DNA of 64,000 nucleotides, taken from positions 3,844,001-3,908,000 of the forward strand of contig NC_003552.1 in NCBI RefSeq assembly GCF_000007345.1, in the 5' to 3' direction. This DNA is from Methanosarcina acetivorans C2A. GTDB lineage: Archaea > Halobacteriota > Methanosarcinia > Methanosarcinales > Methanosarcinaceae. Each line of letters opens with the position of its first letter. Positions within the stretch are counted from its first letter, which is position 1. Below the pieces are notes generated by a model. The model did not search any database and had not been told where the DNA came from. It saw only the letters and a list, made by a program, of their open reading frames with translations. Shown piece by piece: positions 1-64,000 of this stretch. A program made the position numbers and the translations under genes.

Positions 1-216
1 AAAGTTGTCCCCAATGATAAGTTCATCTTCGGGGTAAAAATTTATCCTTTCCAGGACCTTGTGGCGGCTCTCCCGATAACGGTTTATCACGGGTTTGAGT
101 TCCCGAATATGGTATCGCCTTCCGAAAGTTTCGGGGCTGCCTTCGTATTGATCCTTATAGTCATGCTGATCAATTTCACGACGCGCATGTTTCTGAGGAG
201 GAGAAAGATTGGCTGA
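1..216 (+). CDS. ABC transporter permease, C-terminal end (PstA/PstC-like), partial
   Basis: An open frame runs in from the left edge and stops at TGA 214-216, giving 71 residues. It ends with a hydrophobic segment (GAAFVLILIVMLINFTTRMF) and a basic tail RRRKIG. A 'DLVAALPITVYHGFEF' stretch just before a final membrane helix resembles the C-terminus of PstA/PstC-type phosphate permeases. That assignment is from memory of the family and rests on a short tail, so the substrate is open. Its end overlaps the start of the following secretion ATPase by 8 nt, and the ATPase's ribosome-binding site lies inside its last codons. Confidence 0.45.
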   Translation, partial: KVVPNDKFIFGVKIYPFQDLVAALPITVYHGFEFPNMVSPSESFGAAFVLILIVMLINFTTRMFLRRRKIG

Positions 217-2071
217 TTTCGGGGCCGGCGCAGGAAAATTCTTCAAAAAAAAGGTGCCTGCTGCCCAGGAAGTTTCAACCTCCTCGGATGTAGCCGAGGC
301 TGTGGACTCTTCGGAAAACGGCCTTATGAAGCCTGTTGAGCCGGAAGCTTCCGAAAAAATCATTAAGCCCGGTATCCCTTCGCAGAAGAAAAAGCCGAAG
401 TTCAGTCTGAAAAACCTGTTTAAAAAAAAAGGGTCTAAGAAGGGCAAGTCCTCCGAGACTGAGAGTGTCGTGCTTGATACGGATGTTGGGGAGGTAGAGG
501 TCAACCTTAAGAAGGGTGCCGGGAAGCTTTTGAATCCCGGATTCGAGGACTCAGAAGACCCTGGCTTTGATCCGGGAGAAATTTCGACCCCGAAATACGG
601 GATCCCTCTCAGGGAAATTGATGTGACTTACGAGGTAAAGGCGCCTTTCCAGTATGCTCGGGTCTATTTTAATGGAGAGGAGCTCGTCCATGAAGGGATC
701 GAACCCCCTATGAATAAAGGAGAAAAGGAATATCTGGACATCATCGAAAAGGCCTTTGAGAGGATGAGTTCTTCGGAAATTCTGATTGTGGATGAAAAAA
801 AGAGGATGAAGGCGTTAGAGGACCGTTTTTTGCTGATTCTCAGGATCTACAGGCTTGACCTTACTCAGTTCCAGAAGGATAAGATGTTCTACTACCTTAT
901 GAAAAAATACATGGGGTACGGGAAAATTGACATCCTTATGAATGAGCCCTATGTGGAAGATATCACCTGCAACGGGCCCGGTACTTATGTTTATATCAAC
1001 CACAGGTTCTACGGGTCCATCAAGTCCGATGTTACTTTTGAGGAAGTAGAGCTCAATAATTTTGTCATGAAGATCGCCCAGATTTCGGGAAGGCACATCT
1101 CTCTCCTCCAGCCGATCAGGGACGCAACCCTTCCTGACGGGAGCCGTGCAAACCTGACCCTTGGGCGGGAGGTCACAAAGAAAGGCTCGACTTTTACAAT
1201 AAGGCGTTTTAAGTCCAACCCTATTTCCTGTGTCGACCTTATGAAGTACAAAACCTTTGACTCCCTCATGCTCGCCTACCTCTGGGTAATTATCGAACGC
1301 AAGCGTTCAATCCTTGCAGCAGGGGGGACGGCTTCGGGAAAGACCACCACCCTCAATGCGCTTGGCATTTTCATTCCCCATGAGTACAAGATAGTATCCA
1401 TAGAAGATACTGCAGAACTGAACCTCATGCACCCTAACTGGACGCAGTCCGTTACCAGGATCGGATTCGGAGGAAATGAAGGAGGGGGCAAGGCTAAAGG
1501 GGACATCGAACTTTATGACCTCCTGAAAGCCGCCCTCAGGCAGCGTCCCGAATACATCTTCGTGGGTGAAGTCCGGGGAGAGGAAGCAAGTACCCTTTTC
1601 CAGGCAATCTCGGTTGGGCACCCCTGCATGGGGACAATCCACGCAGGGAGCATTCATGAACTGCTCTCAAGGGTGGAGTCCGAGCCAATGAACGTGCCCA
1701 GAAACCTTTTTGCAAGTCTGGACGTCGTGATCTTCAATGCCATGGTCAAGCACGGGGAGCACTTCATAAGAAGAGTTATGCGCATCGTAGAAATCGTGGA
1801 GCTTGACCCCGAAAAAGGCGACCTGGTAACGAACCCGGTCTTCAAGTGGAATGCTGCGGACGATACGTACGAGTTCGGCGGGAGCAGCGCGATGTTTGCG
1901 GACATCGAGGAAGAGTTCGGGATCCCTGAAGAGGAGCTTGTCGAGGAAATGTACACCCGTGCCAGAGTGCTTGAATGGCTCCACGAGAACGACATCGTAG
2001 ATTACGCAAAAGTGGCCAGTGCAGTCAAGGACTATGTAAGGATGCAGAATGCACAGGAGGATAAGAAGTGA
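209..2071 (+). CDS. Type IV pilus / secretion ATPase (GspE/TadA/FlaI family)
   Basis: This 620-residue protein is a cytoplasmic secretion-superfamily ATPase that would power assembly of a type IV pilus-like filament. Residues 1-130 are a charged, Lys/Glu-rich low-complexity extension. The core has a Walker A motif (GGTASGKT, near residue 370), an Asp-box region (IEDTAEL), a Walker B-like YIFVGEVRGEE near 450 and a His-box GTIHAGS. The start is TTG at 209, chosen because AGGAGGAG sits at 196-203. It overlaps the upstream gene, and the next gene starts inside its stop codon, so translation is probably coupled. The extension makes it longer than typical FlaI. The family is certain; the exact filament type is inferred from its neighbours. 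Confidence 0.93.
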   Translation: MADFGAGAGKFFKKKVPAAQEVSTSSDVAEAVDSSENGLMKPVEPEASEKIIKPGIPSQKKKPKFSLKNLFKKKGSKKGKSSETESVVLDTDVGEVEVNLKKGAGKLLNPGFEDSEDPGFDPGEISTPKYGIPLREIDVTYEVKAPFQYARVYFNGEELVHEGIEPPMNKGEKEYLDIIEKAFERMSSSEILIVDEKKRMKALEDRFLLILRIYRLDLTQFQKDKMFYYLMKKYMGYGKIDILMNEPYVEDITCNGPGTYVYINHRFYGSIKSDVTFEEVELNNFVMKIAQISGRHISLLQPIRDATLPDGSRANLTLGREVTKKGSTFTIRRFKSNPISCVDLMKYKTFDSLMLAYLWVIIERKRSILAAGGTASGKTTTLNALGIFIPHEYKIVSIEDTAELNLMHPNWTQSVTRIGFGGNEGGGKAKGDIELYDLLKAALRQRPEYIFVGEVRGEEASTLFQAISVGHPCMGTIHAGSIHELLSRVESEPMNVPRNLFASLDVVIFNAMVKHGEHFIRRVMRIVEIVELDPEKGDLVTNPVFKWNAADDTYEFGGSSAMFADIEEEFGIPEEELVEEMYTRARVLEWLHENDIVDYAKVASAVKDYVRMQNAQEDKK

Positions 2072-3219
2072 ACGAGCCCGGTTTACTTTCCGACCCTTCC
2101 GAAAATGGCCCGGAAAAGGAAGCCTTCGGAGAAAAAAGTTCCGAAAGTACTGAAGATCACTCTGAAGGTATTGAAAGCACCGCTGGAAGTACCGGCGGCG
2201 TAAATGCCGGAAAAAGCAAGGGAAAAGGTCAAAAAAAGCCCTTTAAGTCCTTCGGGTTCATGAAAAAAATCAAAAAGAAAAAAGGGGTTTCCGAAGGCAC
2301 GGAATCTCAGACCGGAAACACTTCAGTTGGTAAGCCTGCAGGCCATAAAGCAAAACCGAACCTTGCTGAAAGATATAAACATTTCTGCTATCGTTTCGGG
2401 ATTTATTTCGACCGAAAACCAAATACTGACCTTGCAAAGTCTCTGTATCAGGCAGACATAGAGATAACTCCGGGGATGTTTATCTCCCTTGCAATCATAA
2501 CCTCTCTGTTTGTCGCGGTTTTTATGTTCGTCATCTCCACTGTTTTGTTTTACGGCATGCCGAACGCTTTTGTTTACGTCTTCTCCCTTACGTTTCTCAC
2601 TTTAGGGCTGAGCCTCGGAGGTTTTCCTTTTGCTCTATACAACAAGGTCTCAAACAAAAATATGAATATCCAGCATGAGATCCCTTTTGCGCTAAGCTAC
2701 ATGTCAGTTCTTGCAAGCGGAGGTTCCTCTCCTCTGGACGTAATCAGGCGGGTAGCTGCGGAGGACTACGGGGAAATTTCCAGAGAGCTTTCCAAAGTAA
2801 TGTACAGGATTGACGCCCTCGGGGAAGACGGGAATACTGCGATGTCATACCTGATCCAGAATACTTCTTCCGAACACCTCAGGGCGGTCTGCATAGATAT
2901 TTCCAATGCCATGCAGGCAGGAGGAGGGCTGCAGGCCTACCTTGAATTGAAATCAAAAGAGCTCATGGAGATGCGCCGGCAGGCCCAGAAGGCTTTTGTC
3001 GACTCGCTTTCCATCTATGGGGAAGGCTACCTCAGCGGCATAGTTATGAGTGTGGTGCTTGTGGTGCTCATGATCGTAATCTGCAGCGCCCTCGGGATCG
3101 ACCTTAAGATAATGACCCCGCGCCAGTTGTTTAACTTCTTCGTCTACTTCGCACTGCCTTTCATAAATCTCATGTTTATCCTCATGCTCTGGATGAAATA
3201 CTCGAGGAGTGTCGTATGA
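2068..3219 (+). CDS. Pilus assembly membrane platform protein (GspF/TadC/FlaJ-like), first subunit
   Basis: 383 residues, starting at GTG 2068 with AGGAGG at 2055-2060 and overlapping the ATPase stop. Residues 1-100 are a soluble, charged, Lys-rich segment like that of the preceding ATPase. Two helices follow (about 138-195), then a GspF-type cytoplasmic domain (EIPFALSYMSVLASGGSSPL, about 205-305) and two further C-terminal helices. Proteins of this fold sit in the membrane and couple the ATPase to pilin polymerisation. Here the platform is made by two consecutive genes, as in TadB/TadC-type systems, where FlaJ would be a single protein. Confidence 0.88.
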   Translation: MNEPGLLSDPSENGPEKEAFGEKSSESTEDHSEGIESTAGSTGGVNAGKSKGKGQKKPFKSFGFMKKIKKKKGVSEGTESQTGNTSVGKPAGHKAKPNLAERYKHFCYRFGIYFDRKPNTDLAKSLYQADIEITPGMFISLAIITSLFVAVFMFVISTVLFYGMPNAFVYVFSLTFLTLGLSLGGFPFALYNKVSNKNMNIQHEIPFALSYMSVLASGGSSPLDVIRRVAAEDYGEISRELSKVMYRIDALGEDGNTAMSYLIQNTSSEHLRAVCIDISNAMQAGGGLQAYLELKSKELMEMRRQAQKAFVDSLSIYGEGYLSGIVMSVVLVVLMIVICSALGIDLKIMTPRQLFNFFVYFALPFINLMFILMLWMKYSRSVV

Positions 3220-4577
3220 ATTTGAATCTCACGGAAAAAAAACTGATTATCGAGCGTTATCTTTTCGTCACAAAGGTCAGGTTCAACATCAAAAGGGAAC
3301 ATGTAACCCTGGGGTTGCCTATTTTTCTCGCAATCCTCTTCCTTTCGTTTGCCCTGTTTACAGGGCACACTTTTCCTGTGGGAGAAACAGGTAGTTCTGC
3401 AAGCGGGGAAGCTGCGGAAAAACTGGATGCATACGAGCAGCTTGTAGCAGAAATGGAAGCAATGGAAGCCCAGGAAAATGGTGAGAGCACAGCAGTAGTG
3501 GAAGAAAATGTGTCGAGAGCAGGAACTTTGCCTGTGGAAGAAAAATCCAAAGCTGATATGGACCAGATGCTTATCATTGCTTTCATAATTGCAACGTTGC
3601 CCTATTCTATTGATGTCTTAATGCAAAAAAGAAAGCTTAGAAAACAGGAAGTTGCCTTCAGTGATTTCCTCTACAAACTTTCCGAGCTGATGCGGGGGGG
3701 CATAGACCCGGTCAAAGGAGTAATAGCCCTTTCCAGAGGGGAACTGGGGGCAATCAAAAAGGAAGTCCAGGACTGTGCTTCATTTCTGGTACTGGGGCAC
3801 TCCCTTGAGTACTCTATGAACCGGCTGAATGAGGCAATCGGCAGCAAGCTGGTTGCGAAGTACATTAATATCATTGTCGAAGCAGCACATACAGGCGGAA
3901 ATGTAGCTGACCTTGTCTTCAGAACCTCAGAGGATATGCGTGCCGTCATTTCGCTTGAAAGGGAAAAAGAAAACAACCTGAAGCAGTATGCCGTAGTTTT
4001 CTATCTCGCTCAGGGTATAATGGTCATGCTCGTATACATCCTCTCAACTTCCCTGCTGCCCCTTATCCAGGGGACAGGCATGGCAATGCTAGGAGGACAG
4101 GGAGTTTCGGACATTGACTTCAAGCAGGGTTTTTTCCACATGATCACCCTTAATGCACTTTTTGGGGGCATGATTATCGGGATGATCACCGAAGGAGATC
4201 TGAAGCAGGGCCTTAAGCATACGAACCTTTTGCTTGCAGCCAGCTATATTGCCTGCGTGATGATTATCCTGCCCGTGGCTCCTCTTGAGACTTATAATAT
4301 TGCAGTCGAATCCGGCGGAGACCAGATAGTTATGTCAGGTATACCACCCAGGGAACCTGTAGTTTTTAATGTCACCGATACGGAAGGAAACCCGGCCAAG
4401 AACGTAGAGGTCAAAATGAGCATTTCCCCGGCGGGTTCGGTCAGCAGCGGGACAACAAATAACGAAGGAATAATCAGGGTTAAACCGGTCCCCTCACAAA
4501 AGGGAGGAGTCTACATAGTTAAAGCCACGGTTGGAAGGTCTTACAACTCCACGACTGTGACAGTTCAACAACTCTGA
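3216..4577 (+). CDS. Pilus assembly membrane platform protein (GspF-like), second subunit with C-terminal Ig-like domain
   Basis: 453 residues, start ATG 3216 overlapping the previous stop by 4 nt, with GGAG just upstream. There is one helix near the N-terminus, then an acidic extracytoplasmic stretch (about 55-110), a second helix, a GspF-type cytoplasmic domain (FSDFLYKLSELMRGG, about 145-255) and three C-terminal helices. Residues about 375-453 form a predicted beta-sandwich (PVVFNVTDTEGNPAKN, then GTTNNEGI) resembling bacterial Ig-like group 1 domains. An Ig-like tail is unusual for this family and could contact the filament or envelope outside the cell. No further gene follows on this strand before 5589. 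Confidence 0.85.
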   Translation: MNLNLTEKKLIIERYLFVTKVRFNIKREHVTLGLPIFLAILFLSFALFTGHTFPVGETGSSASGEAAEKLDAYEQLVAEMEAMEAQENGESTAVVEENVSRAGTLPVEEKSKADMDQMLIIAFIIATLPYSIDVLMQKRKLRKQEVAFSDFLYKLSELMRGGIDPVKGVIALSRGELGAIKKEVQDCASFLVLGHSLEYSMNRLNEAIGSKLVAKYINIIVEAAHTGGNVADLVFRTSEDMRAVISLEREKENNLKQYAVVFYLAQGIMVMLVYILSTSLLPLIQGTGMAMLGGQGVSDIDFKQGFFHMITLNALFGGMIIGMITEGDLKQGLKHTNLLLAASYIACVMIILPVAPLETYNIAVESGGDQIVMSGIPPREPVVFNVTDTEGNPAKNVEVKMSISPAGSVSSGTTNNEGIIRVKPVPSQKGGVYIVKATVGRSYNSTTVTVQQL

Positions 4578-4825
4578 TGTGCAGTGAGGGGCAAAAGATA
4601 GTTAGATAAAAGATAGTTCCGGACAAAAAAAATGACGGAGAAGATAACGCAAAACTGTGGTCAAAAACCGCGTCGCATGGACAGTTTCCAGTCCATTTCA
4701 GTTTTTGAAGTTGCTCCTTTTGTTTAAACTTAATTGTTGTAACTCAATTTTTTGTTTCTGAAAGAGCCATATAAGGCAAAAAAATCCTAACTATTTGGTA
4801 GTAAACCCTCATCGGTAGTAAACCC

Positions 4826-5467
4826 TTAACCGACCCTTTCCCTCGTATCCGGAGAAATAGTGCCCTCTTTTATCTTGTAGGGTATCAGCCTTTCAATAGG
4901 AGGGACCCTTTTCATTTTAGGGATGTTAATGAACCTGTTAACCTTTCCTGCCGGGTACTCGGTCCGGAACTGGATTATCCCGTCTACCATGGAACGCAGG
5001 ATATGTTCTTCTCTTCCCTGAAGCACTCCCATATCCGAAGCGAGATAGAATGTGATATTGCATTTTCTGCTCGTCTTCAGAAGCAATTTCAGGTCATTGA
5101 TAAGGTCGTGCAGGCTCTCTTCCATGAAAAGGAAGGAAAATGTATCAACAACGCAGATATTTACGGGTCCGGCATCACCCTGTGCTGAAAGAGAGTTACA
5201 AATCTCAACAAGGGATTCTCTGCTTTCTAAGTCCCCATGAACAGTCAGTTCTTCTATTTCCTCACCTTTCGACCCGATAAACCCTATCTCTTCAAGTATC
5301 TCCTCTGCCGAGCGTTTAGTGGAAATATACAGAACTTTCTGTCCTTTTTTCAGGTAATCGAGTACTAACCGCTGAAGAAAGATGGATTTGGTCTCTCCAA
5401 GGTCTTCTTCAACAAGCAGTAAGGAATTGTCAGGAAGTTCCCCCAATCCTAAACTTTTGAGCAACAT
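4826..5467 (-). CDS. FlaH-like / RecA-superfamily ATPase homologue with degenerate P-loop
   Basis: 213 residues resembling the KaiC/FlaH branch of RecA-like ATPases, the partners of FlaI-type ATPases. The expected Walker A position reads EEDLGETKS, so the GxxxxGK[ST] glycines are missing while the KS pair remains. A Walker B-like VNICVVDTFSF follows near residue 108. The protein therefore may bind nucleotide weakly or act as a structural partner. It lies on the opposite strand between the platform genes and the pilin-like gene, sharing a 120-bp divergent promoter region with the latter. Function is inferred from fold resemblance and location. Confidence 0.6.
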   Translation of the reverse strand: MLLKSLGLGELPDNSLLLVEEDLGETKSIFLQRLVLDYLKKGQKVLYISTKRSAEEILEEIGFIGSKGEEIEELTVHGDLESRESLVEICNSLSAQGDAGPVNICVVDTFSFLFMEESLHDLINDLKLLLKTSRKCNITFYLASDMGVLQGREEHILRSMVDGIIQFRTEYPAGKVNRFINIPKMKRVPPIERLIPYKIKEGTISPDTRERVG

Positions 5468-5548
5468 TGTTATTTTTCCATGTATTTCTGGTTTATATTC
5501 TTTTCACATATATTCATGATAGAACCTCAGTATACTATAGAGATTATT

Positions 5549-5588
5549 GTGGAAAGATATATAATCTTAAAATATATCTTTTTTAAAC
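5549..5588 (+). promoter_or_regulatory. TATA promoter of the pilin-like gene, probably leaderless
   Basis: An archaeal-type TATA element (GATATATAATC, about 5553-5563) lies about 30 nt before the ATG at 5589. The usual 25-nt spacing puts the transcript start within a few bases of the start codon, and there is no ribosome-binding site, so the mRNA is probably leaderless. The AT-rich block is nearly symmetric and may also serve the divergent FlaH-like gene. Confidence 0.5.
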
Positions 5589-6698
5589 ATGTCTTTTAAG
5601 GGTAGAGGGCTTTTTCAGGACGAGAGAGCGGCAACTGTCGTGTTCGGAACGCTGCTCATCATCCTCGTGACAATTACAGTTGTATCCGCGCTTGCACTTT
5701 CGATTTCGGTGGCACAAAAAAATGCAATGGATCGGCAGAGCGCAATTGAGGCTTCAGAGAGCGAAAACCTGAAAATAGTATCCATTCAGCCCAAAGCTTC
5801 CGATTACCCTCTCTACTCTTCCTACTGGGATTCCCTTAATATTACCGTCCTTAACCTTGATATCCTCGATTCCAGGGTAAGCGCCGTCAGTATAAACGGG
5901 AACTATATGATGAACTATTTCCTCATAGACGAAAACATGGAGCCATTCCTGATAAGCGGTACCGATTATCCAATGATCTTTGATTCCAGACGCAGAGCAG
6001 AAATTCCTGCCGGGAAAGCCCGGCAGATACATATCGGCGGTATCCATACTTCCGAGAATATAACCCCAGGGTCCTCTTCACCTGTAAATGTATCTTTAAG
6101 TAACTTTCCTGATAAAGCATACTCAGACTTCAGTTACCTGGTGAAGGTTTACAATTCTACTGCTTCTTTTAATTACGGTTCCGATTTTACTGTAGACGAA
6201 AACAGTTCTATTCTCACCCTTCTTAACGATAGCTTTGTACCCGGTACAAATTATACCGTCGAATACACAACCTTCCTTAACGGTAACATGGGACCCATGC
6301 AGGTGTCAAAAAACGACCCAATAACCGTTGAAATCATATCGGACAGGATAAACGTGTATAAGAAAATGTTTGTGCCTCCCGTACCTCTTGCTGAAGTACA
6401 GTACAAAAGCGAATTGAGACCGAATGGCAGTGTTGATCAGTATCTCCTGTTCGATGCTTCAGGCTCCTATGACCCGGACTCCGACGGGTTTATAACTGGC
6501 TACGGATGGGCGATCTATAACGGTACAGGTGCAAAGGTGTATGGTTTTGATGAAGGAGATACGCCTCTGAGAGGGGTCAAGGTAAGACCTGCTCTGAACC
6601 TCCTTGACACTCCCTTCACAATTGACCTTGAAGTCACAGACGATACCGGCATGGTTTCAAAGCTCAGCGAGACTTCAGGAAACATAACTATTCCCTGA
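5589..6698 (+). CDS. Archaeal type IV pilin-like protein with C-terminal PKD-like domain
   Basis: 369 residues. The N-terminus matches archaeal class III prepilins: a short basic leader, DERAATVVFGT, then a hydrophobic helix (about 20-42) that would form the filament core after cleavage by the prepilin peptidase at 11635. The remainder is a predicted extracellular beta-rich region with many N-X-S/T sites. The C-terminal part (LLFDASGSYDPDSDG, about 290-369) looks like a PKD domain. At 369 residues it is longer than a simple major pilin, so a minor pilin, tip adhesin or pseudopilin is possible. It sits between the assembly genes and the large beta-helix protein. Confidence 0.75.
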   Translation: MSFKGRGLFQDERAATVVFGTLLIILVTITVVSALALSISVAQKNAMDRQSAIEASESENLKIVSIQPKASDYPLYSSYWDSLNITVLNLDILDSRVSAVSINGNYMMNYFLIDENMEPFLISGTDYPMIFDSRRRAEIPAGKARQIHIGGIHTSENITPGSSSPVNVSLSNFPDKAYSDFSYLVKVYNSTASFNYGSDFTVDENSSILTLLNDSFVPGTNYTVEYTTFLNGNMGPMQVSKNDPITVEIISDRINVYKKMFVPPVPLAEVQYKSELRPNGSVDQYLLFDASGSYDPDSDGFITGYGWAIYNGTGAKVYGFDEGDTPLRGVKVRPALNLLDTPFTIDLEVTDDTGMVSKLSETSGNITIP

Positions 6699-7063
6699 AC
6701 TGCTAGTGTAAATCGGTTTCCTACAGCTTTTTACTTATTTTGGTCTGAGTTCTCAAAAAAATTCCTTCTTTTCAAGAATTAACCCAACTGGGTATTTGTT
6801 TCGTTAGAAACGATCAATTTATTTAGATGTAAATTACTTATTGTAGTACAATATATTTTAATCAAACTAACCATAGAAAAGTGATAAATAAGGATTTAGT
6901 TTGTATAGAGAGCCATATTTTATTAAAAGATATATACCTATCACTGATCTCATAATTGCTATAATACTATATAGTCAATTTGGGATGGGACTTATAAAAA
7001 ATTGTATTTCATGCTGATCTTAAACTTTCAAAATACACAGTGGAATGGGTAGGTGGATGGTTA
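6699..7063. other. Intergenic region before the beta-helix gene
   Basis: AT-rich 365-bp gap without a convincing ORF. A TATA-like TACTATATAG at about 6965-6974 would give a transcript start near 6995 and a 5' leader of about 70 nt for the gene at 7064. No strong hairpin or repeat was seen. Confidence 0.4.
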
Positions 7064-10000
7064 ATGGTTTCTTTCGCAAAAAACAGGTACTTCGTTTTAT
7101 TTGCACTGACCTGTATGGCGTTGCTGCCACTGGTACAATACGTAGGTGCGGATATTGGGAGCAATAGCACCTGGTCCAACGATTCGGTACAAAACCTGGA
7201 TACAGGGGAGTTCTTCGGCACAATTCAGGCAGCAATCGACGCTTCGAGTGATGGGGCTACTATAGTTGTTTATCCCGGCACTCATGTTGAGAACGTGGAC
7301 GTTTACAGGCAGTTGACAATCAGGTCGTCTTCAGGAAATCCTCTTGATACTGTTGTCCGAGCTTCTTCTTCGGGAGACCACGTTTTCTATGTGAATGCAA
7401 GTAATGTAAAAATCAGCGGTTTTACTATTAGCGGGGCAAATCAAAAATCTCCTTACGCCGGGATTTACCTCACCAGAGCGAAAAGCTGTACCGTAGAAGA
7501 CAATATCATATCCGGCAACTGGTATGGAATCTACCTGGACAACTCAGCAAGTAACATCCTGAGTAATAATACGGTGAGTTCAAACTCGGACACGGGAATC
7601 TATCTGGACAACTCAGCAAGTAACGTTCTGAGTAATAATAAGGTAAGCTCAAACTCGGGCACGGGCATCTGCCTGCTGAGTTCGGTTAATAACAAACTTA
7701 CAGACAATACGGTTTTTTCTAACTATCGGAACGGCATCTGGCTGAAAGACAATAGTAACACCAATATCCTTAGCGGAAACCTGGCAAGTTCGAATACCAG
7801 AGCGGGTTTCCTGTTAGACAACCAGTGCATAGGCAACAGCCTGGAGAATAACGTAGTAGATGCTAACGGGGGTCACGGGGTCTATCTCAGCGCTGCCAGC
7901 AACAGCAATAATCTCAAGAACAATACTATAAGTTCGAATACGCTTTACGGAATTTATCTGAGTTCTTCCGGGGACAACCGGGTGACTGAAGGCAACAGGA
8001 TCACAAGCAACAGCCGCGGGATCTGCCTGAGCAATTCCAATTCCAACCGTATATTTAACAATTACTTCAGTAATACCGAGAACACCTATTTTGAGGGGTC
8101 GAATACAGGAAACAGCTGGAGCACAACTAAAGCCGAACAGGTAAACGTAGTCGATGGCCCGTTTGTCGGAGGCAATTTCTGGGCAAGACCCGACGGTACG
8201 GGGCTCAGCCAGGTCAGCCGCGACCTTACCGGGGATGGTTTCCTTGATGTTGAGTACAATCTCACCGGCACAGGTGCAAACGGCAATGTAGACTACCTCC
8301 CCCTTGCCCGGACAGTCATAGTCGATCCTTCGGGTGAAAAAGGATATACAAGAATTCAGGACGCTGTAAGCGCCTCATCCAGCGGCTATTCGGTTGCGGT
8401 TTATCCGGGAACTTACAGTGAAAACGTAGAGATTTCAAAGGAACTTGCCATAGCAGCCATATCAGAACTGCCCCAAAATACGGTGGTCACTGCAAGTAAT
8501 CCGGAAACGCATATATTCAACGTGCGCTCAAACGGGGCGGTCATCAGGGGATTTTCTATAACAGGGGCAACTGGCACGGATTCTTCGTCCGGGATTTACC
8601 TTGACGGAGTTTCGGACTGTATCCTGGGCAACAACCTCGTATCAAAAAATTCCGTAGGAATTTGCCTGAGCAATTCCGAAGGAAACACTCTCCTGAATAA
8701 CAGTATGTCTTCAAATACATACAACTTTAAGGATAGCGGCACCCTTCAGAACGAAATCGATACCGGCAATACCGTTGAAGGAAAACCCGTTTACTATCTT
8801 TGTGAAAAATCGGACGTAGAAATCGGTTCCTCTTCCAATGCCGGAACAGTATACTGTATCAATTGCAATAACATTACAGTAAAGGATCTGGTCCTGAAGG
8901 ACAGTCCCAGAGGCATTTCTTTCTACAATACCGGAAATTCGAGGATACTGAATAATGTTGTCCAGAATAACTTTGACGGGATCTCCCTTGAGGCGTCTTC
9001 CGGAAACACCCTGGACGGTAATACTGTCGGTAAAAGCGCAAATAACGGCATATACCTTTCCGATTCCGACTCTAACATGGTCATCAATAACACCATTACA
9101 GAAAATAAAGTCTCGGGTATATACCTTTCCGATTCCGACTCTAACACGGTCATCAATAACACCATTACAGAAAATGAAGTCTCAGGAATCGGCTTCAGTT
9201 CTTCCGGGGACAACCTGATTTACAACAATTACTTCAACAACATCAACAATGTGGACCTGGGAACGGACAATTCCGGGAATACCTGGAGTACGACGGCAAC
9301 AGCGGGAGTAAACATAATTGGCGGCCCCATGCTTGGCGGGAATTACTGGGAAACCCCGGAGGGAACCGGGTTTAGCCAGACCTGCACTGATGTTGGTGAA
9401 GACTACATCTGCAGACAGACATATACTATCAACAATAACAACATTGACTATCTTCCACTTTCCAATCCTGCAGGGGTACCCCCCCACGTTGAATTCTCGG
9501 CTAATTTTACGGGGGGACTTGCTCCTCTTCCGGTTCGCTTTACGGCGTCTTCATCGAGCATAGTCTGGCCGGTTCAGTGGAGCTGGGATTTTGGAGACGG
9601 GACTTCTGTTGAGAGCGGACAAAATAATATAAACGGCACCTATACCGGCTCTGTTGACCACATATACCGCAGTGCCGGAGAATATACCGTCAATTTAACG
9701 GTTAGCAATGGTCAAACATCTGCATACAAAACGTCCAGAATCTTTGTTGCGGAACCTTTTGTCTCTCCCCTTTCAATAGAAAAATATGTTGTAAGCCTGG
9801 ACGAAGATACAAAGGAAATCGTAATCAAATCCGGGTATGAAAATGTCGAAGTAGTGGATAAAACGGTTTTGATCCGGCTTGAAGGAATAAACCTGTACAT
9901 ATTTTCGGAAAGCGGTTTCGAGGAGGATGAAGACGGCAACCTGAAAGGTAAATACCAGTATGCAAAACTGGAAAAAACCCTGGAATCGTCAAAACTCGGG

Positions 10001-11476
10001 GATAATTTAACTGCTGGCTTTTCGTTCAGTGCCAGGCTCAACGGACAGCTTTCTGCACTTTTAAATCCTGACGCCGGGATTACCTGTGGGCCTGTGCCCG
10101 GAACTCCGAACAGCAGCATAGAACAGGCTATCCAAGATTCACTTAATGCCTCGTCCCTTTCCCTGAACAGGGTTGCATACTCCCTTCTCATCGAAAAGAA
10201 TGGGTTAGAAGGGATCGATATAAGTGATGTAAGTCTGGTCATGACCGGCCCTCCGGATTATGTCGATACCGATGGTGGCCCTGAAAAATTCATAATTATG
10301 AGCTGGTGCGATGGGGAAACAGAAAGGTTAACGACAGGTAGCAACACTTCTGATTCGTCCTTTGAATTTACGGGAATTTCTTCCACAGGGCTCTCTTCCG
10401 AAGGTTCTTTTGTAGCGTTGCTTATGTCCCTTGCATCGGCACCCGAAGAAGAAAGTGAGGAGGAGGACAGTTCAGGTGAAAGTTCCTCAGGCGGAAGTTC
10501 CTCAGGTAGGAGTTCTTCCGGGGGAGGTGGAGGAAGTGTTTCTCCGGAAGATCAGGATAACGTTGAGATCAAAGAGCTCAGCCAGAAATTTGTTATCAGC
10601 GGCACTCATGTAAAGTTTGCTTTTCCGAGGGGCGTGACCGTTGTTTCATCTATTGAACTTGATGCCAGGAGGTCTTTTGGCAAGGTCAGTACATTCGTTG
10701 AGATGCTCAAAGGAAAATCAACTTTAGTCACATCCCTTCCTGAAGGAAAGGTCTATAAAAACCTCAATATCTGGGTAGGCTCAGGAGGAGCTGTAACCTC
10801 TGATAATATCGGAAATGCGTCTATACAGTTTAAAATAGAGAAAGCCTGGATACGGGACAACAACATAAGTCTGTCTACTATCACTTTACACAGGTACGGT
10901 GAAGGTTCCTGGACTGCACTTCCTACAACCCAGGTTAGAGAAGATAGAGCATTTTATTATTTCAAAGCTAAAACGCCCGGATTTTCGCCTTTTTCAATCA
11001 CAGGTTCTGAAAAAAAGCTCCAGTCGCCAGAAGTTGTTTCCTTTAATGAAAGGCCTAAAACCGTTATTAAGACGGTTTCCCGGGAAGAAAAGTCTGCATA
11101 TGAAGTGCCTGAGACTGCAGCAGGTATTCAAGAAAATGAAAACGGAAACCCTTCCGAAAAAGGAAGAAACCTCTTTATTTTTGCGATCCCGGCTTTAATT
11201 ATCGGATTGGTACTTGCTGTTCGGCCTGTCAGGAACAAAGTCACAGGTAAAGTCAGAAGTATAATTTCCGGAGAAAGAGAATCGTTTGGTTTCGGAATGG
11301 ATGAAGGAGAATTCTCTGAAACAGGGGACTCGGAGGTAAACGCTCAGGGATCTACCGCAGTTTCAAAATCAGATGAATCATCCGAAATAGACAGAATTGC
11401 TGAAGAACAGAAAGCTTCAGCTAAAAAAGAGTCATACAGGGATTTTATATCTCAACTAAATAAACCGAAGCCTTAA
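7064..11476 (+). CDS. Large surface protein: two NosD-type beta-helix regions, PKD, PGF-pre-PGF domain, TM anchor
   Basis: About 1,470 residues. I prefer ATG 7064 over the in-frame ATG 7040 because MVSFAKNRYF begins a normal signal peptide (residues 1-30). Two right-handed beta-helix blocks follow, full of SNxLxNNxVSxN repeats (about 35-400 and 410-780), then a PKD domain (WSWDFGDGT), an unassigned region, a Ser/Gly-rich linker, and a PGF-pre-PGF-type domain (ELSQKFVISG to FSPFSITG). A transmembrane helix (LFIFAIPALIIGLVLAV) and a charged tail of about 80 residues close the protein, so a cytoplasmic tail is predicted. Adjacent repeat units at 9050-9110 and 9115-9180 are nearly identical. Its place inside the pilus cluster suggests a cell-surface adhesin or pilus-associated protein. 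Confidence 0.82.
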   Translation: MVSFAKNRYFVLFALTCMALLPLVQYVGADIGSNSTWSNDSVQNLDTGEFFGTIQAAIDASSDGATIVVYPGTHVENVDVYRQLTIRSSSGNPLDTVVRASSSGDHVFYVNASNVKISGFTISGANQKSPYAGIYLTRAKSCTVEDNIISGNWYGIYLDNSASNILSNNTVSSNSDTGIYLDNSASNVLSNNKVSSNSGTGICLLSSVNNKLTDNTVFSNYRNGIWLKDNSNTNILSGNLASSNTRAGFLLDNQCIGNSLENNVVDANGGHGVYLSAASNSNNLKNNTISSNTLYGIYLSSSGDNRVTEGNRITSNSRGICLSNSNSNRIFNNYFSNTENTYFEGSNTGNSWSTTKAEQVNVVDGPFVGGNFWARPDGTGLSQVSRDLTGDGFLDVEYNLTGTGANGNVDYLPLARTVIVDPSGEKGYTRIQDAVSASSSGYSVAVYPGTYSENVEISKELAIAAISELPQNTVVTASNPETHIFNVRSNGAVIRGFSITGATGTDSSSGIYLDGVSDCILGNNLVSKNSVGICLSNSEGNTLLNNSMSSNTYNFKDSGTLQNEIDTGNTVEGKPVYYLCEKSDVEIGSSSNAGTVYCINCNNITVKDLVLKDSPRGISFYNTGNSRILNNVVQNNFDGISLEASSGNTLDGNTVGKSANNGIYLSDSDSNMVINNTITENKVSGIYLSDSDSNTVINNTITENEVSGIGFSSSGDNLIYNNYFNNINNVDLGTDNSGNTWSTTATAGVNIIGGPMLGGNYWETPEGTGFSQTCTDVGEDYICRQTYTINNNNIDYLPLSNPAGVPPHVEFSANFTGGLAPLPVRFTASSSSIVWPVQWSWDFGDGTSVESGQNNINGTYTGSVDHIYRSAGEYTVNLTVSNGQTSAYKTSRIFVAEPFVSPLSIEKYVVSLDEDTKEIVIKSGYENVEVVDKTVLIRLEGINLYIFSESGFEEDEDGNLKGKYQYAKLEKTLESSKLGDNLTAGFSFSARLNGQLSALLNPDAGITCGPVPGTPNSSIEQAIQDSLNASSLSLNRVAYSLLIEKNGLEGIDISDVSLVMTGPPDYVDTDGGPEKFIIMSWCDGETERLTTGSNTSDSSFEFTGISSTGLSSEGSFVALLMSLASAPEEESEEEDSSGESSSGGSSSGRSSSGGGGGSVSPEDQDNVEIKELSQKFVISGTHVKFAFPRGVTVVSSIELDARRSFGKVSTFVEMLKGKSTLVTSLPEGKVYKNLNIWVGSGGAVTSDNIGNASIQFKIEKAWIRDNNISLSTITLHRYGEGSWTALPTTQVREDRAFYYFKAKTPGFSPFSITGSEKKLQSPEVVSFNERPKTVIKTVSREEKSAYEVPETAAGIQENENGNPSEKGRNLFIFAIPALIIGLVLAVRPVRNKVTGKVRSIISGERESFGFGMDEGEFSETGDSEVNAQGSTAVSKSDESSEIDRIAEEQKASAKKESYRDFISQLNKPKP

Positions 11477-11556
11477 GGTGAAGATAACTCCCCCTGATGA
11501 AAAATCCGTTAAGAATCCGAAAGACGGGACTACCGGAGAGACTAAAAAAGCTGAAG

Positions 11557-11577
11557 AACCTCCCTCGGGGGTTTTTC
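11557..11577 (+). terminator. Candidate terminator after the beta-helix gene
   Basis: AACCTCCC and GGGGGTT can pair around a short loop and are followed by five T residues (11572-11576). The hairpin lies inside the N-terminal extension of the longest possible prepilin peptidase frame, which argues that this extension is not translated. Confidence 0.45.
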
Positions 11578-11634
11578 GGCATGCCCGTAAATAAGATGAG
11601 TAATATTCATAAAAACATTTTAAACGTGTTCTTC

Positions 11635-12399
11635 ATGATTGAAATTCTCAAAATACTCTTTGCAATGGCCTTTCTGCTCTACTCGTGCTATTCCGACCTG
11701 AAAGCCCGCAGGGTCTCAAACGGGGTCTGGAAATACATGCTGGTGTCAGGTTCGGTGTTCGTAATTTATGAACTATTTACTGGTGGGACCCCCTATCTCA
11801 AAGCTCTGTTCCTTTCTGGAGTGGTAGTTTTTATTTCCGTTTATATCCTCTTCCACCTTGGGGCTTTCGGGGGCGGGGACGCAAAAGGACTTCTAGTGCT
11901 TTCCATCCTTTTCCCACTGTACCCTATCTTCCAGTTCTCGGGAGAGGCCTATCCCCTGTTAGGAAGACCTCTGATAGGGCTTTTTACCTTAACAGTCCTG
12001 GGAAATGCGCTCCTGCTGACAGCTCTTATCCCTCTCGGAATGTTCTGTTACAACCTCCTTCATTTCTCCCCTGAAATGCTGAAAAAACCCCTTTACATGC
12101 TCATCGGGTACAGGACGGAGATCTCTTCCCTGAAAAACAAAGAATATCTTGCCCTGCTCGAGAAATTTGAAGTCGACGAACATGGAAGTATCATGAAAAG
12201 GTTTGCAAGGACAGGCCTTGATTTTGATGCGAATCAAAAACCTGAACTTGAAGAATATATGAAAAAAGGGCTTATTGGAAAAGATGTCTGGGTTACCCCT
12301 GGCCTGCCTTTTATGCTCTCAATTACAGCGGGATTTATTACTGCTATTGTTTTCGGGGATTTCATATTTTATATTGTTATGTGTCTTATGCTGGGCTGA
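11635..12399 (+). CDS. Prepilin peptidase (A24 aspartyl protease, FlaK/EppA-like)
   Basis: About 254 residues of polytopic membrane protein. The first catalytic Asp is in SCYSDLKARRVSN after helix 1, and the second is in the family signature GGGDAK near residue 85. The frame is open back to 11497, but I place the start at ATG 11635 (MIEILK). Family members begin directly with helix 1, and the upstream extension carries a terminator-like hairpin. A TATA-like TTCATAAAAA about 25 nt upstream would give a leaderless mRNA. A soluble insertion of about 80 residues (about 150-230) separates the C-terminal helices. It would process the pilin-like protein at 5589. Confidence 0.85.
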   Translation: MIEILKILFAMAFLLYSCYSDLKARRVSNGVWKYMLVSGSVFVIYELFTGGTPYLKALFLSGVVVFISVYILFHLGAFGGGDAKGLLVLSILFPLYPIFQFSGEAYPLLGRPLIGLFTLTVLGNALLLTALIPLGMFCYNLLHFSPEMLKKPLYMLIGYRTEISSLKNKEYLALLEKFEVDEHGSIMKRFARTGLDFDANQKPELEEYMKKGLIGKDVWVTPGLPFMLSITAGFITAIVFGDFIFYIVMCLMLG

Positions 12400-12542
12400 A
12401 TTAAATCCTGAATCTGAATACAGAAGGCTACACTGTCTTATTTTATAAAACTAGACTGAATGTATGAAAACGTATTATATCTGGAAACGTATGAAACGTC
12501 CAATACACAGGTTTGAAAACAAATCTCGTGTCAACATATGGT

Positions 12543-12714
12543 AAAAACCGAAATTGATCTTATTAGCTGCAGGGGAGTAGATTCCTGCAGCCTGGAAAAA
12601 CGGCCTATTCAAAAGTCGACAAGCTCTCACATCCAGACACACAACCGCATTAAACCGTTTTATTCGAAACCCAATTTAGTGCAGTTACGGATCTGACCTA
12701 CACTGACCTACAAG
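12543..12714 (-). ncRNA. Candidate small RNA A (first of three homologous copies)
   Basis: This is the most diverged of three related minus-strand units (compare 14270-14419 and 14635-14787). A TATA-like ATATATAC lies at about 12736-12743. The predicted start is about 25 nt further on, followed by the shared 5' motif GTGTAGGTCAGATCCG. Near the 3' end an 8-bp perfect stem (GCTGCAGG/CCTGCAGC on the minus strand, 12566-12591) encloses a loop containing CTCCCC. A T-run follows at 12543-12547. No ORF is apparent. The conserved promoter, 5' motif and C-rich loop support an RNA gene; expression is not shown. Confidence 0.5.
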
Positions 12715-12899
12715 ATGTAGTAATGAACATAGTAGTATATATGTTTTTTGTGAGTATTCTATAGAGTAATGACTTTAACTAAATAGTTATTTTCCTTATG
12801 GATCTGATAAATAGGCAGCGATTCTTAAGATTCATGATTTCCTTATATATTCAAAATATTTCTTGCTCACAATTTTCAATATAGAACATTTATAACTAT

Positions 12900-13440
12900 T
12901 CAGGTTAGCAGTGAAGGCTCAAGAGGCGATAGAAACAATTCACACATCTATAGTACCCCCGGAACCTATCACGTTATTCAGACAGTAACAAACCCTGACA
13001 GTCCTGCAGGTGGAGACACAAAAGAGATAACCATAACCATTACCGAGATACCGGCATCTAATAAGACATCTGCTGTCAATGAAACACCTGTTATTCTTGC
13101 AGCAAACTTCGAAGCTAACCTCACAGATGGCGTTGCATTGTTGTCCGTAGCTTTCACAGATTTATCAGCCGATGCAACTACCATCAACCGATGCAACTAC
13201 CTATGAATGGGACTACGGAGACAATTCCGGAAAATCCACAGAACAGAACCCATCCTATGTTCTCACCAGGGCAGAGGGTTACGATGTTGTCTTAACGTTG
13301 GTGATGGCAAAGGGCATACAGCCACAAAAGACATGTTGATAACTGTCACTTCAACTTCACTTGTTGCAGACTTCGATGCCAACAAAATGAGTGGCTTTGA
13401 CCCATTGAGCCAGAAGACTCATCATACGATTTTTATTTAA
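12900..13440 (+). pseudogene. Decayed PKD-domain surface protein fragment
   Basis: Three overlapping frames together encode PKD-type sequence without a plausible start. From about 12908 the frame reads IYSTPGTYHVIQTVTN and later AANFEANLTDG, ending at TGA about 13204. The next frame gives TTYEWDYGDNSGKSTEQNPS, and a third gives GDGKGHTATKDMLITV up to 13440. The first break coincides with a 12-bp direct repeat (GATGCAACTACC at 13171 and 13190), offset by 19 bp, which shifts the frame by +1. A second slip lies near 13290. A relict of a multi-PKD protein like the one at 47085. Confidence 0.75.
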
Positions 13441-13636
13441 CCTCTATTAATTGCCTTTAAACACTCACATGCTTCTCTAATTGGATAATTTCCATAGCTT
13501 CCCTCACGAATCCGTGCCGAACGAAGTAACCTCATGCTTATGAAAAAAGACAAAACACCGGTAATGCTGGTGAAGTCCCCCTTATCCTGCCATACTTAAA
13601 CAGGAAATGCCAGGCAATGCTGCCAAATCCCTGACA

Positions 13637-14101
13637 TCATTTCCCAAATGTCTGGGAAATCCAGTCTTTTATCTCATCTCTGATCCGGCGGAATACCTTG
13701 AGCTGCTCTTCCTCTGATCCCATAGCTGCAGCAGGGTCCTCAAAACTTTTGTGAATTACTTCTCTTGCTCTGGGAGCTTCAGTCGGAAGTTCCAGATTCG
13801 TGCTGCAGATAGGACAGGACACTTTAGCCCTATCGCAGACCGTGACCGCCATGTCAAAAATTGTATCCTGAAATTCTTTGGGGGTTTTAGAGTACTGACC
13901 GGAGATATCGATGCCAATTTCCTTCATGACCTGAACAGCGTGAGGATTAACAGTTGTGGCTTTGACGCCAGCACTGTAAGCCTCGTATCGATCTCCGTAA
14001 ATAGCCCTCAAAAGACCTTCAGCCATCTGGGACCTGGCTGAGTTGTGGGTGCACAGAAATAGAATTTTTTTCTTTTCTTTCGATCTTTTATTTGATGTCA
14101 T
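13637..14101 (-). CDS. arsC: Arsenate reductase / low-molecular-weight protein tyrosine phosphatase family (ArsC, thioredoxin type)
   Basis: 154 residues. The catalytic loop CTHNSARS (Cys17, CX5R) is followed by QMAEGLLR and YSAGV, the signature of LMW-PTP-fold arsenate reductases. Cys89 and Cys96, in VCDRAKVSCPICS, match the second and third redox cysteines that pass the disulfide to thioredoxin, which favours arsenate reduction over plain phosphatase activity. Asp in the general-acid loop is replaced by a region around HKSFEDPAA, where D is present. No ars regulator or pump lies beside it. It sits downstream of candidate sRNA B on the same strand. Confidence 0.85.
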   Translation of the reverse strand: MTSNKRSKEKKKILFLCTHNSARSQMAEGLLRAIYGDRYEAYSAGVKATTVNPHAVQVMKEIGIDISGQYSKTPKEFQDTIFDMAVTVCDRAKVSCPICSTNLELPTEAPRAREVIHKSFEDPAAAMGSEEEQLKVFRRIRDEIKDWISQTFGK

Positions 14102-14269
14102 TAAACCACTACCGCATATGATAACAAATCAGCATTATGCCTTTTCCTGTAAGCTGTTTTTAGGTTATTCTTGAGAAGTTATACGATAAGAATTCGTGAA
14201 ACCATTCGCGATCATAAGTACAGATTTACCTGTGGAATTATATCAAAATCCAAAGTTATACAGTAAGCA

Positions 14270-14419
14270 TCAAAAAATAGGTTCTAGGCTGAAGGGGAGC
14301 TATACCTGCAGCCCAGAGAGACAGTGTGTAAGGATTTATGTTTTTGCGCTTTAGACTTATACTCACCAAGCCACTTAATTCCGAGATTCATATGTGGAGG
14401 CCACGGATCTGGCCTACAC
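14270..14419 (-). ncRNA. Candidate small RNA B
   Basis: On the minus strand an AAAAG plus ATATATATAAG promoter (TATA 14438-14449) is followed after 25 nt by a predicted start at GTGTAGGCC (14419). The 5' end folds through AGGCCA/TGGCCT. Shared middle blocks are TGGCTTGG and GAGTATAAGT. Near the 3' end a stem (14287-14313) presents a loop with AGCTCCCC. It is followed by AACCTATTTTTT, a T-run consistent with archaeal termination. Copy C aligns over the entire length with a 370-bp offset, while stem bases differ. No coding frame is shared by the copies. Confidence 0.6.
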
Positions 14420-14634
14420 TTAACCAGTAGACGCGAACTTATATATATCTTTTGAAGGTATTCTAAATAGTACTACCCAGAACTAAAGAGTGATTTTTAG
14501 GTAAACCTGACAAAGAGTTGCCCCATAATTGGTATGTAAAACTGTGTTTAGTTGAAATTCAAAAGTAATTCATGAACATAAATACAAAGTTTGCCTGTGA
14601 AACCATATCAAAATCCAGAGTTCTACAGTAGACA

Positions 14635-14787
14635 CCAAAAGTAGGTTTTCCAGGCCTGCGGGAGGACTTATGATTAAGGCCTAGAAAGACAGTCGGTAGA
14701 TTGGTTGATATGGTTTTCACATTCAAACTTATACTCGCCAAGCCACAATTCATATCCTTAGAGATCAGAGGCTGATCTGACCTACAC
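14635..14787 (-). ncRNA. Candidate small RNA C
   Basis: Same layout as copy B: BRE-like AAAAG and TATATAAG (14805-14814), predicted start at GTGTAGGTCAGATC (14787), TGGCTTGG and GAGTATAAGT blocks, a 3' stem built from two AGGCCT halves (14652-14657 and 14677-14682), a loop with TCCTCCC, and AACCTACTTTT at the end. The 5' hairpin uses a different stem (AGATCAG/CTGATCT) at the equivalent place. TCCTCCC is complementary to GGAGG-type ribosome-binding sites, so a trans-acting translational regulator is a reasonable hypothesis. Confidence 0.6.
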
Positions 14788-14869
14788 ATACTTACTAGAC
14801 ATGACTTATATATCTTTTGAAGGTATTCTAAATAGTACTATTTAAAACTAAAAGGTATTATTTAACGTG

Positions 14870-14960
14870 AATCTGATCGCATATCTGAAATTCATATCCC
14901 AAGGTACACTTTGAGATCTCACACAGGTATGCGCTCATATATTCTTTTAACGTGTTAACC
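14870..14960 (-). repeat. Partial fourth copy of the sRNA promoter and 5' region
   Basis: The block with ATTCATATCC (about 14890-14900) and CTCATATATTCTTTTAA (about 14932-14948) aligns to the 5' part and promoter of candidate sRNA C, with shared spacing between the two motifs. The 3' hairpin with the C-rich loop is absent. It is probably a truncated relict. It lies directly upstream of the PhoU-like gene. Confidence 0.35.
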
Positions 14961-15061
14961 ATTCGCTAATTAGTCATTACTTCCAGATTTATTTTAAAAT
15001 TCTCGGCGTAAAAGATTATAGACAACGAAGAACTTTAGATATTTAAAACAACACTAAGAGT

Positions 15062-15132
15062 TAACCTTATATATAGCCCTTGTCTATATAGATCATACTA
15101 AAATCATTAGAGCCTCTTCAGGAGGATTATCT
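15062..15132 (+). promoter_or_regulatory. Promoter and ribosome-binding site of the PhoU-like gene
   Basis: TTATATATAG at about 15067-15076 is a good archaeal TATA box, with an expected transcript start near 15092. AGGAGGA at 15120-15126 is a strong ribosome-binding site. No ATG, GTG, TTG or CTG follows in the PhoU frame before the conserved coding region begins. The codon at the usual spacing is ATT 15133. Confidence 0.6.
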
Positions 15133-16137
15133 ATTACCAAAGATAGAAGAAAAATTCAGTTTACCGGAAATTCTACCTATATAGTGTCTCTTCCCATAAA
15201 ATGGGTCCGGGATATAGGGCTTAAACCTGGAGACACACTGAACCTTACATCCATGCCTAACAAAACCCTGCTGGTTTCCTCAAGTGTGCTCCCGAAAGAA
15301 CGCTCTGTCCTTAAGGCATCTATAGATTATCTCCACACCGAAAGTGCAGAAAACAACCTCAGAATTATTATATCTCATTATCTTGCGGGTTATGATTCTC
15401 TCAAACTGACCACCAGCAAAGGTTTCAGTGCCTATGACCGCAAATTTATCAAAGATTCAGTGCGTCAGAAATTAATAGGCCTCGAACTTGTGGAAGAATC
15501 AAGGAATGAACTTGTCTTTTTGTGTTTACTTAATTACACTGACCTTCCCCTTGGAAGAGTAATCAAAAACATGTACGGACTTGTGCTTTCCATGCTTCTG
15601 GACTCCATGACATCTCTTCGCAACCACAATATGGAAATTGCAGAGGACGTGATCCAGAGAGACGATGATGTCGATCGCTTTTATCTGCTTGCTGTCCGCC
15701 AGCTCAAGGCTTCACTTGATGATGTAGAACTAGCCGAAAAAATAGGGATTCGAAGTTCAAAAGATTGCCTGGGATACAGGCTTATTATAAAGAGTATCGA
15801 ACGCGTAGGAGATCATGCGGTCAAGATAGCTTCAAATGTCTTGAAAATGGATACCGGAATAAGCGTTGATGACCCCATCTTTAAAATGGCTGAACTCTCC
15901 CGAAAGGTTTTTGAAAGTTCAATAGACTCAATGGCAGAAGACGACCTGCAGGCTATCAATAAAATTGTTGTGGATGCCAAAAATGTTTCCCAGTTTGGAG
16001 TTTCCCTGGAGTCCCGGGGTGATGGAAGTACACTTGATATTGCACTCAGTATGATTCTGGAGAGCCTGCGCAGGGTAGCCGAATATAGCGCCGATATCGC
16101 AGAAGTTTCAATCAATATGAATGTAAAGAAGATCTGA
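15133..16137 (+). CDS. PhoU-family regulator with N-terminal AbrB/SpoVT-like domain, apparent ATT start
   Basis: About 334 residues. The N-terminal part (RRKIQFTGNSTYIVSLP, then WVRDIGLKPGDTL) is the SpoVT/AbrB-like swapped-hairpin domain seen in archaeal PhoU proteins. Two PhoU helical bundles follow (for example RDDDVDRFYLLAVRQLKA and IKSIERVGDHAVKIA). The first conventional start in frame is GTG 15184, which would cut the AbrB domain in half. The conserved sequence extends up to ATT 15133, six bases after GGAGGA. The protein probably senses or regulates phosphate uptake or metal-linked phosphate metabolism. No pst genes are adjacent here, although a PstA-like tail lies at the left edge. 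Confidence 0.85.
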   Translation: MTKDRRKIQFTGNSTYIVSLPIKWVRDIGLKPGDTLNLTSMPNKTLLVSSSVLPKERSVLKASIDYLHTESAENNLRIIISHYLAGYDSLKLTTSKGFSAYDRKFIKDSVRQKLIGLELVEESRNELVFLCLLNYTDLPLGRVIKNMYGLVLSMLLDSMTSLRNHNMEIAEDVIQRDDDVDRFYLLAVRQLKASLDDVELAEKIGIRSSKDCLGYRLIIKSIERVGDHAVKIASNVLKMDTGISVDDPIFKMAELSRKVFESSIDSMAEDDLQAINKIVVDAKNVSQFGVSLESRGDGSTLDIALSMILESLRRVAEYSADIAEVSINMNVKKI

Positions 16138-17226
16138 ACCTGAAAATTTTGGGTTTCAAGACTCTTTTTTATTTATATACTCGTTCGCTTCATTCATGAA
16201 ACTTATTAGAAGATATCTTTTCGAGGATACAAACAAAAAGTATATGTCGCGTTTAAACTCAAAATAACGAAATATAAATAATTAATGGATTTGTGAGTTA
16301 AAAGTTCTTTTGAAGAAAAAAGTATTCAGTATGAAAAAAGAGCTTGAAGTGTAGAAGAGGATCTGAAAGCGTTTTTTGAGATACGGAATTGATTTTCAGG
16401 AAAAATTGTATCCTCTGTAAAGCTTTAACGTCATACATAGTTGCCCTGTTTTTTAAGCTCTGAGAAAAATACTGCAGCTGAGCTTGATAACACCACAACC
16501 GGATTTTAAAAAACTGTATTAAATAACCACCTTATTTTTAAAGAGTTAAAAAGATCCTAAACATATAAGAAGTCGTCAAACTGGCTGAAAGTAACCTTGA
16601 GATATTGAAAATAAGACCAGTTTCAATAAAAAAAGGCGGAGAATATTTAAGGAAGGTGGAGAGTATTCAGTTTTGAAACTGGTCCATGTAATAGAATAAC
16701 GTACTTATTAAAAAACTTTTTGGATGATGAGAAGTGCATCTCTAGATAAATACATACAATGTTTAGATCTAAGGGGAGAACCGGATTCGATATAGTTTTC
16801 AGTCACAAACGGGAGAAACGAAGGGTCTGAAAATTAAATATTACAGTCAGTTTCCCCCAGTAAACCTTGACTTTTTATGCATAAATAATTTTTTTAATAG
16901 AACTATTTTTCTGAAAAAAGAAGGATTCAGTATATACTCTAATTCGCAAAAATTAAATACTGTATTGATGTTGAACTGCGCCTGGTATACAGATCTTGGA
17001 AAAAAGATTAAAAAACGAGATCCAGAATTGATTCACCCTTCATTCTTGCACCAATCTCTAAATTAACGGATACTTTTTATCCCGAACCGATAGAAGAAAC
17101 CCGCAAACCTTCCACTCCCTTATCCCCCCTTACTCCATTTTCTCTCGCTTCTCTTTCCTCGTCCCTGCCTCGTTTTTCTCTTTTTCTTCCGTTCCTCATC
17201 ATCAGGGATATTGATACAAAATTACA
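16138..17226. other. Long intergenic region
   Basis: About 1.1 kb of AT-rich sequence without a convincing gene; a 66-codon minus-strand frame at 16298-16498 has no supporting features. It contains a long inverted repeat (listed separately) and a pyrimidine-rich tract at about 17095-17200. Confidence 0.5.
16615..16684. repeat. 12-bp perfect inverted repeat enclosing a direct repeat
   Basis: GACCAGTTTCAA (16615-16626) and TTGAAACTGGTC (16673-16684) are exact inverted copies around 46 bp. Inside are two similar blocks, GGCGGAGAATATT and GGTGGAGAGTATT, 20 bp apart. It could be an RNA hairpin, a regulatory site or the core of a short mobile element. Confidence 0.6.
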
Positions 17227-17232
17227 AGAACG

Positions 17233-17278
17233 TGTTAATTTTTAATATACTTTTATAGAAACATGTTAACATTTAAAT
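17233..17278 (+). promoter_or_regulatory. Duplicated operator and promoter of DUF2795 unit 1
   Basis: Two similar 15-bp sites, TGTTAATTTTTAATA (17233-17247) and TGTTAACATTTAAAT (17264-17278), lie 31 bp apart, three helical turns. The second overlaps the likely TATA box (TTTAAATAG). The same arrangement recurs before the second DUF2795 gene at 18100, which supports a shared repressor. Confidence 0.55.
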
Positions 17279-17350
17279 AGTAGATCATCAATGTTAGTAA
17301 TACTAACAAAAAAGTTAGGTGTCCTTCAGAAAGCTTTAACAAGTATCGAT

Positions 17351-17369
17351 TTTCCTGCAAAGCAGGAAG
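17351..17369 (+). promoter_or_regulatory. Leader hairpin of DUF2795 unit 1
   Basis: TTCCTGC (17352-17358), loop AAA, GCAGGAA (17362-17368) form a perfect 7-bp stem after the conserved blocks CTTCAGAAAGCT and AGTATCGATTTT. The second unit has the same preceding blocks but a different stem (TTTCCCT/AGGGAAA), so pairing is kept while sequence changes. Confidence 0.55.
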
Positions 17370-17480
17370 ATATTGTTAAGTGCGAAGGATAGTAACGTTA
17401 TGGTTGACATCTGTGAAATAGCAATAATCTCCGGAAAAGGAGTATACAAACGCTGAAGATGTCGCCAGGGAATTTAAGGA
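17370..17480 (+). pseudogene. Decayed DUF2795 copy
   Basis: Between the leader hairpin and the intact DUF2795 gene lies sequence that aligns to the 3' half of that gene. GCTGAAGATGTCGCC (17453-17467) matches the codons for AEDVA, and TCCGGA and GACAT blocks keep their spacing. Several in-frame stops and loss of the start make it non-functional. It indicates that the family was once at least three copies here. Confidence 0.55.
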
Positions 17481-17506
17481 GACTAACAAAAGTAAGGGGG
17501 AATATT

Positions 17507-17746
17507 ATGGAAACTGAGAGTAAAAGCAGATTTATTACAGAACTCCCTGTGGAAACTCAGAAGATATTAAACAATATAACCTATCCCGTAAACAGGAGCG
17601 ACATTATTGGGCAAGCAAGGAAGAGCGGAGCAATCCCGGACATAATGCGGGGATTTGGCATGCTTCCGGACAGGCAATACAACAGCGCTGAAGATGTTGC
17701 CGAGGAACTTCATATAATTTACATGGGGGTCCCCGCCCAAGCGTAA
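17507..17746 (+). CDS. DUF2795 family small protein, copy 1
   Basis: 79 residues from ATG 17507, which follows AAGGGGGAAT; the frame is open further upstream but that part is the decayed copy. Sequence features of DUF2795 are clear: YPVNRSDIIGQARKSGA, then DIMRGFGMLPDRQYNSAEDV. The family has no established molecular role. These short helical proteins are often found as paralogues. It is nearly identical to copy 2 over the C-terminal half and ends with a different tail (MGVPAQA). Probably soluble and cytoplasmic. Confidence 0.82.
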   Translation: METESKSRFITELPVETQKILNNITYPVNRSDIIGQARKSGAIPDIMRGFGMLPDRQYNSAEDVAEELHIIYMGVPAQA

Positions 17747-17790
17747 CTAATTTTTTCATTTTTTTAGTAACCGATGACCAATTCAATCCT

Positions 17791-17893
17791 TTTCTATTTA
17801 TTTTTTAAAAACGATCCTCTTCTATTGCTTTTTAAAAACAATCCTCTTTCTATTGCTTTTTAAAAACAATCCTCTTTCTATTGCTTTTTGAAA
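17791..17893. repeat. 28-bp tandem repeat downstream of DUF2795 copy 1
   Basis: The unit CTATTGCTTTTTAAAAACAA plus TCCTCTTT occurs twice exactly and twice in diverged or partial form (starting near 17793, 17822, 17850 and 17878). A related single copy, CTATTGTTTTTTTAAAC, lies after DUF2795 copy 2 near 18611. It could contain multiple T-run terminators. Confidence 0.75.
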
Positions 17894-18099
17894 AGTACTC
17901 TGCGAAGTCTGGAAAAACGATATTTCTCATACCGGGAGGTCAAAAAGAAGCTCACAAACCTTCCAACTTTTGCACAATTTATTATCTTTCTCCTCTTTTC
18001 TTTTCTCTTCTCTTCCCTTCCCTTTCCTTTTCCCGACCCCTACCTCTTTTTCTTCCTTTCTTCCTTCTCTCAGAAAGTCGGTACTAAATTAACAAAAAG

Positions 18100-18144
18100 T
18101 GTTAATTATTAACATATTTTAAAAAGAGCATGTTAATGATTAAA
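18100..18144 (+). promoter_or_regulatory. Duplicated operator and promoter of DUF2795 unit 2
   Basis: TGTTAATTATTAACA (18100-18114) is a perfect 15-bp palindrome. A second, weaker site TGTTAATGATTAAAT (18130-18144) lies 30 bp later and overlaps the TATA-like ATTAAATAG. The spacing matches unit 1. Confidence 0.6.
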
Positions 18145-18217
18145 TAGTAAATCATCATTGATATTCATGCTAACAAAAAAGTTCGGCTCCCTTCAGAAAG
18201 CTCTAAAAAGTATCGAT

Positions 18218-18237
18218 TTTCCCTGTAAAAAGGGAAA
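18218..18237 (+). promoter_or_regulatory. Leader hairpin of DUF2795 unit 2
   Basis: TTTCCCT, loop GTAAAA, AGGGAAA form a perfect 7-bp stem in the 5' leader, about 38 nt before the start codon. It is in the same position relative to conserved flanks as the hairpin at 17351 but with compensatory base changes. Confidence 0.6.
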
Positions 18238-18274
18238 CTTAAAGGAGACTGAACAAAAGTAAAGGGGGAATATC

Positions 18275-18517
18275 ATGGGAACTGAGAGTAAAAGCAAATT
18301 TATTACAGAACTTCCGATGGAAACTCAGGAAATATTAAACGATATAGCCTACCCTGTAAACAGAAACGACATTATTGAGCAAGCAAGGAAGAGCGGAGCA
18401 ATCCCGGACATAATGCGGGGATTTGGCATGCTTCCGGACAGACAATACAATAGCGCTGAGGACGTCGCCGAGGAACTTCATATAATTTACTTGGGGCCCC
18501 CCTCCGAAAAAGCGTAA
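18275..18517 (+). CDS. DUF2795 family small protein, copy 2
   Basis: 80 residues from ATG 18275 after AAAGGGGGAAT. It shares almost all residues with copy 1: NRNDIIEQARKSGAIPDIM, GFGMLPDRQYNSAEDVAEE. It ends in LGPPSEKA. Both copies have the same operator pair and hairpin leader, so they are probably co-regulated from separate promoters. Function unknown. Confidence 0.85.
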   Translation: MGTESKSKFITELPMETQEILNDIAYPVNRNDIIEQARKSGAIPDIMRGFGMLPDRQYNSAEDVAEELHIIYLGPPSEKA

Positions 18518-18684
18518 CTTATTTTTTTCATTTTTTCAGGAATGGTTAAAAAATAACTTCAAATTTTCACCTGGGAAATTACTGTAACCGAAAATCAATT
18601 AAGTACTTTTCTATTGTTTTTTTAAACACACCCTACGGAGCCTGGGAAAAAAATATTTCCCTTACCGAATCAATATTAATCTAA

Positions 18685-18815
18685 AAACTTCTTCCGCCCT
18701 CATCCTCTTTCGTCTACCCTCTCCCTTCTACTACTCTCTCCCTTCTACTACCCTCTCCCACTTCCTGTTTCTTGACCCCAACTTCCGTTTCTTCCTCTCC
18801 CGCATCCTCTTAACC
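18685..18815. other. Pyrimidine-rich tract
   Basis: The + strand is almost purely C/T with repeated CTACTCTCTCCCTTCTAC-type words. Similar tracts occur at about 17095-17200, 17985-18075 and 21065-21135; the last two share CCCGACCCCTACCTCTTTTT. All lie in gaps around the DUF2795 and antiporter genes. No coding sense is apparent. Confidence 0.5.
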
Positions 18816-18877
18816 CAGGAGTGAAACTTTTGAAGCCGTTTTCTTTGAAAGCACTCTTAATAAGGAAAAAGGTATTG

Positions 18878-20863
18878 TTATGCACCATTTTCAAAAAGTT
18901 CCCTAATTTCCTCAAGTTGTTCTGGAGGACTGATTACGAGCAGGATATCATCCGGATTAAGTTCCGTCTCAGCCCTCAGATCATACATAAGCCTGTGATT
19001 TCTGGAAATTGCAAGAACGGTAACTCCGTACTTTTTTCGGAGATCAAGATCACCAAGAGTTTTTCCTGCAGCTTCGGAGTGTTTTTCGACTCTTATGCTC
19101 TTGATCTCCACATCGGAAAAGTCAAGAGACGTCGCAGAGACGCTTTTCCTTTGTATTTCAGGCCCGCGCAGCATCCTATAATGATCAGCCCGAAGTTGAG
19201 TGTTCATGGTTTCAATCTCTTTAACCGGGACCATGTACTTGTTCAGGACCCTGGAGAAAAGCTCTATGGAGCACTCAAATTCATCCGAAATAACCTCATC
19301 AGCTCCGAGAGCATAAAAGCTGTCAATTGTGTCCAGGAAATGAGTCCTTGCAATAATATGAATGTCAGGATTCAGCCTTTTAGCCACTTCAATGATTTGC
19401 CAGGTACTTACAGGATTGCCTGCAGTTATTACAATTGATCTGGCATTTTTAATTCCTGCGTGTTCGAGCACGGCTTTTTGGGCGGCGTCCCCATAAATAA
19501 TGTCTATTCCATTCAGTTTTTCCCGCCTGACAGTCTCCGGATTGATCTCGATTACCATATATGGGATAGAAGCTTTTTGAGCGGCAATTCCTACATTTCT
19601 TCCACTGACTCCGTAGCCTATTACAATCAGGTGGTTCTCAAGCTTTTTTTCCTGTCCTTCATCCTGCAGACTGTAGCGGTTGGTTGTCAAAATTCCGGGA
19701 AGGGAAAGTTGCTGGCTGGAAACTGCAGAATAATATCCCAGATCCGTGATAAAAGGAGTTAATACCATCGAAAGCACGGTAACGGCAAGAAACTCCTGGT
19801 AGATTGTCTCGGAAAAGATTCCGTTTTCGAAACCCACCTGCGCAGTGACCAGAGAAAATTCTCCGACCTGAGCCAGGGAAAAACCGACCAGGAGCATGGT
19901 ATGCAGGGGAAAACCTATGAAAAAAGTGGTCAAAGCATTTACCGAGGTTTTCAGGACAAGAACCAGGACCGTAGCCGTAAGAATCAGGGACAGGTGCGTT
20001 GACATCTGGCCAAGGTTCAGCATCATCCCTGTGGAAATAAAAAAGATGCTCATGAACATGTCCTTGAAAGGAATAACCGTCCCGAGCGCCTGGGCAGCAT
20101 ACTCGGACTCGGAAATGATAAGCCCTGCCAGAAAAGCCCCGAGTGCAGGAGAAAGCCCGGCTACGGAAGTTAGCCAGGCAATAGCAAGCCCTATTACCAC
20201 TATGCTCAGCAGGAAAAGCTCATTGTTGCGTGTTTTTGCCACATGGAATAAGACAAAAGGGACCACGTAACGCGCACTTACAAGCGTGAGCAGAACAAGC
20301 CCTATCCCCCTGAACAAAAGATCTAGGAGATCGCTTCCGACCACTGCCTCTCCTGCAAGCAGCGGAGCAAGGATAATTATCAAGACCGCAGCTATGTCCT
20401 GGAAGATAAGTATCCCGAGTGCGATTCTCCCGTGAGCGCTGTAAATCTCTCCCTTCTCCTGCAGTAATTTAAGGACAATAGCCGTACTGCTGAGCGCCAC
20501 GATAAGCCCCATGAAAACGGCAGTTTCGGGAGAATAGCCAAGTCTCCATAAAAGGAAAGAAACAACAACAGTCGTAATAGACATCTGCAGCCCTCCTCCC
20601 AGGAGTACGATCCGTTTTATTTTCAGGAGCTCGCGCAGGGAAAATTCTATTCCTATAGTAAAGAGCAGTAAGATGACCCCAATTTCCGACATAACCTCGA
20701 TATGCTCAGTCTCCTGAATCAGTCCAAGCCCATACGGCCCCGCAAGGATGCCAGCAATCAAGAAACCCACCAGCGGAGATATCTTCAACCTGAAAAAAAT
20801 ATAAACTACAGGAATAGAAAGGCCAAAAATAATCAGCAGGTCGGTCAGGAGATTTGATGTCAT
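18878..20863 (-). CDS. Kef-type monovalent cation:proton antiporter with RCK (TrkA-N and TrkA-C) domains
   Basis: About 661 residues. Twelve or so membrane helices (about 1-385) carry the CPA2 antiporter signatures (PLVGFLIAGILAGPYGLG, SLSALGAFLAGLIIS-like GLSPALGAFLAGLIISESEY). A TrkA-N/RCK nucleotide-binding domain follows (LIVIGYGVSGRNVGIAAQ), then a TrkA-C domain at the C-terminus (GKTLGDLDLRKKYGVTVLAI). It should exchange K+ or Na+ for protons under control of NAD(H) or another ligand. I prefer ATG 20863 over GTG 20911 because family members begin near MTSNLLTDLLII. Neither start has a clear ribosome-binding site. Confidence 0.9.
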   Translation of the reverse strand: MTSNLLTDLLIIFGLSIPVVYIFFRLKISPLVGFLIAGILAGPYGLGLIQETEHIEVMSEIGVILLLFTIGIEFSLRELLKIKRIVLLGGGLQMSITTVVVSFLLWRLGYSPETAVFMGLIVALSSTAIVLKLLQEKGEIYSAHGRIALGILIFQDIAAVLIIILAPLLAGEAVVGSDLLDLLFRGIGLVLLTLVSARYVVPFVLFHVAKTRNNELFLLSIVVIGLAIAWLTSVAGLSPALGAFLAGLIISESEYAAQALGTVIPFKDMFMSIFFISTGMMLNLGQMSTHLSLILTATVLVLVLKTSVNALTTFFIGFPLHTMLLVGFSLAQVGEFSLVTAQVGFENGIFSETIYQEFLAVTVLSMVLTPFITDLGYYSAVSSQQLSLPGILTTNRYSLQDEGQEKKLENHLIVIGYGVSGRNVGIAAQKASIPYMVIEINPETVRREKLNGIDIIYGDAAQKAVLEHAGIKNARSIVITAGNPVSTWQIIEVAKRLNPDIHIIARTHFLDTIDSFYALGADEVISDEFECSIELFSRVLNKYMVPVKEIETMNTQLRADHYRMLRGPEIQRKSVSATSLDFSDVEIKSIRVEKHSEAAGKTLGDLDLRKKYGVTVLAISRNHRLMYDLRAETELNPDDILLVISPPEQLEEIRELFENGA

Positions 20864-21214
20864 TAGATAAGTAAAAATAATAAATAGTATAAGAATTATT
20901 CCAACAGCCACTGAAAAGTGGACAATTATGGCAGGTTTTTAAAGAACAGGGCTGAATTAATAATACAGGAGATACAAAAATTGTGCTTCTGAAGTGATCC
21001 ACTTCTACTTTGTTTTGGTTATTTAATTTGTGAATTAATCTAAAAGGCCTTTCAGCAACTATACACATTCTCCTCTTTTTATCCCCTTTCCTTTCTCCCC
21101 GACCCCTACCTCTTTTTCTTTCATTTCCTCCATTCCGGGAACCCGGATATAAGTTTTTAAAACCTGAGACATGAAGAGGGCGTCGGTCAAAAAACGAAAA
21201 ATATCTTTAGTGAC

Positions 21215-22846
21215 TTAAATTTTTTTCCTTCCTAAAGCCCAAATTATGAAAATTGAGTTGATTAGACAACTAAGGAGTCTTTTATATTCTTTCACAAAGT
21301 ACACTTTTTGACCAGAATTGTGTGCATAGTAATTCCTAAGTATCGTAGAAATCGACAGATTTATCAAAATAAAATCATCTTGTCCGGAAGAATTTAACTT
21401 GTTTAACTGCTCATTAATTCTGGATTCCACGTTTTTGTCATTAATACCCCCTAATTTAGAATCATAATATTTACCCCACCAAACTTCTTCGCCACATATT
21501 GTTTTAAGAATGTTTTTTAAGCTGGATTGATTCTCAATCCCAGAATTATTGCTACTTAAACTAATCATCTTGGTAATTTCTTCAACAAATATACCTAGAT
21601 TCCTAAGAAGAAAAATAATGTTTCTTCTTGACTTATAGGTATATTTGAAATACTCTTCATTAGCATCTACTACAAAAATTAAAAAGTGAGACAAACCATT
21701 ATTTTCTAAAAATAATATAAAATTATCAAGATCATTGTTATTCAATTCATAATCTGTGAGAACATTTTCATTGTATTTTTTTAACCTAATATCAAGATGA
21801 TACATCGCTTTTTCTTTAATTTCTTTGCTTTCATAAGGAAAAATCGCTTCTAACACGTTCTTAGGTTCTTTTGTGTAGATATAAATACCAAAACGGGTAA
21901 TGTTATCGATTTTTAAAGCTATATCTTGCCATGATTCTCCATTTACATAAGAGATTAATTCGACAGTATGCCAGATATCAGATTTTACAAGCTTTTGAAG
22001 CCTATTTTTTTCTTTACTTCCATACTCAAAATAAAGATTACAAAGTTTATTTAAAAATTTATACAGTTCATCTATTGAAATATCATTTTTATCCAGAATA
22101 TGTCTTGACATTTCAGTAATCTTCTCATTAAAAGTATTTACTTCATCTTCTGTGAGATACTCGGCTGATTGCCTATACACTATTCTCTTGATCCTATAAT
22201 AGGATTCAATGAAGTCACAAAGAAAACGACGATGACATTCAAAAGCCGACATTTTTACTATGTTTTCTCTTTTCGATTTATACCGTTCTACGTTTTCACT
22301 GCCTGATGTCAAGTAGTATTTATTCGTCTCTGTATCTAATTTTATTTGAAGAAACCTTTTTCTAAACTCATTGATGGAATCAATATCATATATCTGCCAG
22401 TAAGAATAGAAGTTTTCAGCTTTCGATGTCTTCCAAGATTTCCCATCAGCGTCAATGTAGTTTACTTCATAGTTTTCCCACTCATCAATCTCATTTGGGT
22501 TTATCAAATATTTTTGCCACTCTTCATTGACTTTATCAAAAGGATGAGTTATTGTATCCCCAATATTATTTCGAAATTTAAAATATTCATCCTCTAGTTT
22601 TATCAAGGGTAGATGCTCGACATTTATACGCTTTATAACGCTCTGATCACCTTCTCCCTGTTGCTGGAGTATGGCATATTCCTCAGGTACAATTTTCCTC
22701 TTTATCGGATAGATTAACTTTTCTTTTTCAAAATAATCTAATTGATAATCTGGTATTTTAACGAGATTATCTTTACAAAAATCAAGGAATGATTTTTGTT
22801 CCATATACTTACAATCTGAATAATTGGGGTAACTTTCTCTTGACAT
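21215..22846 (-). CDS. Orphan AT-rich gene with C-terminal HEPN-like RX4H motif
   Basis: 543 residues, not recognised as a named family. It is rich in Asn, Ile, Lys, Tyr and Glu and strongly AT-biased compared with its neighbours, which suggests horizontal transfer. Residues 504-509 read RNYYAH within a predicted C-terminal helical region (about 470-543), matching the RX4-6H signature of HEPN ribonuclease domains. HEPN proteins are common in toxin-antitoxin, abortive-infection and CRISPR-linked defence. The N-terminal 450 residues are mostly helical with no motif I know. Start ATG 22846 follows GGGAAAAT. No antitoxin-like partner is visible. Role in defence is a hypothesis. Confidence 0.55.
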   Translation of the reverse strand: MSRESYPNYSDCKYMEQKSFLDFCKDNLVKIPDYQLDYFEKEKLIYPIKRKIVPEEYAILQQQGEGDQSVIKRINVEHLPLIKLEDEYFKFRNNIGDTITHPFDKVNEEWQKYLINPNEIDEWENYEVNYIDADGKSWKTSKAENFYSYWQIYDIDSINEFRKRFLQIKLDTETNKYYLTSGSENVERYKSKRENIVKMSAFECHRRFLCDFIESYYRIKRIVYRQSAEYLTEDEVNTFNEKITEMSRHILDKNDISIDELYKFLNKLCNLYFEYGSKEKNRLQKLVKSDIWHTVELISYVNGESWQDIALKIDNITRFGIYIYTKEPKNVLEAIFPYESKEIKEKAMYHLDIRLKKYNENVLTDYELNNNDLDNFILFLENNGLSHFLIFVVDANEEYFKYTYKSRRNIIFLLRNLGIFVEEITKMISLSSNNSGIENQSSLKNILKTICGEEVWWGKYYDSKLGGINDKNVESRINEQLNKLNSSGQDDFILINLSISTILRNYYAHNSGQKVYFVKEYKRLLSCLINSIFIIWALGRKKI

Positions 22847-22965
22847 ATTTTCCCATATACAATTAATTAACTTGTAGATAACATCTAACTAGATTATTTT
22901 GTTCATTGAGTTTGCATCACTATTTAAATTAAAAAGTTAGGTTAGAAATTAGAATTCGAATTAAT

Positions 22966-23084
22966 ATAGGACTTACGCGGTTGAACCGAGAAATCAATGG
23001 CATTAAACCTTCAACGGTATAAAACAATAACCAAGTCACAACGCCGAATGTGCTTGATTTTGTACTCAAGTGCGTAAGTCCTAT
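22966..23084. mobile_element. MITE-like element with 13-bp perfect terminal inverted repeats
   Basis: ATAGGACTTACGC (22966-22978) and GCGTAAGTCCTAT (23072-23084) are exact inverted copies enclosing 93 bp without an ORF. TAAT flanks both ends (22962-22965 and 23085-23088), a plausible 4-bp target duplication. It sits between the HEPN-like gene and the YdjM-type pseudogene. A full-length parent element is not in this window. Confidence 0.75.
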
Positions 23085-23223
23085 TAATAGTTATTATGCA
23101 GGATAAATAAATTTAGAAATAAATAAGTTGATCAAAAATGACCTTCCGGAGTATATTCTTCACGTCTCCTATCCCCTTTTCCGATCCTTAGGAAATAGTT
23201 CTAATCTCCGTAAATAAGAATCT

Positions 23224-24304
23224 TTAAGGCTTCGTCCTATTGGCATTTAATTTTTTTGAGACCTTATCTATTGTTTGAATTTCGTTTTTCGAAAGGAAAA
23301 CAGGTTCAATTTCGCTCTTTCCTCAGCGCATCAGCATCACATTTTCAATGCCTATATTTTTTAGCTGAGCCACATAGAATTCGACAGTGTGAACTCTACT
23401 GGAAAACACTTTTTCTTTATTTTTTTTAGATCCTAGCTCAATCTCATTTAGATCTCACAATCTTTTATTTCCAAGATTCCTTCTTTTTCGTACAGCATCT
23501 TGCTTTCCAATTCTCTCTATTGCTCTCTCTAATTCCCTTACCTTTTCAGCGTCCTGCATCCATAGACTGTTATTATCTATCTTTGCGGTAAGAAATATCA
23601 AACCCCATATTATCACAATAACTCCAAAAATAATGAGGTAAATGCTCGAGTCATTTACATTTATAACTTTCAGTGAATGAAGTATCAACAATATTGCAGA
23701 GAAAAACAATAGAGAAGTTCTGTATAAAAAAACCTGATATCTTTTTTCCCTCGATTTTGTTACCTGTGTAAATACTACCTTTTAATTCGCCGGTTCCAAA
23801 CGGAAATAACTATCTGATCCCGGAAACCGTGCAGGAATCTTCGAATAGGTGTAAGAATTGCCCAGATATTAAACCTAAAAACAAGAAACCTATAAGAGTA
23901 GCATTTATTCCATGGTAAATGAAATAGCCAACTGTTGTCGTCAACAAAGTGAGTACAAAGGAGCTTATTAAAATTCCAATAGGAGAATGCATTACGCCTC
24001 TATGCTGTTCCTCTACAACGTATTCAAGATTCATTTTTTCTTTTAAATTGAAGAAACTGAAAGAAAAAACTATCAGCTTATGAAGAGGAACCATGATATC
24101 ATAAACGATTTTGAAATCATAGTGTAATTTGGGCTTTCCGCCACTGTCTGCATCAGGTGTCAACGAGCCTATGATCGCAGCCACAAGTACACAGAAAGCG
24201 TATACCGGTTGCGAGTTATCTGAAAATATCAGTGGAATCGTAAATGGAAATACTGTTCCAAGTGTTATGGAAACATGATCTTTACCCAATATATAAAAAA
24301 ACAT
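23224..24304 (-). pseudogene. Interrupted YdjM/DUF457-type membrane protein gene (TAG, frameshift, two TGA)
   Basis: The first 164 codons encode a YdjM/DUF457 membrane-bound metal-dependent hydrolase-like protein, with GSLTPDADS, EQHRGVMHSPIG and GQFLHLFEDSCTVSGIR. A TAG at 23810-23812 interrupts exactly where these proteins usually have Trp. Reading continues as LFPFGTGELKGSIYTGNKIE. At a run of six A residues (about 23748) the frame moves by one base into RYQVFLYRTSLLFFSAILLI, two more helices and a charged coil. TGA at 23455 and a second TGA near 23316 precede a final coding-like tail ending at TAA 23224. Either a pseudogene or, less likely, partly recoded; UAG encodes pyrrolysine in Methanosarcina. 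Confidence 0.7.
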
Positions 24305-24336
24305 AAGTCTGAATCTATATTAATTTATTTTATAAG

Positions 24337-24570
24337 ATGTTCGGAAAAATCTCAAATGAATATTCTGAGATAGAAAAATCCCCCATTGAATTCAGAATGG
24401 ACTTCTCACCCTCCGTCAGGCGAAGTTTTAAACATACTCACGACTCATATTTATCGCAGCCTGCATATCTGAGAAAGCTCTTTTCCGGGCAGTACTTTAT
24501 GACCAGGCAGCCTGCTCACTCAGTTTTTCAGGGGAAGGGCGAGAAAAATAAGTTTATGAAAGGGGATTAA
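24337..24570 (+). CDS. Possible small ORF before the PPOX gene
   Basis: 77 codons ending 2 nt before the PPOX start, with a TATA-like TTATTTTATAAG just upstream at about 24322-24334. The product has no recognised domain and is rich in Ser, His, Phe and Lys. It may be a leader region only, as the arrangement would also serve as a 5' untranslated leader of the PPOX gene. Confidence 0.25.
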   Translation: MFGKISNEYSEIEKSPIEFRMDFSPSVRRSFKHTHDSYLSQPAYLRKLFSGQYFMTRQPAHSVFQGKGEKNKFMKGD

Positions 24571-24572
24571 AT

Positions 24573-24992
24573 ATGACGTCAAAACTGATGGACTACTTTA
24601 ACAAGCAACCGAGGATTGGGGTTCTCAGCACAGCGAGTAAAGACGGAAAGGTAGATTCGGCTGTTTTCGGATCACCTCAAATGACCGATGAAAAGACCGT
24701 TGTAGTTGCAACAGGTAATAACCGCACGTTTGCAAACCTTCAGGAAAACCCTTACGCAATGTTCCTGATAATGGAGCCGGGAGCAGATATTATGAGCTGG
24801 AAAGGGATCAGGGTTTATATGAAGTTGAAAGAATCTGCAACGTCGGGCGAGATGCTTGACATGATCAGAAACGAGATCGCAAAAATGGCCGGGGAGGAGG
24901 CAGGAAAGATGATATACGCAACTGCCACCTTCGAGATTATTGAGCTGAGACCTCTCGTTGATATGGGACAGGGCTGGGAGAAATCGATCTGA
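24573..24992 (+). CDS. Pyridoxamine 5'-phosphate oxidase-like (PPOX) flavin-binding protein
   Basis: 139 residues of the split beta-barrel fold that binds FMN or F420-like flavins: RIGVLSTASKDGKVDSAVFG near the N-terminus, VVATGNNRTFANLQENP in the middle and a strand-rich C-terminus. The substrate cannot be told from sequence; general stress-type flavoproteins are the closest group. Start ATG follows GGGGATTAAAT. It stands alone, converging on the acetyltransferase gene, with a long hairpin between the two. Confidence 0.8.
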   Translation: MTSKLMDYFNKQPRIGVLSTASKDGKVDSAVFGSPQMTDEKTVVVATGNNRTFANLQENPYAMFLIMEPGADIMSWKGIRVYMKLKESATSGEMLDMIRNEIAKMAGEEAGKMIYATATFEIIELRPLVDMGQGWEKSI

Positions 24993-25042
24993 GTTTTCAA
25001 AAGTCATAGAGATAGAAATAACAAATCAAAATCAAAGTTGTT

Positions 25043-25080
25043 GTGGCGCACCCGGCTGTAAGTAACGGGTATCGCGCCAC
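25043..25080. terminator. Long GC-rich hairpin between convergent genes
   Basis: GTGGCGC (25043-25049) pairs with GCGCCAC (25074-25080). The inner ACCCG and CGGGT extend the stem across a small bulge. It is symmetric, lies between two convergent genes and probably ends transcripts from both directions. Confidence 0.6.
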
Positions 25081-25107
25081 TGCTCCGGTTATAGCGGCTA
25101 TTAAAAA

Positions 25108-25608
25108 TCAAAGATTTTTATATCCGATACTTTTCTTTTTTCCAATCACTATCTTCTCCAAATATACAAGTTCAACTTTGCTGCCCAGCGGCTCCCGTCT
25201 GAACTCCTTATACCCCAATTTATGATAGAGGTGAAGATTTCTGATACTATTCGATCCGGTGAAGAGTTCAAATCGGGCTACATCCCGGTGCATAAGTTCA
25301 ACCTCTGTCACCAAACGAGTGCCTATCCCCAGGTTCTGCCATTCAGGGTGCACAATCAGCCTGCCTATATGGCAAGTGTTATCCATTACACGAGTTCGTA
25401 CGGATCCTATAATTGAACTTTCGCTGACGGCTTTAAGGAACTTATGGGTAGCGAATTCGTCCCGGATCTCTTCGACGGTCTGCAGCAAAGGAGGTATGGT
25501 CCAGTCATTGTAAATCCGAGCCTCGCTCTGGTATGCCAGTTTCTGAAGGGCCAGGATTTGAATTGCGTCTTCGAAAACTGCCTGGGAAATTTCAATTTGT
25601 TCCGCCAT
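25108..25608 (-). CDS. GNAT-family N-acetyltransferase
   Basis: 166 residues. The acetyl-CoA binding motif A is clear: HIGRLIVHPEWQNLGIGTRL, with the Q/RxxGxG/A-type signature QNLGIG, followed by FTGSNSIRNLHLYHKLGYKE (motif B). Substrate unknown. The promoter side of this gene has been separated from its former upstream sequence by the IS inserted at 25656, only 48 bp from the start codon, so its expression may now depend on the IS end. Confidence 0.87.
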   Translation of the reverse strand: MAEQIEISQAVFEDAIQILALQKLAYQSEARIYNDWTIPPLLQTVEEIRDEFATHKFLKAVSESSIIGSVRTRVMDNTCHIGRLIVHPEWQNLGIGTRLVTEVELMHRDVARFELFTGSNSIRNLHLYHKLGYKEFRREPLGSKVELVYLEKIVIGKKKSIGYKNL

Positions 25609-25655
25609 ATTTCTAATCCTCCTATTCCAATCCTCTTATTCTTCCCTCTATTTTT

Positions 25656-27252
25656 GAGACTTTTTATTATTTTCTGGTTTTTCGTTTTCCCTCTATATCG
25701 TGCAAAACAATAAAATTTTAATTATATTGATATATTTTTTCTATTTATGGGAAAAGGAAACATTGCAATAGATAAATCAATGATAAAAACAATAGTTGAC
25801 GGCAAAATAATAATTCCTTTGCCAAAAGTTTTGGTTGAAAATCGATACTATCCTATGTTCTCTATATTCTCCCCTACTCAGTGTGATAGTTGTGGAAGTA
25901 AATTACATGTTAACTCTCATCACACTCGTTTTATTATATCACGTTACGGCACTATATCTCTCAATGTTACATACTGGCTTTGTCCCACTTGTAAGAAACA
26001 TTATCATGATCAGGTTATTGGTGTTCAGGGTTCTGCAAATTACAGTTCTGAATATTATGATACACAAATAAATGTCAGATACGATGGACGATGCAGTCTG
26101 CACAATTCTCGGCGAATTGGGGAAACATATACAGAAGGAGTAATAAATGTCTGTGGAAGAGCTCCTTGTCCCACTTCATTGTGGTTATATGAACAGAAAC
26201 TAGCAAAACTTTCAAAGCAAGAACTTTTGAACCAAGGAGTTAGCTTTGAAGAAACATTGTATGTTGATGGGAATTGGATCAAGAATGGATGGAAAAAAAA
26301 GCTTGAAGAATTTATTGGAACGAAACTCACAAAGAAAGAATGGAAAAAAATGCGATATAAATCTGTTTACGTTGTTGCTACCAAAGAGAAGGTCATTTTA
26401 GATTTTGAAGTAACTGAGAGGTTACCAACAATTGAGGCTCTGATGCCTCTTTTTATACGAATAAAGAACCGATTTCCTGAAGATAAAATCAAAAAGATTG
26501 TTTCTGATGAGGATAAAGCGATCATTGGAGCCGTAAAAATGGTCTTTCCTGAAGTGACTCATTCTTTTTGTGTGTTTCATCAATTAAAAAACGTTAGTAA
26601 GAGGTATTATGAGGAATTCAGTTCTATTGAAGAGATTCCAGATAACGATAAGATTACCTACAATGAGATATCTCAATTGATACTTTCTGATACGGTTATC
26701 AGTGCTGTTGCGCATATTCAGAAGATACGAGAATTTAACTCTGATCTTGAACTTTCTGAAGCGTCTCATAAAGCGATTTCTTATGCCGAAGAGATTTTCA
26801 GCAAGAATGTGAGCTTCTTGAAAAAAGGTTTTACACCTGAGACAGATAATACAATGGAACAAATATTTTCTTTGATATGTGATATCGTAGACAAAGCAAG
26901 GTCATTCAAAACCGATAATGGACTAACTAATTTTTGTTACAATCTATTTACTTTTTTCAACAAACGGTGTTTCAGCACTGGAAAATGGAAAGGTTTCTCA
27001 CCTTTAATGAGAGCAAGATTCCAATATGGATAATGCTAGAATTGGAGAATAATTAGTTCTTAAACTTGATGGCTTATAGCTGTAGCTGTCGGAAATTCCC
27101 ACAAAAATAGTTCCACAATTTGGAAAATTTTGGTGAATGCTTGTGTAAATGAATCAACATTTTTAAATGAGTGAATTGATTTGCTCAAATTGGGATGAAA
27201 TTTTGTGGTTGTCTTGAAATTGAAGAAAAACCAGAAAAAATTAAAAAGACTC
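25656..27252 (+). mobile_element. Complete insertion sequence, about 1.6 kb, 8-bp target duplication (ISH6-like or MULE-related)
   Basis: Imperfect terminal inverted repeats of about 31 bp lie at 25656-25686 (starting GAGACTTTTTATTATTTTCT) and 27222-27252 (reverse complement starting GAGTCTTTTTAATTTTTTCT). Both ends are flanked by CTATTTTT (25648-25655 and 27253-27260), an exact 8-bp target duplication. One intact transposase gene is inside. An 8-bp duplication and this transposase type suggest the ISH6 or a related IS256/MULE-like group. An intact duplication and open transposase indicate a fairly recent insertion. Confidence 0.88.
25747..27033 (+). CDS. IS transposase, DDE type
   Basis: 428 residues. 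An N-terminal region has two Cys pairs (CDSCGSK and CPTCKKHYH), likely a zinc-binding DNA-recognition domain. The RNase H-like core shows Asp in LYVDGNWIK, Asp in IVSDEDKAIIG, the CVFHQLKNV block (C-x-x-H type, as in MULE-related enzymes) and Glu in DNTMEQIF. The frame is full length and uninterrupted, so the element may be active. A TATA-like TTGATATATTTT lies about 20 nt before the start codon, suggesting a leaderless or near-leaderless transcript. Confidence 0.88.
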   Translation: MGKGNIAIDKSMIKTIVDGKIIIPLPKVLVENRYYPMFSIFSPTQCDSCGSKLHVNSHHTRFIISRYGTISLNVTYWLCPTCKKHYHDQVIGVQGSANYSSEYYDTQINVRYDGRCSLHNSRRIGETYTEGVINVCGRAPCPTSLWLYEQKLAKLSKQELLNQGVSFEETLYVDGNWIKNGWKKKLEEFIGTKLTKKEWKKMRYKSVYVVATKEKVILDFEVTERLPTIEALMPLFIRIKNRFPEDKIKKIVSDEDKAIIGAVKMVFPEVTHSFCVFHQLKNVSKRYYEEFSSIEEIPDNDKITYNEISQLILSDTVISAVAHIQKIREFNSDLELSEASHKAISYAEEIFSKNVSFLKKGFTPETDNTMEQIFSLICDIVDKARSFKTDNGLTNFCYNLFTFFNKRCFSTGKWKGFSPLMRARFQYG

Positions 27253-27260
27253 CTATTTTT

Positions 27261-27649
27261 ATCCACCTGATTTATAAAGTTAACAAAACTTAGTGCCAGA
27301 TTTCGAAATTCTGCATGTTTTAGGAACCGCACGATGGCAAAAGATGTAGTGTAGCTGCATATTACTTTTTGTCCTGATGGAAATACCGAGGTTCCTGGGA
27401 CTGCAAAGAAGTTCAAGCATATTATGAGCCAATGCAAGTATTGGCTTAGTAAACTTTATTTCGTGTTACTTCGGATTTTTATAAATATACTGGATATGAT
27501 TGCAGTCGAATACTTATAAATATAGTTTCTGGCCAGACCATCGAACTATCAACGGTCAAGGGATAATTCTAGATTCAAAACAGGTATGAAGAACGAATAG
27601 TTAAAGGATATGGTCAGAAAACTTATAAGGAGTTATATAAGAGGAATTT
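27261..27649. other. Intergenic region right of the IS, with possible coding relict
   Basis: Beyond the target duplication the + strand has a short coding-like stretch near 27365-27430 (CPDGNTEVPGTAKKFKHIM) without a start and preceded by stops. It may be a relict of an older gene. From about 27480 onward the sequence aligns to the promoter region of the intact C39 peptidase at 32870-33020 (for example TTTCTGGCCA and AACTTATAAGGAGTTA). Confidence 0.35.
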
Positions 27650-27739
27650 ATGGAGTTCAGAAGTGCTTTCCAGGTACCGCCCGAACTCCACAAAACACGC
27701 CTTGAAGGCATGAGTTACGTTAGCTTTGTCTGTATGTGA
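27650..27739 (+). CDS. Conserved 29-codon ORF / structured leader, copy 1
   Basis: ATG 27650 follows AGAGGAA at a good distance and opens a 29-codon frame (MEFRSAFQVPPELHKTR...) that ends at TGA 27737. A second copy at 33020-33109 is nearly identical and also 29 codons long. The DNA contains TGGAGTTC and GAACTCCA, able to form an 8-bp stem, and a small GCCTT/AAGGC stem. Two readings are possible: a small protein or a structured RNA leader. In this copy the downstream peptidase gene is truncated. Confidence 0.4.
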   Translation: MEFRSAFQVPPELHKTRLEGMSYVSFVCM

Positions 27740-27747
27740 CTTTTGCA

Positions 27748-27942
27748 GGAGCTACTAATGAAATTGACAATGGAAGACCTTTCAAGAGTGGAGTTGAGGA
27801 TCATGCTCGAATGTGTCGTGGATACAAAATAAGTGGTTCGGATGAATATTTGCGTATAGGTGATCCTAACCCTGTGTATTTCCGTATACCATATTGGGGA
27901 GCATATGGTTCTGAAATTAATCGTATATATGTGAGGAATTAA
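27748..27942 (+). pseudogene. C39-like peptidase, C-terminal fragment
   Basis: Encodes about 64 residues (GATNEIDNGRPFKSGVEDHA, then CRGYKISGSDEYLRIGDPNP) that align to the C-terminal quarter of the intact peptidase at 33165. The catalytic His region is present. The signal peptide, propeptide and catalytic Cys are gone, because the leader at 27650 is joined directly to this part by a deletion of about 1 kb. Confidence 0.8.
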
Positions 27943-27960
27943 AACTCCCCATTTTTTACG

Positions 27961-28506
27961 GTGATTGACCTGAATAAAATTAGCAAAGTAGTAGTTGTTT
28001 TTATTGTTCTTCTAACTTTCTTAGTACTGATGATGCAATCTCAAGAAGTTAAAGTAGCTGGTTTACTTATTCAATTTGAAAATGAAACTACTGAGCCGGA
28101 AGTTACAGCCATTCTTGAAAATTACGATATACCTGTGAATTATACCATAGACTATAATTCTAATATTGGACGAGGAGTGTACTACGTAAAAGTAGATGAA
28201 GATAAGATAAATGAATTGAGGAAAAATGAAAATCTGATTTCTGAAATTGAACTCAAAAAAGGGAATTATAACATAATTATATTATCTGAAGAATTTGTTC
28301 CGGATGAAAATTTTCTTACAATACTGGAAAAAAATAATCTACAGTTAAAAAAGGTAGTCGTGTGTTATATCCATTTTGGAGATGGACCAGCGGACTGGGT
28401 TGTGGGAAAGAATTGTATTCTGGAGAGGGATGCAATCAGGATAAAAAATGAGCTCGAAACAAATGAGAAAGTTTTGATTGTAGGCCTGGATGATATTGAA
28501 GGGTAA
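27961..28506 (+). CDS. UPF0228 family protein, copy 1
   Basis: 181 residues from GTG 27961. One N-terminal membrane helix or signal (VVVVFIVLLTFLVLMM) is followed by a compact alpha/beta region with VAGLLIQFENETTEPEVTAI, KGNYNIIILSEEFV and a C-terminal VVCYIHFGDGPADWV plus DAIRIKNELETNE. These blocks recur in the copies at 30134 and 38483. UPF0228 is, from memory, largely restricted to Methanosarcina and has no known function. The helix suggests export and membrane anchoring. It follows the peptidase fragment by 18 bp. Confidence 0.78.
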   Translation: MIDLNKISKVVVVFIVLLTFLVLMMQSQEVKVAGLLIQFENETTEPEVTAILENYDIPVNYTIDYNSNIGRGVYYVKVDEDKINELRKNENLISEIELKKGNYNIIILSEEFVPDENFLTILEKNNLQLKKVVVCYIHFGDGPADWVVGKNCILERDAIRIKNELETNEKVLIVGLDDIEG

Positions 28507-28512
28507 TATTCT

Positions 28513-28610
28513 AAGCTTCAGGTCATTGGGAAGCTTGGCTTGCCAATATGGAAGTGGAAGTTCAAAAAAAAGTTACGGTGGATTGGATAACCAAAAGTCG
28601 TTGGAAAAGT
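28513..28610 (+). pseudogene. 3' relict of a YVTN/PGF-CTERM gene
   Basis: AAGCTTCAGGTCATTGGGAA and the following 80 bp align to the last codons and 3' flank of the YVTN gene ending at 36135 (GGGAAGCCTGACC, GTGGAAGTTCA, AAAAGTCCTTGG). The reading frame is broken. It is evidence that a whole beta-propeller gene once lay here. Confidence 0.6.
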
Positions 28611-28795
28611 ATATGCATTTAGATTCCGGTTCGAAATAAAAACAATTGAAGTCGCTGCTTCAAAAATCAACCGTGCATAAGTGGAATTTATGCTCCCCTC
28701 ATTTTTAAAGTACTGGTATGAATAGAATCCATGAGGAATCGATGATGTCGTTACATGTCGTTACTTTTTCATAAGTTCATAAGTTGGGGTTTAAA

Positions 28796-29818
28796 ATGGA
28801 AGAAATAACATGTAATAAAAAATATCAAGAGCACACTCTCATAAAAGTTTTGGGAATCATTTCACTTACGATTTTAACATTCGCTGGTGTAGCAGGTGCG
28901 GCTCCGTTTGCATATGTGACAAATATAGGAGATTATGATCAGAGAGGTCCTAATGTCGCTGTAATTGACACAGCAACTAACAATGTTACAGTCAGAGTGC
29001 CTCTCGGCGGAGGATGGCCTGTAGGAGTTGCAGTCAACCCTGCAGGAACAAAGATATATGTGGTGGACTCGCCTTCCGACTCCACTGTCTATGTAATTGA
29101 CACAGCCACAAATAAGGTTAGTGCCAAAGTGAATTTAGGAAGTAGTTATCCTGCAAGAATTACATTTAACCCTGCAGGAACAAGAGTTTATGTAACGAAA
29201 CAGCACGACTACCCTGACATCTTTGTAATTAATCCAGCGACAAACACTTTAATGGCACCGATTATTGTGGGGCCGAGTACTTATAGTATTGCATTTACCC
29301 CGGATGGAAAAAAAATCTATGCTGCAAATTGTAACAACAACACTATCTATGTAATTGATGCGACTACAAACAAAGTTACAGCCAATATATCTGTAGGAGA
29401 CAGTCCTTATGAACTTGTAGTCACACCGGACGGAAAAAAGGTATATGTGGCAAACGCTGAAAGCGATAATGTCTCAGTGATTGACACAGCCACAGACACT
29501 GTTACGGCTACGGTGAATGCAGGAGTCTACCCTACTAATGTTGTAATTGTACCTCTTACAGATTCTGATATGACTGCCCAAAGCACAGGGACAAACTCCA
29601 ACGTAACTGAAGACATAGGGGTTGAAGAAACTAACTTATCATCTGAAGAAATAAACGCTGTCGAATTAAATAATTACAGCGATGAAAAGAATTCAGAATC
29701 TGATAATGATAATGGCTCAAATGAAAATGATTCAAGCAAAAATAACTCTACTCCAGGTTTTGGATTATTAGTAAGCCTGACCTGCATTTATGGAGGTTGG
29801 AAGTTCAGGAAGAAGTAA
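28796..29818 (+). CDS. Secreted YVTN beta-propeller protein with PGF-CTERM, copy 1
   Basis: 340 residues from ATG 28796 after TTGGGG. A signal peptide (VLGIISLTILTFAGVAGAA) precedes about five YVTN-type beta-propeller repeats (VYVIDTATNKV, PDGKKIYAANCN). An acidic Asn/Ser/Asp-rich spacer leads to STPGFGLL, a short hydrophobic segment and a basic end, the PGF-CTERM signal that archaeosortase-type enzymes process to anchor proteins in the S-layer envelope. It is almost identical at DNA level to the gene at 31054 over about 28890-29400 but lacks about three repeats present there. Role: surface or adhesion. Confidence 0.85.
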   Translation: MEEITCNKKYQEHTLIKVLGIISLTILTFAGVAGAAPFAYVTNIGDYDQRGPNVAVIDTATNNVTVRVPLGGGWPVGVAVNPAGTKIYVVDSPSDSTVYVIDTATNKVSAKVNLGSSYPARITFNPAGTRVYVTKQHDYPDIFVINPATNTLMAPIIVGPSTYSIAFTPDGKKIYAANCNNNTIYVIDATTNKVTANISVGDSPYELVVTPDGKKVYVANAESDNVSVIDTATDTVTATVNAGVYPTNVVIVPLTDSDMTAQSTGTNSNVTEDIGVEETNLSSEEINAVELNNYSDEKNSESDNDNGSNENDSSKNNSTPGFGLLVSLTCIYGGWKFRKK

Positions 29819-29886
29819 TACAGGATTTGAGTTATCGGACCGCTTGCATCAATCATCCATTGTCTGTTTGATATGGTTCACATATA

Positions 29887-29940
29887 ATTGAACGCAGTGG
29901 CGCTAATGGAGAAATCGCACGTATATATGTGAAGCCTTGA
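29887..29940 (+). pseudogene. C39-like peptidase, 3' relict
   Basis: Codons for IERSGANGEIARIYVKP followed by TGA and AATTCCTCAGAGG match the end and 3' flank of the intact peptidase (IERIGSGTERKRVYIH, stop, AATTCCTCAGAG). Only the last 17 codons remain readable. It lies between the first YVTN gene and the second UPF0228 gene, where an intact peptidase gene lies in the third module. Confidence 0.65.
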
Positions 29941-30133
29941 AATTCCTCAGAGGAGTTTGACAAAACTCGGTTTTAACTGTTGATTATAGTTTTTACATAT
30001 AGCCAGCTAAAAATTGGGTTTATCTAGATCCTCATTGTAAATTTTTCAAAATCACAAAAGATACTCGTTACTATATCCACGTAATCAAAACGATGAATAA
30101 CTAAAACACATCATCACTTGCGGTGTGGTAGAA

Positions 30134-30814
30134 ATGAGTAATGTTAGAAAGGAAATTGTTGCCTTTATTGTTTTGCTGAGTCTCTTACTCTTATGGACAC
30201 TATTTACACAAGCTCCAATTAATACATCTACTCCAGTTAATACATCTACTCCAGTTAATACATCTACTCCAGTTAATACATCTACTCCAGTTAATACATC
30301 TACACCAGTTAGTACATCTACTATAGATCCTGAATCTCAAGTAGCTGGTATGGCTATTCAATTTAAAAATGGAACTTCTGAGTCTGAAGTAAAATCTACT
30401 CTTCAAAACTATAACATGACTCAGAACTATAGAATAACATTTGACGCTAATCATTATCCGGAATATTACATAATGGTGAACAAAGAAAATATAACAGATG
30501 TAAAAGGTAAACTTGAAAAAGAGAAAACTTGGACTGAACCTATTCCAGCTATCGAAAAAGGAAATTATTACATAATTACAATATCTGAACGAGTTATTCA
30601 TAATAAAAATTTTATTATGATGTTAAGTAAATATAATCTTCAATTGGAAAAGTTTGTTTGGTGTGATATCCGTTTTCTTTATAGTGATGGACCTCTGACG
30701 TACTGGATTTCGAAAGAAGATGCAATAAGGTTAAAGAATGAACTTGAACAAAATGAAAATATTTTTACTATACGATTTGATTACCTTTATCCTCCATATG
30801 ACCCCACGACCTAA
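30134..30814 (+). CDS. UPF0228 family protein with NTSTPV repeats, copy 2
   Basis: 226 residues from ATG 30134. The N-terminal helix (EIVAFIVLLSLLLLWTLF) is followed by a Thr/Pro-rich spacer made of five to six copies of NTSTPV (18-bp DNA repeat, 30218-30312). The UPF0228 core comes next (VAGMAIQFKNGTSESEVKST, KGNYYIITISERV, WISKEDAIRLKNELEQNEN). The spacer, absent in the other two copies, would hold the core away from the membrane and carries possible glycosylation sites. Confidence 0.78.
   Translation: MSNVRKEIVAFIVLLSLLLLWTLFTQAPINTSTPVNTSTPVNTSTPVNTSTPVNTSTPVSTSTIDPESQVAGMAIQFKNGTSESEVKSTLQNYNMTQNYRITFDANHYPEYYIMVNKENITDVKGKLEKEKTWTEPIPAIEKGNYYIITISERVIHNKNFIMMLSKYNLQLEKFVWCDIRFLYSDGPLTYWISKEDAIRLKNELEQNENIFTIRFDYLYPPYDPTT
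30218..30312 (+). repeat. 18-bp coding tandem repeat
   Basis: CCAGTTAATACATCTACT repeats in phase, five near-exact units plus a diverged last one, encoding NTSTPV. Expansion or contraction in whole units keeps the frame. Confidence 0.85.
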
Positions 30815-31053
30815 GAGGCTGCCTGAAAATTAGATTTAACTGTTTCACCTGAAATTGTTTTGTCTTGTAACTCGTTTGTTTTTATCCTGAAATTGACTAA
30901 ACTAATGAAGATTTTAGAAAAATATCCTACGTCCAAATTTTTTGATAATGGCACTGGCATGAAAACAAACACTGCTTGGTGAAAAAGATGAAAAGTAAAA
31001 CTATCTCAACAATACATATTGACACCTTTTCTATTCCATTCCCATTTGTGGCA

Positions 31054-32439
31054 ATGTCTAATAAAGTATGCAGAGGATATACCCTCATAAGAGCTTTTGG
31101 AATAACTGCACTTGCGATTTTAATACTGGTGGGCATAGCAGGTGCAGCTCCATTTGCATATGTGACAAATATAGGAGATTATGATCAGAGAGGTCCTAAT
31201 GTCGCTGTAATTGACACAGCAACTAACAATGTTACAGCCAGAGTGCCTCTCGGCGGAGGATGGCCTGTAGGAGTTGCAGTCAACCCTGCAGGAACAAAGA
31301 TATATGTGGTGGACTCGCCTTCCGACTCCACTGTATATGTAATTGACACAGCCACAAATAAGGTTAGTGCCAAAGTAAATTTAGGAAGTAGTTATCCTGC
31401 AAGAATTACATTTAACCCTGCAGGAACAAGAGTTTATGTAACGAAACAGCATGACTACACTGACATCTTTGTAATTAATCCAGCGACAAACACTTTAATG
31501 GCACCGATTATTGTGGGGCCGAGTACTTATGGTATTGCATTTACCCCGGATGGAAAAAAAATCTATGCTGCAAATTGTAACAACAACACTATCTATGTAA
31601 TTGATGCAGCTACAAATAAAGTTACAGCCAATATATCTGTAGGAGACTCCCCTTGTGGAATTGCAGTCACACCGGACGGAAAAAAGGTATACGTACTCAA
31701 CTATGACAGCAACACTGTCTCTGTAATTAACACAGCCACGGATAATGTAATAGCCACTGTGCCTGTAGGAAACTCGCCCAATCTTGTTGCAGTAACTTCT
31801 AATGGAAATAAAGTATATGTAGCTAACAATAACACTGTTTCCGTAATTGACACAGCTACGAATAATGTAATAGCCACTATACCTGTAGGAACTTCTTCTC
31901 GTAAAATTGTAATCAACCCAGATGGAAATAGGGTATATTTAGTGAACTTTGGTAGCAATAGCGTCTCTGTAATTGACACGGCCACAGATAATGTAATAGC
32001 CAACGTGCCTGTTGGAGAACAACCTATGGGAATTGCAGTCACACCAGATGGAAAAAGAGTATACGTGACAAACTCCAGAAGCAGCAATGTCTCAGTGATT
32101 GACACAGCCACAGATACTGTTGCGGCTACGGTAAATGCAGGAATTCTTCCTACTGGAGTTGTAATAGTACCTCTTACAGATTCTGATATGACTTCCCAAA
32201 GCACAGGGGCAATCTCCAGTTCAACTGAAGACAGAGGGATTGAAGTAACTAATATTTCTTCATCTGAAGAAATAAACGCTGTCGAATTAAATAATTACAG
32301 CGATGAAAATAATCCAGAATCTGATAATGATAATGGCTCAAATGCAAATGATTCGAGCAAAAATAACTCTACTCCAGGCTTCGGGTTATTGGAAAGCCTA
32401 GCCGGCCTGTATGTAGGGTGGAAACTTGGGAAAAGGTAA
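31054..32439 (+). CDS. Secreted YVTN beta-propeller protein with PGF-CTERM, copy 2
   Basis: 461 residues if started at ATG 31054 (MSNKVCRGYTL), which gives a signal peptide of the same length as copy 1. The frame is open back to GTG 30976, whose extra 26 codons lie in a duplicated block. The signal ends in VGIAGAA. About eight propeller repeats follow with alternating KVYVxNxxSNxVSVIDTAT and PxGIAVTPDGKK motifs, then an Asn/Asp-rich spacer and STPGFGLL plus anchor. A complete seven- or eight-bladed propeller is plausible. Cell-surface location is predicted. Confidence 0.85.
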   Translation: MSNKVCRGYTLIRAFGITALAILILVGIAGAAPFAYVTNIGDYDQRGPNVAVIDTATNNVTARVPLGGGWPVGVAVNPAGTKIYVVDSPSDSTVYVIDTATNKVSAKVNLGSSYPARITFNPAGTRVYVTKQHDYTDIFVINPATNTLMAPIIVGPSTYGIAFTPDGKKIYAANCNNNTIYVIDAATNKVTANISVGDSPCGIAVTPDGKKVYVLNYDSNTVSVINTATDNVIATVPVGNSPNLVAVTSNGNKVYVANNNTVSVIDTATNNVIATIPVGTSSRKIVINPDGNRVYLVNFGSNSVSVIDTATDNVIANVPVGEQPMGIAVTPDGKRVYVTNSRSSNVSVIDTATDTVAATVNAGILPTGVVIVPLTDSDMTSQSTGAISSSTEDRGIEVTNISSSEEINAVELNNYSDENNPESDNDNGSNANDSSKNNSTPGFGLLESLAGLYVGWKLGKR

Positions 32440-32490
32440 TTACCCGCCGTATTCTATTTTTTGATTATTGCAGCAATGATTGTATTGCAG

Positions 32491-32652
32491 CACGGGATGA
32501 TAGCGGTCGTACTAATAGCAGTTCGGGCGCATATGGAGCATTAACTCCACGCCGGCTCTCTGGAGACTGTCGAATTTAGTTTTGGTAACCTGGAGAAAGG
32601 TATTTTGTTAAGGTGGAGCTGAGAAAAGCCCATTCCGCAGGTAAGGGTGTGA
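32491..32652 (-). pseudogene. hdrB fragment
   Basis: About 160 bp aligns to the 3'-proximal part of hdrB at about 39328-39490, same strand (shared words TAGCGGTCGTACT, GCAGTTCGGGC, CCGGCTCTCTGGAG, TTTTGGTAACCTGGAGA, AAAAGCCCATTCCGCAGGT). Translation starts LTCGMGFSQLHLNK, then frameshifts. It is a displaced, decaying duplicate, and it shows that module duplication in this island once included the neighbouring hdrB end. Confidence 0.85.
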
Positions 32653-33019
32653 GCGATATTTTGTCATAATTTGTCTAAAATACAGGTTACCTAATGCATA
32701 ACTAAATATGCCAAAAATTAGAAGGATTACAATATATAAAGACTCTTATAAGATACAAACACTGATTCTATATAGTAAAACTGTGAGATTTAACCAAAAA
32801 TCAGTATATGAGAATATTCAGTGGAATTAGGAAGTTTATAGAGAAGTACTTGAATATATAATGAGATAATATACATATTTATATAATTTCTGGCCAAATC
32901 ATCAAACTGTCAAGGTCAAGGAACTATTACAGGCAATTACAGACTCAAAATCAGTTCGAAAATCGAATTGTTTGAGAATTTACACAGAAAACTTATAAGG
33001 AGTTAGATAAAAGGGATTT
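32653..33019. other. Intergenic and promoter region of the C39 peptidase module
   Basis: AT-rich. A TATA-like CATATTTATATAAT at about 32872-32886 is followed by blocks shared with 27490-27650 (TTTCTGGCCA, AACTTATAAGGAGTTA). No other gene seen. Confidence 0.4.
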
Positions 33020-33109
33020 ATGGAGTTCAGAAGTGCTTTCCAGGTACCGCCCGAACTCCACAAAACACGCCCTAAAGGCATGAGTTATGTTAGCTTTGTC
33101 TGTATTTAA
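33020..33109 (+). CDS. Conserved 29-codon ORF / structured leader, copy 2
   Basis: ATG 33020 after AAAAGGGA opens a 29-codon frame (MEFRSAFQVPPELHKTR...) ending at TAA 33107. The first 51 bp are identical to copy 1; later differences change Leu-Glu to Pro-Lys, one silent Tyr codon and the last codon, yet both stay open. The 8-bp TGGAGTTC/GAACTCCA stem is kept, and the small stem changes to GCC/GGC. It ends 55 bp before the start of the intact C39 peptidase, so it may be a leader peptide or regulatory RNA for it. Confidence 0.45.
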   Translation: MEFRSAFQVPPELHKTRPKGMSYVSFVCI

Positions 33110-33164
33110 GGTTTAGCTTGTCTGATTCTGCCTCCTGGGTATAAGATACACAGGAGATAAAATA

Positions 33165-34382
33165 ATGAACCGTAATAAAATTGGAGTAAGTATACTTGTT
33201 TTAGCAACACTGCTGATTGGTATGGTGTTAATGCCGGCAGTAAGTGCACAGGAAGAAAAAAATTATTCTGTAACTGTTGAGGAAGCTTTTAAGCATGCCA
33301 ATGCAAACATGATAAGTTTCATAGCAGCCGATGCACCAGGCTTTGAAAACTGGACCGGTGCATCTGTTGATCCCAAACCGGTTGAGCTTTATGACATAAA
33401 TGGTCAGAAATTATTTTATCAATTCTCAGTATACAAAGAAAAAAAATTGATAGGTACAATTGACATTTATGCCAATAAAACGCTGGGAAACTCATTCAAC
33501 GACATTACATTTGATCCTGAAACTTATAAAGTGGCTGAAGCCATGAAGAAGTCAAAAGAAATCGCTAAAAATGAATACCCAGATGGGGAAATCAAATCAA
33601 CTAAAATGGTTGTATACAGCTATCCAAGTATCGGGGCAATGACCGTTATAAAAGATAAAGTCACTGGAGTTAAACACCGGATATTTGTAGATGCATATAC
33701 TCTTAAAGAGGTAGAAGATAAACCTGCAACTGAAACCGAGCCTGGAGTTTGGTCAATGTATGAGATGAAATTGGAGAATGGAGTGGAAGAGAATTTAAAA
33801 GAGTGGGAGAAAAGTGATCAATTCACAAAATCTATAGAACAAGCTGCGGCTAATAAAGGAGTTAATATTAATGCGGCAGTCACGGAAGAAAATATTGAAA
33901 AACTCAGTGGCGATGCAACGATAACGCCAAAAAGCACAAGTGTAACACTTGGTGTTCCCCTTCGTGGACAAGAAGACCCATATTGGTGTGGTCCAGCATG
34001 TATTCAAATGATTTCCTTGTACTATGGATATCCAACTCCGACACAAAACTCTATTTATTACTATTTCCCTTTCGATCCTGACGAAGAACCCAGTTCTGGA
34101 CTCGCAGCTAATGACGTGATAATATGGGCTGAAGATAAATGGGGAAAAACGGGAACTTACACTAATACTTGTACTACTACTGGCGTTACTACAGAAATAA
34201 ACAATAACAGACCATTTTACAGTTTGACTATAGATCATTTTAGAGTTTGCCAAGGATACCTAATTCAAAACGGATATTACTATATGTATATTAATGATCC
34301 AATGCCTGTTGGATCGAATGGTACACCAAAAATAGAACGAATTGGCAGCGGGACAGAAAGAAAACGTGTATACATACACTAA
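33165..34382 (+). CDS. Secreted C39-like (papain-fold) cysteine peptidase
   Basis: 405 residues, ATG 33165 after AGGAGAT. A signal peptide (ILVLATLLIGMVLMPAVSA, cut before residue 29) leads to a PepSY-like N-terminal region (about 30-190) and a linker. The C-terminal peptidase_C39_2-type domain has catalytic Cys275 in YWCGPACIQM, His358 in IDHFRVCQGY and a following Asn/Asp in YINDP. It is probably extracellular and cleaves peptides or proteins at the surface. Truncated relatives at 27748 and 29887 show that it belonged to a repeated module with UPF0228 and YVTN genes. Confidence 0.83.
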   Translation: MNRNKIGVSILVLATLLIGMVLMPAVSAQEEKNYSVTVEEAFKHANANMISFIAADAPGFENWTGASVDPKPVELYDINGQKLFYQFSVYKEKKLIGTIDIYANKTLGNSFNDITFDPETYKVAEAMKKSKEIAKNEYPDGEIKSTKMVVYSYPSIGAMTVIKDKVTGVKHRIFVDAYTLKEVEDKPATETEPGVWSMYEMKLENGVEENLKEWEKSDQFTKSIEQAAANKGVNINAAVTEENIEKLSGDATITPKSTSVTLGVPLRGQEDPYWCGPACIQMISLYYGYPTPTQNSIYYYFPFDPDEEPSSGLAANDVIIWAEDKWGKTGTYTNTCTTTGVTTEINNNRPFYSLTIDHFRVCQGYLIQNGYYYMYINDPMPVGSNGTPKIERIGSGTERKRVYIH

Positions 34383-34603
34383 ATTCCTCAGAGAATTTCG
34401 ATAAACATTTGGTTTCCAACGGTTGTAGATGTAAATCTGAGATGTGATTAATCAAAAAATAGAGTTTATCGAAATTCTCACTATTTTAATCTATTTATTA
34501 AGTCAAGATGCAAAACCCAATTAGACAATAAAAATATACTTTTATCAGAAATTGTTTCTTTTTGTAATTCGTTTGTTTTTATCCTGAAATTGACTAAACT
34601 AAT

Positions 34604-34853
34604 GAAGATTTTAGAAAAATATCCTACGTCCAAATTTTTTGATAATGGCACTGGCATGAAAACAAACACTGCTTGGTGAGAAAGATGAAAAGTAAAACTA
34701 TCTCAACAATACATATTGACACCTTTTCGAAGATTTTAGAAAAATATCCTACGTCCAAATTTTTTGATAATGGCACTGGCATGAAAACAAACACTGCTTG
34801 GTGAAAAAGATGAAAAGTAAAACTATCTCAACAATACATATTGACACCTTTTC
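34604..34853 (+). repeat. 125-bp tandem duplication upstream of YVTN copy 3
   Basis: Bases 34604-34728 are repeated almost exactly at 34729-34853, each beginning GAAGATTTTAGAAAAATATC and ending ATTGACACCTTTT. The same block occurs once before YVTN copy 2 at about 30907-31031. It includes the possible GTG/ATG starts of the extended YVTN frames, which favours a non-coding leader role. Confidence 0.9.
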
Positions 34854-34875
34854 TATTCCATTTCCATTTGTGGCA

Positions 34876-36135
34876 ATGTCTAATAAAGCATGCAGAGGAT
34901 ATACCCTCATAAGAGCTTTTGGAATAACTTCACTTGCGATTTTAATATTGGCTGGTTTAGCAGGTGCAGCTCCGTTTGCATATGTGACGAGTCCGGGAAT
35001 CGATACAGGAACCGTTTTTGTAATTGACACTGCAACTGATAATCTTACAGATGTGGTGCCTGTAGGAGGCTGGCCTAGAGATGTTGTAGTCAACCCGGTA
35101 GGAACAAAGGTATATGTGGCAACCCCAAGTCCGGTCAGCACAACTGTCTCTGTAATTGACACCGCAACAAATACAGTTAGTTCCAGGGTGGATGCAGGAA
35201 GTTATCCTATGGGAGTTGCAGTTAACCCTGCAGGAACAAAGGTTTATGTGACAGATCGTGACAGCACCAATATCTCTATAATTAACACAGCAACAAACAC
35301 TTTAATGGAACCGATTAATGTGGGGCTGATTACCCGTAATGTTGCATTTACACCGGATGGGGAAAAAATCTATGTCACTAACAGTTTCAACAATACTACT
35401 TCTGTAATTGATGCGATTACAAACAAAATTACAGCCACTATACCTGTAGGAGACAGTCCTTATGAAGTTGCAGTTAGTCCTAATGGAAATAAGGTGTACG
35501 TGACTAATTCAGGTAGCAACACTGTTTCTGTAATCGACACAGCTATAGACAATGTCACAGCCACCGTGCACGTAGGAGATAGCCCCAGTGATATTGCAAT
35601 CAGTCCTTATGGAAAAAAGGTATATGTAGCGAATTCTCACAGCAACAATGTTTCTGTAATTGATACAACAACTAACAATGTTACAGCCACTGTGCCTGTA
35701 GGAAAACAGCCAATGGGAATTGCAATCACACCAGATGGAAAAAAGGCATATGTGGCAAATGCTGAAAGTGGTAATGTCTCAGTGATTGACACGGCAACAA
35801 ACAAAGTTACAGCGACTGTGAATGCAGGAAAATATACTATAAACTATCCTACTAAAGTTGCCATTGGGCCTCTTACAAATTCTGATATGACTGATCAAAG
35901 TATAAGGGCAACCCCCAGTTCAACTGAAGATATGGGAGTTGAAGAAACTAATTTATCATCCTCTGAAAAAATAAACGATATCAAACTCAATAACTCAAAC
36001 AATAATAATTCAGAATCTGATAATGATAATGGCTCAAATGAAAATGAATCGAGAAAAAATAACTCTGCTCCAGGCTTCGGATTATTGGGAAGCCTGACCT
36101 GCCTGTATGTAGGGTGGAAGTTCAGGAAGAAGTAA
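34876..36135 (+). CDS. Secreted YVTN beta-propeller protein with PGF-CTERM, copy 3
   Basis: 419 residues from ATG 34876 (MSNKACRGYTL); the frame is open back to 34798 within the duplicated leader. The signal ends LAGLAGAA. About seven YVTN repeats are present, diverged from the other two copies in the first half (SPGIDTGTVFVIDTATDNL) but similar in the last repeats (VANAESGNVSVIDTAT). The acidic spacer and SAPGFGLL plus membrane segment form a PGF-CTERM. Surface protein; ligand unknown. Confidence 0.85.
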   Translation: MSNKACRGYTLIRAFGITSLAILILAGLAGAAPFAYVTSPGIDTGTVFVIDTATDNLTDVVPVGGWPRDVVVNPVGTKVYVATPSPVSTTVSVIDTATNTVSSRVDAGSYPMGVAVNPAGTKVYVTDRDSTNISIINTATNTLMEPINVGLITRNVAFTPDGEKIYVTNSFNNTTSVIDAITNKITATIPVGDSPYEVAVSPNGNKVYVTNSGSNTVSVIDTAIDNVTATVHVGDSPSDIAISPYGKKVYVANSHSNNVSVIDTTTNNVTATVPVGKQPMGIAITPDGKKAYVANAESGNVSVIDTATNKVTATVNAGKYTINYPTKVAIGPLTNSDMTDQSIRATPSSTEDMGVEETNLSSSEKINDIKLNNSNNNNSESDNDNGSNENESRKNNSAPGFGLLGSLTCLYVGWKFRKK

Positions 36136-36286
36136 CAGAGAGTCGGATACTCAAAAGTCCTTGGCGACGTTTGTTCATTTCCTATCCGGATGTCAACAGC
36201 GGTTTAATTTTCCCCACATTGGTCGGTTTAAATTTCCCCATCTTTTGATATAAATTTTACTCAATTTTTCATAAACTTGTTAGAAA

Positions 36287-37060
36287 TTACTGGTAGATAT
36301 TTCCTGATTTTATACCATGTTTCTTCCTTTCTTTCAGCCTGTAACTTTCTCCTCTGATGTTAATTGTAGTACAGTGATGGAGAATTCTATCAAGTACAGC
36401 AGCCGCTATTACCTGGTCTTTGAATATCTCTCCCCATTCTCCATATGATTTATTTGACGTAAAGATGGTCGAACTCTTTTCATAACGTCTGGAAATCAAC
36501 TGAAATAAACAGTGAGCTCCTTCCTCATCAAATGGGAGATAACCCATTTCATCAATGATCAGAACTTTAAATTTCATAAAGCCTTTGAGTTTCTTTTCAA
36601 GCATTCCTTCTCGATTTGCTATTTTCAACTTCTCGATAAGGTTTCCTGTATTGGTAAAGTAAACCGAAATCCCTGCTTTTGCTACTTCAATCCCAAGAGC
36701 GATTGCAAGATGAGACTTTCCAACTCCGGGAGGACCAAGGAAAACGACATTCTCTAAATTATGAACAAATCTCAAGGTTGCAAGGTCTTCGATTGCTTTT
36801 TTATCAATGGATTTCTGAAATTCAAAATCGAATTCCTCAAGAGTCTTTTTCACAGGAAATGCTGCACTTTTCATTTTTCTCTCAATTGCAGCAGCTTCTC
36901 TGTACTTCTTTTCCTGTTCAAACAGATAATCAAGTACTTCCATTGTTGTCTTGCTATCTCTTGCAGCAATTTCAAGATAGTTGTCCAGAACCTCTTCAAT
37001 AGTATTCAGTTTGAGGTATTGCAGGTTACTGTGAAGTCTCTCATAGCTGAAATTGTTCAT
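36287..37060 (-). CDS. istB: IS21 family helper ATPase IstB
   Basis: 257 residues, AAA+ ATPase related to DnaC. Walker A GPPGVGKSH near residue 112, Walker B VLIIDEMGYLPF, and sensor-type STIFTSNKSYGEW are all present. It assists the transposase in target selection. Start overlaps the istA stop (ATGA). Confidence 0.95.
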   Translation of the reverse strand: MNNFSYERLHSNLQYLKLNTIEEVLDNYLEIAARDSKTTMEVLDYLFEQEKKYREAAAIERKMKSAAFPVKKTLEEFDFEFQKSIDKKAIEDLATLRFVHNLENVVFLGPPGVGKSHLAIALGIEVAKAGISVYFTNTGNLIEKLKIANREGMLEKKLKGFMKFKVLIIDEMGYLPFDEEGAHCLFQLISRRYEKSSTIFTSNKSYGEWGEIFKDQVIAAAVLDRILHHCTTINIRGESYRLKERKKHGIKSGNIYQ

Positions 37061-38301
37061 TCAAAATCACCGTCACTGAATGTTTCATAGATGTCAAGAG
37101 ACCTCTTTTCAACTTCAGGACCTGAGAACTTCAACGGAATCTGTAATTCTTTCTTGCATTTTGAATTCTCTTTAAGAATCTCACTCAGGAGACCCTGAAA
37201 ATGTTCCTTTTTTCTGGAAACCCTACAATTACCTGAAAGAATTTCATGTTCACAAACCTTCTCATAATCAACATAGACCTCGAATATTCCTTCAAAAATC
37301 TGAAGCTCTGCAGTTCTTCCTGCAAACCTGTAAGGAACAGAATACTTATTTCCAAGGAACGAAATATAACAGTCTCTGGAGACCTTTCTGGTCTCCTTAT
37401 GGACAACTTTGTAAGGAGGAACCTGATCCAGAGGGATCAGTTTCTCCTCCTTAAAACGTTCAAGGGGGATTTGATAGGTTGTTCCGTGGACAGTTGAATT
37501 TACCCTTTCCAACCACCTGTGAACTTGGCCGTTCAGGTCTTCGAGAGAGGTAAATCGTCTTCCAAGGAAGAAATCCCTCTTGACATAGCCTACCGTTTTT
37601 TCAATTTTACCTTTTGTCTGAGGCCTGTAAGGCCTGCATAACCGTGGAATAAAACCAAAGCATTTGAAGAAATCCTCAAACTGTGAGTTCCATTCAGAAT
37701 CTGATGATTTTAAGGCTCTTTTGATAACAACCTGTTTCATGTTATCATAGAGAATCTCCTGTGTAAATCCTCCAAAGTACTCAAAGGCGTTCAGATGACA
37801 CTGGATAAGAGTGGAAGTGTCTATGCCCAGTGTAAATTCAACATATTTCATCCTGGAATATCCAAGAATCATGTTGAAGCAAAAGAGTTTCTTTATCTTT
37901 CCATCAACCTCAACTGTTCCCATCTCTGCCCAGTCAACCTGAGCCTGTACACCTGGTTTTGTTTCATAGCGGAGTACAGCAGGGACTCCCTGCTGAGGTC
38001 GGACTTTTCTTACAAAGTCCTTGACGATGGTCATTCCTCCATCAAAACCCATTTCTTTGATTTCCCGATAGAGCCGAGCAGCAGTGTAGGAGCCTTCTTC
38101 AAGCTTTTTAAGTATATAAGGTTTATATGGATCAAGCTTGCTCTTTCTTCCGGGACGTTTCTGGGGTTCAGGTAAGGTTTTCAGCAGGAGATATTTCCTC
38201 ACAGTTTTCCTGTCAAAACCGGTTTGTCTGGCGATTTCACTAATGCTCAAGTTTTGTGAACTTAAATCTCGAATCAAGAATAAATCCTCCTTTTTCAGCA
38301 T
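37057..38301 (-). CDS. istA: IS21 family transposase IstA
   Basis: 414 residues. An N-terminal helix-turn-helix (SISEIARQTGFDRKTVRKYL) is followed by the RNase H-like integrase core with Asp in QVDWAEMG, Asp in ILYDNMKQVV and the Glu region in PQTKGKIEKTV, then a C-terminal beta-barrel-like part. Full length and uninterrupted, so the element may be able to move. Confidence 0.95.
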   Translation of the reverse strand: MLKKEDLFLIRDLSSQNLSISEIARQTGFDRKTVRKYLLLKTLPEPQKRPGRKSKLDPYKPYILKKLEEGSYTAARLYREIKEMGFDGGMTIVKDFVRKVRPQQGVPAVLRYETKPGVQAQVDWAEMGTVEVDGKIKKLFCFNMILGYSRMKYVEFTLGIDTSTLIQCHLNAFEYFGGFTQEILYDNMKQVVIKRALKSSDSEWNSQFEDFFKCFGFIPRLCRPYRPQTKGKIEKTVGYVKRDFFLGRRFTSLEDLNGQVHRWLERVNSTVHGTTYQIPLERFKEEKLIPLDQVPPYKVVHKETRKVSRDCYISFLGNKYSVPYRFAGRTAELQIFEGIFEVYVDYEKVCEHEILSGNCRVSRKKEHFQGLLSEILKENSKCKKELQIPLKFSGPEVEKRSLDIYETFSDGDFE

Positions 38302-38482
38302 GATTCACAATCCTCGAACTTTTCTCAAGGATTGAGAATTGGGGAATTTTAATCCGCCGAAAATGGGGAATTCTTAACCGCCGTTGACACCGGATTGATA
38401 CACAAGCAGTTGTAAGCCACTAGTTCTGAAATTAACCATATATAAAAGGGATTAAAACCTCACATCTTTTTTAGGTGTTGGT

Positions 38483-39076
38483 ATGAAAATCAGCAAGGAA
38501 ATAACTATTTTTATTGTATTTCTAACTCTCGTAGTGCTTTTGGGATTGTTTACAAACCCACTAAGTGATATTAGAACGCCAGCTAACAATGAGCTAAAGG
38601 TGGGTGGTATGAACATCCGATTCGAAGACGGAGCTTCCGAATCGGAAGTTAAAGCTGTTCTTGAAAACCATAACATGACTACGAACTATAGCATAGATTG
38701 CAACACGGGTTCTGTGGGAAACAAATACTACATTATGGTAGACAAAGATAATCTGGATATAAGACGCGAATTGAGAAAAGGGATGGAGAAAGAGAATAAA
38801 GATTGGATTATATCTTCTTCTGCTACTGGCATCAGAAAAGGAGATTCTTACGTAATCGCGGTATCCGAACAGGCTGTCAATGATGAAAAGTTTCTTTCGA
38901 TACTGAATAAATATGACACTAAGGTGAAAAAGTTCGTCTGGTGCTATATTAGCTTTGAAAAGCCGGATGGATCCAGGTATTGGATTCCAGAGGAAGATGC
39001 AGTCAAAATGAAAAATGAGCTCGAAAATAATGAAAGTATTTTTACCGTATCTATTGACTACATTAATGATCAGTAA
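38483..39076 (+). CDS. UPF0228 family protein, copy 3
   Basis: 197 residues from ATG 38483. N-terminal helix ([17 protein letters not shown]), then [34 protein letters not shown] and [20 protein letters not shown], followed by [13 protein letters not shown]. All UPF0228 blocks are intact. It converges on hdrB with a 94-bp gap. Function unknown; anchored outside the membrane by prediction. Confidence 0.8.
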
Positions 39077-39170
39077 TTTAGATACACATTTTTAAAAACG
39101 TTTCAAGCCGTGACCCTCTTCACTCCCGATGTAATAAAAAAGGTAGCCAGTTCTACTTTGAAACTGGACA

Positions 39171-40115
39171 TTATATTATTCCGGTCTTTTCAAGAAATCC
39201 TTCCAGAGGCACGGAGTGAGTCTGGAAACCGCATACTTTGTAGGGGTCTGCTCCCATTGAGAGGGCTACGAACTGGGCAATGTTCATGTGCACCATGTCG
39301 TACTCAACCCCGAACTCTTTTTCGATAACGGGCTGGTAGCGGTCGTACTGGATATGGCAGTTCGGGCACATATGGATCATTAGCTCCACACCGGCTCTCT
39401 GGAGGCTGTCAAGTTTTGTTTTGGTAACCTGGAGAGAGGTGCTTTTATTGAGGTGGAGCTGGGAAAAGCCCATTCCGCAGGTGAGGGTTCGATCTTCGTA
39501 CCAGCGCACAGGGGATGCCCCGCAGGCTTCGGCTATCGTGTCTATAAGCTGGGGGTTTTCGGGGTTTCCGATTACGTCAAGGTATTTGACTTTATAATAG
39601 TGGCAGGCGTGATGAGAGGCTGCTTTAACGCCGGGGAAATCGAACTTTATCTCTTCCCGGATCTTTTCGACTTTGCTCAGGAGGACCTCGACTGCGTGAT
39701 AGATATTGGTTCTGGGGTTCATGGAGTCCTTTTCATAGACAAGGTCATCAAAGCCTTTTTCCCGGAAGATGGAGTTGACTTTTTCCCGGACCCCATCGTT
39801 GGTGTTAAGGAGTTCGCATGCGTCCTTGTTTATGGCATAACAGGTTGAACAGAGGCAGGTAATGTTCGGGTACCCGCACTTTCTGGCGACGGCAAAGTTC
39901 CGGGCTGCAATGGCGGCTGTTGTGAGCCCTTCAAAGACATCGGTATAGTGGCCTATTCCTGTACAGCAGGACTGCTCGTCGTTTATGCAGTAATCTACCC
40001 CAAGCCGGTCAAACACGTAACTGGTGGCTGTTTCGATTCCGGGGTATTCCTGCCCGACCATGCAGCTCTTAAACAGTAAGAGCTTCCTGTCCGGTATACT
40101 CTCTATCGCTTTCAA
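39171..40115 (-). CDS. hdrB: CoB-CoM heterodisulfide reductase subunit B
   Basis: About 314 residues. Two CCG domains (CX31-39CCX35-36CXXC type) are visible, including CCTGIGHYTDVFEG with CLCSTCYAIN, and SHHACHYYK with MCPNCHIQYDRYQP. These bind the non-cubane iron-sulfur clusters that reduce the CoM-S-S-CoB disulfide. The longest frame starts at TTG 40115, overlapping hdrC by 47 nt; homologous sequence begins at KLLLFKSCMVGQEYPGIE, so the real start may lie slightly downstream. It is the last gene of hdrACB. A fragment copy lies at 32491. Confidence 0.95.
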   Translation of the reverse strand: MKAIESIPDRKLLLFKSCMVGQEYPGIETATSYVFDRLGVDYCINDEQSCCTGIGHYTDVFEGLTTAAIAARNFAVARKCGYPNITCLCSTCYAINKDACELLNTNDGVREKVNSIFREKGFDDLVYEKDSMNPRTNIYHAVEVLLSKVEKIREEIKFDFPGVKAASHHACHYYKVKYLDVIGNPENPQLIDTIAEACGASPVRWYEDRTLTCGMGFSQLHLNKSTSLQVTKTKLDSLQRAGVELMIHMCPNCHIQYDRYQPVIEKEFGVEYDMVHMNIAQFVALSMGADPYKVCGFQTHSVPLEGFLEKTGII

Positions 40116-40812
40116 AGCCTAAGTCTCCGCTGTTTTTCTTCTTTTCAGTGCAGGATGTCCCTGTGCGGTCCGTCTTCAGAAAACCCCGGATTCCCTTTTC
40201 CTGGACCCTTGCTTTGATCCACTTTTCCCTTTCGAAATAGCCCGTGCTCTCAAGAATAGCCTGAACCTCTCCATGGGTGTTCCTGACATCCCTGGCACTG
40301 AGCCCAAGTTCGGAACGTATTGGTTCCAGCTTCCTTTTAATTCCAATCCAGCGTTCTCCAAGGTCTTTTTCCATGTTTTTGATGCCAGCGCCCGGAACCT
40401 TGCTGGCTCCGTTTTCTCCGAGGTGCTCTCCGATCTCAAGGAAATAGGCAAGCTTTTCAACCCTGATTCCTTCGTTGATAGCCATCTGCCGGAGAACCTG
40501 CACGATTGTTACGGGGCTGTTGTTCCTGGGACAGCGCAAATTGCAGGAATAGCAGTAGAAGCAGGACCAGATCATTTCGGATTCAAGCACACTGCGATCA
40601 TTTTCGAGCACTTTTTTTACGATCTGTCGGGGGCTGTAGTCCGTAAACCGGGCTGCAGGACAGGAAGCAGTGCAGGCTCCGCACTGGATACAGCGGTCCA
40701 GTCCGAGGGACTCAGGGGTTCGGATACTTTTCTTTGCGGTCTCTGCAAGAGTTTTACACTCCGGGGTATCGTATTCGTTTACATATGGCATCATCTTTAC
40801 ATATGGTATCAT
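40069..40812 (-). CDS. hdrC: CoB-CoM heterodisulfide reductase subunit C
   Basis: 247 residues with two [4Fe-4S] motifs: CIQCGACTASCPAARFTDYS and CFYCYSCNLRCPRNNSP. It passes electrons from HdrA to HdrB. The start overlaps the hdrA stop as ATGA. The first twelve codons are an internal duplication (MIPYVK then MMPYVN), so the true start could be either Met. The C-terminal 60 residues are charged and probably flexible. Confidence 0.95.
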   Translation of the reverse strand: MIPYVKMMPYVNEYDTPECKTLAETAKKSIRTPESLGLDRCIQCGACTASCPAARFTDYSPRQIVKKVLENDRSVLESEMIWSCFYCYSCNLRCPRNNSPVTIVQVLRQMAINEGIRVEKLAYFLEIGEHLGENGASKVPGAGIKNMEKDLGERWIGIKRKLEPIRSELGLSARDVRNTHGEVQAILESTGYFEREKWIKARVQEKGIRGFLKTDRTGTSCTEKKKNSGDLGFESDREYTGQEALTV

Positions 40813-43226
40813 CTTATCATCTCTCCTTCCCGGGCAAGGCTGGTGAAAGTTCCTGCAAGCCCTTTTGTGTTCGGAACATATGCTTTTTTGAAATAGATCC
40901 GGTTTCCTGAATCTCCAAGTTCCTCTTTGAGTTCCTCAAAGTGGCTGACAGTAAGAGGATATATCACCTCAGCCCTCGGGTTGTCTGGTGGGTCCTCTAC
41001 AAAAAGGACAGAAGACGCCCCGTGCCTGAAGGCGTGCAGCACCAGGTCTCTGTCCACTACAAGGCCGGTCGGGACCTTTATCAATTTGACATTCGAAGGG
41101 TAAGTAAGCACACTGTTACCGATATTGTCACAGGTAAGGGAAGCAATCCCGCTGTTTACAAAGCCGAGCACATCCCCTTCTTCGAGCACACCCTCCATCT
41201 CGGCTTTCAGCTGGAGTTTCGTAAAGCCTGCGATCTGGACGGCTCCTTCTCCGCAGAGCTTGGTACAGTATCCGCAGCCTGTGCAGATAAGCGGGTCAAG
41301 CACTACCCTTCCGCTCTCATTTACGGAGAGGGCATCGAAGGGGCATTTAAGGCATTCTCCGCAGCGCGTGCAGAGCAACTGGTTAATGGTCGCAATTTCA
41401 TTATCCAGCACCTTCGGGCTGTCCGTAATGAAAGCCCTTGCCCTTACGGCTGCAAGTCCTGCCTGGGCAATGGTATCGGTAACGTCCTTGGGGCTCTGGG
41501 CAGTGCCGCAGACAAAGATTCCGTCAAGGGAACTGTCCACGGGTTTCAGCTTGGAGTGCCTTTCCTTGATAAAGCCGCTTTCATCCTGGCTCAGGTTCAG
41601 CACACTGGCAATTTTCCTGGTCCCGGGAGAAGGCACCATTGCTGCGGAAAGCACAACAAGGTCGGCAGGAAGTTCCCTCATTTTCTGGTCAAGGGTATCC
41701 TCGACTCTTACAACAAGGCTCTTATCCGGCTTTTCAATAACTTCGGCAGGCCTTCCCCGCACAAAGTTGACTCCGGTCTCCTGAACTGCGCGGTAATAAT
41801 TTTCATAGAAACCAAAAGCCCTGACATCAATGTAGCAAATCGTGATTTCCGTTTCCGGATGTTTTTTCTTAATCAGGCTTGCATGTTTCAGAGCTGCCAT
41901 GCAGCAGTATCTGGAACAGTAGCGGTTTCCCCCTTCTTTTTCATCCCTTGATCCCACACACTGGATCATGACTATTCTTTTTGGCGTGTCGGTACCTTGG
42001 GATTCATCAGATGAATCTTCGCACCTTGAATCACAGGTTGCAGGGGTAGGATCGCTGGAAGCTTTGCTGAAATCTGAGACTCTCAGGAGTTCTCCTTTTG
42101 TAGGGCCATTGATGCCAAGAACTCTGGCAAGTTCCATCTGGGTCAGCACGTTTTCGAAAATCCCGTATCCGTACTGGGGTTTCTGGGAGACGTCATACTC
42201 CTCAAACCCGGTGGCAACAACAACTGCCCCCACGTTAAGTTCAACGATCTCTTCCTTCTGGGAAAAGTCAATTGCTTCGTTTTTACAGGCATCCGCACAT
42301 TTTCCGCAGGCTTCACCATTCAGCTGAAGGCAATAATCGGGATCAATACAGTAGATCTTGGGGACTGACTGGGAGAAGCGAAGAGAAATTGCCTTTTTGT
42401 CCATATGTCCGCAGTTGAACTCGTCTTCAACCTGGACTGGACAGACCCGGCTGCACCTCCCGCATGCCGTACAGCTGTCTTTGACGTATCTTGGCTTTTT
42501 CCTTAGCCTGATCGTAAAGTTTCCTGCGCTCCCGCTCAGGCTTTCAACTTCGGTCCGGGTCAAAAGTGTAATTTTCGGGTGGGCTGCAACCTCATTCATC
42601 AGAGGACTGAGAGAGCACATTGCACATTCTTCAGCAAGCTTGTCCGGGGAAAATATCTTCCCGATTTTTGCCATCTGCCCGCCTATGCTTGAGTTATTCT
42701 CAACAAGAACAGTGGAAACTCCGTTATCTGCAAGGTTCAGTGCAGCCGTAATTCCTGCTATTCCCCCACCGATAACAAGGGCCTGCTGAGCGATATCGAC
42801 TTTGATTTCATCCAGGGGCTCTACATTTTCCAGGCGTTTGAGTTTGGCCCTCAGGAGGGAAAGAGCTTTTTCTGTAGCTCCGGTCCGGTCAGGGTGCACC
42901 CAGGCACATTGTTCCCTGAGATTTGCAATTTCAAGCCCTGCCCTGTTCAAACCGGTTTCCTGTATGCACTTTTTAAAGAGAGTACCGTGTTTGGATGGAG
43001 TGCATGAACCTATTACCACCCTGTCCAGGCTCCCCTCCACAATCTTCTTTTTAATAAGAGCCTGTCCCTGACTTGAGCACATGTACTCATAATCAAAAAC
43101 CGAAATCCCTTCTGCCTTAAGGGTTTTTTTCACGGCATCAATATCAACATGTTCGGAAATATTCCCGCTGCAGTGGCAGATAAATACGGCAGCTTTGTTC
43201 AGCCCGTCAGTCATCCCATCAGTCAT
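40809..43226 (-). CDS. hdrA: CoB-CoM heterodisulfide reductase subunit A, with degenerate MvhD-like C-terminal domain
   Basis: 805 residues. An N-terminal domain with HCSGNISEHVD and CTPSKHGTLFKKC is followed by the FAD site VIGGGIAGITAALNLADNG (from about 151) and iron-sulfur motifs CTACGRCSRVCP (252), a cluster near 299-315, CTRCGECLKCP (619) and CTGCGYCTKLC (648). HdrA carries the flavin that may bifurcate electrons between ferredoxin and heterodisulfide. Residues about 675-805 resemble MvhD, but the usual cysteine ligands are replaced (GFVNSGIAS where GFxCxxC is expected). The electron donor is therefore unlikely to enter through a normal MvhD [2Fe-2S] cluster. Start ATG 43226; a second in-frame ATG lies 12 bp inside. 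Confidence 0.93.
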   Translation of the reverse strand: MTDGMTDGLNKAAVFICHCSGNISEHVDIDAVKKTLKAEGISVFDYEYMCSSQGQALIKKKIVEGSLDRVVIGSCTPSKHGTLFKKCIQETGLNRAGLEIANLREQCAWVHPDRTGATEKALSLLRAKLKRLENVEPLDEIKVDIAQQALVIGGGIAGITAALNLADNGVSTVLVENNSSIGGQMAKIGKIFSPDKLAEECAMCSLSPLMNEVAAHPKITLLTRTEVESLSGSAGNFTIRLRKKPRYVKDSCTACGRCSRVCPVQVEDEFNCGHMDKKAISLRFSQSVPKIYCIDPDYCLQLNGEACGKCADACKNEAIDFSQKEEIVELNVGAVVVATGFEEYDVSQKPQYGYGIFENVLTQMELARVLGINGPTKGELLRVSDFSKASSDPTPATCDSRCEDSSDESQGTDTPKRIVMIQCVGSRDEKEGGNRYCSRYCCMAALKHASLIKKKHPETEITICYIDVRAFGFYENYYRAVQETGVNFVRGRPAEVIEKPDKSLVVRVEDTLDQKMRELPADLVVLSAAMVPSPGTRKIASVLNLSQDESGFIKERHSKLKPVDSSLDGIFVCGTAQSPKDVTDTIAQAGLAAVRARAFITDSPKVLDNEIATINQLLCTRCGECLKCPFDALSVNESGRVVLDPLICTGCGYCTKLCGEGAVQIAGFTKLQLKAEMEGVLEEGDVLGFVNSGIASLTCDNIGNSVLTYPSNVKLIKVPTGLVVDRDLVLHAFRHGASSVLFVEDPPDNPRAEVIYPLTVSHFEELKEELGDSGNRIYFKKAYVPNTKGLAGTFTSLAREGEMIR

Positions 43227-43817
43227 TATACTAAATCTTTCAGGGATTCGTATTTAAGACTTGCCGGAAAGTCCCTGGAAATTTTCCCAAAAAGGATAGT
43301 TTTTGAAAAGTAATTACCTGAATGGGATAAAAACATCAGAGTAAAAGAGATTTCAACGTTCTTCTGCCTGAGTTAAGTTGCATCTTCACGTTGAGAATAT
43401 TTGAGAATATTATACAAACTAAGTTTTAATCCTATATATACCTGAATGAAGAACTACAAAAAATCATATTTTACAGCTCATCTCTTCGCCTGCTGTTCCG
43501 GAAATTCCGTAAATAAATTTATTGCCTATTTTTGTTAGAAAGTTTTTATATGCATATAATTATATATAGGGAGAGAGTATTATTATTAAAATCGACTGAA
43601 GCGGCAGATTGATCAGACACTTCCTCAGATTTTAAATTTAAACAAATAGAAATATATTATACGAAAGAAGTGGAAAAGTAAAAAAGACATTTGAATGCTT
43701 GATAAAATTCATTGAAATTGTTTTATTTGAAAATAATATATTTCCATGATCTGATGATACTGGATAAAACATGATACCTGTGCCGAATGTGAGGCACTCT
43801 ACCGGTATAAACGGCAG
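43227..43817. promoter_or_regulatory. Divergent promoter region between hdrACB and a winged-helix regulator
   Basis: 590 bp, AT-rich, no ORF. On the minus strand GGTATATATAGG (43432-43443) is a strong TATA candidate, giving a leader of about 180 nt for hdrA. On the plus strand ATAATTATATATAGGG (43556-43571) and AATATATTATACG (about 43650) are candidates for the regulator. The long leaders on both sides leave room for regulation. Confidence 0.45.
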
Positions 43818-44219
43818 ATGATAGTTGTGGCAGATAATGGGCTAATATCAGAAGAAAATGATTTTAAAATGGGAGAGGTTGAATACGAAATGGTTGAGCT
43901 TTTGAGGAGGCTTAATATAAACAGACCCGTAGCCTTAACTCTTGCGTGCCTCTCAAAAGGAGACGAGATCTCTTCCCAGCGTATAGAAATGGTATCAGGG
44001 CTGAGACAACCGGAAGTCAGCATTGCAATGCGCTACCTGCGTGAGAATGAATGGGTAGATATGAGGGAAGAAAAGAAAAACCACGGTAAAGGCAGACCGG
44101 TCAAGCTCTACAAACTGACGGTCCAGATGGAAACAATTATTGACACAATAGAAGAAAACGTCATCGCTGAGAGCAAGACCATACTTCAGAACATAGAACG
44201 TCTCAAGAGCCTTTCCTGA
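43818..44219 (+). CDS. Winged-helix transcriptional regulator, paralogue 1
   Basis: 133 residues, ATG 43818. The core INRPVALTLACLSKGDEISS, IEMVSGLRQPEVSIAMRYL is a winged helix-turn-helix of ArsR/MarR type, the recognition helix being RQPEVSIAMRYLRENEWV. The wing has GKGRPVKLYKL. A C-terminal helix (about 110-133) probably dimerises. It is divergent from hdrA and closely related to 44942. Control of hdr is plausible but unproved. Confidence 0.8.
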   Translation: MIVVADNGLISEENDFKMGEVEYEMVELLRRLNINRPVALTLACLSKGDEISSQRIEMVSGLRQPEVSIAMRYLRENEWVDMREEKKNHGKGRPVKLYKLTVQMETIIDTIEENVIAESKTILQNIERLKSLS

Positions 44220-44941
44220 AGGATCGGAAAAAGTTGAGCTTAAACATTTTTCCCCTTACAGGCTCACATCCAGGGTTCAGTCTCAAATTAAAAACCTGAG
44301 AATGTGATCAGGGAATAACTCTCCACAACCTGAACAGTATAATCAAAGGTTTACCATCCTCTCTTTTTGCTTTTTTGTTCAGATCCTGCGTGGAGATTCC
44401 TAAAATCATTTCATCAATGACCCAACATCTCTGGCACCCAATTTTTTATAAATAGGGAACCGTTCTTTCTACAAATAATTGCATTCTGCAGCCCACATTT
44501 TATAATTTTTCAATTATGTATCCAAAGATAAAAACTCAGGATTCTTATTTTATTTTTATTTAAATGCAGTAAATACTACTTTTTAAGACAACAAAAAAAG
44601 AATATAGATTTTAAATAGTTATTAAGGTTTTTTAATACTCTTTTAAGTCCAAAAAGACTTTTTGTTGAAGTAAAATAACACGACTTCTGGAAAATATCCC
44701 AGCATAAGATGAAATTAATTTATGAAGAAAGCAGTCAGGGCACTTTTGAGATTTTATATATAAGAAGAGCCGGAAAAGTAAACCAAGCTCAGAAAAGAGA
44801 AATGAAAGCATTAGCCTCGTTAAGAAGAACGTTAACCATGCCCACAGTTGAAATTTTAATTATATATAAACATATATTAAAACTAAAAGATAAGTAAATA
44901 TTTATATTAATTCACTCTATAATGGTTCTTCGGGTGATTAA
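44220..44941. other. Intergenic region between the paired regulators
   Basis: 720 bp, AT-rich. A 62-codon frame at 44709-44897 lacks a convincing ribosome-binding site and homology. TATTTATATTAATTC at about 44899-44913 and TATAATGG at 44920 are promoter candidates for the second regulator. Confidence 0.4.
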
Positions 44942-45352
44942 ATGGTAGATGAAAGTGGTTTAGCTTTAGAAACTACTGACATAACGACCGAGATCCCCAT
45001 CATGGGATCAAACGAATATGAAATGATTGAATTGTTTAGAAAGATCAACGTCAGCAGGCCAATTGCTCTTACCCTTGCCTGCCTTGCAAAAGGGAGAGAA
45101 ATCTCTTCCCAGAGCATCGAGATGGTATCTGGCCTGAGACAGCCGGAAGTCAGTGTTGCGATGCGGTACCTCCGCGAAAACAACTGGGTTGACATCCGGG
45201 AAGAAAAGAAATCAAAAGGTAAAGGCAGACCGATCAAGCTGTACAGGCTTACAGTCCCCATGGACTGCATAGTCAGCAAGATCGAAGAAGAAATCATAGC
45301 CGAAAGCAAACTTGTGCTGAGGAACATCGAACGCCTGAAGCACATTGCCTGA
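44942..45352 (+). CDS. Winged-helix transcriptional regulator, paralogue 2
   Basis: 136 residues. It has the same architecture as 43818: VSRPIALTLACLAKGREISS, IEMVSGLRQPEVSVAMRYL, GKGRPIKLYRL and a C-terminal dimer helix (EEEIIAESKLVLRNIERLK). The recognition helix is nearly identical to that of paralogue 1, so both probably bind the same or a very similar site. The N-terminal 20 residues differ. No metal-binding Cys cluster is visible. Confidence 0.82.
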   Translation: MVDESGLALETTDITTEIPIMGSNEYEMIELFRKINVSRPIALTLACLAKGREISSQSIEMVSGLRQPEVSVAMRYLRENNWVDIREEKKSKGKGRPIKLYRLTVPMDCIVSKIEEEIIAESKLVLRNIERLKHIA

Positions 45353-45524
45353 AATTTGTGATAGGGGATAGAATGGCACTGAAGTCCGGTGCAGACGCCA
45401 ATTGTATAGACTTCTATTATCAAAAAGCCGTTCTGTCTTAAAGGGGATTAAAACCCCACCCTCACTTTTTTTATTCACCCGAATTTCGCTTCGGGAGCAC
45501 GAGGTCCTTTTCGCTCCACTTCGT

Positions 45525-45625
45525 TTCGCTCAAGAGGACTACTTTGTCGGTTTTAGCAGTTAACTTCGCTCAAGCAGACTACTAGATGGATTTTTACAGT
45601 TAGTTTCGCTCAAGTTGAACTAAAT
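45525..45625. repeat. 40-bp imperfect tandem repeat
   Basis: TTCGCTCAAG recurs at 45525, 45565 and 45605, each followed by a GACTAC-like word and a T-rich segment. Period 40 bp, two full units and a partial one. Confidence 0.65.
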
Positions 45626-45635
45626 TATGAATTCT

Positions 45636-45706
45636 CTGACCTGTACAACCTTATTAGCCATGCCGGGTCGTTCTTATCCCGCTCGACGCAGGAGAGCGGT
45701 CTTTCC
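45636..45706 (+). repeat. 70-bp element, copy 1 (inverted copy at 58833)
   Basis: The sequence from CTGACCTGTACAACC to GAGAGCGGTCTTTCC reappears reverse-complemented at 58833-58902. The most conserved core is CCCGCTCGACGCAGGAGAGC, which contains a CCGCTC/GAGCGG stem. Both copies lie in gene-free gaps. It could be a small RNA or a dispersed extragenic element. Confidence 0.7.
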
Positions 45707-45907
45707 CACGGAAAAGAAGAGAAGACAGAAAAAAGAAGGAGAAGACGAAAAAGACCCGGAAGAAACCCAGAGAGTAAAAGCGATAAAGAAGCCATAAAAA
45801 CTCAATAAGAAACAGACAAGTAACAAACATCCCGGATAAGTCTACGAGAAAATGTAATTATACAAACAAAAAAGGACAGCTTTAACAAAAAAAGTTAAGA
45901 GAAAGTA

Positions 45908-45984
45908 TGGTGGGCCCGCTGCGATTCGAACGCAGGACCTCACGGTTATCAGCCGTGCGCTCCACCAGGCTAAGCTACGGGCCC
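45908..45984 (-). tRNA. tRNA-Ile (GAT), copy 1
   Basis: The minus strand folds as a cloverleaf: acceptor GGGCCCG with CGGGCCC, anticodon stem CACGG/CCGTG around CTGATAA (anticodon GAT), T arm with GTTCGAATC and an encoded CCA at 45908-45910. Confidence 0.95.
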
Positions 45985-46045
45985 GAAATGAAAGTAAATT
46001 AGTTCTGAAAAACCTGAAATTCTCCGAAAAGAGATTTTTTATTTA

Positions 46046-46122
46046 TGGTGGGCCCGCTGCGATTCGAACGCAGGACCTCACGGTTATCAGCCGTGCGCTC
46101 CACCAGGCTAAGCTACGGGCCC
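46046..46122 (-). tRNA. tRNA-Ile (GAT), copy 2
   Basis: Identical to the copy at 45908 over all 77 bases including the encoded CCA, separated from it by 61 bp. Likely one transcript yields both. Confidence 0.95.
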
Positions 46123-46349
46123 GAATGTCAGGTTTATTTAGAATTACCGGAGTTGAAAGGCTTTTTTCGGGAAAGCATCCCAATCCGACAACACTTCTAA
46201 TACTCGATTTACTACTTATAACTTTTGCTCGGATATTCAGGATATTTCATACTCTAAATTTTATTTACAGGAAGCTGAGCCTATGTGGCGACAGTTTTAT
46301 ATACGATACTGAGTGTATGAGGGAGTGCTGGCGAAGCAAGATGTAACAT

Positions 46350-46421
46350 GGGCCGGTAGATCAGGGGAAGATCGCTACCTTGGCATGGTAGAGGCCTCGG
46401 GTTCAATTCCCGACCGGTCCA
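46350..46421 (+). tRNA. tRNA-Ala (GGC)
   Basis: Acceptor GGGCCGG pairs with CCGGTCC, giving the G3-U70 pair that identifies alanine tRNAs. The anticodon stem CTACC/GGTAG encloses TTGGCAT (anticodon GGC). T loop TTCAATT. The CCA end is not encoded. A T-run follows at 46423-46432. Confidence 0.93.
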
Positions 46422-46532
46422 TTCTTTTTTTTATTTCAATGAAAGGAGTAATCTAAACAGAAACTTTTATAATTTTTAATCCTGTACCCTCTATAAAGAT
46501 ATTAGAGGTTTGTTTCTGGAAATGAGGATTTT

Positions 46533-47027
46533 ATGACTAATGAGGAAGGGTTTCTGTATATAATTCTATTTATCAGTTTTTTTATAATTCTGGCGGGTTA
46601 TACAACCCTTACGATTACATATACTATCCTGCGCCAAGTCAAGAATAAGCTATCCTATGGAGCTATTATCCTTGCGGGGATAGTACTCAATTTTGCCCTA
46701 TTAAAGAACACGAACGATGTATCCTGGCTGATAATAGAAACCCTGTTTTTTGCAGTACCAATGGTTGTTCTTGCTCCACCGGCTCTGATTCCTGATCGCC
46801 TTAAAGCCATTCCGAGTTTTCCCCGGATTCTGATCTGTTATACAATTATAGCAGTTCTGGACATTATTTTGCCCTTTATCCTTATCATAACCGAAATTTC
46901 AATGATTCCGTTCATATACTGGAATACCCCTCTTTCAAACGGCCTCGTTTATATCTGCCTGATAATAGGCTACTTCGGAATAGCAACAATCATCTATCAA
47001 TTAATTGGCAAATATTATCGCGTATAA
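46533..47027 (+). CDS. Hypothetical polytopic membrane protein
   Basis: 164 residues with about five predicted helices (for example ILFISFFIILAGYTTLTITY and IPFIYWNTPLSNGLVYICLI) and short loops. No motif was recognised. ATG 46533 follows GAGG. It converges on the PKD protein gene with a terminator hairpin between. Confidence 0.65.
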   Translation: MTNEEGFLYIILFISFFIILAGYTTLTITYTILRQVKNKLSYGAIILAGIVLNFALLKNTNDVSWLIIETLFFAVPMVVLAPPALIPDRLKAIPSFPRILICYTIIAVLDIILPFILIITEISMIPFIYWNTPLSNGLVYICLIIGYFGIATIIYQLIGKYYRV

Positions 47028-47047
47028 GCTCTCACAAAAAATTATAT

Positions 47048-47077
47048 AAAATGAAACGCTTTGAGGCGTTCCATTTT
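47048..47077. terminator. Bidirectional terminator hairpin
   Basis: AAAATG-A-AACGC and GCGTT-C-CATTTT pair symmetrically around TTTGAG, between two convergent genes. The A/T ends provide a T-run on both strands. Confidence 0.75.
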
Positions 47078-47084
47078 CACGTCC

Positions 47085-49955
47085 TTATTTTGGGAGCTTT
47101 AGATAAATGATCACACATATCAGGCCTAAAACGAGTATACCGATTATCCCATAGACCGGAGGGATATCAGAGAATGTTGTACTCCCTTCCTGCTCGTCCT
47201 CCGTTTCCGGACCCTTACTTTCATTCCCGTCATCCTGCAGGGCCCGGGTTTCCAGAGAAGTCCCGTTTTCAATTACATTTTCAGAAACAGCTTCTGAAGT
47301 CCCTGTTATTACAAAGGAAGAGAAGCCCAGGACGTCGGATGCGAAATATAAATACGTATCATCTTCATCTGAGATTTTGGCGGGCAGTTGCTCCCACTTT
47401 TTGTCATTGTACCTGTTGAGGGTAATTGAAGCCTGATCCACGCTTTTATCTTCCATCCAGGCCTTTTCAACCTTGAAACAGATGACAGGGTTTTCGATAT
47501 TCTTTGAGGTTGCGTATCCGGAATTTCCTACCCAGACATTAAAGGATTTGTAGACCTCTCCGGCAGGAAGTGCGGAAACAAGTGAGGATTTACCCTTTAA
47601 TTCCTCAACAATGGTTGTGGTCTTGCCTGCATTCTTCTTTGCATCGAAACTCACATACACGACACAGGTTGCATTATTCTTAAAATCAAATTTTATAGCC
47701 TTTCCATTTGTGATGAAGACCTGGGCAAGCTCCTTTACTTTAACATTCTTTGCAGGTTCAGGAGAGCCCCCGCCTCCTCCGCCCCCTCCGCTGCTTCCAC
47801 TACTACTTTTTTTCACAACATCTATAGTTGCAGTTTCGGTATCCGTGCCGTTTGCATTGCTAACGGTCAGTTTGGCTTCATAAGTCCCTCTGGAATTGTA
47901 AATATAAGCAAAGCTTGTTTCATTAGAGTCCTCGACTCCGTCACCATTAACATCCCAGCTTCTCGAAGTTGCATTCTGTGAAGTGTCGGTGAAGAGGACC
48001 GTAAGGGGGTAATAGCCGCTGGTTTTATTCAATGTGAAGTTTGCTACGGGAAGAATAGGAATTTCTTCATCCAGCACGGTAATCACAGCGGTTTCGGTAT
48101 CCGTGCCGTTTGCATTGCTAACCGTCAGGTTAACGGTATAAGCTCCCGGAACTTCATACACATATATCGGATTTTGGACAGTAGAGTCAGGCTGTCCGTT
48201 GTTGTCAAAGTCCCAGCTCCATGAATCTGCATTCTCCGAAAGGTCGGTAAAGAGAACCGTAAGGGGGTAGTAACCGCTGGTTTTATTCAATGTGAAGTTT
48301 GCTACGGGAAGAACAGGAAGTTCTTCTTCCAGCACGGTAATCACAGCAGTTTCGGTATCCGTGCCGTTTGCATTGCTAACGGTCAGTTTGGCTTCGTAAG
48401 TCCCTCTGGAATTGTAAATATAAGCAAAGCTTGTTTCATCAGAGTCCTCGACTCCGTCACCATTAACATCCCAGATTCTCGAGGTTGCATTCTCCGAAAG
48501 GTCGGTAAAGAGAACAGCAAGCGGGTAGTAACCACTGGTTTTATTCAATGTGAAGTTTGCTACGGGAAGAATAGGAATTTCTTCTTCCAGCACGGTAATC
48601 ACAGCAGTTTCGGTATCCGTGCCATTTGCATTGCTAACCGTCAGTTTGGCTTCGTAAGTCCCTTTGGAATTGTAAATATAAGCAAAGCTTGTTTCATTAG
48701 AGTCCTCGACTCCGTCACCATTAACATCCCAGCTTCTCGAAGTTGCATTCTGTGAAGTGTCGGTGAAGAGGACCGTAAGGGGGTAGTAACCGCTGGTTTT
48801 ATTCAATGTGAAGTTTGCTACGGGAAGAACAGGAAGTTCTTCTTCCAGCACGGTAATCACAGCAGTTTCGGTATCCGTGCCGTTTGCATTGCTAACCGTC
48901 AGGTTAACGGTATAAGCTCCCGGAACTTCATACACATATATCGGATTTTGGACAGTAGAGTCAGGCTGTCCGTTGTTGTCAAAGTCCCAGTTCCATGAAT
49001 CTGCATTCTCCGAAAGGTCGGTAAAGAGAACCGAAAGAGGGGCATGTCCACGAGTTGTATTTGCCTGGAAATTTGCGACCGGAAGAACCGGTTCGGGTTC
49101 CGTCCGGGGAGTTACCAGAGGCAGGTAGTCAATTACACCTTCATCGACCTGGTATTCCTCTTCTGCAATCCCGTCGCCGTTTGTGTCCAGGTGGATTTGA
49201 GAGAAACCGTCTCCTGAGGGAGAGCCCCAGAAATTCCCCCCGATGTATGGGCCGTCTATAATGTTCGTACCTGTGGTCTTTGTAGTATTTAACCGGGCAT
49301 CTCCGTCGTCCTCCAGCTCCAGGTTGATATCACTACTAAAATAATTATTATATATTGTAGCAGAGTCATCGATTAAGCGTACACCTACATCGCAGTCCTG
49401 GAAAGTGTTATCTTTGACAACATGGAGGCCTCCACCGTACGTAAGTTCTATCCCTGTGTGGCAGTTCTGAAACGTGTTTCCGGTAATTTTGTTATAAATA
49501 CTGTCATATGTAAATACACCAGTCGGGCTGTCTGTAAAAAGATTATCAATTATTGTTTGATTCCCATAAGCGTAGTTATTGCCTATACTTACGCCACATT
49601 CATCGAATTTATTGTTCCTGATTATACAGGACATGCCAGCCTGCTCAAAACGGACTCCCCCTGTGATCGTGAGTCCGGAGATTTGCGACTGCCGATTAAC
49701 TTCGATTTTGCCTACAGTAGGATACCCGGATGAACCATTAAGGGTTACAGAGACATCAACAGCAAGATCTTCATTATAATTTCCAGGCCTCACGATTATG
49801 GTGTCTCCGTCAACCGCATTATCTAACGCAGCCTGAACTGTCGCGTAATTTCCGGACCCGTCACTATCAACGTAAATTATTGCAGCTGCTGCACTTCCGG
49901 AAAAAACCTGAAGTGAAAGGATCAGTATAAATAAACTAGATAATTCTCTTTTCAT
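47085..49955 (-). CDS. Surface protein: beta-helix region, five PKD domains, PGF-pre-PGF domain, C-terminal anchor
   Basis: 956 residues from ATG 49955 (GTG 49964 is also in frame). A signal peptide (LFILILSLQVFSGSAAAA) precedes a right-handed beta-helix region (about 30-285), five PKD domains (about 295-715; SWDVNGDGVEDS or SWNWDFDNNGQPD), an SSSGSSGG linker, and a PGF-pre-PGF-type domain (VKELAQVFITNGKAIKFDF to GFSSFVITG). The end is a single helix (VYGIIGILVLGLICVIIYL). PKD units are near-identical at DNA level, so they are prone to recombination. It has the same build as the protein at 7064 but without the long cytoplasmic tail. Likely an S-layer-associated adhesin. Confidence 0.85.
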   Translation of the reverse strand: MKRELSSLFILILSLQVFSGSAAAAIIYVDSDGSGNYATVQAALDNAVDGDTIIVRPGNYNEDLAVDVSVTLNGSSGYPTVGKIEVNRQSQISGLTITGGVRFEQAGMSCIIRNNKFDECGVSIGNNYAYGNQTIIDNLFTDSPTGVFTYDSIYNKITGNTFQNCHTGIELTYGGGLHVVKDNTFQDCDVGVRLIDDSATIYNNYFSSDINLELEDDGDARLNTTKTTGTNIIDGPYIGGNFWGSPSGDGFSQIHLDTNGDGIAEEEYQVDEGVIDYLPLVTPRTEPEPVLPVANFQANTTRGHAPLSVLFTDLSENADSWNWDFDNNGQPDSTVQNPIYVYEVPGAYTVNLTVSNANGTDTETAVITVLEEELPVLPVANFTLNKTSGYYPLTVLFTDTSQNATSRSWDVNGDGVEDSNETSFAYIYNSKGTYEAKLTVSNANGTDTETAVITVLEEEIPILPVANFTLNKTSGYYPLAVLFTDLSENATSRIWDVNGDGVEDSDETSFAYIYNSRGTYEAKLTVSNANGTDTETAVITVLEEELPVLPVANFTLNKTSGYYPLTVLFTDLSENADSWSWDFDNNGQPDSTVQNPIYVYEVPGAYTVNLTVSNANGTDTETAVITVLDEEIPILPVANFTLNKTSGYYPLTVLFTDTSQNATSRSWDVNGDGVEDSNETSFAYIYNSRGTYEAKLTVSNANGTDTETATIDVVKKSSSGSSGGGGGGGGSPEPAKNVKVKELAQVFITNGKAIKFDFKNNATCVVYVSFDAKKNAGKTTTIVEELKGKSSLVSALPAGEVYKSFNVWVGNSGYATSKNIENPVICFKVEKAWMEDKSVDQASITLNRYNDKKWEQLPAKISDEDDTYLYFASDVLGFSSFVITGTSEAVSENVIENGTSLETRALQDDGNESKGPETEDEQEGSTTFSDIPPVYGIIGILVLGLICVIIYLKLPK
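47830..49070 (-). repeat. PKD-encoding tandem repeats
   Basis: Five units of about 250 bp, sharing long exact blocks such as the codons for NFTLNKTSGYYPL and VSNANGTDTETAVITVL. Two PKD subtypes alternate (WDFDNNG and WDVNGDG). Confidence 0.85.
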
Positions 49956-50489
49956 TTTCCACACAAGAAAAACCCCTACACACTACTTTAAGATTTCAAG
50001 ATCAATAGTTACCGCAAATCCCCATTTTAAACTTCATAAGACGCATTCTATGGCTGCGATACTCGATTAAAAAGCGAAAAGTATCTTGAGCCGGACTTTA
50101 TTATTTTTAAGAATGATTTATTTTACGAAGCTGACAATTCGATATAAAATTAACTAAATTGTTCCTCATTATATTAATAATTTGTAATTTTTTATGTATC
50201 CAATCGGGAATAAGTTGAAATTTTCTTATAATTCACATAATTTTGTTCAGAAAAGTTTCGAATTGGTTGAGCCCCACTTTTCAGTATACTGAGAAACTGA
50301 AGATAGAAGTTCTCAGGGACATTCAAAAAGATCCAGCAAGCCATAAGCAGAATTCGTTGTAGGCCTGAATATGGCAAGAAACATTAGAAAATAAAGAAAT
50401 AATCAAGAATTTATATAATATTTGATATATAATTCATAGTAAAGATTGCTCTTCTTACCTGAGTGGGGTGTGCGGAAGAGTCAGGAAAC
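49956..50489. other. Intergenic region
   Basis: AT-rich, no gene seen. A 61-codon minus-strand frame at 50192-50377 is unsupported. TTTATATAATATTTGATATATAA at about 50410-50432 is an AT-rich promoter candidate. Confidence 0.35.
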
Positions 50490-50605
50490 TTCGGCCTTAA
50501 GTTTAGACAAAAATTCGGACTTAAGCCATGCAAAAATTCGTGCTTCAGCTATACAAAAATTCGGAATTAAGCTGAACAGGACTCCATACTTAAGCTGGAC
50601 ATATC
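50490..50605 (+). repeat. 23-bp tandem repeat with CTTAAG-type cores
   Basis: Five units start near 50490, 50514, 50537, 50560 and 50583, each like TTCGGACTTAAGCTATACAAAA. The palindrome CTTAAG is at the centre in four of them. The array lies 80-190 bp before the DUF308 gene. The near-constant 23-bp spacing, about two helical turns, suggests an array of binding sites. Confidence 0.75.
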
Positions 50606-50681
50606 TTCGATACCTGTGATTTTTTATCGGGTAGCCGATAGCATCAGATTTGAGATTCAAAACAACTCTGGAGGTAAATAT

Positions 50682-51251
50682 ATGGAACAGGCAGCTACAG
50701 AATACCGTGCCGTGGAGTATGAGGTACTGCAGGTCCCCTGGTGGCTGGTTGTACTTGAAGGGATTATTTCCGTCATCATTGGCTTATTTCTTTTATTTTC
50801 ACCTGTAGCAACAACCATAACACTGGTTCAGATACTTGGAATCTTCTGGTTTCTGGGAGGAGTTATTTCAATCATTTCACTGCTGGTAGACAGAGAGGAC
50901 ATGGGCTGGAAACTGCTTTCCGGTGTCATAGGTATACTTATCGGAATTGTGGTATTTGTATACCCATACAGCCCCTTTGTAATTCTGTCACTTTTCGTAA
51001 TCATACTGGGGATCCTGAGTATTGTATATGGGGCAATCAGACTTTTTTGGGCCCTCAAAGGAGGAGGAATAGGAGTGGCAATTCTCGGAATCCTGACAAT
51101 TATCCTCGGGATACTCCTGCTGGTCAACCCCCTGGCAGGTGCTGCTATCCTGCCCTGGATATATGGGATTTTCCTTGTTATAGGCGGGATTGCAGCACTG
51201 ATTGGCGGGTTAAAAATGAAATCCGGGAAAAATAATCCATACGCAGGATAA
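50682..51251 (+). CDS. DUF308/HdeD-like membrane protein
   Basis: 189 residues from ATG 50682, chosen because GGAGGT lies 8 nt upstream; the frame is open to 50616. About six helices are arranged as three hairpin pairs of similar sequence (WWLVVLEGIISVIIGLFLLF, then ILSLFVIILGILSIVYG, then VAILGILTIILGILLLV), the repeat pattern of HdeD proteins. Family members are linked to acid or general stress in bacteria; function in archaea is unknown. Confidence 0.85.
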   Translation: MEQAATEYRAVEYEVLQVPWWLVVLEGIISVIIGLFLLFSPVATTITLVQILGIFWFLGGVISIISLLVDREDMGWKLLSGVIGILIGIVVFVYPYSPFVILSLFVIILGILSIVYGAIRLFWALKGGGIGVAILGILTIILGILLLVNPLAGAAILPWIYGIFLVIGGIAALIGGLKMKSGKNNPYAG

Positions 51252-51335
51252 GGATTCCAGAAACAGAAAAACTGAAACCTGAGAAATATTCTCGCCATAG
51301 AGATACAGTGAAAGGGCAAAGAAAGATGAAAAACA

Positions 51336-51440
51336 AGATTTAAGACGAGAGGTAAAGCAGGATAAAGGAGAGATTTAAGACGAGAGGTAAGGCAGGATAA
51401 AGGAGAGATTTAAGACGAGAAATACGGCAAGATGCAAGTC
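51336..51440 (+). repeat. 35-bp tandem repeat
   Basis: AGATTTAAGACGAGAGGTAA begins units at 51336, 51371 and 51406, period 35 bp. Degenerate AAGATGCA words continue to about 51500. It lies between the DUF308 and SdpI-like genes. Confidence 0.8.
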
Positions 51441-51583
51441 AAGATGTAACGTAAGATGCAGGGGAGGATGCAAGGAAAGATTCAGTTCAAGATGCAGTGT
51501 TGGACACGTAGTCGGTCCATAAGAATTGGCAGACCTTCAAATATCCCACATTAATAAATATCTTGAAAATAAAGAGAATTTAC

Positions 51584-52246
51584 ATGCGCAAAGCCATATT
51601 CGTAACAACAGGACTGGTCCTTCTTTCCTTCATCCTTTCAATATATTTTTACCCACAGGTCCCGGAGCAGATGGCAACCCACTGGAACTCTCAGGGAGAA
51701 GTGAACGGTTATATGTCGAAACTCTGGGGACTCTTTTTCATTCCTTTACTGATAACAGGGCTTGTAATTATGTTTCTGGTACTTCCGAGAATCGACCCCA
51801 GGAAAGAGAATATTGTAAAATTTAGGAAGTATTACGACTGGTTTATAGTGATACTGGTTTTGTTTATGATTGCTGTCCATCTCCAAGTACTGCTCTGGAA
51901 CACAGGAATTCGGATCAGCCCCAATGCCGTGCTCCCTCTTGGGATAGGGCTCCTGTTTTATTATATGGGGATTCTTACGGAAAACGCGGAGAGGAACTGG
52001 TTTATCGGCATCAGGACACCCTGGACTCTCAGCAGCGAAAGAGTCTGGAAAGGGACTAACCGGCTTGGGGGGAAACTCTTCAGGATAGCAGGGATAACCG
52101 CAGCTTTAGGGACCCTTTTCCCGGAATTTGCAATCTATTTCATCTTCGTCCCCATAATTTCGGTAGCCGGGTTTACTGTTGTTTATTCATATTTTGAATA
52201 CCAAAAGGAACTTAAAGAAAATGAAAGGGAGCAAATTAGTGAGTGA
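51584..52246 (+). CDS. SdpI/DUF1648-family membrane protein
   Basis: 220 residues from ATG 51584. The signature MATHWNSQGEVNGYMSK after helix 1 is the DUF1648 motif; WFIGIRTPWTLSSERVWKGT before the later helices is typical of SdpI. About six helices. SdpI in Bacillus gives immunity to a killing factor; in archaea the role is not known. TATA-like ATTAATAAATATC at 51550-51562 suggests a very short leader. Confidence 0.87.
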   Translation: MRKAIFVTTGLVLLSFILSIYFYPQVPEQMATHWNSQGEVNGYMSKLWGLFFIPLLITGLVIMFLVLPRIDPRKENIVKFRKYYDWFIVILVLFMIAVHLQVLLWNTGIRISPNAVLPLGIGLLFYYMGILTENAERNWFIGIRTPWTLSSERVWKGTNRLGGKLFRIAGITAALGTLFPEFAIYFIFVPIISVAGFTVVYSYFEYQKELKENEREQISE

Positions 52247-52426
52247 AGAAAGGGAAAAAGCTGAAAAAGAGAGCTTGGAGAAATTGAAATTCGGAATCAA
52301 AACTTAAAAGATAAGGTTTAAAGATTCCTTTGTTTTCCATTGCCCGAAATCAAGTTAACCGGTTTCTGACGCTCTTTTTATCAGTATGTTTATCTAACAT
52401 GCTCACATTTTGTCATATTGATCGTT

Positions 52427-52909
52427 ATGACTGAAGAGACAATTAAAAACCCAGACAAAACAATCGAAAACGGAGATACTATTTCCGTTGATTATGTTGG
52501 AAAACTGGAAGACGGCACTGTTTTCGACACATCGGAAAAAGAAGCAGCGAGCGAGGCAGGGATATACAACGAAATGAGGGACTACAAACCTCTGACGTTC
52601 ACTGTGGGAGCGGGGCAGATGATAAAAGGCTTTGACGAGGGCGTAGTCGGAATGAAAGTAGGAGAGGAAAAAACTCTTGAAATCCCTCCAGAGGAAGCAT
52701 ACGGAGAATACATGGAAGAGTACGTAAGGGAACTCCCACGAAACGCAGTCAATTTTACTCCCGAAACCGGGATGCAACTTGCTACGGAAAACGGGCTTCG
52801 GGGAAAGGTCACTGAAGTAGGCGAGGAAAACTTCGTAGTGGACTTCAACCATGAGCTTGCTGGAAAGACCCTGATATTCAAAATAAAAGTCATATCATTG
52901 GAGGCATAA
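52427..52909 (+). CDS. FKBP-type peptidyl-prolyl cis-trans isomerase, cytoplasmic, copy 1
   Basis: 160 residues from ATG 52427. The FKBP core VDYVGKLEDGTVFDTSEKEA, FTVGAGQMIKGFDEGVVGMK, EKTLEIPPEEAYGEY is followed by an SlyD-type insert-in-flap domain (VNFTPETGMQL, NGLRGKVTEV) and NHELAGKTLIFKIKV. It catalyses proline isomerisation and may act as chaperone. No signal peptide. The next gene starts 3 bp after its stop. Confidence 0.93.
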   Translation: MTEETIKNPDKTIENGDTISVDYVGKLEDGTVFDTSEKEAASEAGIYNEMRDYKPLTFTVGAGQMIKGFDEGVVGMKVGEEKTLEIPPEEAYGEYMEEYVRELPRNAVNFTPETGMQLATENGLRGKVTEVGEENFVVDFNHELAGKTLIFKIKVISLEA

Positions 52910-52912
52910 GAA

Positions 52913-53458
52913 ATGAGGGCCGGGAGGGGGGAAACTTTAATAATATGCATTTTGCTCTTTGGAAGCATCCTTTTCGGAAGCGGATGCGCAGACAGTGGAG
53001 AAGGAAAGGTTGCAAAAACCGGAAACATCGTTAAAGTAGACTACACTGGAAAGTTTGAAAACGGTACTGTTTTCGATACTTCTGTAGAAGAAACCGCAAA
53101 AGAGGCGGGCATATACACAGAACAGAAAAACTATGTCCCCTTAACCTTTACAGTAGGTGCGGGCCAGGTGATCGAAGGTTTTGATAATGCGGTAATCGGG
53201 ATGGAAGTAGGAGAAGAAAAAACCGTAACTATCCCCCCTGAAGAAGCTTACGGGGAGTACAACGAAACTCTGATCCTGGCAGTCCCTCTTGATGGACTGG
53301 GACTTTCGGAACCGCCTGAAATAGGGCAGACATTCTCCAGCCCGTATGGCAAGTTCAAAGTAATTGATGTAAATGAGACACATGCTACTCTGGATTTCAA
53401 CCACGAACTTGCAGGCAAGACTCTTGTTTTCGATATAAAGCTTATCTCAATACAGTAA
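52913..53458 (+). CDS. FKBP-type peptidyl-prolyl isomerase, exported lipoprotein-like, copy 2
   Basis: 181 residues. An N-terminal signal (LIICILLFGSILFGSGCADS) ends in a lipobox-like GSGC, so the mature protein is probably lipid-anchored outside the membrane. The FKBP core (VDYTGKFENGTVFDTS, FTVGAGQVIEGFDNAVIGM) and insert-in-flap domain are complete. It would fold proline-rich exported proteins. Co-transcribed with copy 1. Confidence 0.92.
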   Translation: MRAGRGETLIICILLFGSILFGSGCADSGEGKVAKTGNIVKVDYTGKFENGTVFDTSVEETAKEAGIYTEQKNYVPLTFTVGAGQVIEGFDNAVIGMEVGEEKTVTIPPEEAYGEYNETLILAVPLDGLGLSEPPEIGQTFSSPYGKFKVIDVNETHATLDFNHELAGKTLVFDIKLISIQ

Positions 53459-53531
53459 AGTATGAGTAAGTTAAACCGGCTTAAAATCCGGCTTATATTT
53501 CATTAAAAAGAATCAGCAAAAGAATCAGCCC

Positions 53532-53563
53532 TCCGGCAGCCGGGAAAAGACTGAAGACTGCCG
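53532..53563 (+). terminator. Hairpin between FKBP copies 2 and 3
   Basis: CCGGCAG and CTGCCGG form a 7-bp stem with an 18-nt loop. An AAACCGG/CCGGCTT hairpin lies just upstream at about 53476-53499. Either could end the two-gene transcript or attenuate read-through. Confidence 0.4.
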
Positions 53564-53602
53564 GCAAAACAGCAAAGAAAAAAAATAACAGGAGAAGGAA
53601 CA

Positions 53603-54091
53603 ATGGAGAACTCTCGTACCGTGGAAAAGGGAGATTATCTCCTTATAGATTACATCGGAAAGCTTGAGGACGGAACAGTCTTCGATACCACCTTAAAAGA
53701 GAAAGCTCTTGAAGCCGGAATCTACATTGAGGAAAAGGAATACAGACCTTTCTTTTTCAGGGCTGATGCCCGACAGGTGATAAGAGGTATCGATGCGGGG
53801 GTTCTTGGGATGCACGAAGGAGAAGAAAAAACCCTTAAAATCGCACCTGAAGAGGCTTACGGAGAATATAAGGATTACCTGGTTCAGAAAATTCCTCTTG
53901 CAAGGCTTGAACTCAAGGAACCTCCAGAAGTGGGGGAAAAAATAATAACTCCTGGGGGAAGGGAAGTCAAAGTACTCGATTCTACGGAAACTTACGCGAC
54001 CCTCGACTTCAACCATGAGCTTGCAGGCAAAACCCTGATCCTGGAAATAAAACTTGTCTCCATTGTTACCGGAGCTTCAAACTTAACCTGA
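53603..54091 (+). CDS. FKBP-type peptidyl-prolyl isomerase, cytoplasmic, copy 3
   Basis: 162 residues, ATG 53603 after AGGAGAAGG. Core IDYIGKLEDGTVFDTTLKEK, GIDAGVLGMHEGEEKTLKI and NHELAGKTLILEIKL are intact. The usual FTVGAGQ segment reads FFFRADARQVIRG, so the active-site pocket is altered and substrate preference may differ. The last residues (GASNLT) are encoded by the first unit of the downstream tandem repeat. Confidence 0.9.
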   Translation: MENSRTVEKGDYLLIDYIGKLEDGTVFDTTLKEKALEAGIYIEEKEYRPFFFRADARQVIRGIDAGVLGMHEGEEKTLKIAPEEAYGEYKDYLVQKIPLARLELKEPPEVGEKIITPGGREVKVLDSTETYATLDFNHELAGKTLILEIKLVSIVTGASNLT

Positions 54092-54215
54092 TCCTTCAAA
54101 CTCAACAGATCCTTCAAACCTAACAGATCCTTCAAACCTAACAGATCCTTCAAACTTAACAGATCCTTCAAACTTAACAGATCCTTCAAACTTAACCTGA
54201 TCCTTCAAACATAAC
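54075..54215. repeat. 18-bp tandem repeat overlapping the FKBP copy 3 stop
   Basis: ATCCTTCAAACTTAACAG-type units begin at 54075, 54094, 54112, 54130, 54148, 54166, 54184 and 54203. The outer two spacings are 19, the rest 18. The array starts inside the coding sequence. Confidence 0.85.
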
Positions 54216-54287
54216 CGAAGATAAATTAATCTTTAATGAAATTCATTAAAAGTTAATTTCAAAAACCAAAATTTGAAGGAGTTGGGG

Positions 54288-54686
54288 ATGGAAAAGGAAG
54301 AGAAAGTCGTGGTAGTGCTGCTTGTAATGGCATTGTGCTCGCTTTCGACAGCATACATGTTCTTCGGACAGGAAACATCTGGGGCTGGGCAGGCTTCAGG
54401 AGGAAAAGTCCTGCAGTACACCCACGAGTCCGGAGTCGGGGAAAAAGTGTCTCTTGAAGCAGAAGTCCTGAGCAAAAGAATTACTTATACCGGAGATCAC
54501 CTGCTTCTGGAAGTGGACTTTGACTCCGAAGTCCTGAGCGTGTTTATTCCGAATACAGCAGGGGCTGAAGTCCTGGATGACCTGATCAATGAGGGAGACG
54601 TCATCAGCATAAAAGGCATCGTCTCCGAGTATGAGGGAGAGAAAGAGATAAAAGTGGAAAGAAAAGAAGATGTTACCCTGAAATAA
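54288..54686 (+). CDS. Exported OB-fold-like protein
   Basis: 132 residues from ATG 54288 (AAGGAG at 54278-54283). A signal or anchor helix (VVVVLLVMALCSLSTAYMFF) precedes a beta-rich domain (VSLEAEVLSKRITYTGDHLL, EVDFDSEVLSVFIP, INEGDVISIKGIVSEYEGEK) with the pattern of a small OB-fold of the tRNA_anti-like type. Function unknown. Confidence 0.65.
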   Translation: MEKEEKVVVVLLVMALCSLSTAYMFFGQETSGAGQASGGKVLQYTHESGVGEKVSLEAEVLSKRITYTGDHLLLEVDFDSEVLSVFIPNTAGAEVLDDLINEGDVISIKGIVSEYEGEKEIKVERKEDVTLK

Positions 54687-54825
54687 AGTAGAAAGGCGAG
54701 AGGATATTAACCTGAAACAAAAGTAGAAGATAGGAAATATTATTCAGGAATAACCGTTATCAATAACCTTGAAAGCGGAAGAACAGATCGTTAACCATAT
54801 ATTTATGAATAACATTTGGGAAAAT

Positions 54826-56004
54826 ATGAAAGCATGTATCATGTGCGGAGGCGCAGGGACAAGGCTCAGGCCGCTGACCTTCAAGCACCCGAAACCGAGC
54901 ATACCGATTCTCAATAAACCATCAGTCCGGCACCTGATAGAGCACCTTTCAAGGGAAGGGTTCAATGAGATAGTCATGACCCTCGGATATATGGGAGAAC
55001 GCATAGAAGAACAGCTTGGAGACGGGCATATGTTTGGGGTACACATCGATTACGTGTATGAGAAAGAAAAGCTGGGGACAGCCGGCGGGGTAAAAAATGC
55101 TGAAAAGTATTTGAAGAACGAGCCTTTCATTGTGCTTGGGGGAGACCACGTCCTTAACCTCGACCTGAGGGAGATGTACCGCTTCCACGAAGCAAACGAC
55201 GCCCTGATAACTATAGGCCTCCTTTCCATTGACGACCCGAGGGAATTCGGGATTGCCGATATGGATATAAATAACCGAATCCACCGTTTTCTGGAGAAAC
55301 CCAAATCAGGCCAGATTTTCAGTAATCTTGCAAGCACAGGCATTTATATCTGTGACCCCGAAATCTTCAACTGGATCCCTGAAAATAAAAAGTATGATTT
55401 TGCAAAAGACCTATTCCCTGCCCTGCTTGCAGCAGATAAGAAAATTAACGGCATGCTTGTCCGGGGAAAATGGACTGATGTAGGGAGTTCGGCGGCTTAC
55501 AGGCAGGCCCAGCGCTGGATGCTTGATGCTCTTCCCGGAACCACAATCGAAGGAAACTTCACAACAAGAAACGCAAGAATACGAGGCCCCCTCTCCATAG
55601 GAAACAACGTATCAATAGGTTCGAATTCTTCACTCGTCGGGCCCATTGTCATAGGGGAAAACACCGTAATCGGCGATAGCGTCCTTATCGGGCCTTACAG
55701 TGTGATAGGGGCAAACTGCACTATCGAAAATAATGCAAAGATTCTTTCTTCTTACCTTTTTGATGGGGTATCCATAGGTAAAAACTCCAACATCTCCGGA
55801 GCTGTAGTTGCAGATGAAACAGCTGTAGGAGAAGAGTGCAACCTTGAGAATGGGACAGTAATCGGGCATAAAGTCGTGATAGGGGACAATTCGACCATAC
55901 ATTCGGGGATAAAGATCTGGCCCGAAGTTGTGATCGAAAAGAATTCCAGCATAAAGGAAACTGTCGTCAACCCAGCTTATGATACTACGTATGAAGGCTC
56001 CTGA
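54826..56004 (+). CDS. Sugar-phosphate nucleotidyltransferase with left-handed beta-helix domain
   Basis: 392 residues from ATG 54826. The N-terminal Rossmann-type domain has CGGAGTRLRPLTFKHPKPSI and VLGGDHVLN. The C-terminal region (about 255-390) is a hexapeptide-repeat helix (IGNNVSIGSNSSLVGPIVIG). It activates a hexose-1-phosphate with NTP; mannose-1-phosphate guanylyltransferase or glucose-1-phosphate thymidylyltransferase are the likely types. TATA-like ACCATATATTT about 28 nt upstream suggests a leaderless mRNA starting at this ATG, not at 54769. Placed before membrane-glycolipid genes, it may feed protein or lipid glycosylation. Confidence 0.88.
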   Translation: MKACIMCGGAGTRLRPLTFKHPKPSIPILNKPSVRHLIEHLSREGFNEIVMTLGYMGERIEEQLGDGHMFGVHIDYVYEKEKLGTAGGVKNAEKYLKNEPFIVLGGDHVLNLDLREMYRFHEANDALITIGLLSIDDPREFGIADMDINNRIHRFLEKPKSGQIFSNLASTGIYICDPEIFNWIPENKKYDFAKDLFPALLAADKKINGMLVRGKWTDVGSSAAYRQAQRWMLDALPGTTIEGNFTTRNARIRGPLSIGNNVSIGSNSSLVGPIVIGENTVIGDSVLIGPYSVIGANCTIENNAKILSSYLFDGVSIGKNSNISGAVVADETAVGEECNLENGTVIGHKVVIGDNSTIHSGIKIWPEVVIEKNSSIKETVVNPAYDTTYEGS

Positions 56005-56260
56005 AAAGGGTTAAAAAAGCTTTGCCCGTATAAAATAGCGAAGAGCCAAAAATCTGCATATGGAAGATTAAATCGAAACTCGTATTCCAGGTCAAACGCA
56101 TAACTCCCGGTCAAAATGAATGTTCCGGCTTTATCCGGACTCAAATAAAAGAAATTCATGACCTGGAAATACGGGTTTCCTATAAAAATTGAGTTTTCAA
56201 CGCCAATCCGAATTTTCAATGAGGTCTGAATTTTTTTTCAGTGAAGAACCGTATTTTTCA
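56005..56260. other. Gap after the nucleotidyltransferase
   Basis: No gene is supported; one 80-codon minus-strand frame has no recognisable features. Runs directly into the tandem repeat. Confidence 0.4.
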
Positions 56261-56412
56261 TGAGAATCCTAATTTTTCATGAGAATCCTAATTTTTCGTG
56301 AGAATCCTAATTTTTCGTGAGAATCCTAATTTTTCATGAGAATCCTGATTGTTCATGAGGATCCTAATTTATCATGAGGATCCTAATTTATCATGAGGAT
56401 CCTAATTTTTGC
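56261..56412. repeat. 19-bp tandem repeat, eight units
   Basis: TGAGAATCCTAATTTTTCA repeats with exact 19-bp period at 56261, 56280, 56299, 56318, 56337, 56356, 56375 and 56394. The last three units have TGAGGATCC, adding a GGATCC palindrome. No unique spacers. Confidence 0.92.
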
Positions 56413-56705
56413 TTTAGTGATTCTTTTCGGGTTCTCTGACTTAATGAATTCTAAGCCTTCACGGCTCTCAGCAGGGTTTTTTCCGGGTATTATCCCAAAG
56501 CCGTTTAATAGGCGCACATATCTGTTAAGAATAAGTGAAGATCTTATAAGGACCGGGAAACTCTTTAAAACGATTGATTTTGTATGCAAAAACAGTTTAA
56601 TCCGACCTATCAAACTTTTCTTGTGCCGTTCATTATATATTGGATAAAGGGGTTTCCTTAAATAGAACAAACGCACCCAATAAATAAAAAAATTCAGAGA
56701 TTTAA

Positions 56706-57761
56706 ATGACCAGGTATAAAAAATGGCTCTTCGGGTCGCTGGTAATTAGCGCAGTATCAATTGCTCTGGTTACATATCTGACTTTTGACTCGGAGACCGT
56801 TGAAGCCCTGAAAAGGATCAGGCTGGAGTACATTCTGGTAGCTGCCCTCCTTCACATCTTTTCATACGTAATCTGGGGACTGCGGACCCGGGTTCTCTGC
56901 AAAGCCCTGGGGCACAGGATAGGTATCCTGAAGGTGACAGAGATAGTCATCTCAAGCAGTTTTGTGGCAGGAATTACGCCTTCTTCCGCAGGAGGGGAGT
57001 TTTTGAGAGTACACAGCCTGAACAGGAACAAAATTCCTCTGGGCAGAGCTACAGCAATCGTTGTAGGAGAACGCCTGCTTGATGCCATATTTATCTTTTC
57101 CTGCCTTCCTTTTGCCCTTTATGTCCTTGGGGATATTGTTTCGAATTATGAATTTGACGCAGCTTTTTTAGTAGCAAATTCCCTGGTCTTTGTACTCCTC
57201 TTCTGCTTTGTTTATGGGGTCTGGAGACCCGAAAAAGTAAAATACTTAATGCGTAAGCTGACAGACCGGCTTGCCCCTTACATAGGTAAAAAGACCGATG
57301 CTGCAGTTTTACACCTCATGGAACAGATCGACGGGGAAATAGACCATTTTCACGACAGTGTCCGGGTCTTCTTTTCGGAAGGAAGAAAAGGGCTCCTCTG
57401 GGGAATCGTCTATACTTTTATTTTCTGGATCGTAGACTTTTCACTGCTCATTCTGATCCTGATGGGCCTTTCGAGGACACCGTCAATCATCACCGCCTTT
57501 GCAGCCCAGGTACTCCTGGCTGTTATAATGATAATACCCGCAACTCCCGGTGCAAGCGGAGTTGCCGAACTGGGAGCAGCATCCATCTTCTCTATTTTTG
57601 TAGATTCGTCCATTCTGGGAATTACCGTGCTTGCCTGGAGAGCCCTGACCTACCACCTGAACCTTTTAGTAGGTGGGCTCATGAGCCTGAAAGTGATCAA
57701 GGATACCGAAATAGTACAAAAATGGATAGGAGACACTGCCGAGCCCCGACGCAGCGCCTGA
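56706..57761 (+). CDS. UPF0104 / LPG-synthetase-TM (AglD-like) membrane protein
   Basis: 351 residues with about eight helices. Conserved segments of the flippase-like UPF0104 family are VISSSFVAGITPSSAGGEFL, RVHSLNRNKIPLGRATAIVV-type (GERLLD) and IPATPGASGVAELGAAS. In archaea, relatives such as AglD act in N-glycosylation, others flip lipids. It follows the nucleotidyltransferase and precedes a dolichol-kinase-like gene, which supports a glycolipid or glycosylation role. Confidence 0.85.
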   Translation: MTRYKKWLFGSLVISAVSIALVTYLTFDSETVEALKRIRLEYILVAALLHIFSYVIWGLRTRVLCKALGHRIGILKVTEIVISSSFVAGITPSSAGGEFLRVHSLNRNKIPLGRATAIVVGERLLDAIFIFSCLPFALYVLGDIVSNYEFDAAFLVANSLVFVLLFCFVYGVWRPEKVKYLMRKLTDRLAPYIGKKTDAAVLHLMEQIDGEIDHFHDSVRVFFSEGRKGLLWGIVYTFIFWIVDFSLLILILMGLSRTPSIITAFAAQVLLAVIMIIPATPGASGVAELGAASIFSIFVDSSILGITVLAWRALTYHLNLLVGGLMSLKVIKDTEIVQKWIGDTAEPRRSA

Positions 57762-57864
57762 AAAGCTCCTGAACGGGGCAAAACATATCTACAGCAGAGG
57801 AAATCCAGAAAGAAAACCTGCAGACCAGTATAAATTTATATTCAATTCTCACAAAACTTATGCT

Positions 57865-58461
57865 ATGCCTTCCAGAGACGTCATCTTTGAAGTCCTCAGA
57901 AAAAGTGTACATCTGGTCTCAGTCCTGATAGTACTTATCTACGAATTTTACGGAAAAGAGGCGATCCTCTGGGTGCTCATGCTTTTCCTTGTAACCGTCC
58001 TTATCCTTGAATACTTCCGGCTCGAGCAGGGCATGAAAATTCCCTTTTTCTATATGATGTACAGGGAACACGAAGCCGATAGCTGCGGAGGGCACATCTA
58101 CTTTGCCCTGGGCGCAATTGCAGCAATTTCCCTCTTCAACAAGGAAATCGCCTACGCTGCAATTCTTATGACCACCTTCGGAGATCTGGCTGCAGCCCTC
58201 ATAGGTAAATTCTACGGAAAAAAAAGAATTTTCAAACAAATCTTCAAAAATGATAAATCCCTCGAAGGCTCAGCTTCCGAATTCATTATTGACCTGCTGA
58301 TCGGACTCGTAATAGTCGGAGATCCTTTTGTAGCTCTCGTCATGGCCTTTTTTGCAACTCTTACGGAAACCGCAGTAAACCAGATAGACGATAACCTCGT
58401 AATCCCGATTTTTTCCGGCTTTTTCGGGCAGATAACCCTCTTTCTATTGGTTTATTTATAA
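57865..58461 (+). CDS. Dolichol kinase / CTP-dependent lipid kinase-like membrane protein (SEC59/DGK1 type)
   Basis: 198 residues with about six helices. Family motifs are RKSVHLVSVLI near the N-terminus, TTFGDLAAALIGKFYGKKRI and SLEGSASEFIID in the middle, and TLTETAVNQIDDNLVIPIFS at the end. These enzymes phosphorylate polyprenols or diacylglycerol-like lipids with CTP. In this archaeon the lipid carrier for glycosylation is the plausible substrate. TATA-like TTTATATTC about 27 nt upstream suggests a leaderless mRNA. Confidence 0.87.
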   Translation: MPSRDVIFEVLRKSVHLVSVLIVLIYEFYGKEAILWVLMLFLVTVLILEYFRLEQGMKIPFFYMMYREHEADSCGGHIYFALGAIAAISLFNKEIAYAAILMTTFGDLAAALIGKFYGKKRIFKQIFKNDKSLEGSASEFIIDLLIGLVIVGDPFVALVMAFFATLTETAVNQIDDNLVIPIFSGFFGQITLFLLVYL

Positions 58462-58631
58462 TGCAAATCGAAAAAAGATGCCCTTTCAATCGGTTGATCC
58501 GTCCCGGGACACAAAAAAGTATTTTTCAATATTCACTGCGCCACAAAATATTGTAGCCAGTTGCCGGTTGGAGAAATGTTTTTATTGACCCCGGAAACCG
58601 TATTTGAATTCCGGGGAAATATCAGACATCC

Positions 58632-58650
58632 CCGCCAGCTTTTCTGGCGG
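58632..58650 (+). terminator. Hairpin after the dolichol-kinase-like gene
   Basis: CCGCCAG and CTGGCGG pair perfectly around CTTTT. No long T-run follows on the plus strand, so it may be a processing or structural element. Confidence 0.5.
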
Positions 58651-58832
58651 CCGTTTCCAAAACGAAGACGAAGAGGAAGGCAGAAAAAGACAGAAGAAAC
58701 TTGTGAAAGAGGAGATTTTGAAAGGTTATTTTTCAGGTAAAGCAATTCCATTTTGTTTGTTATTACGGCAGTTCTAGCTAATTTCCCTACTTTATTCTGC
58801 GTTTTTATTCGATATTTTTCTTCATTTTCACA

Positions 58833-58902
58833 GGAAAGACCGCTCTCCTGCGTCGAGCGGGACAGGAACGACTCGGTATAGTGAATATGATTGTGCAGGT
58901 TA
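58833..58902 (-). repeat. 70-bp element, copy 2
   Basis: Reverse complement of the element at 45636, sharing GGAAAGACCGCTCTCCTGCG and TCGAGCGGGA before diverging in the last 30 bp. The remaining gap (58651-59081) holds no supported gene; a 125-codon minus-strand frame across it is probably chance. Confidence 0.7.
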
Positions 58903-59081
58903 GAAACCAAACTTAGAGCCAGAAAACAACATTTGAACTAAAAAAATCAAAAACCTATAGGTAGGCGGTCAGAAAAGAGAAAATGAAGTTGAAAAAATAG
59001 CCAGCGAAAAAAATAGAAGGATAACAAAAACGCAGTAAAAGAAGCAAGTGAAATTCCTAAAGAGAAAAAGGAGGCAGACAA

Positions 59082-61562
59082 TTAGGCTGCCTCTTCTGCT
59101 CCGGTTTCACCCTGGGCCTGCTTAAGCCTTCTCATCTCCCTTATACGCCTGACCAGGACTTCTCCGAGGTAAAGGACAAGGGCTGCAAGAAGCACATAAA
59201 CTTTCAGGCTCACTGGCTCGGTTGCTTCCCTTTCGGAATTCTGCCTTGCGTCCTTCAGGAGAAAGGCTCTTGCTTCCTTTTCAGTATAAATTTCCCCTCC
59301 GGTTGCAAGAATAAGGGGGTTGATATCATTATTAAGCCCGACGTCACGGTACTCAAGCGGGTAGTTTACAGCTAGCGGGTAACCGGAAATATTGTGAATT
59401 CCTATTTCATCCGGATTTACACTTGCTTCATAAGTGTTCCTGCCCGTAAGAGCAAGGTCAATCTGGGTTCCGTCCAGTTTGAGCTGCGGGATTCCTTCAT
59501 CGTACATTATCAGGGTGAGGTCGGAAGGGGTACCAAGCCATGTATCCAGAGCTTCAACTACAGCTCCTTCTTCGGCCTGGGGATTTGCAATTGCCCAGTT
59601 AGCCATGCCTGAAATAAGTCTGCTGTTTGACCCGTTGTAAACAGCCGAAGCCCAGCGAGTAGCTCCGTCTCCGTTATCCGTGGAAAAGGCTGCAACGCGC
59701 CCGAGCCCGAAGCGCCAGGTGGTGAGCACAGGCTGCCCTGTAACCGTAATGACCAGACGTTCAGCTCCGGCTTTTGGAGTAACCTGGTTATATCCTGTGA
59801 TACTGGTGGAGGTAAGGTTCACACTCTTCGTGATGAAGTGGTCCGGGGAGTACTCAAGAAGCAGGTAGGTACCGAGATCCTCCGGTTCATCTTCTTCATC
59901 CTCAGGAGTCACAACCGTATCTTCAAACTCGATGTTTGCCCGCTCTCCCATATCGATATGTTTATAGTTGTTTTGAAGTCCCAGTTCCTGCATCAGCTTC
60001 TCGGCATAAAGGGTTCTGGTCTGATCGGCCTGGGAAGGAGCTGAAGATCGGATATGGACAAAATACAGGTTTACACCCATATCCTGCAGTTCTTTTGCGG
60101 CCTCCAGGCTTGCGTCATACGAGTCCTCAATCCCTCCGTCGGAGATAATAATAGCATCAAGCTCACCGTCTTCGCCTTCCAGCATCTCCTTTGTGACAGC
60201 AAGCCCCTGGTCCAGAGAGGTTTCGGACTCTTCGCTGGGGGTCAGCTGCGAGATTTTATCTTCCAGAAGGGCAAGGTTCTGCGGGAGCCCCATGTACAAA
60301 AACCCGCCCGAAACATCATATCCAACACTTCCGAATGCGATTACTCCAACGTTTGCATCTTTCAGGTTATCATTCCTGAGGATAGAGATGGCATTTGACA
60401 GGATATCTCCCAGAGTACCGTGAGCAGCCGTGCTTGGAGAGATATCAAGGACCAGGACCAGATTTCTCCCCCCTTGAAACTCGGAAGGTTTTGAAATTAC
60501 AGGCAAGACATCTTCCAGGGAGGAATTAAGGTATTTTCCATAGTTATAGGCCTTATCTCCTCCGACGACAATAAGCCCCCCCCCGTTGCTGACATAATTT
60601 TTGATTTCCTTCATCTCAGCCTCGGAAAAATTGCCTATGATCTGGTTGTCAAGCACAAGAGCCTTACTCTCCGTAATATTCCCTGCTCCGGAATAGTCAT
60701 TTACAACCGAAACCTCATAGAGGTTTCTCAGAATACTGGCGAGAGGAGAACTGGAGTCAGCGGTAACAAGTGTGATTTTTGGCTTGGGGATTACGTAAAG
60801 AGACTTGTAAAACTCGTTATTTGATTTATTGAAGTCCTCGTCGGACGGAGTAATCTTTACACTCAGATTGTGGGCGCCGAGCGTGGTAAAAGCCTGATTA
60901 ATCGAAATGGTATTATTCCGGGTATCCTGAGAGAACTGCCTGCTCTGAGAAATTTCCCCGTCCACATAAACTTCAAGGAAATAACTGACACTCTGTTCCG
61001 AAGCCTGGCGGACGACGATATCAAACTCGTTCTGGTTGTCCACGACCACTGTCTTGTCCCCGAGCATCTCGACGCTGAGGTCGTTTGTCTCAAGCTCGGG
61101 CTGGACAAGATAGACAGGAGTGTTTGCGTCCTTTGCAAACCTCAGAGCTTCCGTAAGATCCTTTCCTGCATTATTGTTTCCATCGGTAACAAGCACGATC
61201 TGATTGCCAAGCCCGGAATACTGGACCACGGCATCCCCGAGCGAGGTCTTCTCCCCGGTCAGCTGCACGAGAGTGGTAGGAGTATCAGCAGTAAGGGCTT
61301 CATACAGGCCTGTCCCTGTGTCTTCGGGGAAAAGGCCCATACTTGTGGTCATGTCCTGGACAAGCACAAGTGAAGGATCTTCTTCATTGATGGTCTGGGT
61401 AACCGTTGTATAGGGGGCAGCCAGGGCAAGGACAAGGAGGAAAGCAACAAGCATTCTCCATTCCACAAGTTTTGTTTTTGTCTTCCGCAGGAGATAAAAA
61501 CCCGCAATAATTACGGGAATAATGAGAAGGAGCATCTCAGGGCTCTCAAGGGCTATGTTCAC
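59082..61562 (-). CDS. Membrane protein with two VWA-like domains and a GATase-like region
   Basis: 826 residues from GTG 61562, overlapping the upstream stop (GTGA). Two N-terminal helices with the BatA-like pattern (about 10-55) lead to a VWA-like region (VLVQDMTTSMG), a class I glutamine-amidotransferase-like fold (NGGGLIVVGGDKAYNYGK), and a second VWA region (LVLVLDISPSTAAHG). A C-terminal helix (LKVYVLLAALVLYLGEVLV) follows. The first MIDAS reads DMTTS where DxSxS is expected; the second, DISPS, is canonical. Such proteins usually accompany MoxR ATPases and DUF58 proteins in envelope or metal-centre maturation. Confidence 0.83.
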   Translation of the reverse strand: MNIALESPEMLLLIIPVIIAGFYLLRKTKTKLVEWRMLVAFLLVLALAAPYTTVTQTINEEDPSLVLVQDMTTSMGLFPEDTGTGLYEALTADTPTTLVQLTGEKTSLGDAVVQYSGLGNQIVLVTDGNNNAGKDLTEALRFAKDANTPVYLVQPELETNDLSVEMLGDKTVVVDNQNEFDIVVRQASEQSVSYFLEVYVDGEISQSRQFSQDTRNNTISINQAFTTLGAHNLSVKITPSDEDFNKSNNEFYKSLYVIPKPKITLVTADSSSPLASILRNLYEVSVVNDYSGAGNITESKALVLDNQIIGNFSEAEMKEIKNYVSNGGGLIVVGGDKAYNYGKYLNSSLEDVLPVISKPSEFQGGRNLVLVLDISPSTAAHGTLGDILSNAISILRNDNLKDANVGVIAFGSVGYDVSGGFLYMGLPQNLALLEDKISQLTPSEESETSLDQGLAVTKEMLEGEDGELDAIIISDGGIEDSYDASLEAAKELQDMGVNLYFVHIRSSAPSQADQTRTLYAEKLMQELGLQNNYKHIDMGERANIEFEDTVVTPEDEEDEPEDLGTYLLLEYSPDHFITKSVNLTSTSITGYNQVTPKAGAERLVITVTGQPVLTTWRFGLGRVAAFSTDNGDGATRWASAVYNGSNSRLISGMANWAIANPQAEEGAVVEALDTWLGTPSDLTLIMYDEGIPQLKLDGTQIDLALTGRNTYEASVNPDEIGIHNISGYPLAVNYPLEYRDVGLNNDINPLILATGGEIYTEKEARAFLLKDARQNSEREATEPVSLKVYVLLAALVLYLGEVLVRRIREMRRLKQAQGETGAEEAA

Positions 61563-63436
61563 AGTTCACCCCTCCCGCGGACGATCAGAATCTCGAGCAG
61601 CATAAGCAGGAACATGACTCCTATAAGGTAGTTGGTAATATCGTTTTTTGCGATATAGGTGTCAGACCGGACAAGCCTTGAGCCGTCTTTTTCGACTGCC
61701 CGGCTGATAAGTTCCGAGGCGTCTATTGTAGTATTCGATTCCCGGTCATCATAGAGGTTAACTGCAATCTCCTTGTCCGAAACCCTGTATATCCCCACCT
61801 CGTCAAAGAGCAAACGGCTTGTTGTCAGGGTTTTTGACGGCGTCTGGACTTCTTCGGTCTTTGCCAGGGAAGTCAGGGTTCCGGTTTCAAGGTTATATTC
61901 CGAAATGTCCCCTATGCCTCCGAGCCATTCAACGAGTTTTATCCAGAACACCGGGTACTCAGGCAGGTTGTGGAAATTGTTCCAGGCTCCTTCCCCGAGC
62001 TCGTCGTTAAGACCCATATAGAAGATAGTGCCTTTCCCTACCTGCCAGTAGCTGAGCATAGGAATCCCGTCTTCCGTGGCTACGAGGGTTGTGGAACCCG
62101 TCCTTTCAGTTGCGTTCAGGTATTTGCGGACAGAGATCTCGTCGGTCTTCACGTCTTCCGTGATGCTGCTCTGAAGGACTTCTTCAACCTCGAGCCCGTC
62201 TTCTGCTACCTCAACTCCGAGAGGTTTTACAGGCAGGAGCTTAACAAGGTCGACCTCGGTTTTATTGGGTTCAAGGGCTTCGCTTGCAATGAAAACCGCA
62301 TTTCCTCCGTTTCGCACGTAATTTTCAATATTATCCACCGAACCGTTGGCAATCGGAGTTTCTTTCTGGGCAAGCACGACAAGCGTATAGTTGTCAAGAG
62401 AAGCTGGCAAGGAATCCCGGATTTTCAGGTCACTGTTGGGGAGCAGGGAAAGCGCTGTTTTAGAAGGCAGCTTTCCGTTATCCGTGACATAGAGGATCTG
62501 CTGCCCGGAGGTATCCGGAATTGAGATGTAAGCCTTATTGTCAACGGACAGGTCGTCTTTAACATTGAGACTGATCGTGGTAATTCCGGGGTTCAGGTTT
62601 TCCAGTGTGAACTGGTTCGTACCGCCTGCAGGAACAGAGAGAGTGAAAGACTTTGAAGTGTTTCCCGAAATTCCTCTCCCGGTCCCAATCTCAATATTTG
62701 CACTTTCACTTTCGTAGTTCTTGACCACGCCTGTGTAGCTGTATTCCCCGTCCGTGGCTTCAATCCAGCCGTTAATAATTCCTATATTATCCGCCGGTTT
62801 TCCGACCTTTACGAAATTGACCTCAAGCCCGTAGGACTCCGCCAGGTTCTTGGAAGCTACGGGGTCGTCTCCGTTCCAGTTTGTAAAATCCGATATAACA
62901 ATGATCCTGCCCCCTTCATCAGCGAGGAGGCGCATACCTGTGGAAATGGCCGCAGAGAGGTCGGCAGTGCTGGCTCCCGGTTTAACTTTTCCGAGGATTT
63001 CTCCGGCAGCTGACGCGCTTTCACCCTCAAGGGTAAGCAGGGGAGTGCTGGAAGCAAGGATTATGCTGTTCTTCTTACTCACATAGCCTTCAGCAATTTC
63101 GACCGCATCCTCAAAACGGGACTCAACCTGCATGCTTGCCGAAGTATCAAGGATGAGCACCGTATGCTCTCCACTGAGAGGCTCGTTTGAGGTGTAATAA
63201 TAGCCTGCAGCCCCGATGGAGAGCAGGATCAGCATAAGGAGCTGGATCAGGAAAAGGGGATCTCGCACAATTTTCGTAAGCGAAGCATAAACCCTTTTTC
63301 GTTCCCTTTCAAGTTTGAGGACAAACATCAGGGAGGGAATCGAAAGCACCGCTGGTTTCGGGCGGAGCATGTAAATGATTATAAGCGGAATGATACTCAG
63401 GAGGGCGGCAAGAGCAAGGGGGTTTTCAAAAGGCAT
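61559..63436 (-). CDS. BatA-like membrane protein with VWA domain
   Basis: 625 residues. The N-terminal double-helix BatA domain (FENPLALAALLSIIPLIIIY, then RPKPAVLSIPSLMFVL) is followed by a VWA domain with the MIDAS motif DTSAS (VLILDTSASMQ), and a further alpha/beta region (NAVFIASEALEP) resembling a GATase fold. It ends in a helix (YLIGVMFLLMLLEILIV). Same operon as the VWA protein below and the DUF58 protein above; a likely partner in a MoxR-type assembly. Confidence 0.87.
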   Translation of the reverse strand: MPFENPLALAALLSIIPLIIIYMLRPKPAVLSIPSLMFVLKLERERKRVYASLTKIVRDPLFLIQLLMLILLSIGAAGYYYTSNEPLSGEHTVLILDTSASMQVESRFEDAVEIAEGYVSKKNSIILASSTPLLTLEGESASAAGEILGKVKPGASTADLSAAISTGMRLLADEGGRIIVISDFTNWNGDDPVASKNLAESYGLEVNFVKVGKPADNIGIINGWIEATDGEYSYTGVVKNYESESANIEIGTGRGISGNTSKSFTLSVPAGGTNQFTLENLNPGITTISLNVKDDLSVDNKAYISIPDTSGQQILYVTDNGKLPSKTALSLLPNSDLKIRDSLPASLDNYTLVVLAQKETPIANGSVDNIENYVRNGGNAVFIASEALEPNKTEVDLVKLLPVKPLGVEVAEDGLEVEEVLQSSITEDVKTDEISVRKYLNATERTGSTTLVATEDGIPMLSYWQVGKGTIFYMGLNDELGEGAWNNFHNLPEYPVFWIKLVEWLGGIGDISEYNLETGTLTSLAKTEEVQTPSKTLTTSRLLFDEVGIYRVSDKEIAVNLYDDRESNTTIDASELISRAVEKDGSRLVRSDTYIAKNDITNYLIGVMFLLMLLEILIVRGRGEL

Positions 63437-63439
63437 TTT

Positions 63440-64000
63440 TCAGCGTCTCCTTCTCCTGATCGTATGGTAAAAAGCATTAAAGATAGGGGTGTCGGTTGTG
63501 AAGGTGTAAAACTCGGCTCCGACCTTCATGCAGGTTTTTTTAATACTTGCAGTGTGGTCGTCCAGCTTCTGAGTATAGCGTTCCTTGAACTTTTCACTGA
63601 TATATGTCCTTATATCTTCCCCTGTTTCAAGGTCTATAAGCTTGCTATTTCCCTGGAGGGGGAGTACTTTTTCCGTGGGGTCAAGCACCTGTATAACGAT
63701 AAGGTCATGGTCGGAGAGCCTGTACAGAGCTGTTTCTATTGCCTTCGGGTCCTGCATGAAGTCGGAAATAAGGATTACAAGAGACCTTGACTTGATCACC
63801 TGGCTGTACTTCATAACGGCTTCACTTATGGAAGTGCCCCCTGAGAGTTCAAGTGCGCTGAGCCTGTCGATTGTCCGCATAAGGTTCTTCCTGCCTCTGC
63901 GGGGTCTATTGATATCAATTTCTTCCGTAAAAGTGGATATGGCAAACCTGTCGTTATATTTTGTTACCATGTAAGCAAAACCTGCAGCAAGCATGGCAGA
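63440..64000 (-). CDS. DUF58 family protein, partial
   Basis: The last 187 codons of a DUF58 protein; the start lies beyond the right edge. Recognisable are DRFAISTFTEEI, a VWA-like SRSLVILISDFMQDP and the C-terminal DLIVIQVLDPTEK. The stop is 3 bp before the BatA-like start, so the genes are co-transcribed. A MoxR ATPase gene is expected just outside the window. Confidence 0.87.
   Translation of the reverse strand, partial: SAMLAAGFAYMVTKYNDRFAISTFTEEIDINRPRRGRKNLMRTIDRLSALELSGGTSISEAVMKYSQVIKSRSLVILISDFMQDPKAIETALYRLSDHDLIVIQVLDPTEKVLPLQGNSKLIDLETGEDIRTYISEKFKERYTQKLDDHTASIKKTCMKVGAEFYTFTTDTPIFNAFYHTIRRRRR

Follow-up and report, generated by a model that had tools for sequence, protein, structure and literature searches.

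The window, by which we mean the whole 64,000-nucleotide stretch of Methanosarcina acetivorans C2A DNA analysed here, carries on its minus strand three RNA candidates (units A, B and C), at the places where a sequence-only reading had put them. Identity and BLAST comparisons confirm that they are homologues of one another: the RNA parts are 63-74% identical and the promoter blocks 63-83%, and B matches C in BLAST at E 4e-26. The window contains the promoter string twice, whereas the expectation from shuffles is 0.00. The promoter block of unit C (14794..14859, minus strand) is an exact pattern match (0 expected) and scores 56.9 bits with R1, our sequence model of this block; its operator-like TTTTAAATAGTACTATTTAGAA occupies 14826-14847 and its BRE/TATA reads CAAAAGATATATAA. 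The RNA candidate of unit C (14635..14790) is indicated by RNAalifold on seven copies and by a weak match (14623-14733, E 0.067) of R2, a separately built model of the RNA 3′ half, with hairpin I at about 14762-14778 and hairpin II at about 14650-14684. In unit B, the block containing TAGTACTATTTAGAATACCTTCAAAAGATATATATAA lies at 14426..14493 (minus strand, R1 match of 63.8 bits) and the RNA candidate at 14268..14422 (R2 match 14258-14365, RNAalifold), with hairpin I at 14398-14415, hairpin II at about 14283-14317 and a T-run at 14272-14277. Unit A has the most divergent block of the three (12722..12790, minus strand, 44.6 bits); its RNA candidate (12540..12714) is matched by R2 at 12536-12654 with 59 bits, and hairpin II (12565-12592) is followed by AAGATCAATTT, which is kept genus-wide. 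The claimed C-rich loops are all present, as CTCCCC in A (12572-12577) and B (14294-14299) and as TCCTCCC in C (14660-14666). Terminal T-runs were likewise borne out for B and C, and A has a looser one.

The divergent neighbour of unit C, on the plus strand at 15184..16137, encodes a protein with an AbrB/MazE-like and a PhoU domain (Pfam PhoU 3e-20; MazE_antitoxin 4e-5, just under the cut-off); its true start is probably upstream, in an open frame of 359 aa. Downstream of unit B lies a low-molecular-weight (LMW) phosphatase or arsenate-reductase-like gene (13637..14101, minus strand, Pfam LMWPc 2e-17); an arsC remnant likewise follows another copy of the family, copy F. Downstream of the phosphatase gene we noticed the remnant of an APH-type kinase C-terminus (13435-13596, minus strand); intact kinase genes at 2.890 and 3.779 Mb match it at their 3′ ends. 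The interval between A and B is best regarded as gene debris, since it holds an apparent decayed PKD-domain protein (TYEWDYGDNSGKS... on the plus strand, about 12978-13440). Further along, a tandem pair of near-identical small genes (17459-17746 and 18275-18517, plus strand, METESKSRFITELPVETQKILNNITYPVNR...) is unconnected with the RNA family.

The three copies of the sequence-only reading are real, and the search of the whole genome brings the total to seven. The four copies beyond the window, D (L009:4408+), E (L009:8570+), F (L010:6105+) and G (L010:8193+), lie at 2.890, 2.894, 2.904 and 2.906 Mb. Indeed, R1 recovers exactly these seven in the 5.75-Mb closed genome (E 7e-11 to 6e-17), all within two phosphate-type loci. 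Neither the four additional copies nor the operator-like block that the units share, nor the association with PhoU, had been noticed in the earlier reading.

A genus-wide model search returned 132 R1 matches (E<=0.01) in 18 of the 31 Methanosarcina genomes and left 13 without any. The bog_70 MAG has 52 matches, fen_51 has 24 and the other positive genomes 1 to 7 each, counts that are approximate because matches below about 25 bits can arise by chance in AT-rich DNA. No R1 match was obtained in 81 genomes from other Methanosarcinaceae genera at E<=1e-6. The separate model of the RNA 3′ half gives the same picture. When R2 was scanned over 43 loci, many of them outside the seed set, it started between -5 and 160 nt after R1 on the same strand for 62 of 76 R1 matches, and only six R2 matches lacked R1. 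Genome-wide, the two counts correlate (Spearman 0.90), and the 13 Methanosarcina genomes without R1 gave no R2 match. R2 was also absent from 39 loci outside the genus that carry a promoter string; these strings, like those in two viral contigs, were taken as chance matches because the RNA part is missing. Several homologous copies with one promoter type, as in multicopy sibling sRNAs, are what we find: seven in M. acetivorans and up to 52 elsewhere. By these two models, the RNA family is Methanosarcina-specific and multicopy, with 1 to about 50 copies in each genome that bears it.

The consensus of the promoter block, TTTAGTTTAAGTTAGTACTATTTAGAATATATnCAAAAGATATATAA, consists of an operator-like AT-rich segment with TAGTACTA, followed by BRE and TATA. 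Hairpin I comes about 25 nt later. The start motif GTGTAGG[CT]CAGATC, which the units do have in common as claimed, is mostly its 5′ arm: local copies read AGGTCA-GATCCG-TGACCT, unit B reads AGGCCA-GATCCG-TGGCCT, and elsewhere we find AGGTA-TTCCAG-TACCT. The middle of the RNA is variable, long in M. acetivorans and short in other species; the predicted RNA would measure about 150 nt in the former and about 85-95 nt in its short form. Hairpin II has the form GGCTGCAG(G)-pyrimidine-rich loop-(C)CTGCAGCY and is followed by ACAAGATCAA and often a T-run; a T4 run lies within 26 nt after it in 42 of 66 copies genus-wide. The stem of unit C differs from those of the other units (CTAGGCCT/AGGCCTGG). 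In the loop of hairpin II, C makes up 39% and pyrimidines 67%, whereas the flanks have 20% C and 54% pyrimidine; the window copies carry CTCC or a similar motif in this loop, as anti-Shine-Dalgarno (SD) RNAs do. The proposal that this loop is anti-GGAGG thus holds for its pyrimidine- and C-rich composition, but the exact complement is not found in every copy.

RNAalifold predicted both hairpins from the seven local copies, in which 84.7% of the pair cells form, compared with 31-43% when the partners are slid. The claim that stem bases differ while pairing persists gains weak support from this pairing, but both sides change in only 2 of 16 pairs, not clearly above shuffles. Genus-wide, 93.1% of the hairpin II cells are paired, and 11 double-change cells stand against 4.0 in shuffles. 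From these counts we conclude that the structure is kept mostly through sequence conservation, with a real but limited amount of compensatory change; the covariance check asked for earlier thus gave a modest signal, dominated by the conserved stem sequence. Hairpin I, formed in 37 copies against 26.6 in shuffles (sd 3.7), shows a slight excess. A MAFFT alignment of it placed the copies in differing registers, so pairs were not counted on that alignment. Folding z-scores of the whole RNA range from -0.9 to -2.4. In a third subclass (L085:2822, L090, L092, L094, L099, L102, L103) we noticed an apparent long 5′ pairing, GGAGGTATCAAGTGATTCGATT / AATCGATACACTGGTACTTCC; RNAalifold retained hairpin II only. 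Overall, there is strong support for units A to C being homologous members of one family of structured RNA candidates, each driven by a promoter on the minus strand.

Both M. acetivorans loci combine an AbrB-PhoU fusion with a PstS-like binding protein, a CHAD/CYTH protein, an APH-type kinase, a histidine kinase and an LMW phosphatase. They resemble a segmental duplication, their PhoU genes being 92.2% identical in DNA. Of the 31 Methanosarcina genomes, 30 contain 1-4 matches to the AbrB-PhoU gene. Additional paralogues are located about 300-370 bp away from an RNA copy, in tandem or divergent order, in G000, G003, G004 (two, one of them a broken gene), G007, G026 and G028. Phosphate starvation is known to induce the pst-phoU operons of M. 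mazei (PMC6864096). Near the AbrB-PhoU copies of pst-operon type we found no R1 match, and the promoter block does not stand in front of pst genes; the link with phosphate is therefore one of gene neighbourhood. In six species one copy has been retained with a PhoU and/or kinase gene on one side and a HAD hydrolase on the other; together with the neighbourhood of the paralogues, this suggests that a Pho-type locus is the likely ancestral home of the family. The majority of the bog_70 and fen_51 copies lie far from any PhoU gene, and a later spread of copies in these two genomes is likely. We also observed, divergently 350-385 nt upstream of several bog_70 copies (L065, L066, L067, L076), a 110-140-aa HTH/terminase-small-subunit-like protein, for which the one example tested had no Pfam match; it is a possible vehicle of this spread.

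We give about even chances to the view that these are small, structured RNA genes specific to Methanosarcina, present in several copies, switched together, and offering a C-rich loop to purine-rich SD regions. Each copy would be transcribed from its own archaeal promoter, preceded by an operator-like block centred on TAGTACTA. As this block is common to the copies, one regulator probably switches them together; the AbrB-PhoU protein, whose gene neighbours several copies, would be the leading candidate, and the signal would likely be phosphate supply. In the RNA, a variable middle would separate a short 5′ hairpin from a 3′ hairpin, and the pyrimidine- or C-rich loop of the latter may pair in trans with purine-rich SD regions, the copies working as sibling sRNAs with differing loop variants. 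Such action against ribosome-binding sites in trans is a plausible candidate function of the loop. When the loops of the seven copies were paired against 71 local gene starts and ranked by duplex energy, purine-rich leaders paired well in general and the neighbouring phosphate genes were not singled out. In M. acetivorans a free-standing sRNA is the simplest reading, since no well-supported gene on the same strand lies just after copies A, D and G, and a T-run often follows hairpin II across the genus. A bolder form of this explanation, in which up to about 50 siblings share one dedicated operator, recognised by AbrB-PhoU-type regulators, and throttle translation through loop variants acting as anti-SD mimics, seems to us improbable.

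In bog_70 and fen_51 (L064, L067, L068, L069, L080), AAGATCAGCTGGATCACCTAA-like DNA follows the T-run, with up to 12 nt (GCTGGATCACCT) identical to what we take to be the 3′ end of 16S rRNA. This resemblance exceeds that of shuffles, yet we did not build on it, because the M. acetivorans copies do not have it and the RNA probably ends before it.

The main rival draws on those copies that stand ahead of pentapeptide-repeat or zinc-finger genes. On this view the unit is the promoter and structured 5′ leader of an mRNA, whose hairpins and T-run act in cis, through attenuation or by controlling the downstream start; the genes affected would be accessory ones, such as those for pentapeptide-repeat, zinc-finger, small membrane or response-regulator proteins. 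We hold this to be possible, with clearly lower odds than free-standing sRNAs. Some copies in other species have a conserved gene 150-260 nt downstream, an arrangement that a leader fits equally well; in several species (L083, L079, L065, L101, L097, L086) pentapeptide-repeat genes begin 150-240 nt after the RNA, two copies stand ahead of a response-regulator ORF, and unit B itself is upstream of the LMW-phosphatase gene. The M. barkeri-type species offer a further case: an ORF for a 46-aa zinc-finger protein, preceded by a strong SD, begins about 200 nt after hairpin II, the DNA between is conserved, conservation runs into the ORF and the RNA has no T-run. However, the start codon of this ORF is ATA in three of seven species. 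We noted the conserved ORF itself (MKSLKICPECHSILKMSQ...YCPVC...) at L086, L089, L091, L093, L095, L097 and L085. The family as a whole does not hold a constant position upstream of one gene class, such as riboswitches and attenuators occupy, although subsets stand ahead of pentapeptide or zinc-finger genes. Against a leader, the downstream genes are mutually unrelated and often absent (A, D, G and many bog_70 copies), hairpin II has a T-run after it in 42 of 66 copies, and what stays constant is the promoter with the RNA, with no fixed partner gene. The two modes could both be true, in different subclasses.

It is also conceivable, but rather unlikely, that the units are a dispersed repeat or mobile cassette with a promoter but no RNA function, multiplied by duplication and transposition. 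A copy number ranging from 0 to 52, the clustering of copies, the same small HTH-like ORF beside several bog_70 copies and the apparent duplication of the two M. acetivorans loci would all agree with this. Yet RNA parts that are 58-74% identical have kept the promoter geometry, hairpin II, the C-rich loop and the AAGATCAA tail, one copy holds the same place between PhoU/kinase and HAD genes in six species, and an unsystematic look noticed no terminal repeats or target-site duplications. That the units encode small proteins is very improbable, and we rejected it for the window copies: the 76-aa frame of unit C and the 109-aa frame of copy E are not homologous, no matching frame exists in the remaining M. 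acetivorans copies, and the SD-preceded ORF (31-85 aa) overlapping hairpin II in the third subclass is frame-shifted in its middle between copies whose DNA is still similar.

If sRNA genes they are, their kind, judged on sequence features, would be that of multicopy C-rich-loop sRNAs, and new would be the archaeal setting, the high copy number and the single shared operator. In alphaproteobacteria, the CCUCCUCCC-loop sRNAs (for example NfeR1 and the 'cuckoo' RNAs) are multicopy siblings with anti-SD C-rich motifs in hairpin loops. By description, the likeness lies in the sibling copies and the C-rich hairpin loop; those RNAs are bacterial and usually have more than one such loop, whereas the new family has one loop and an archaeal promoter. 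Among intergenic Methanosarcina sRNAs, sRNA154 of M. mazei masks a ribosome-binding site with its loop 2, and sRNA41 masks ribosome-binding sites in polycistronic mRNAs (review PMC5867862). Loop-SD pairing is also conceivable for the loop of the new family. These two, however, are described as individual genes tied to nitrogen supply, and on such descriptions the new family is set apart by its multiple copies, its other promoter block, its phosphate-type neighbours and its absence from 13 of 31 species. A phosphate-connected archaeal sRNA, sRNA132 of Haloferax volcanii, affects a phosphate ABC transporter operon (PMC6560208); it is a single haloarchaeal gene, whereas the present family is multicopy and linked to phosphate by its gene neighbourhood alone.

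The claim that the family had not been described agrees with our searches. Over 12300-15200, Rfam 15 returned nothing at E<=1; neither the window nor eight related loci gave a relevant gathering-score match, and no such family was found in freely accessible papers, although a prior description is possible. A 2016 study still asked for confirmation that sRNAs are present in M. acetivorans (PMC5112694), and the papers found include no characterised sRNA of this species.

Few archaeal sRNAs have known targets. If our explanation is true, Methanosarcina, a genus that includes a genetically tractable species, would provide an archaeal sRNA family that is large and multicopy and whose common promoter can be read, and the common operator would be a direct handle for finding the regulator. 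It would also open up the questions of why sibling sRNAs multiply and of whether archaeal phosphate control has a PhoU-linked RNA arm.
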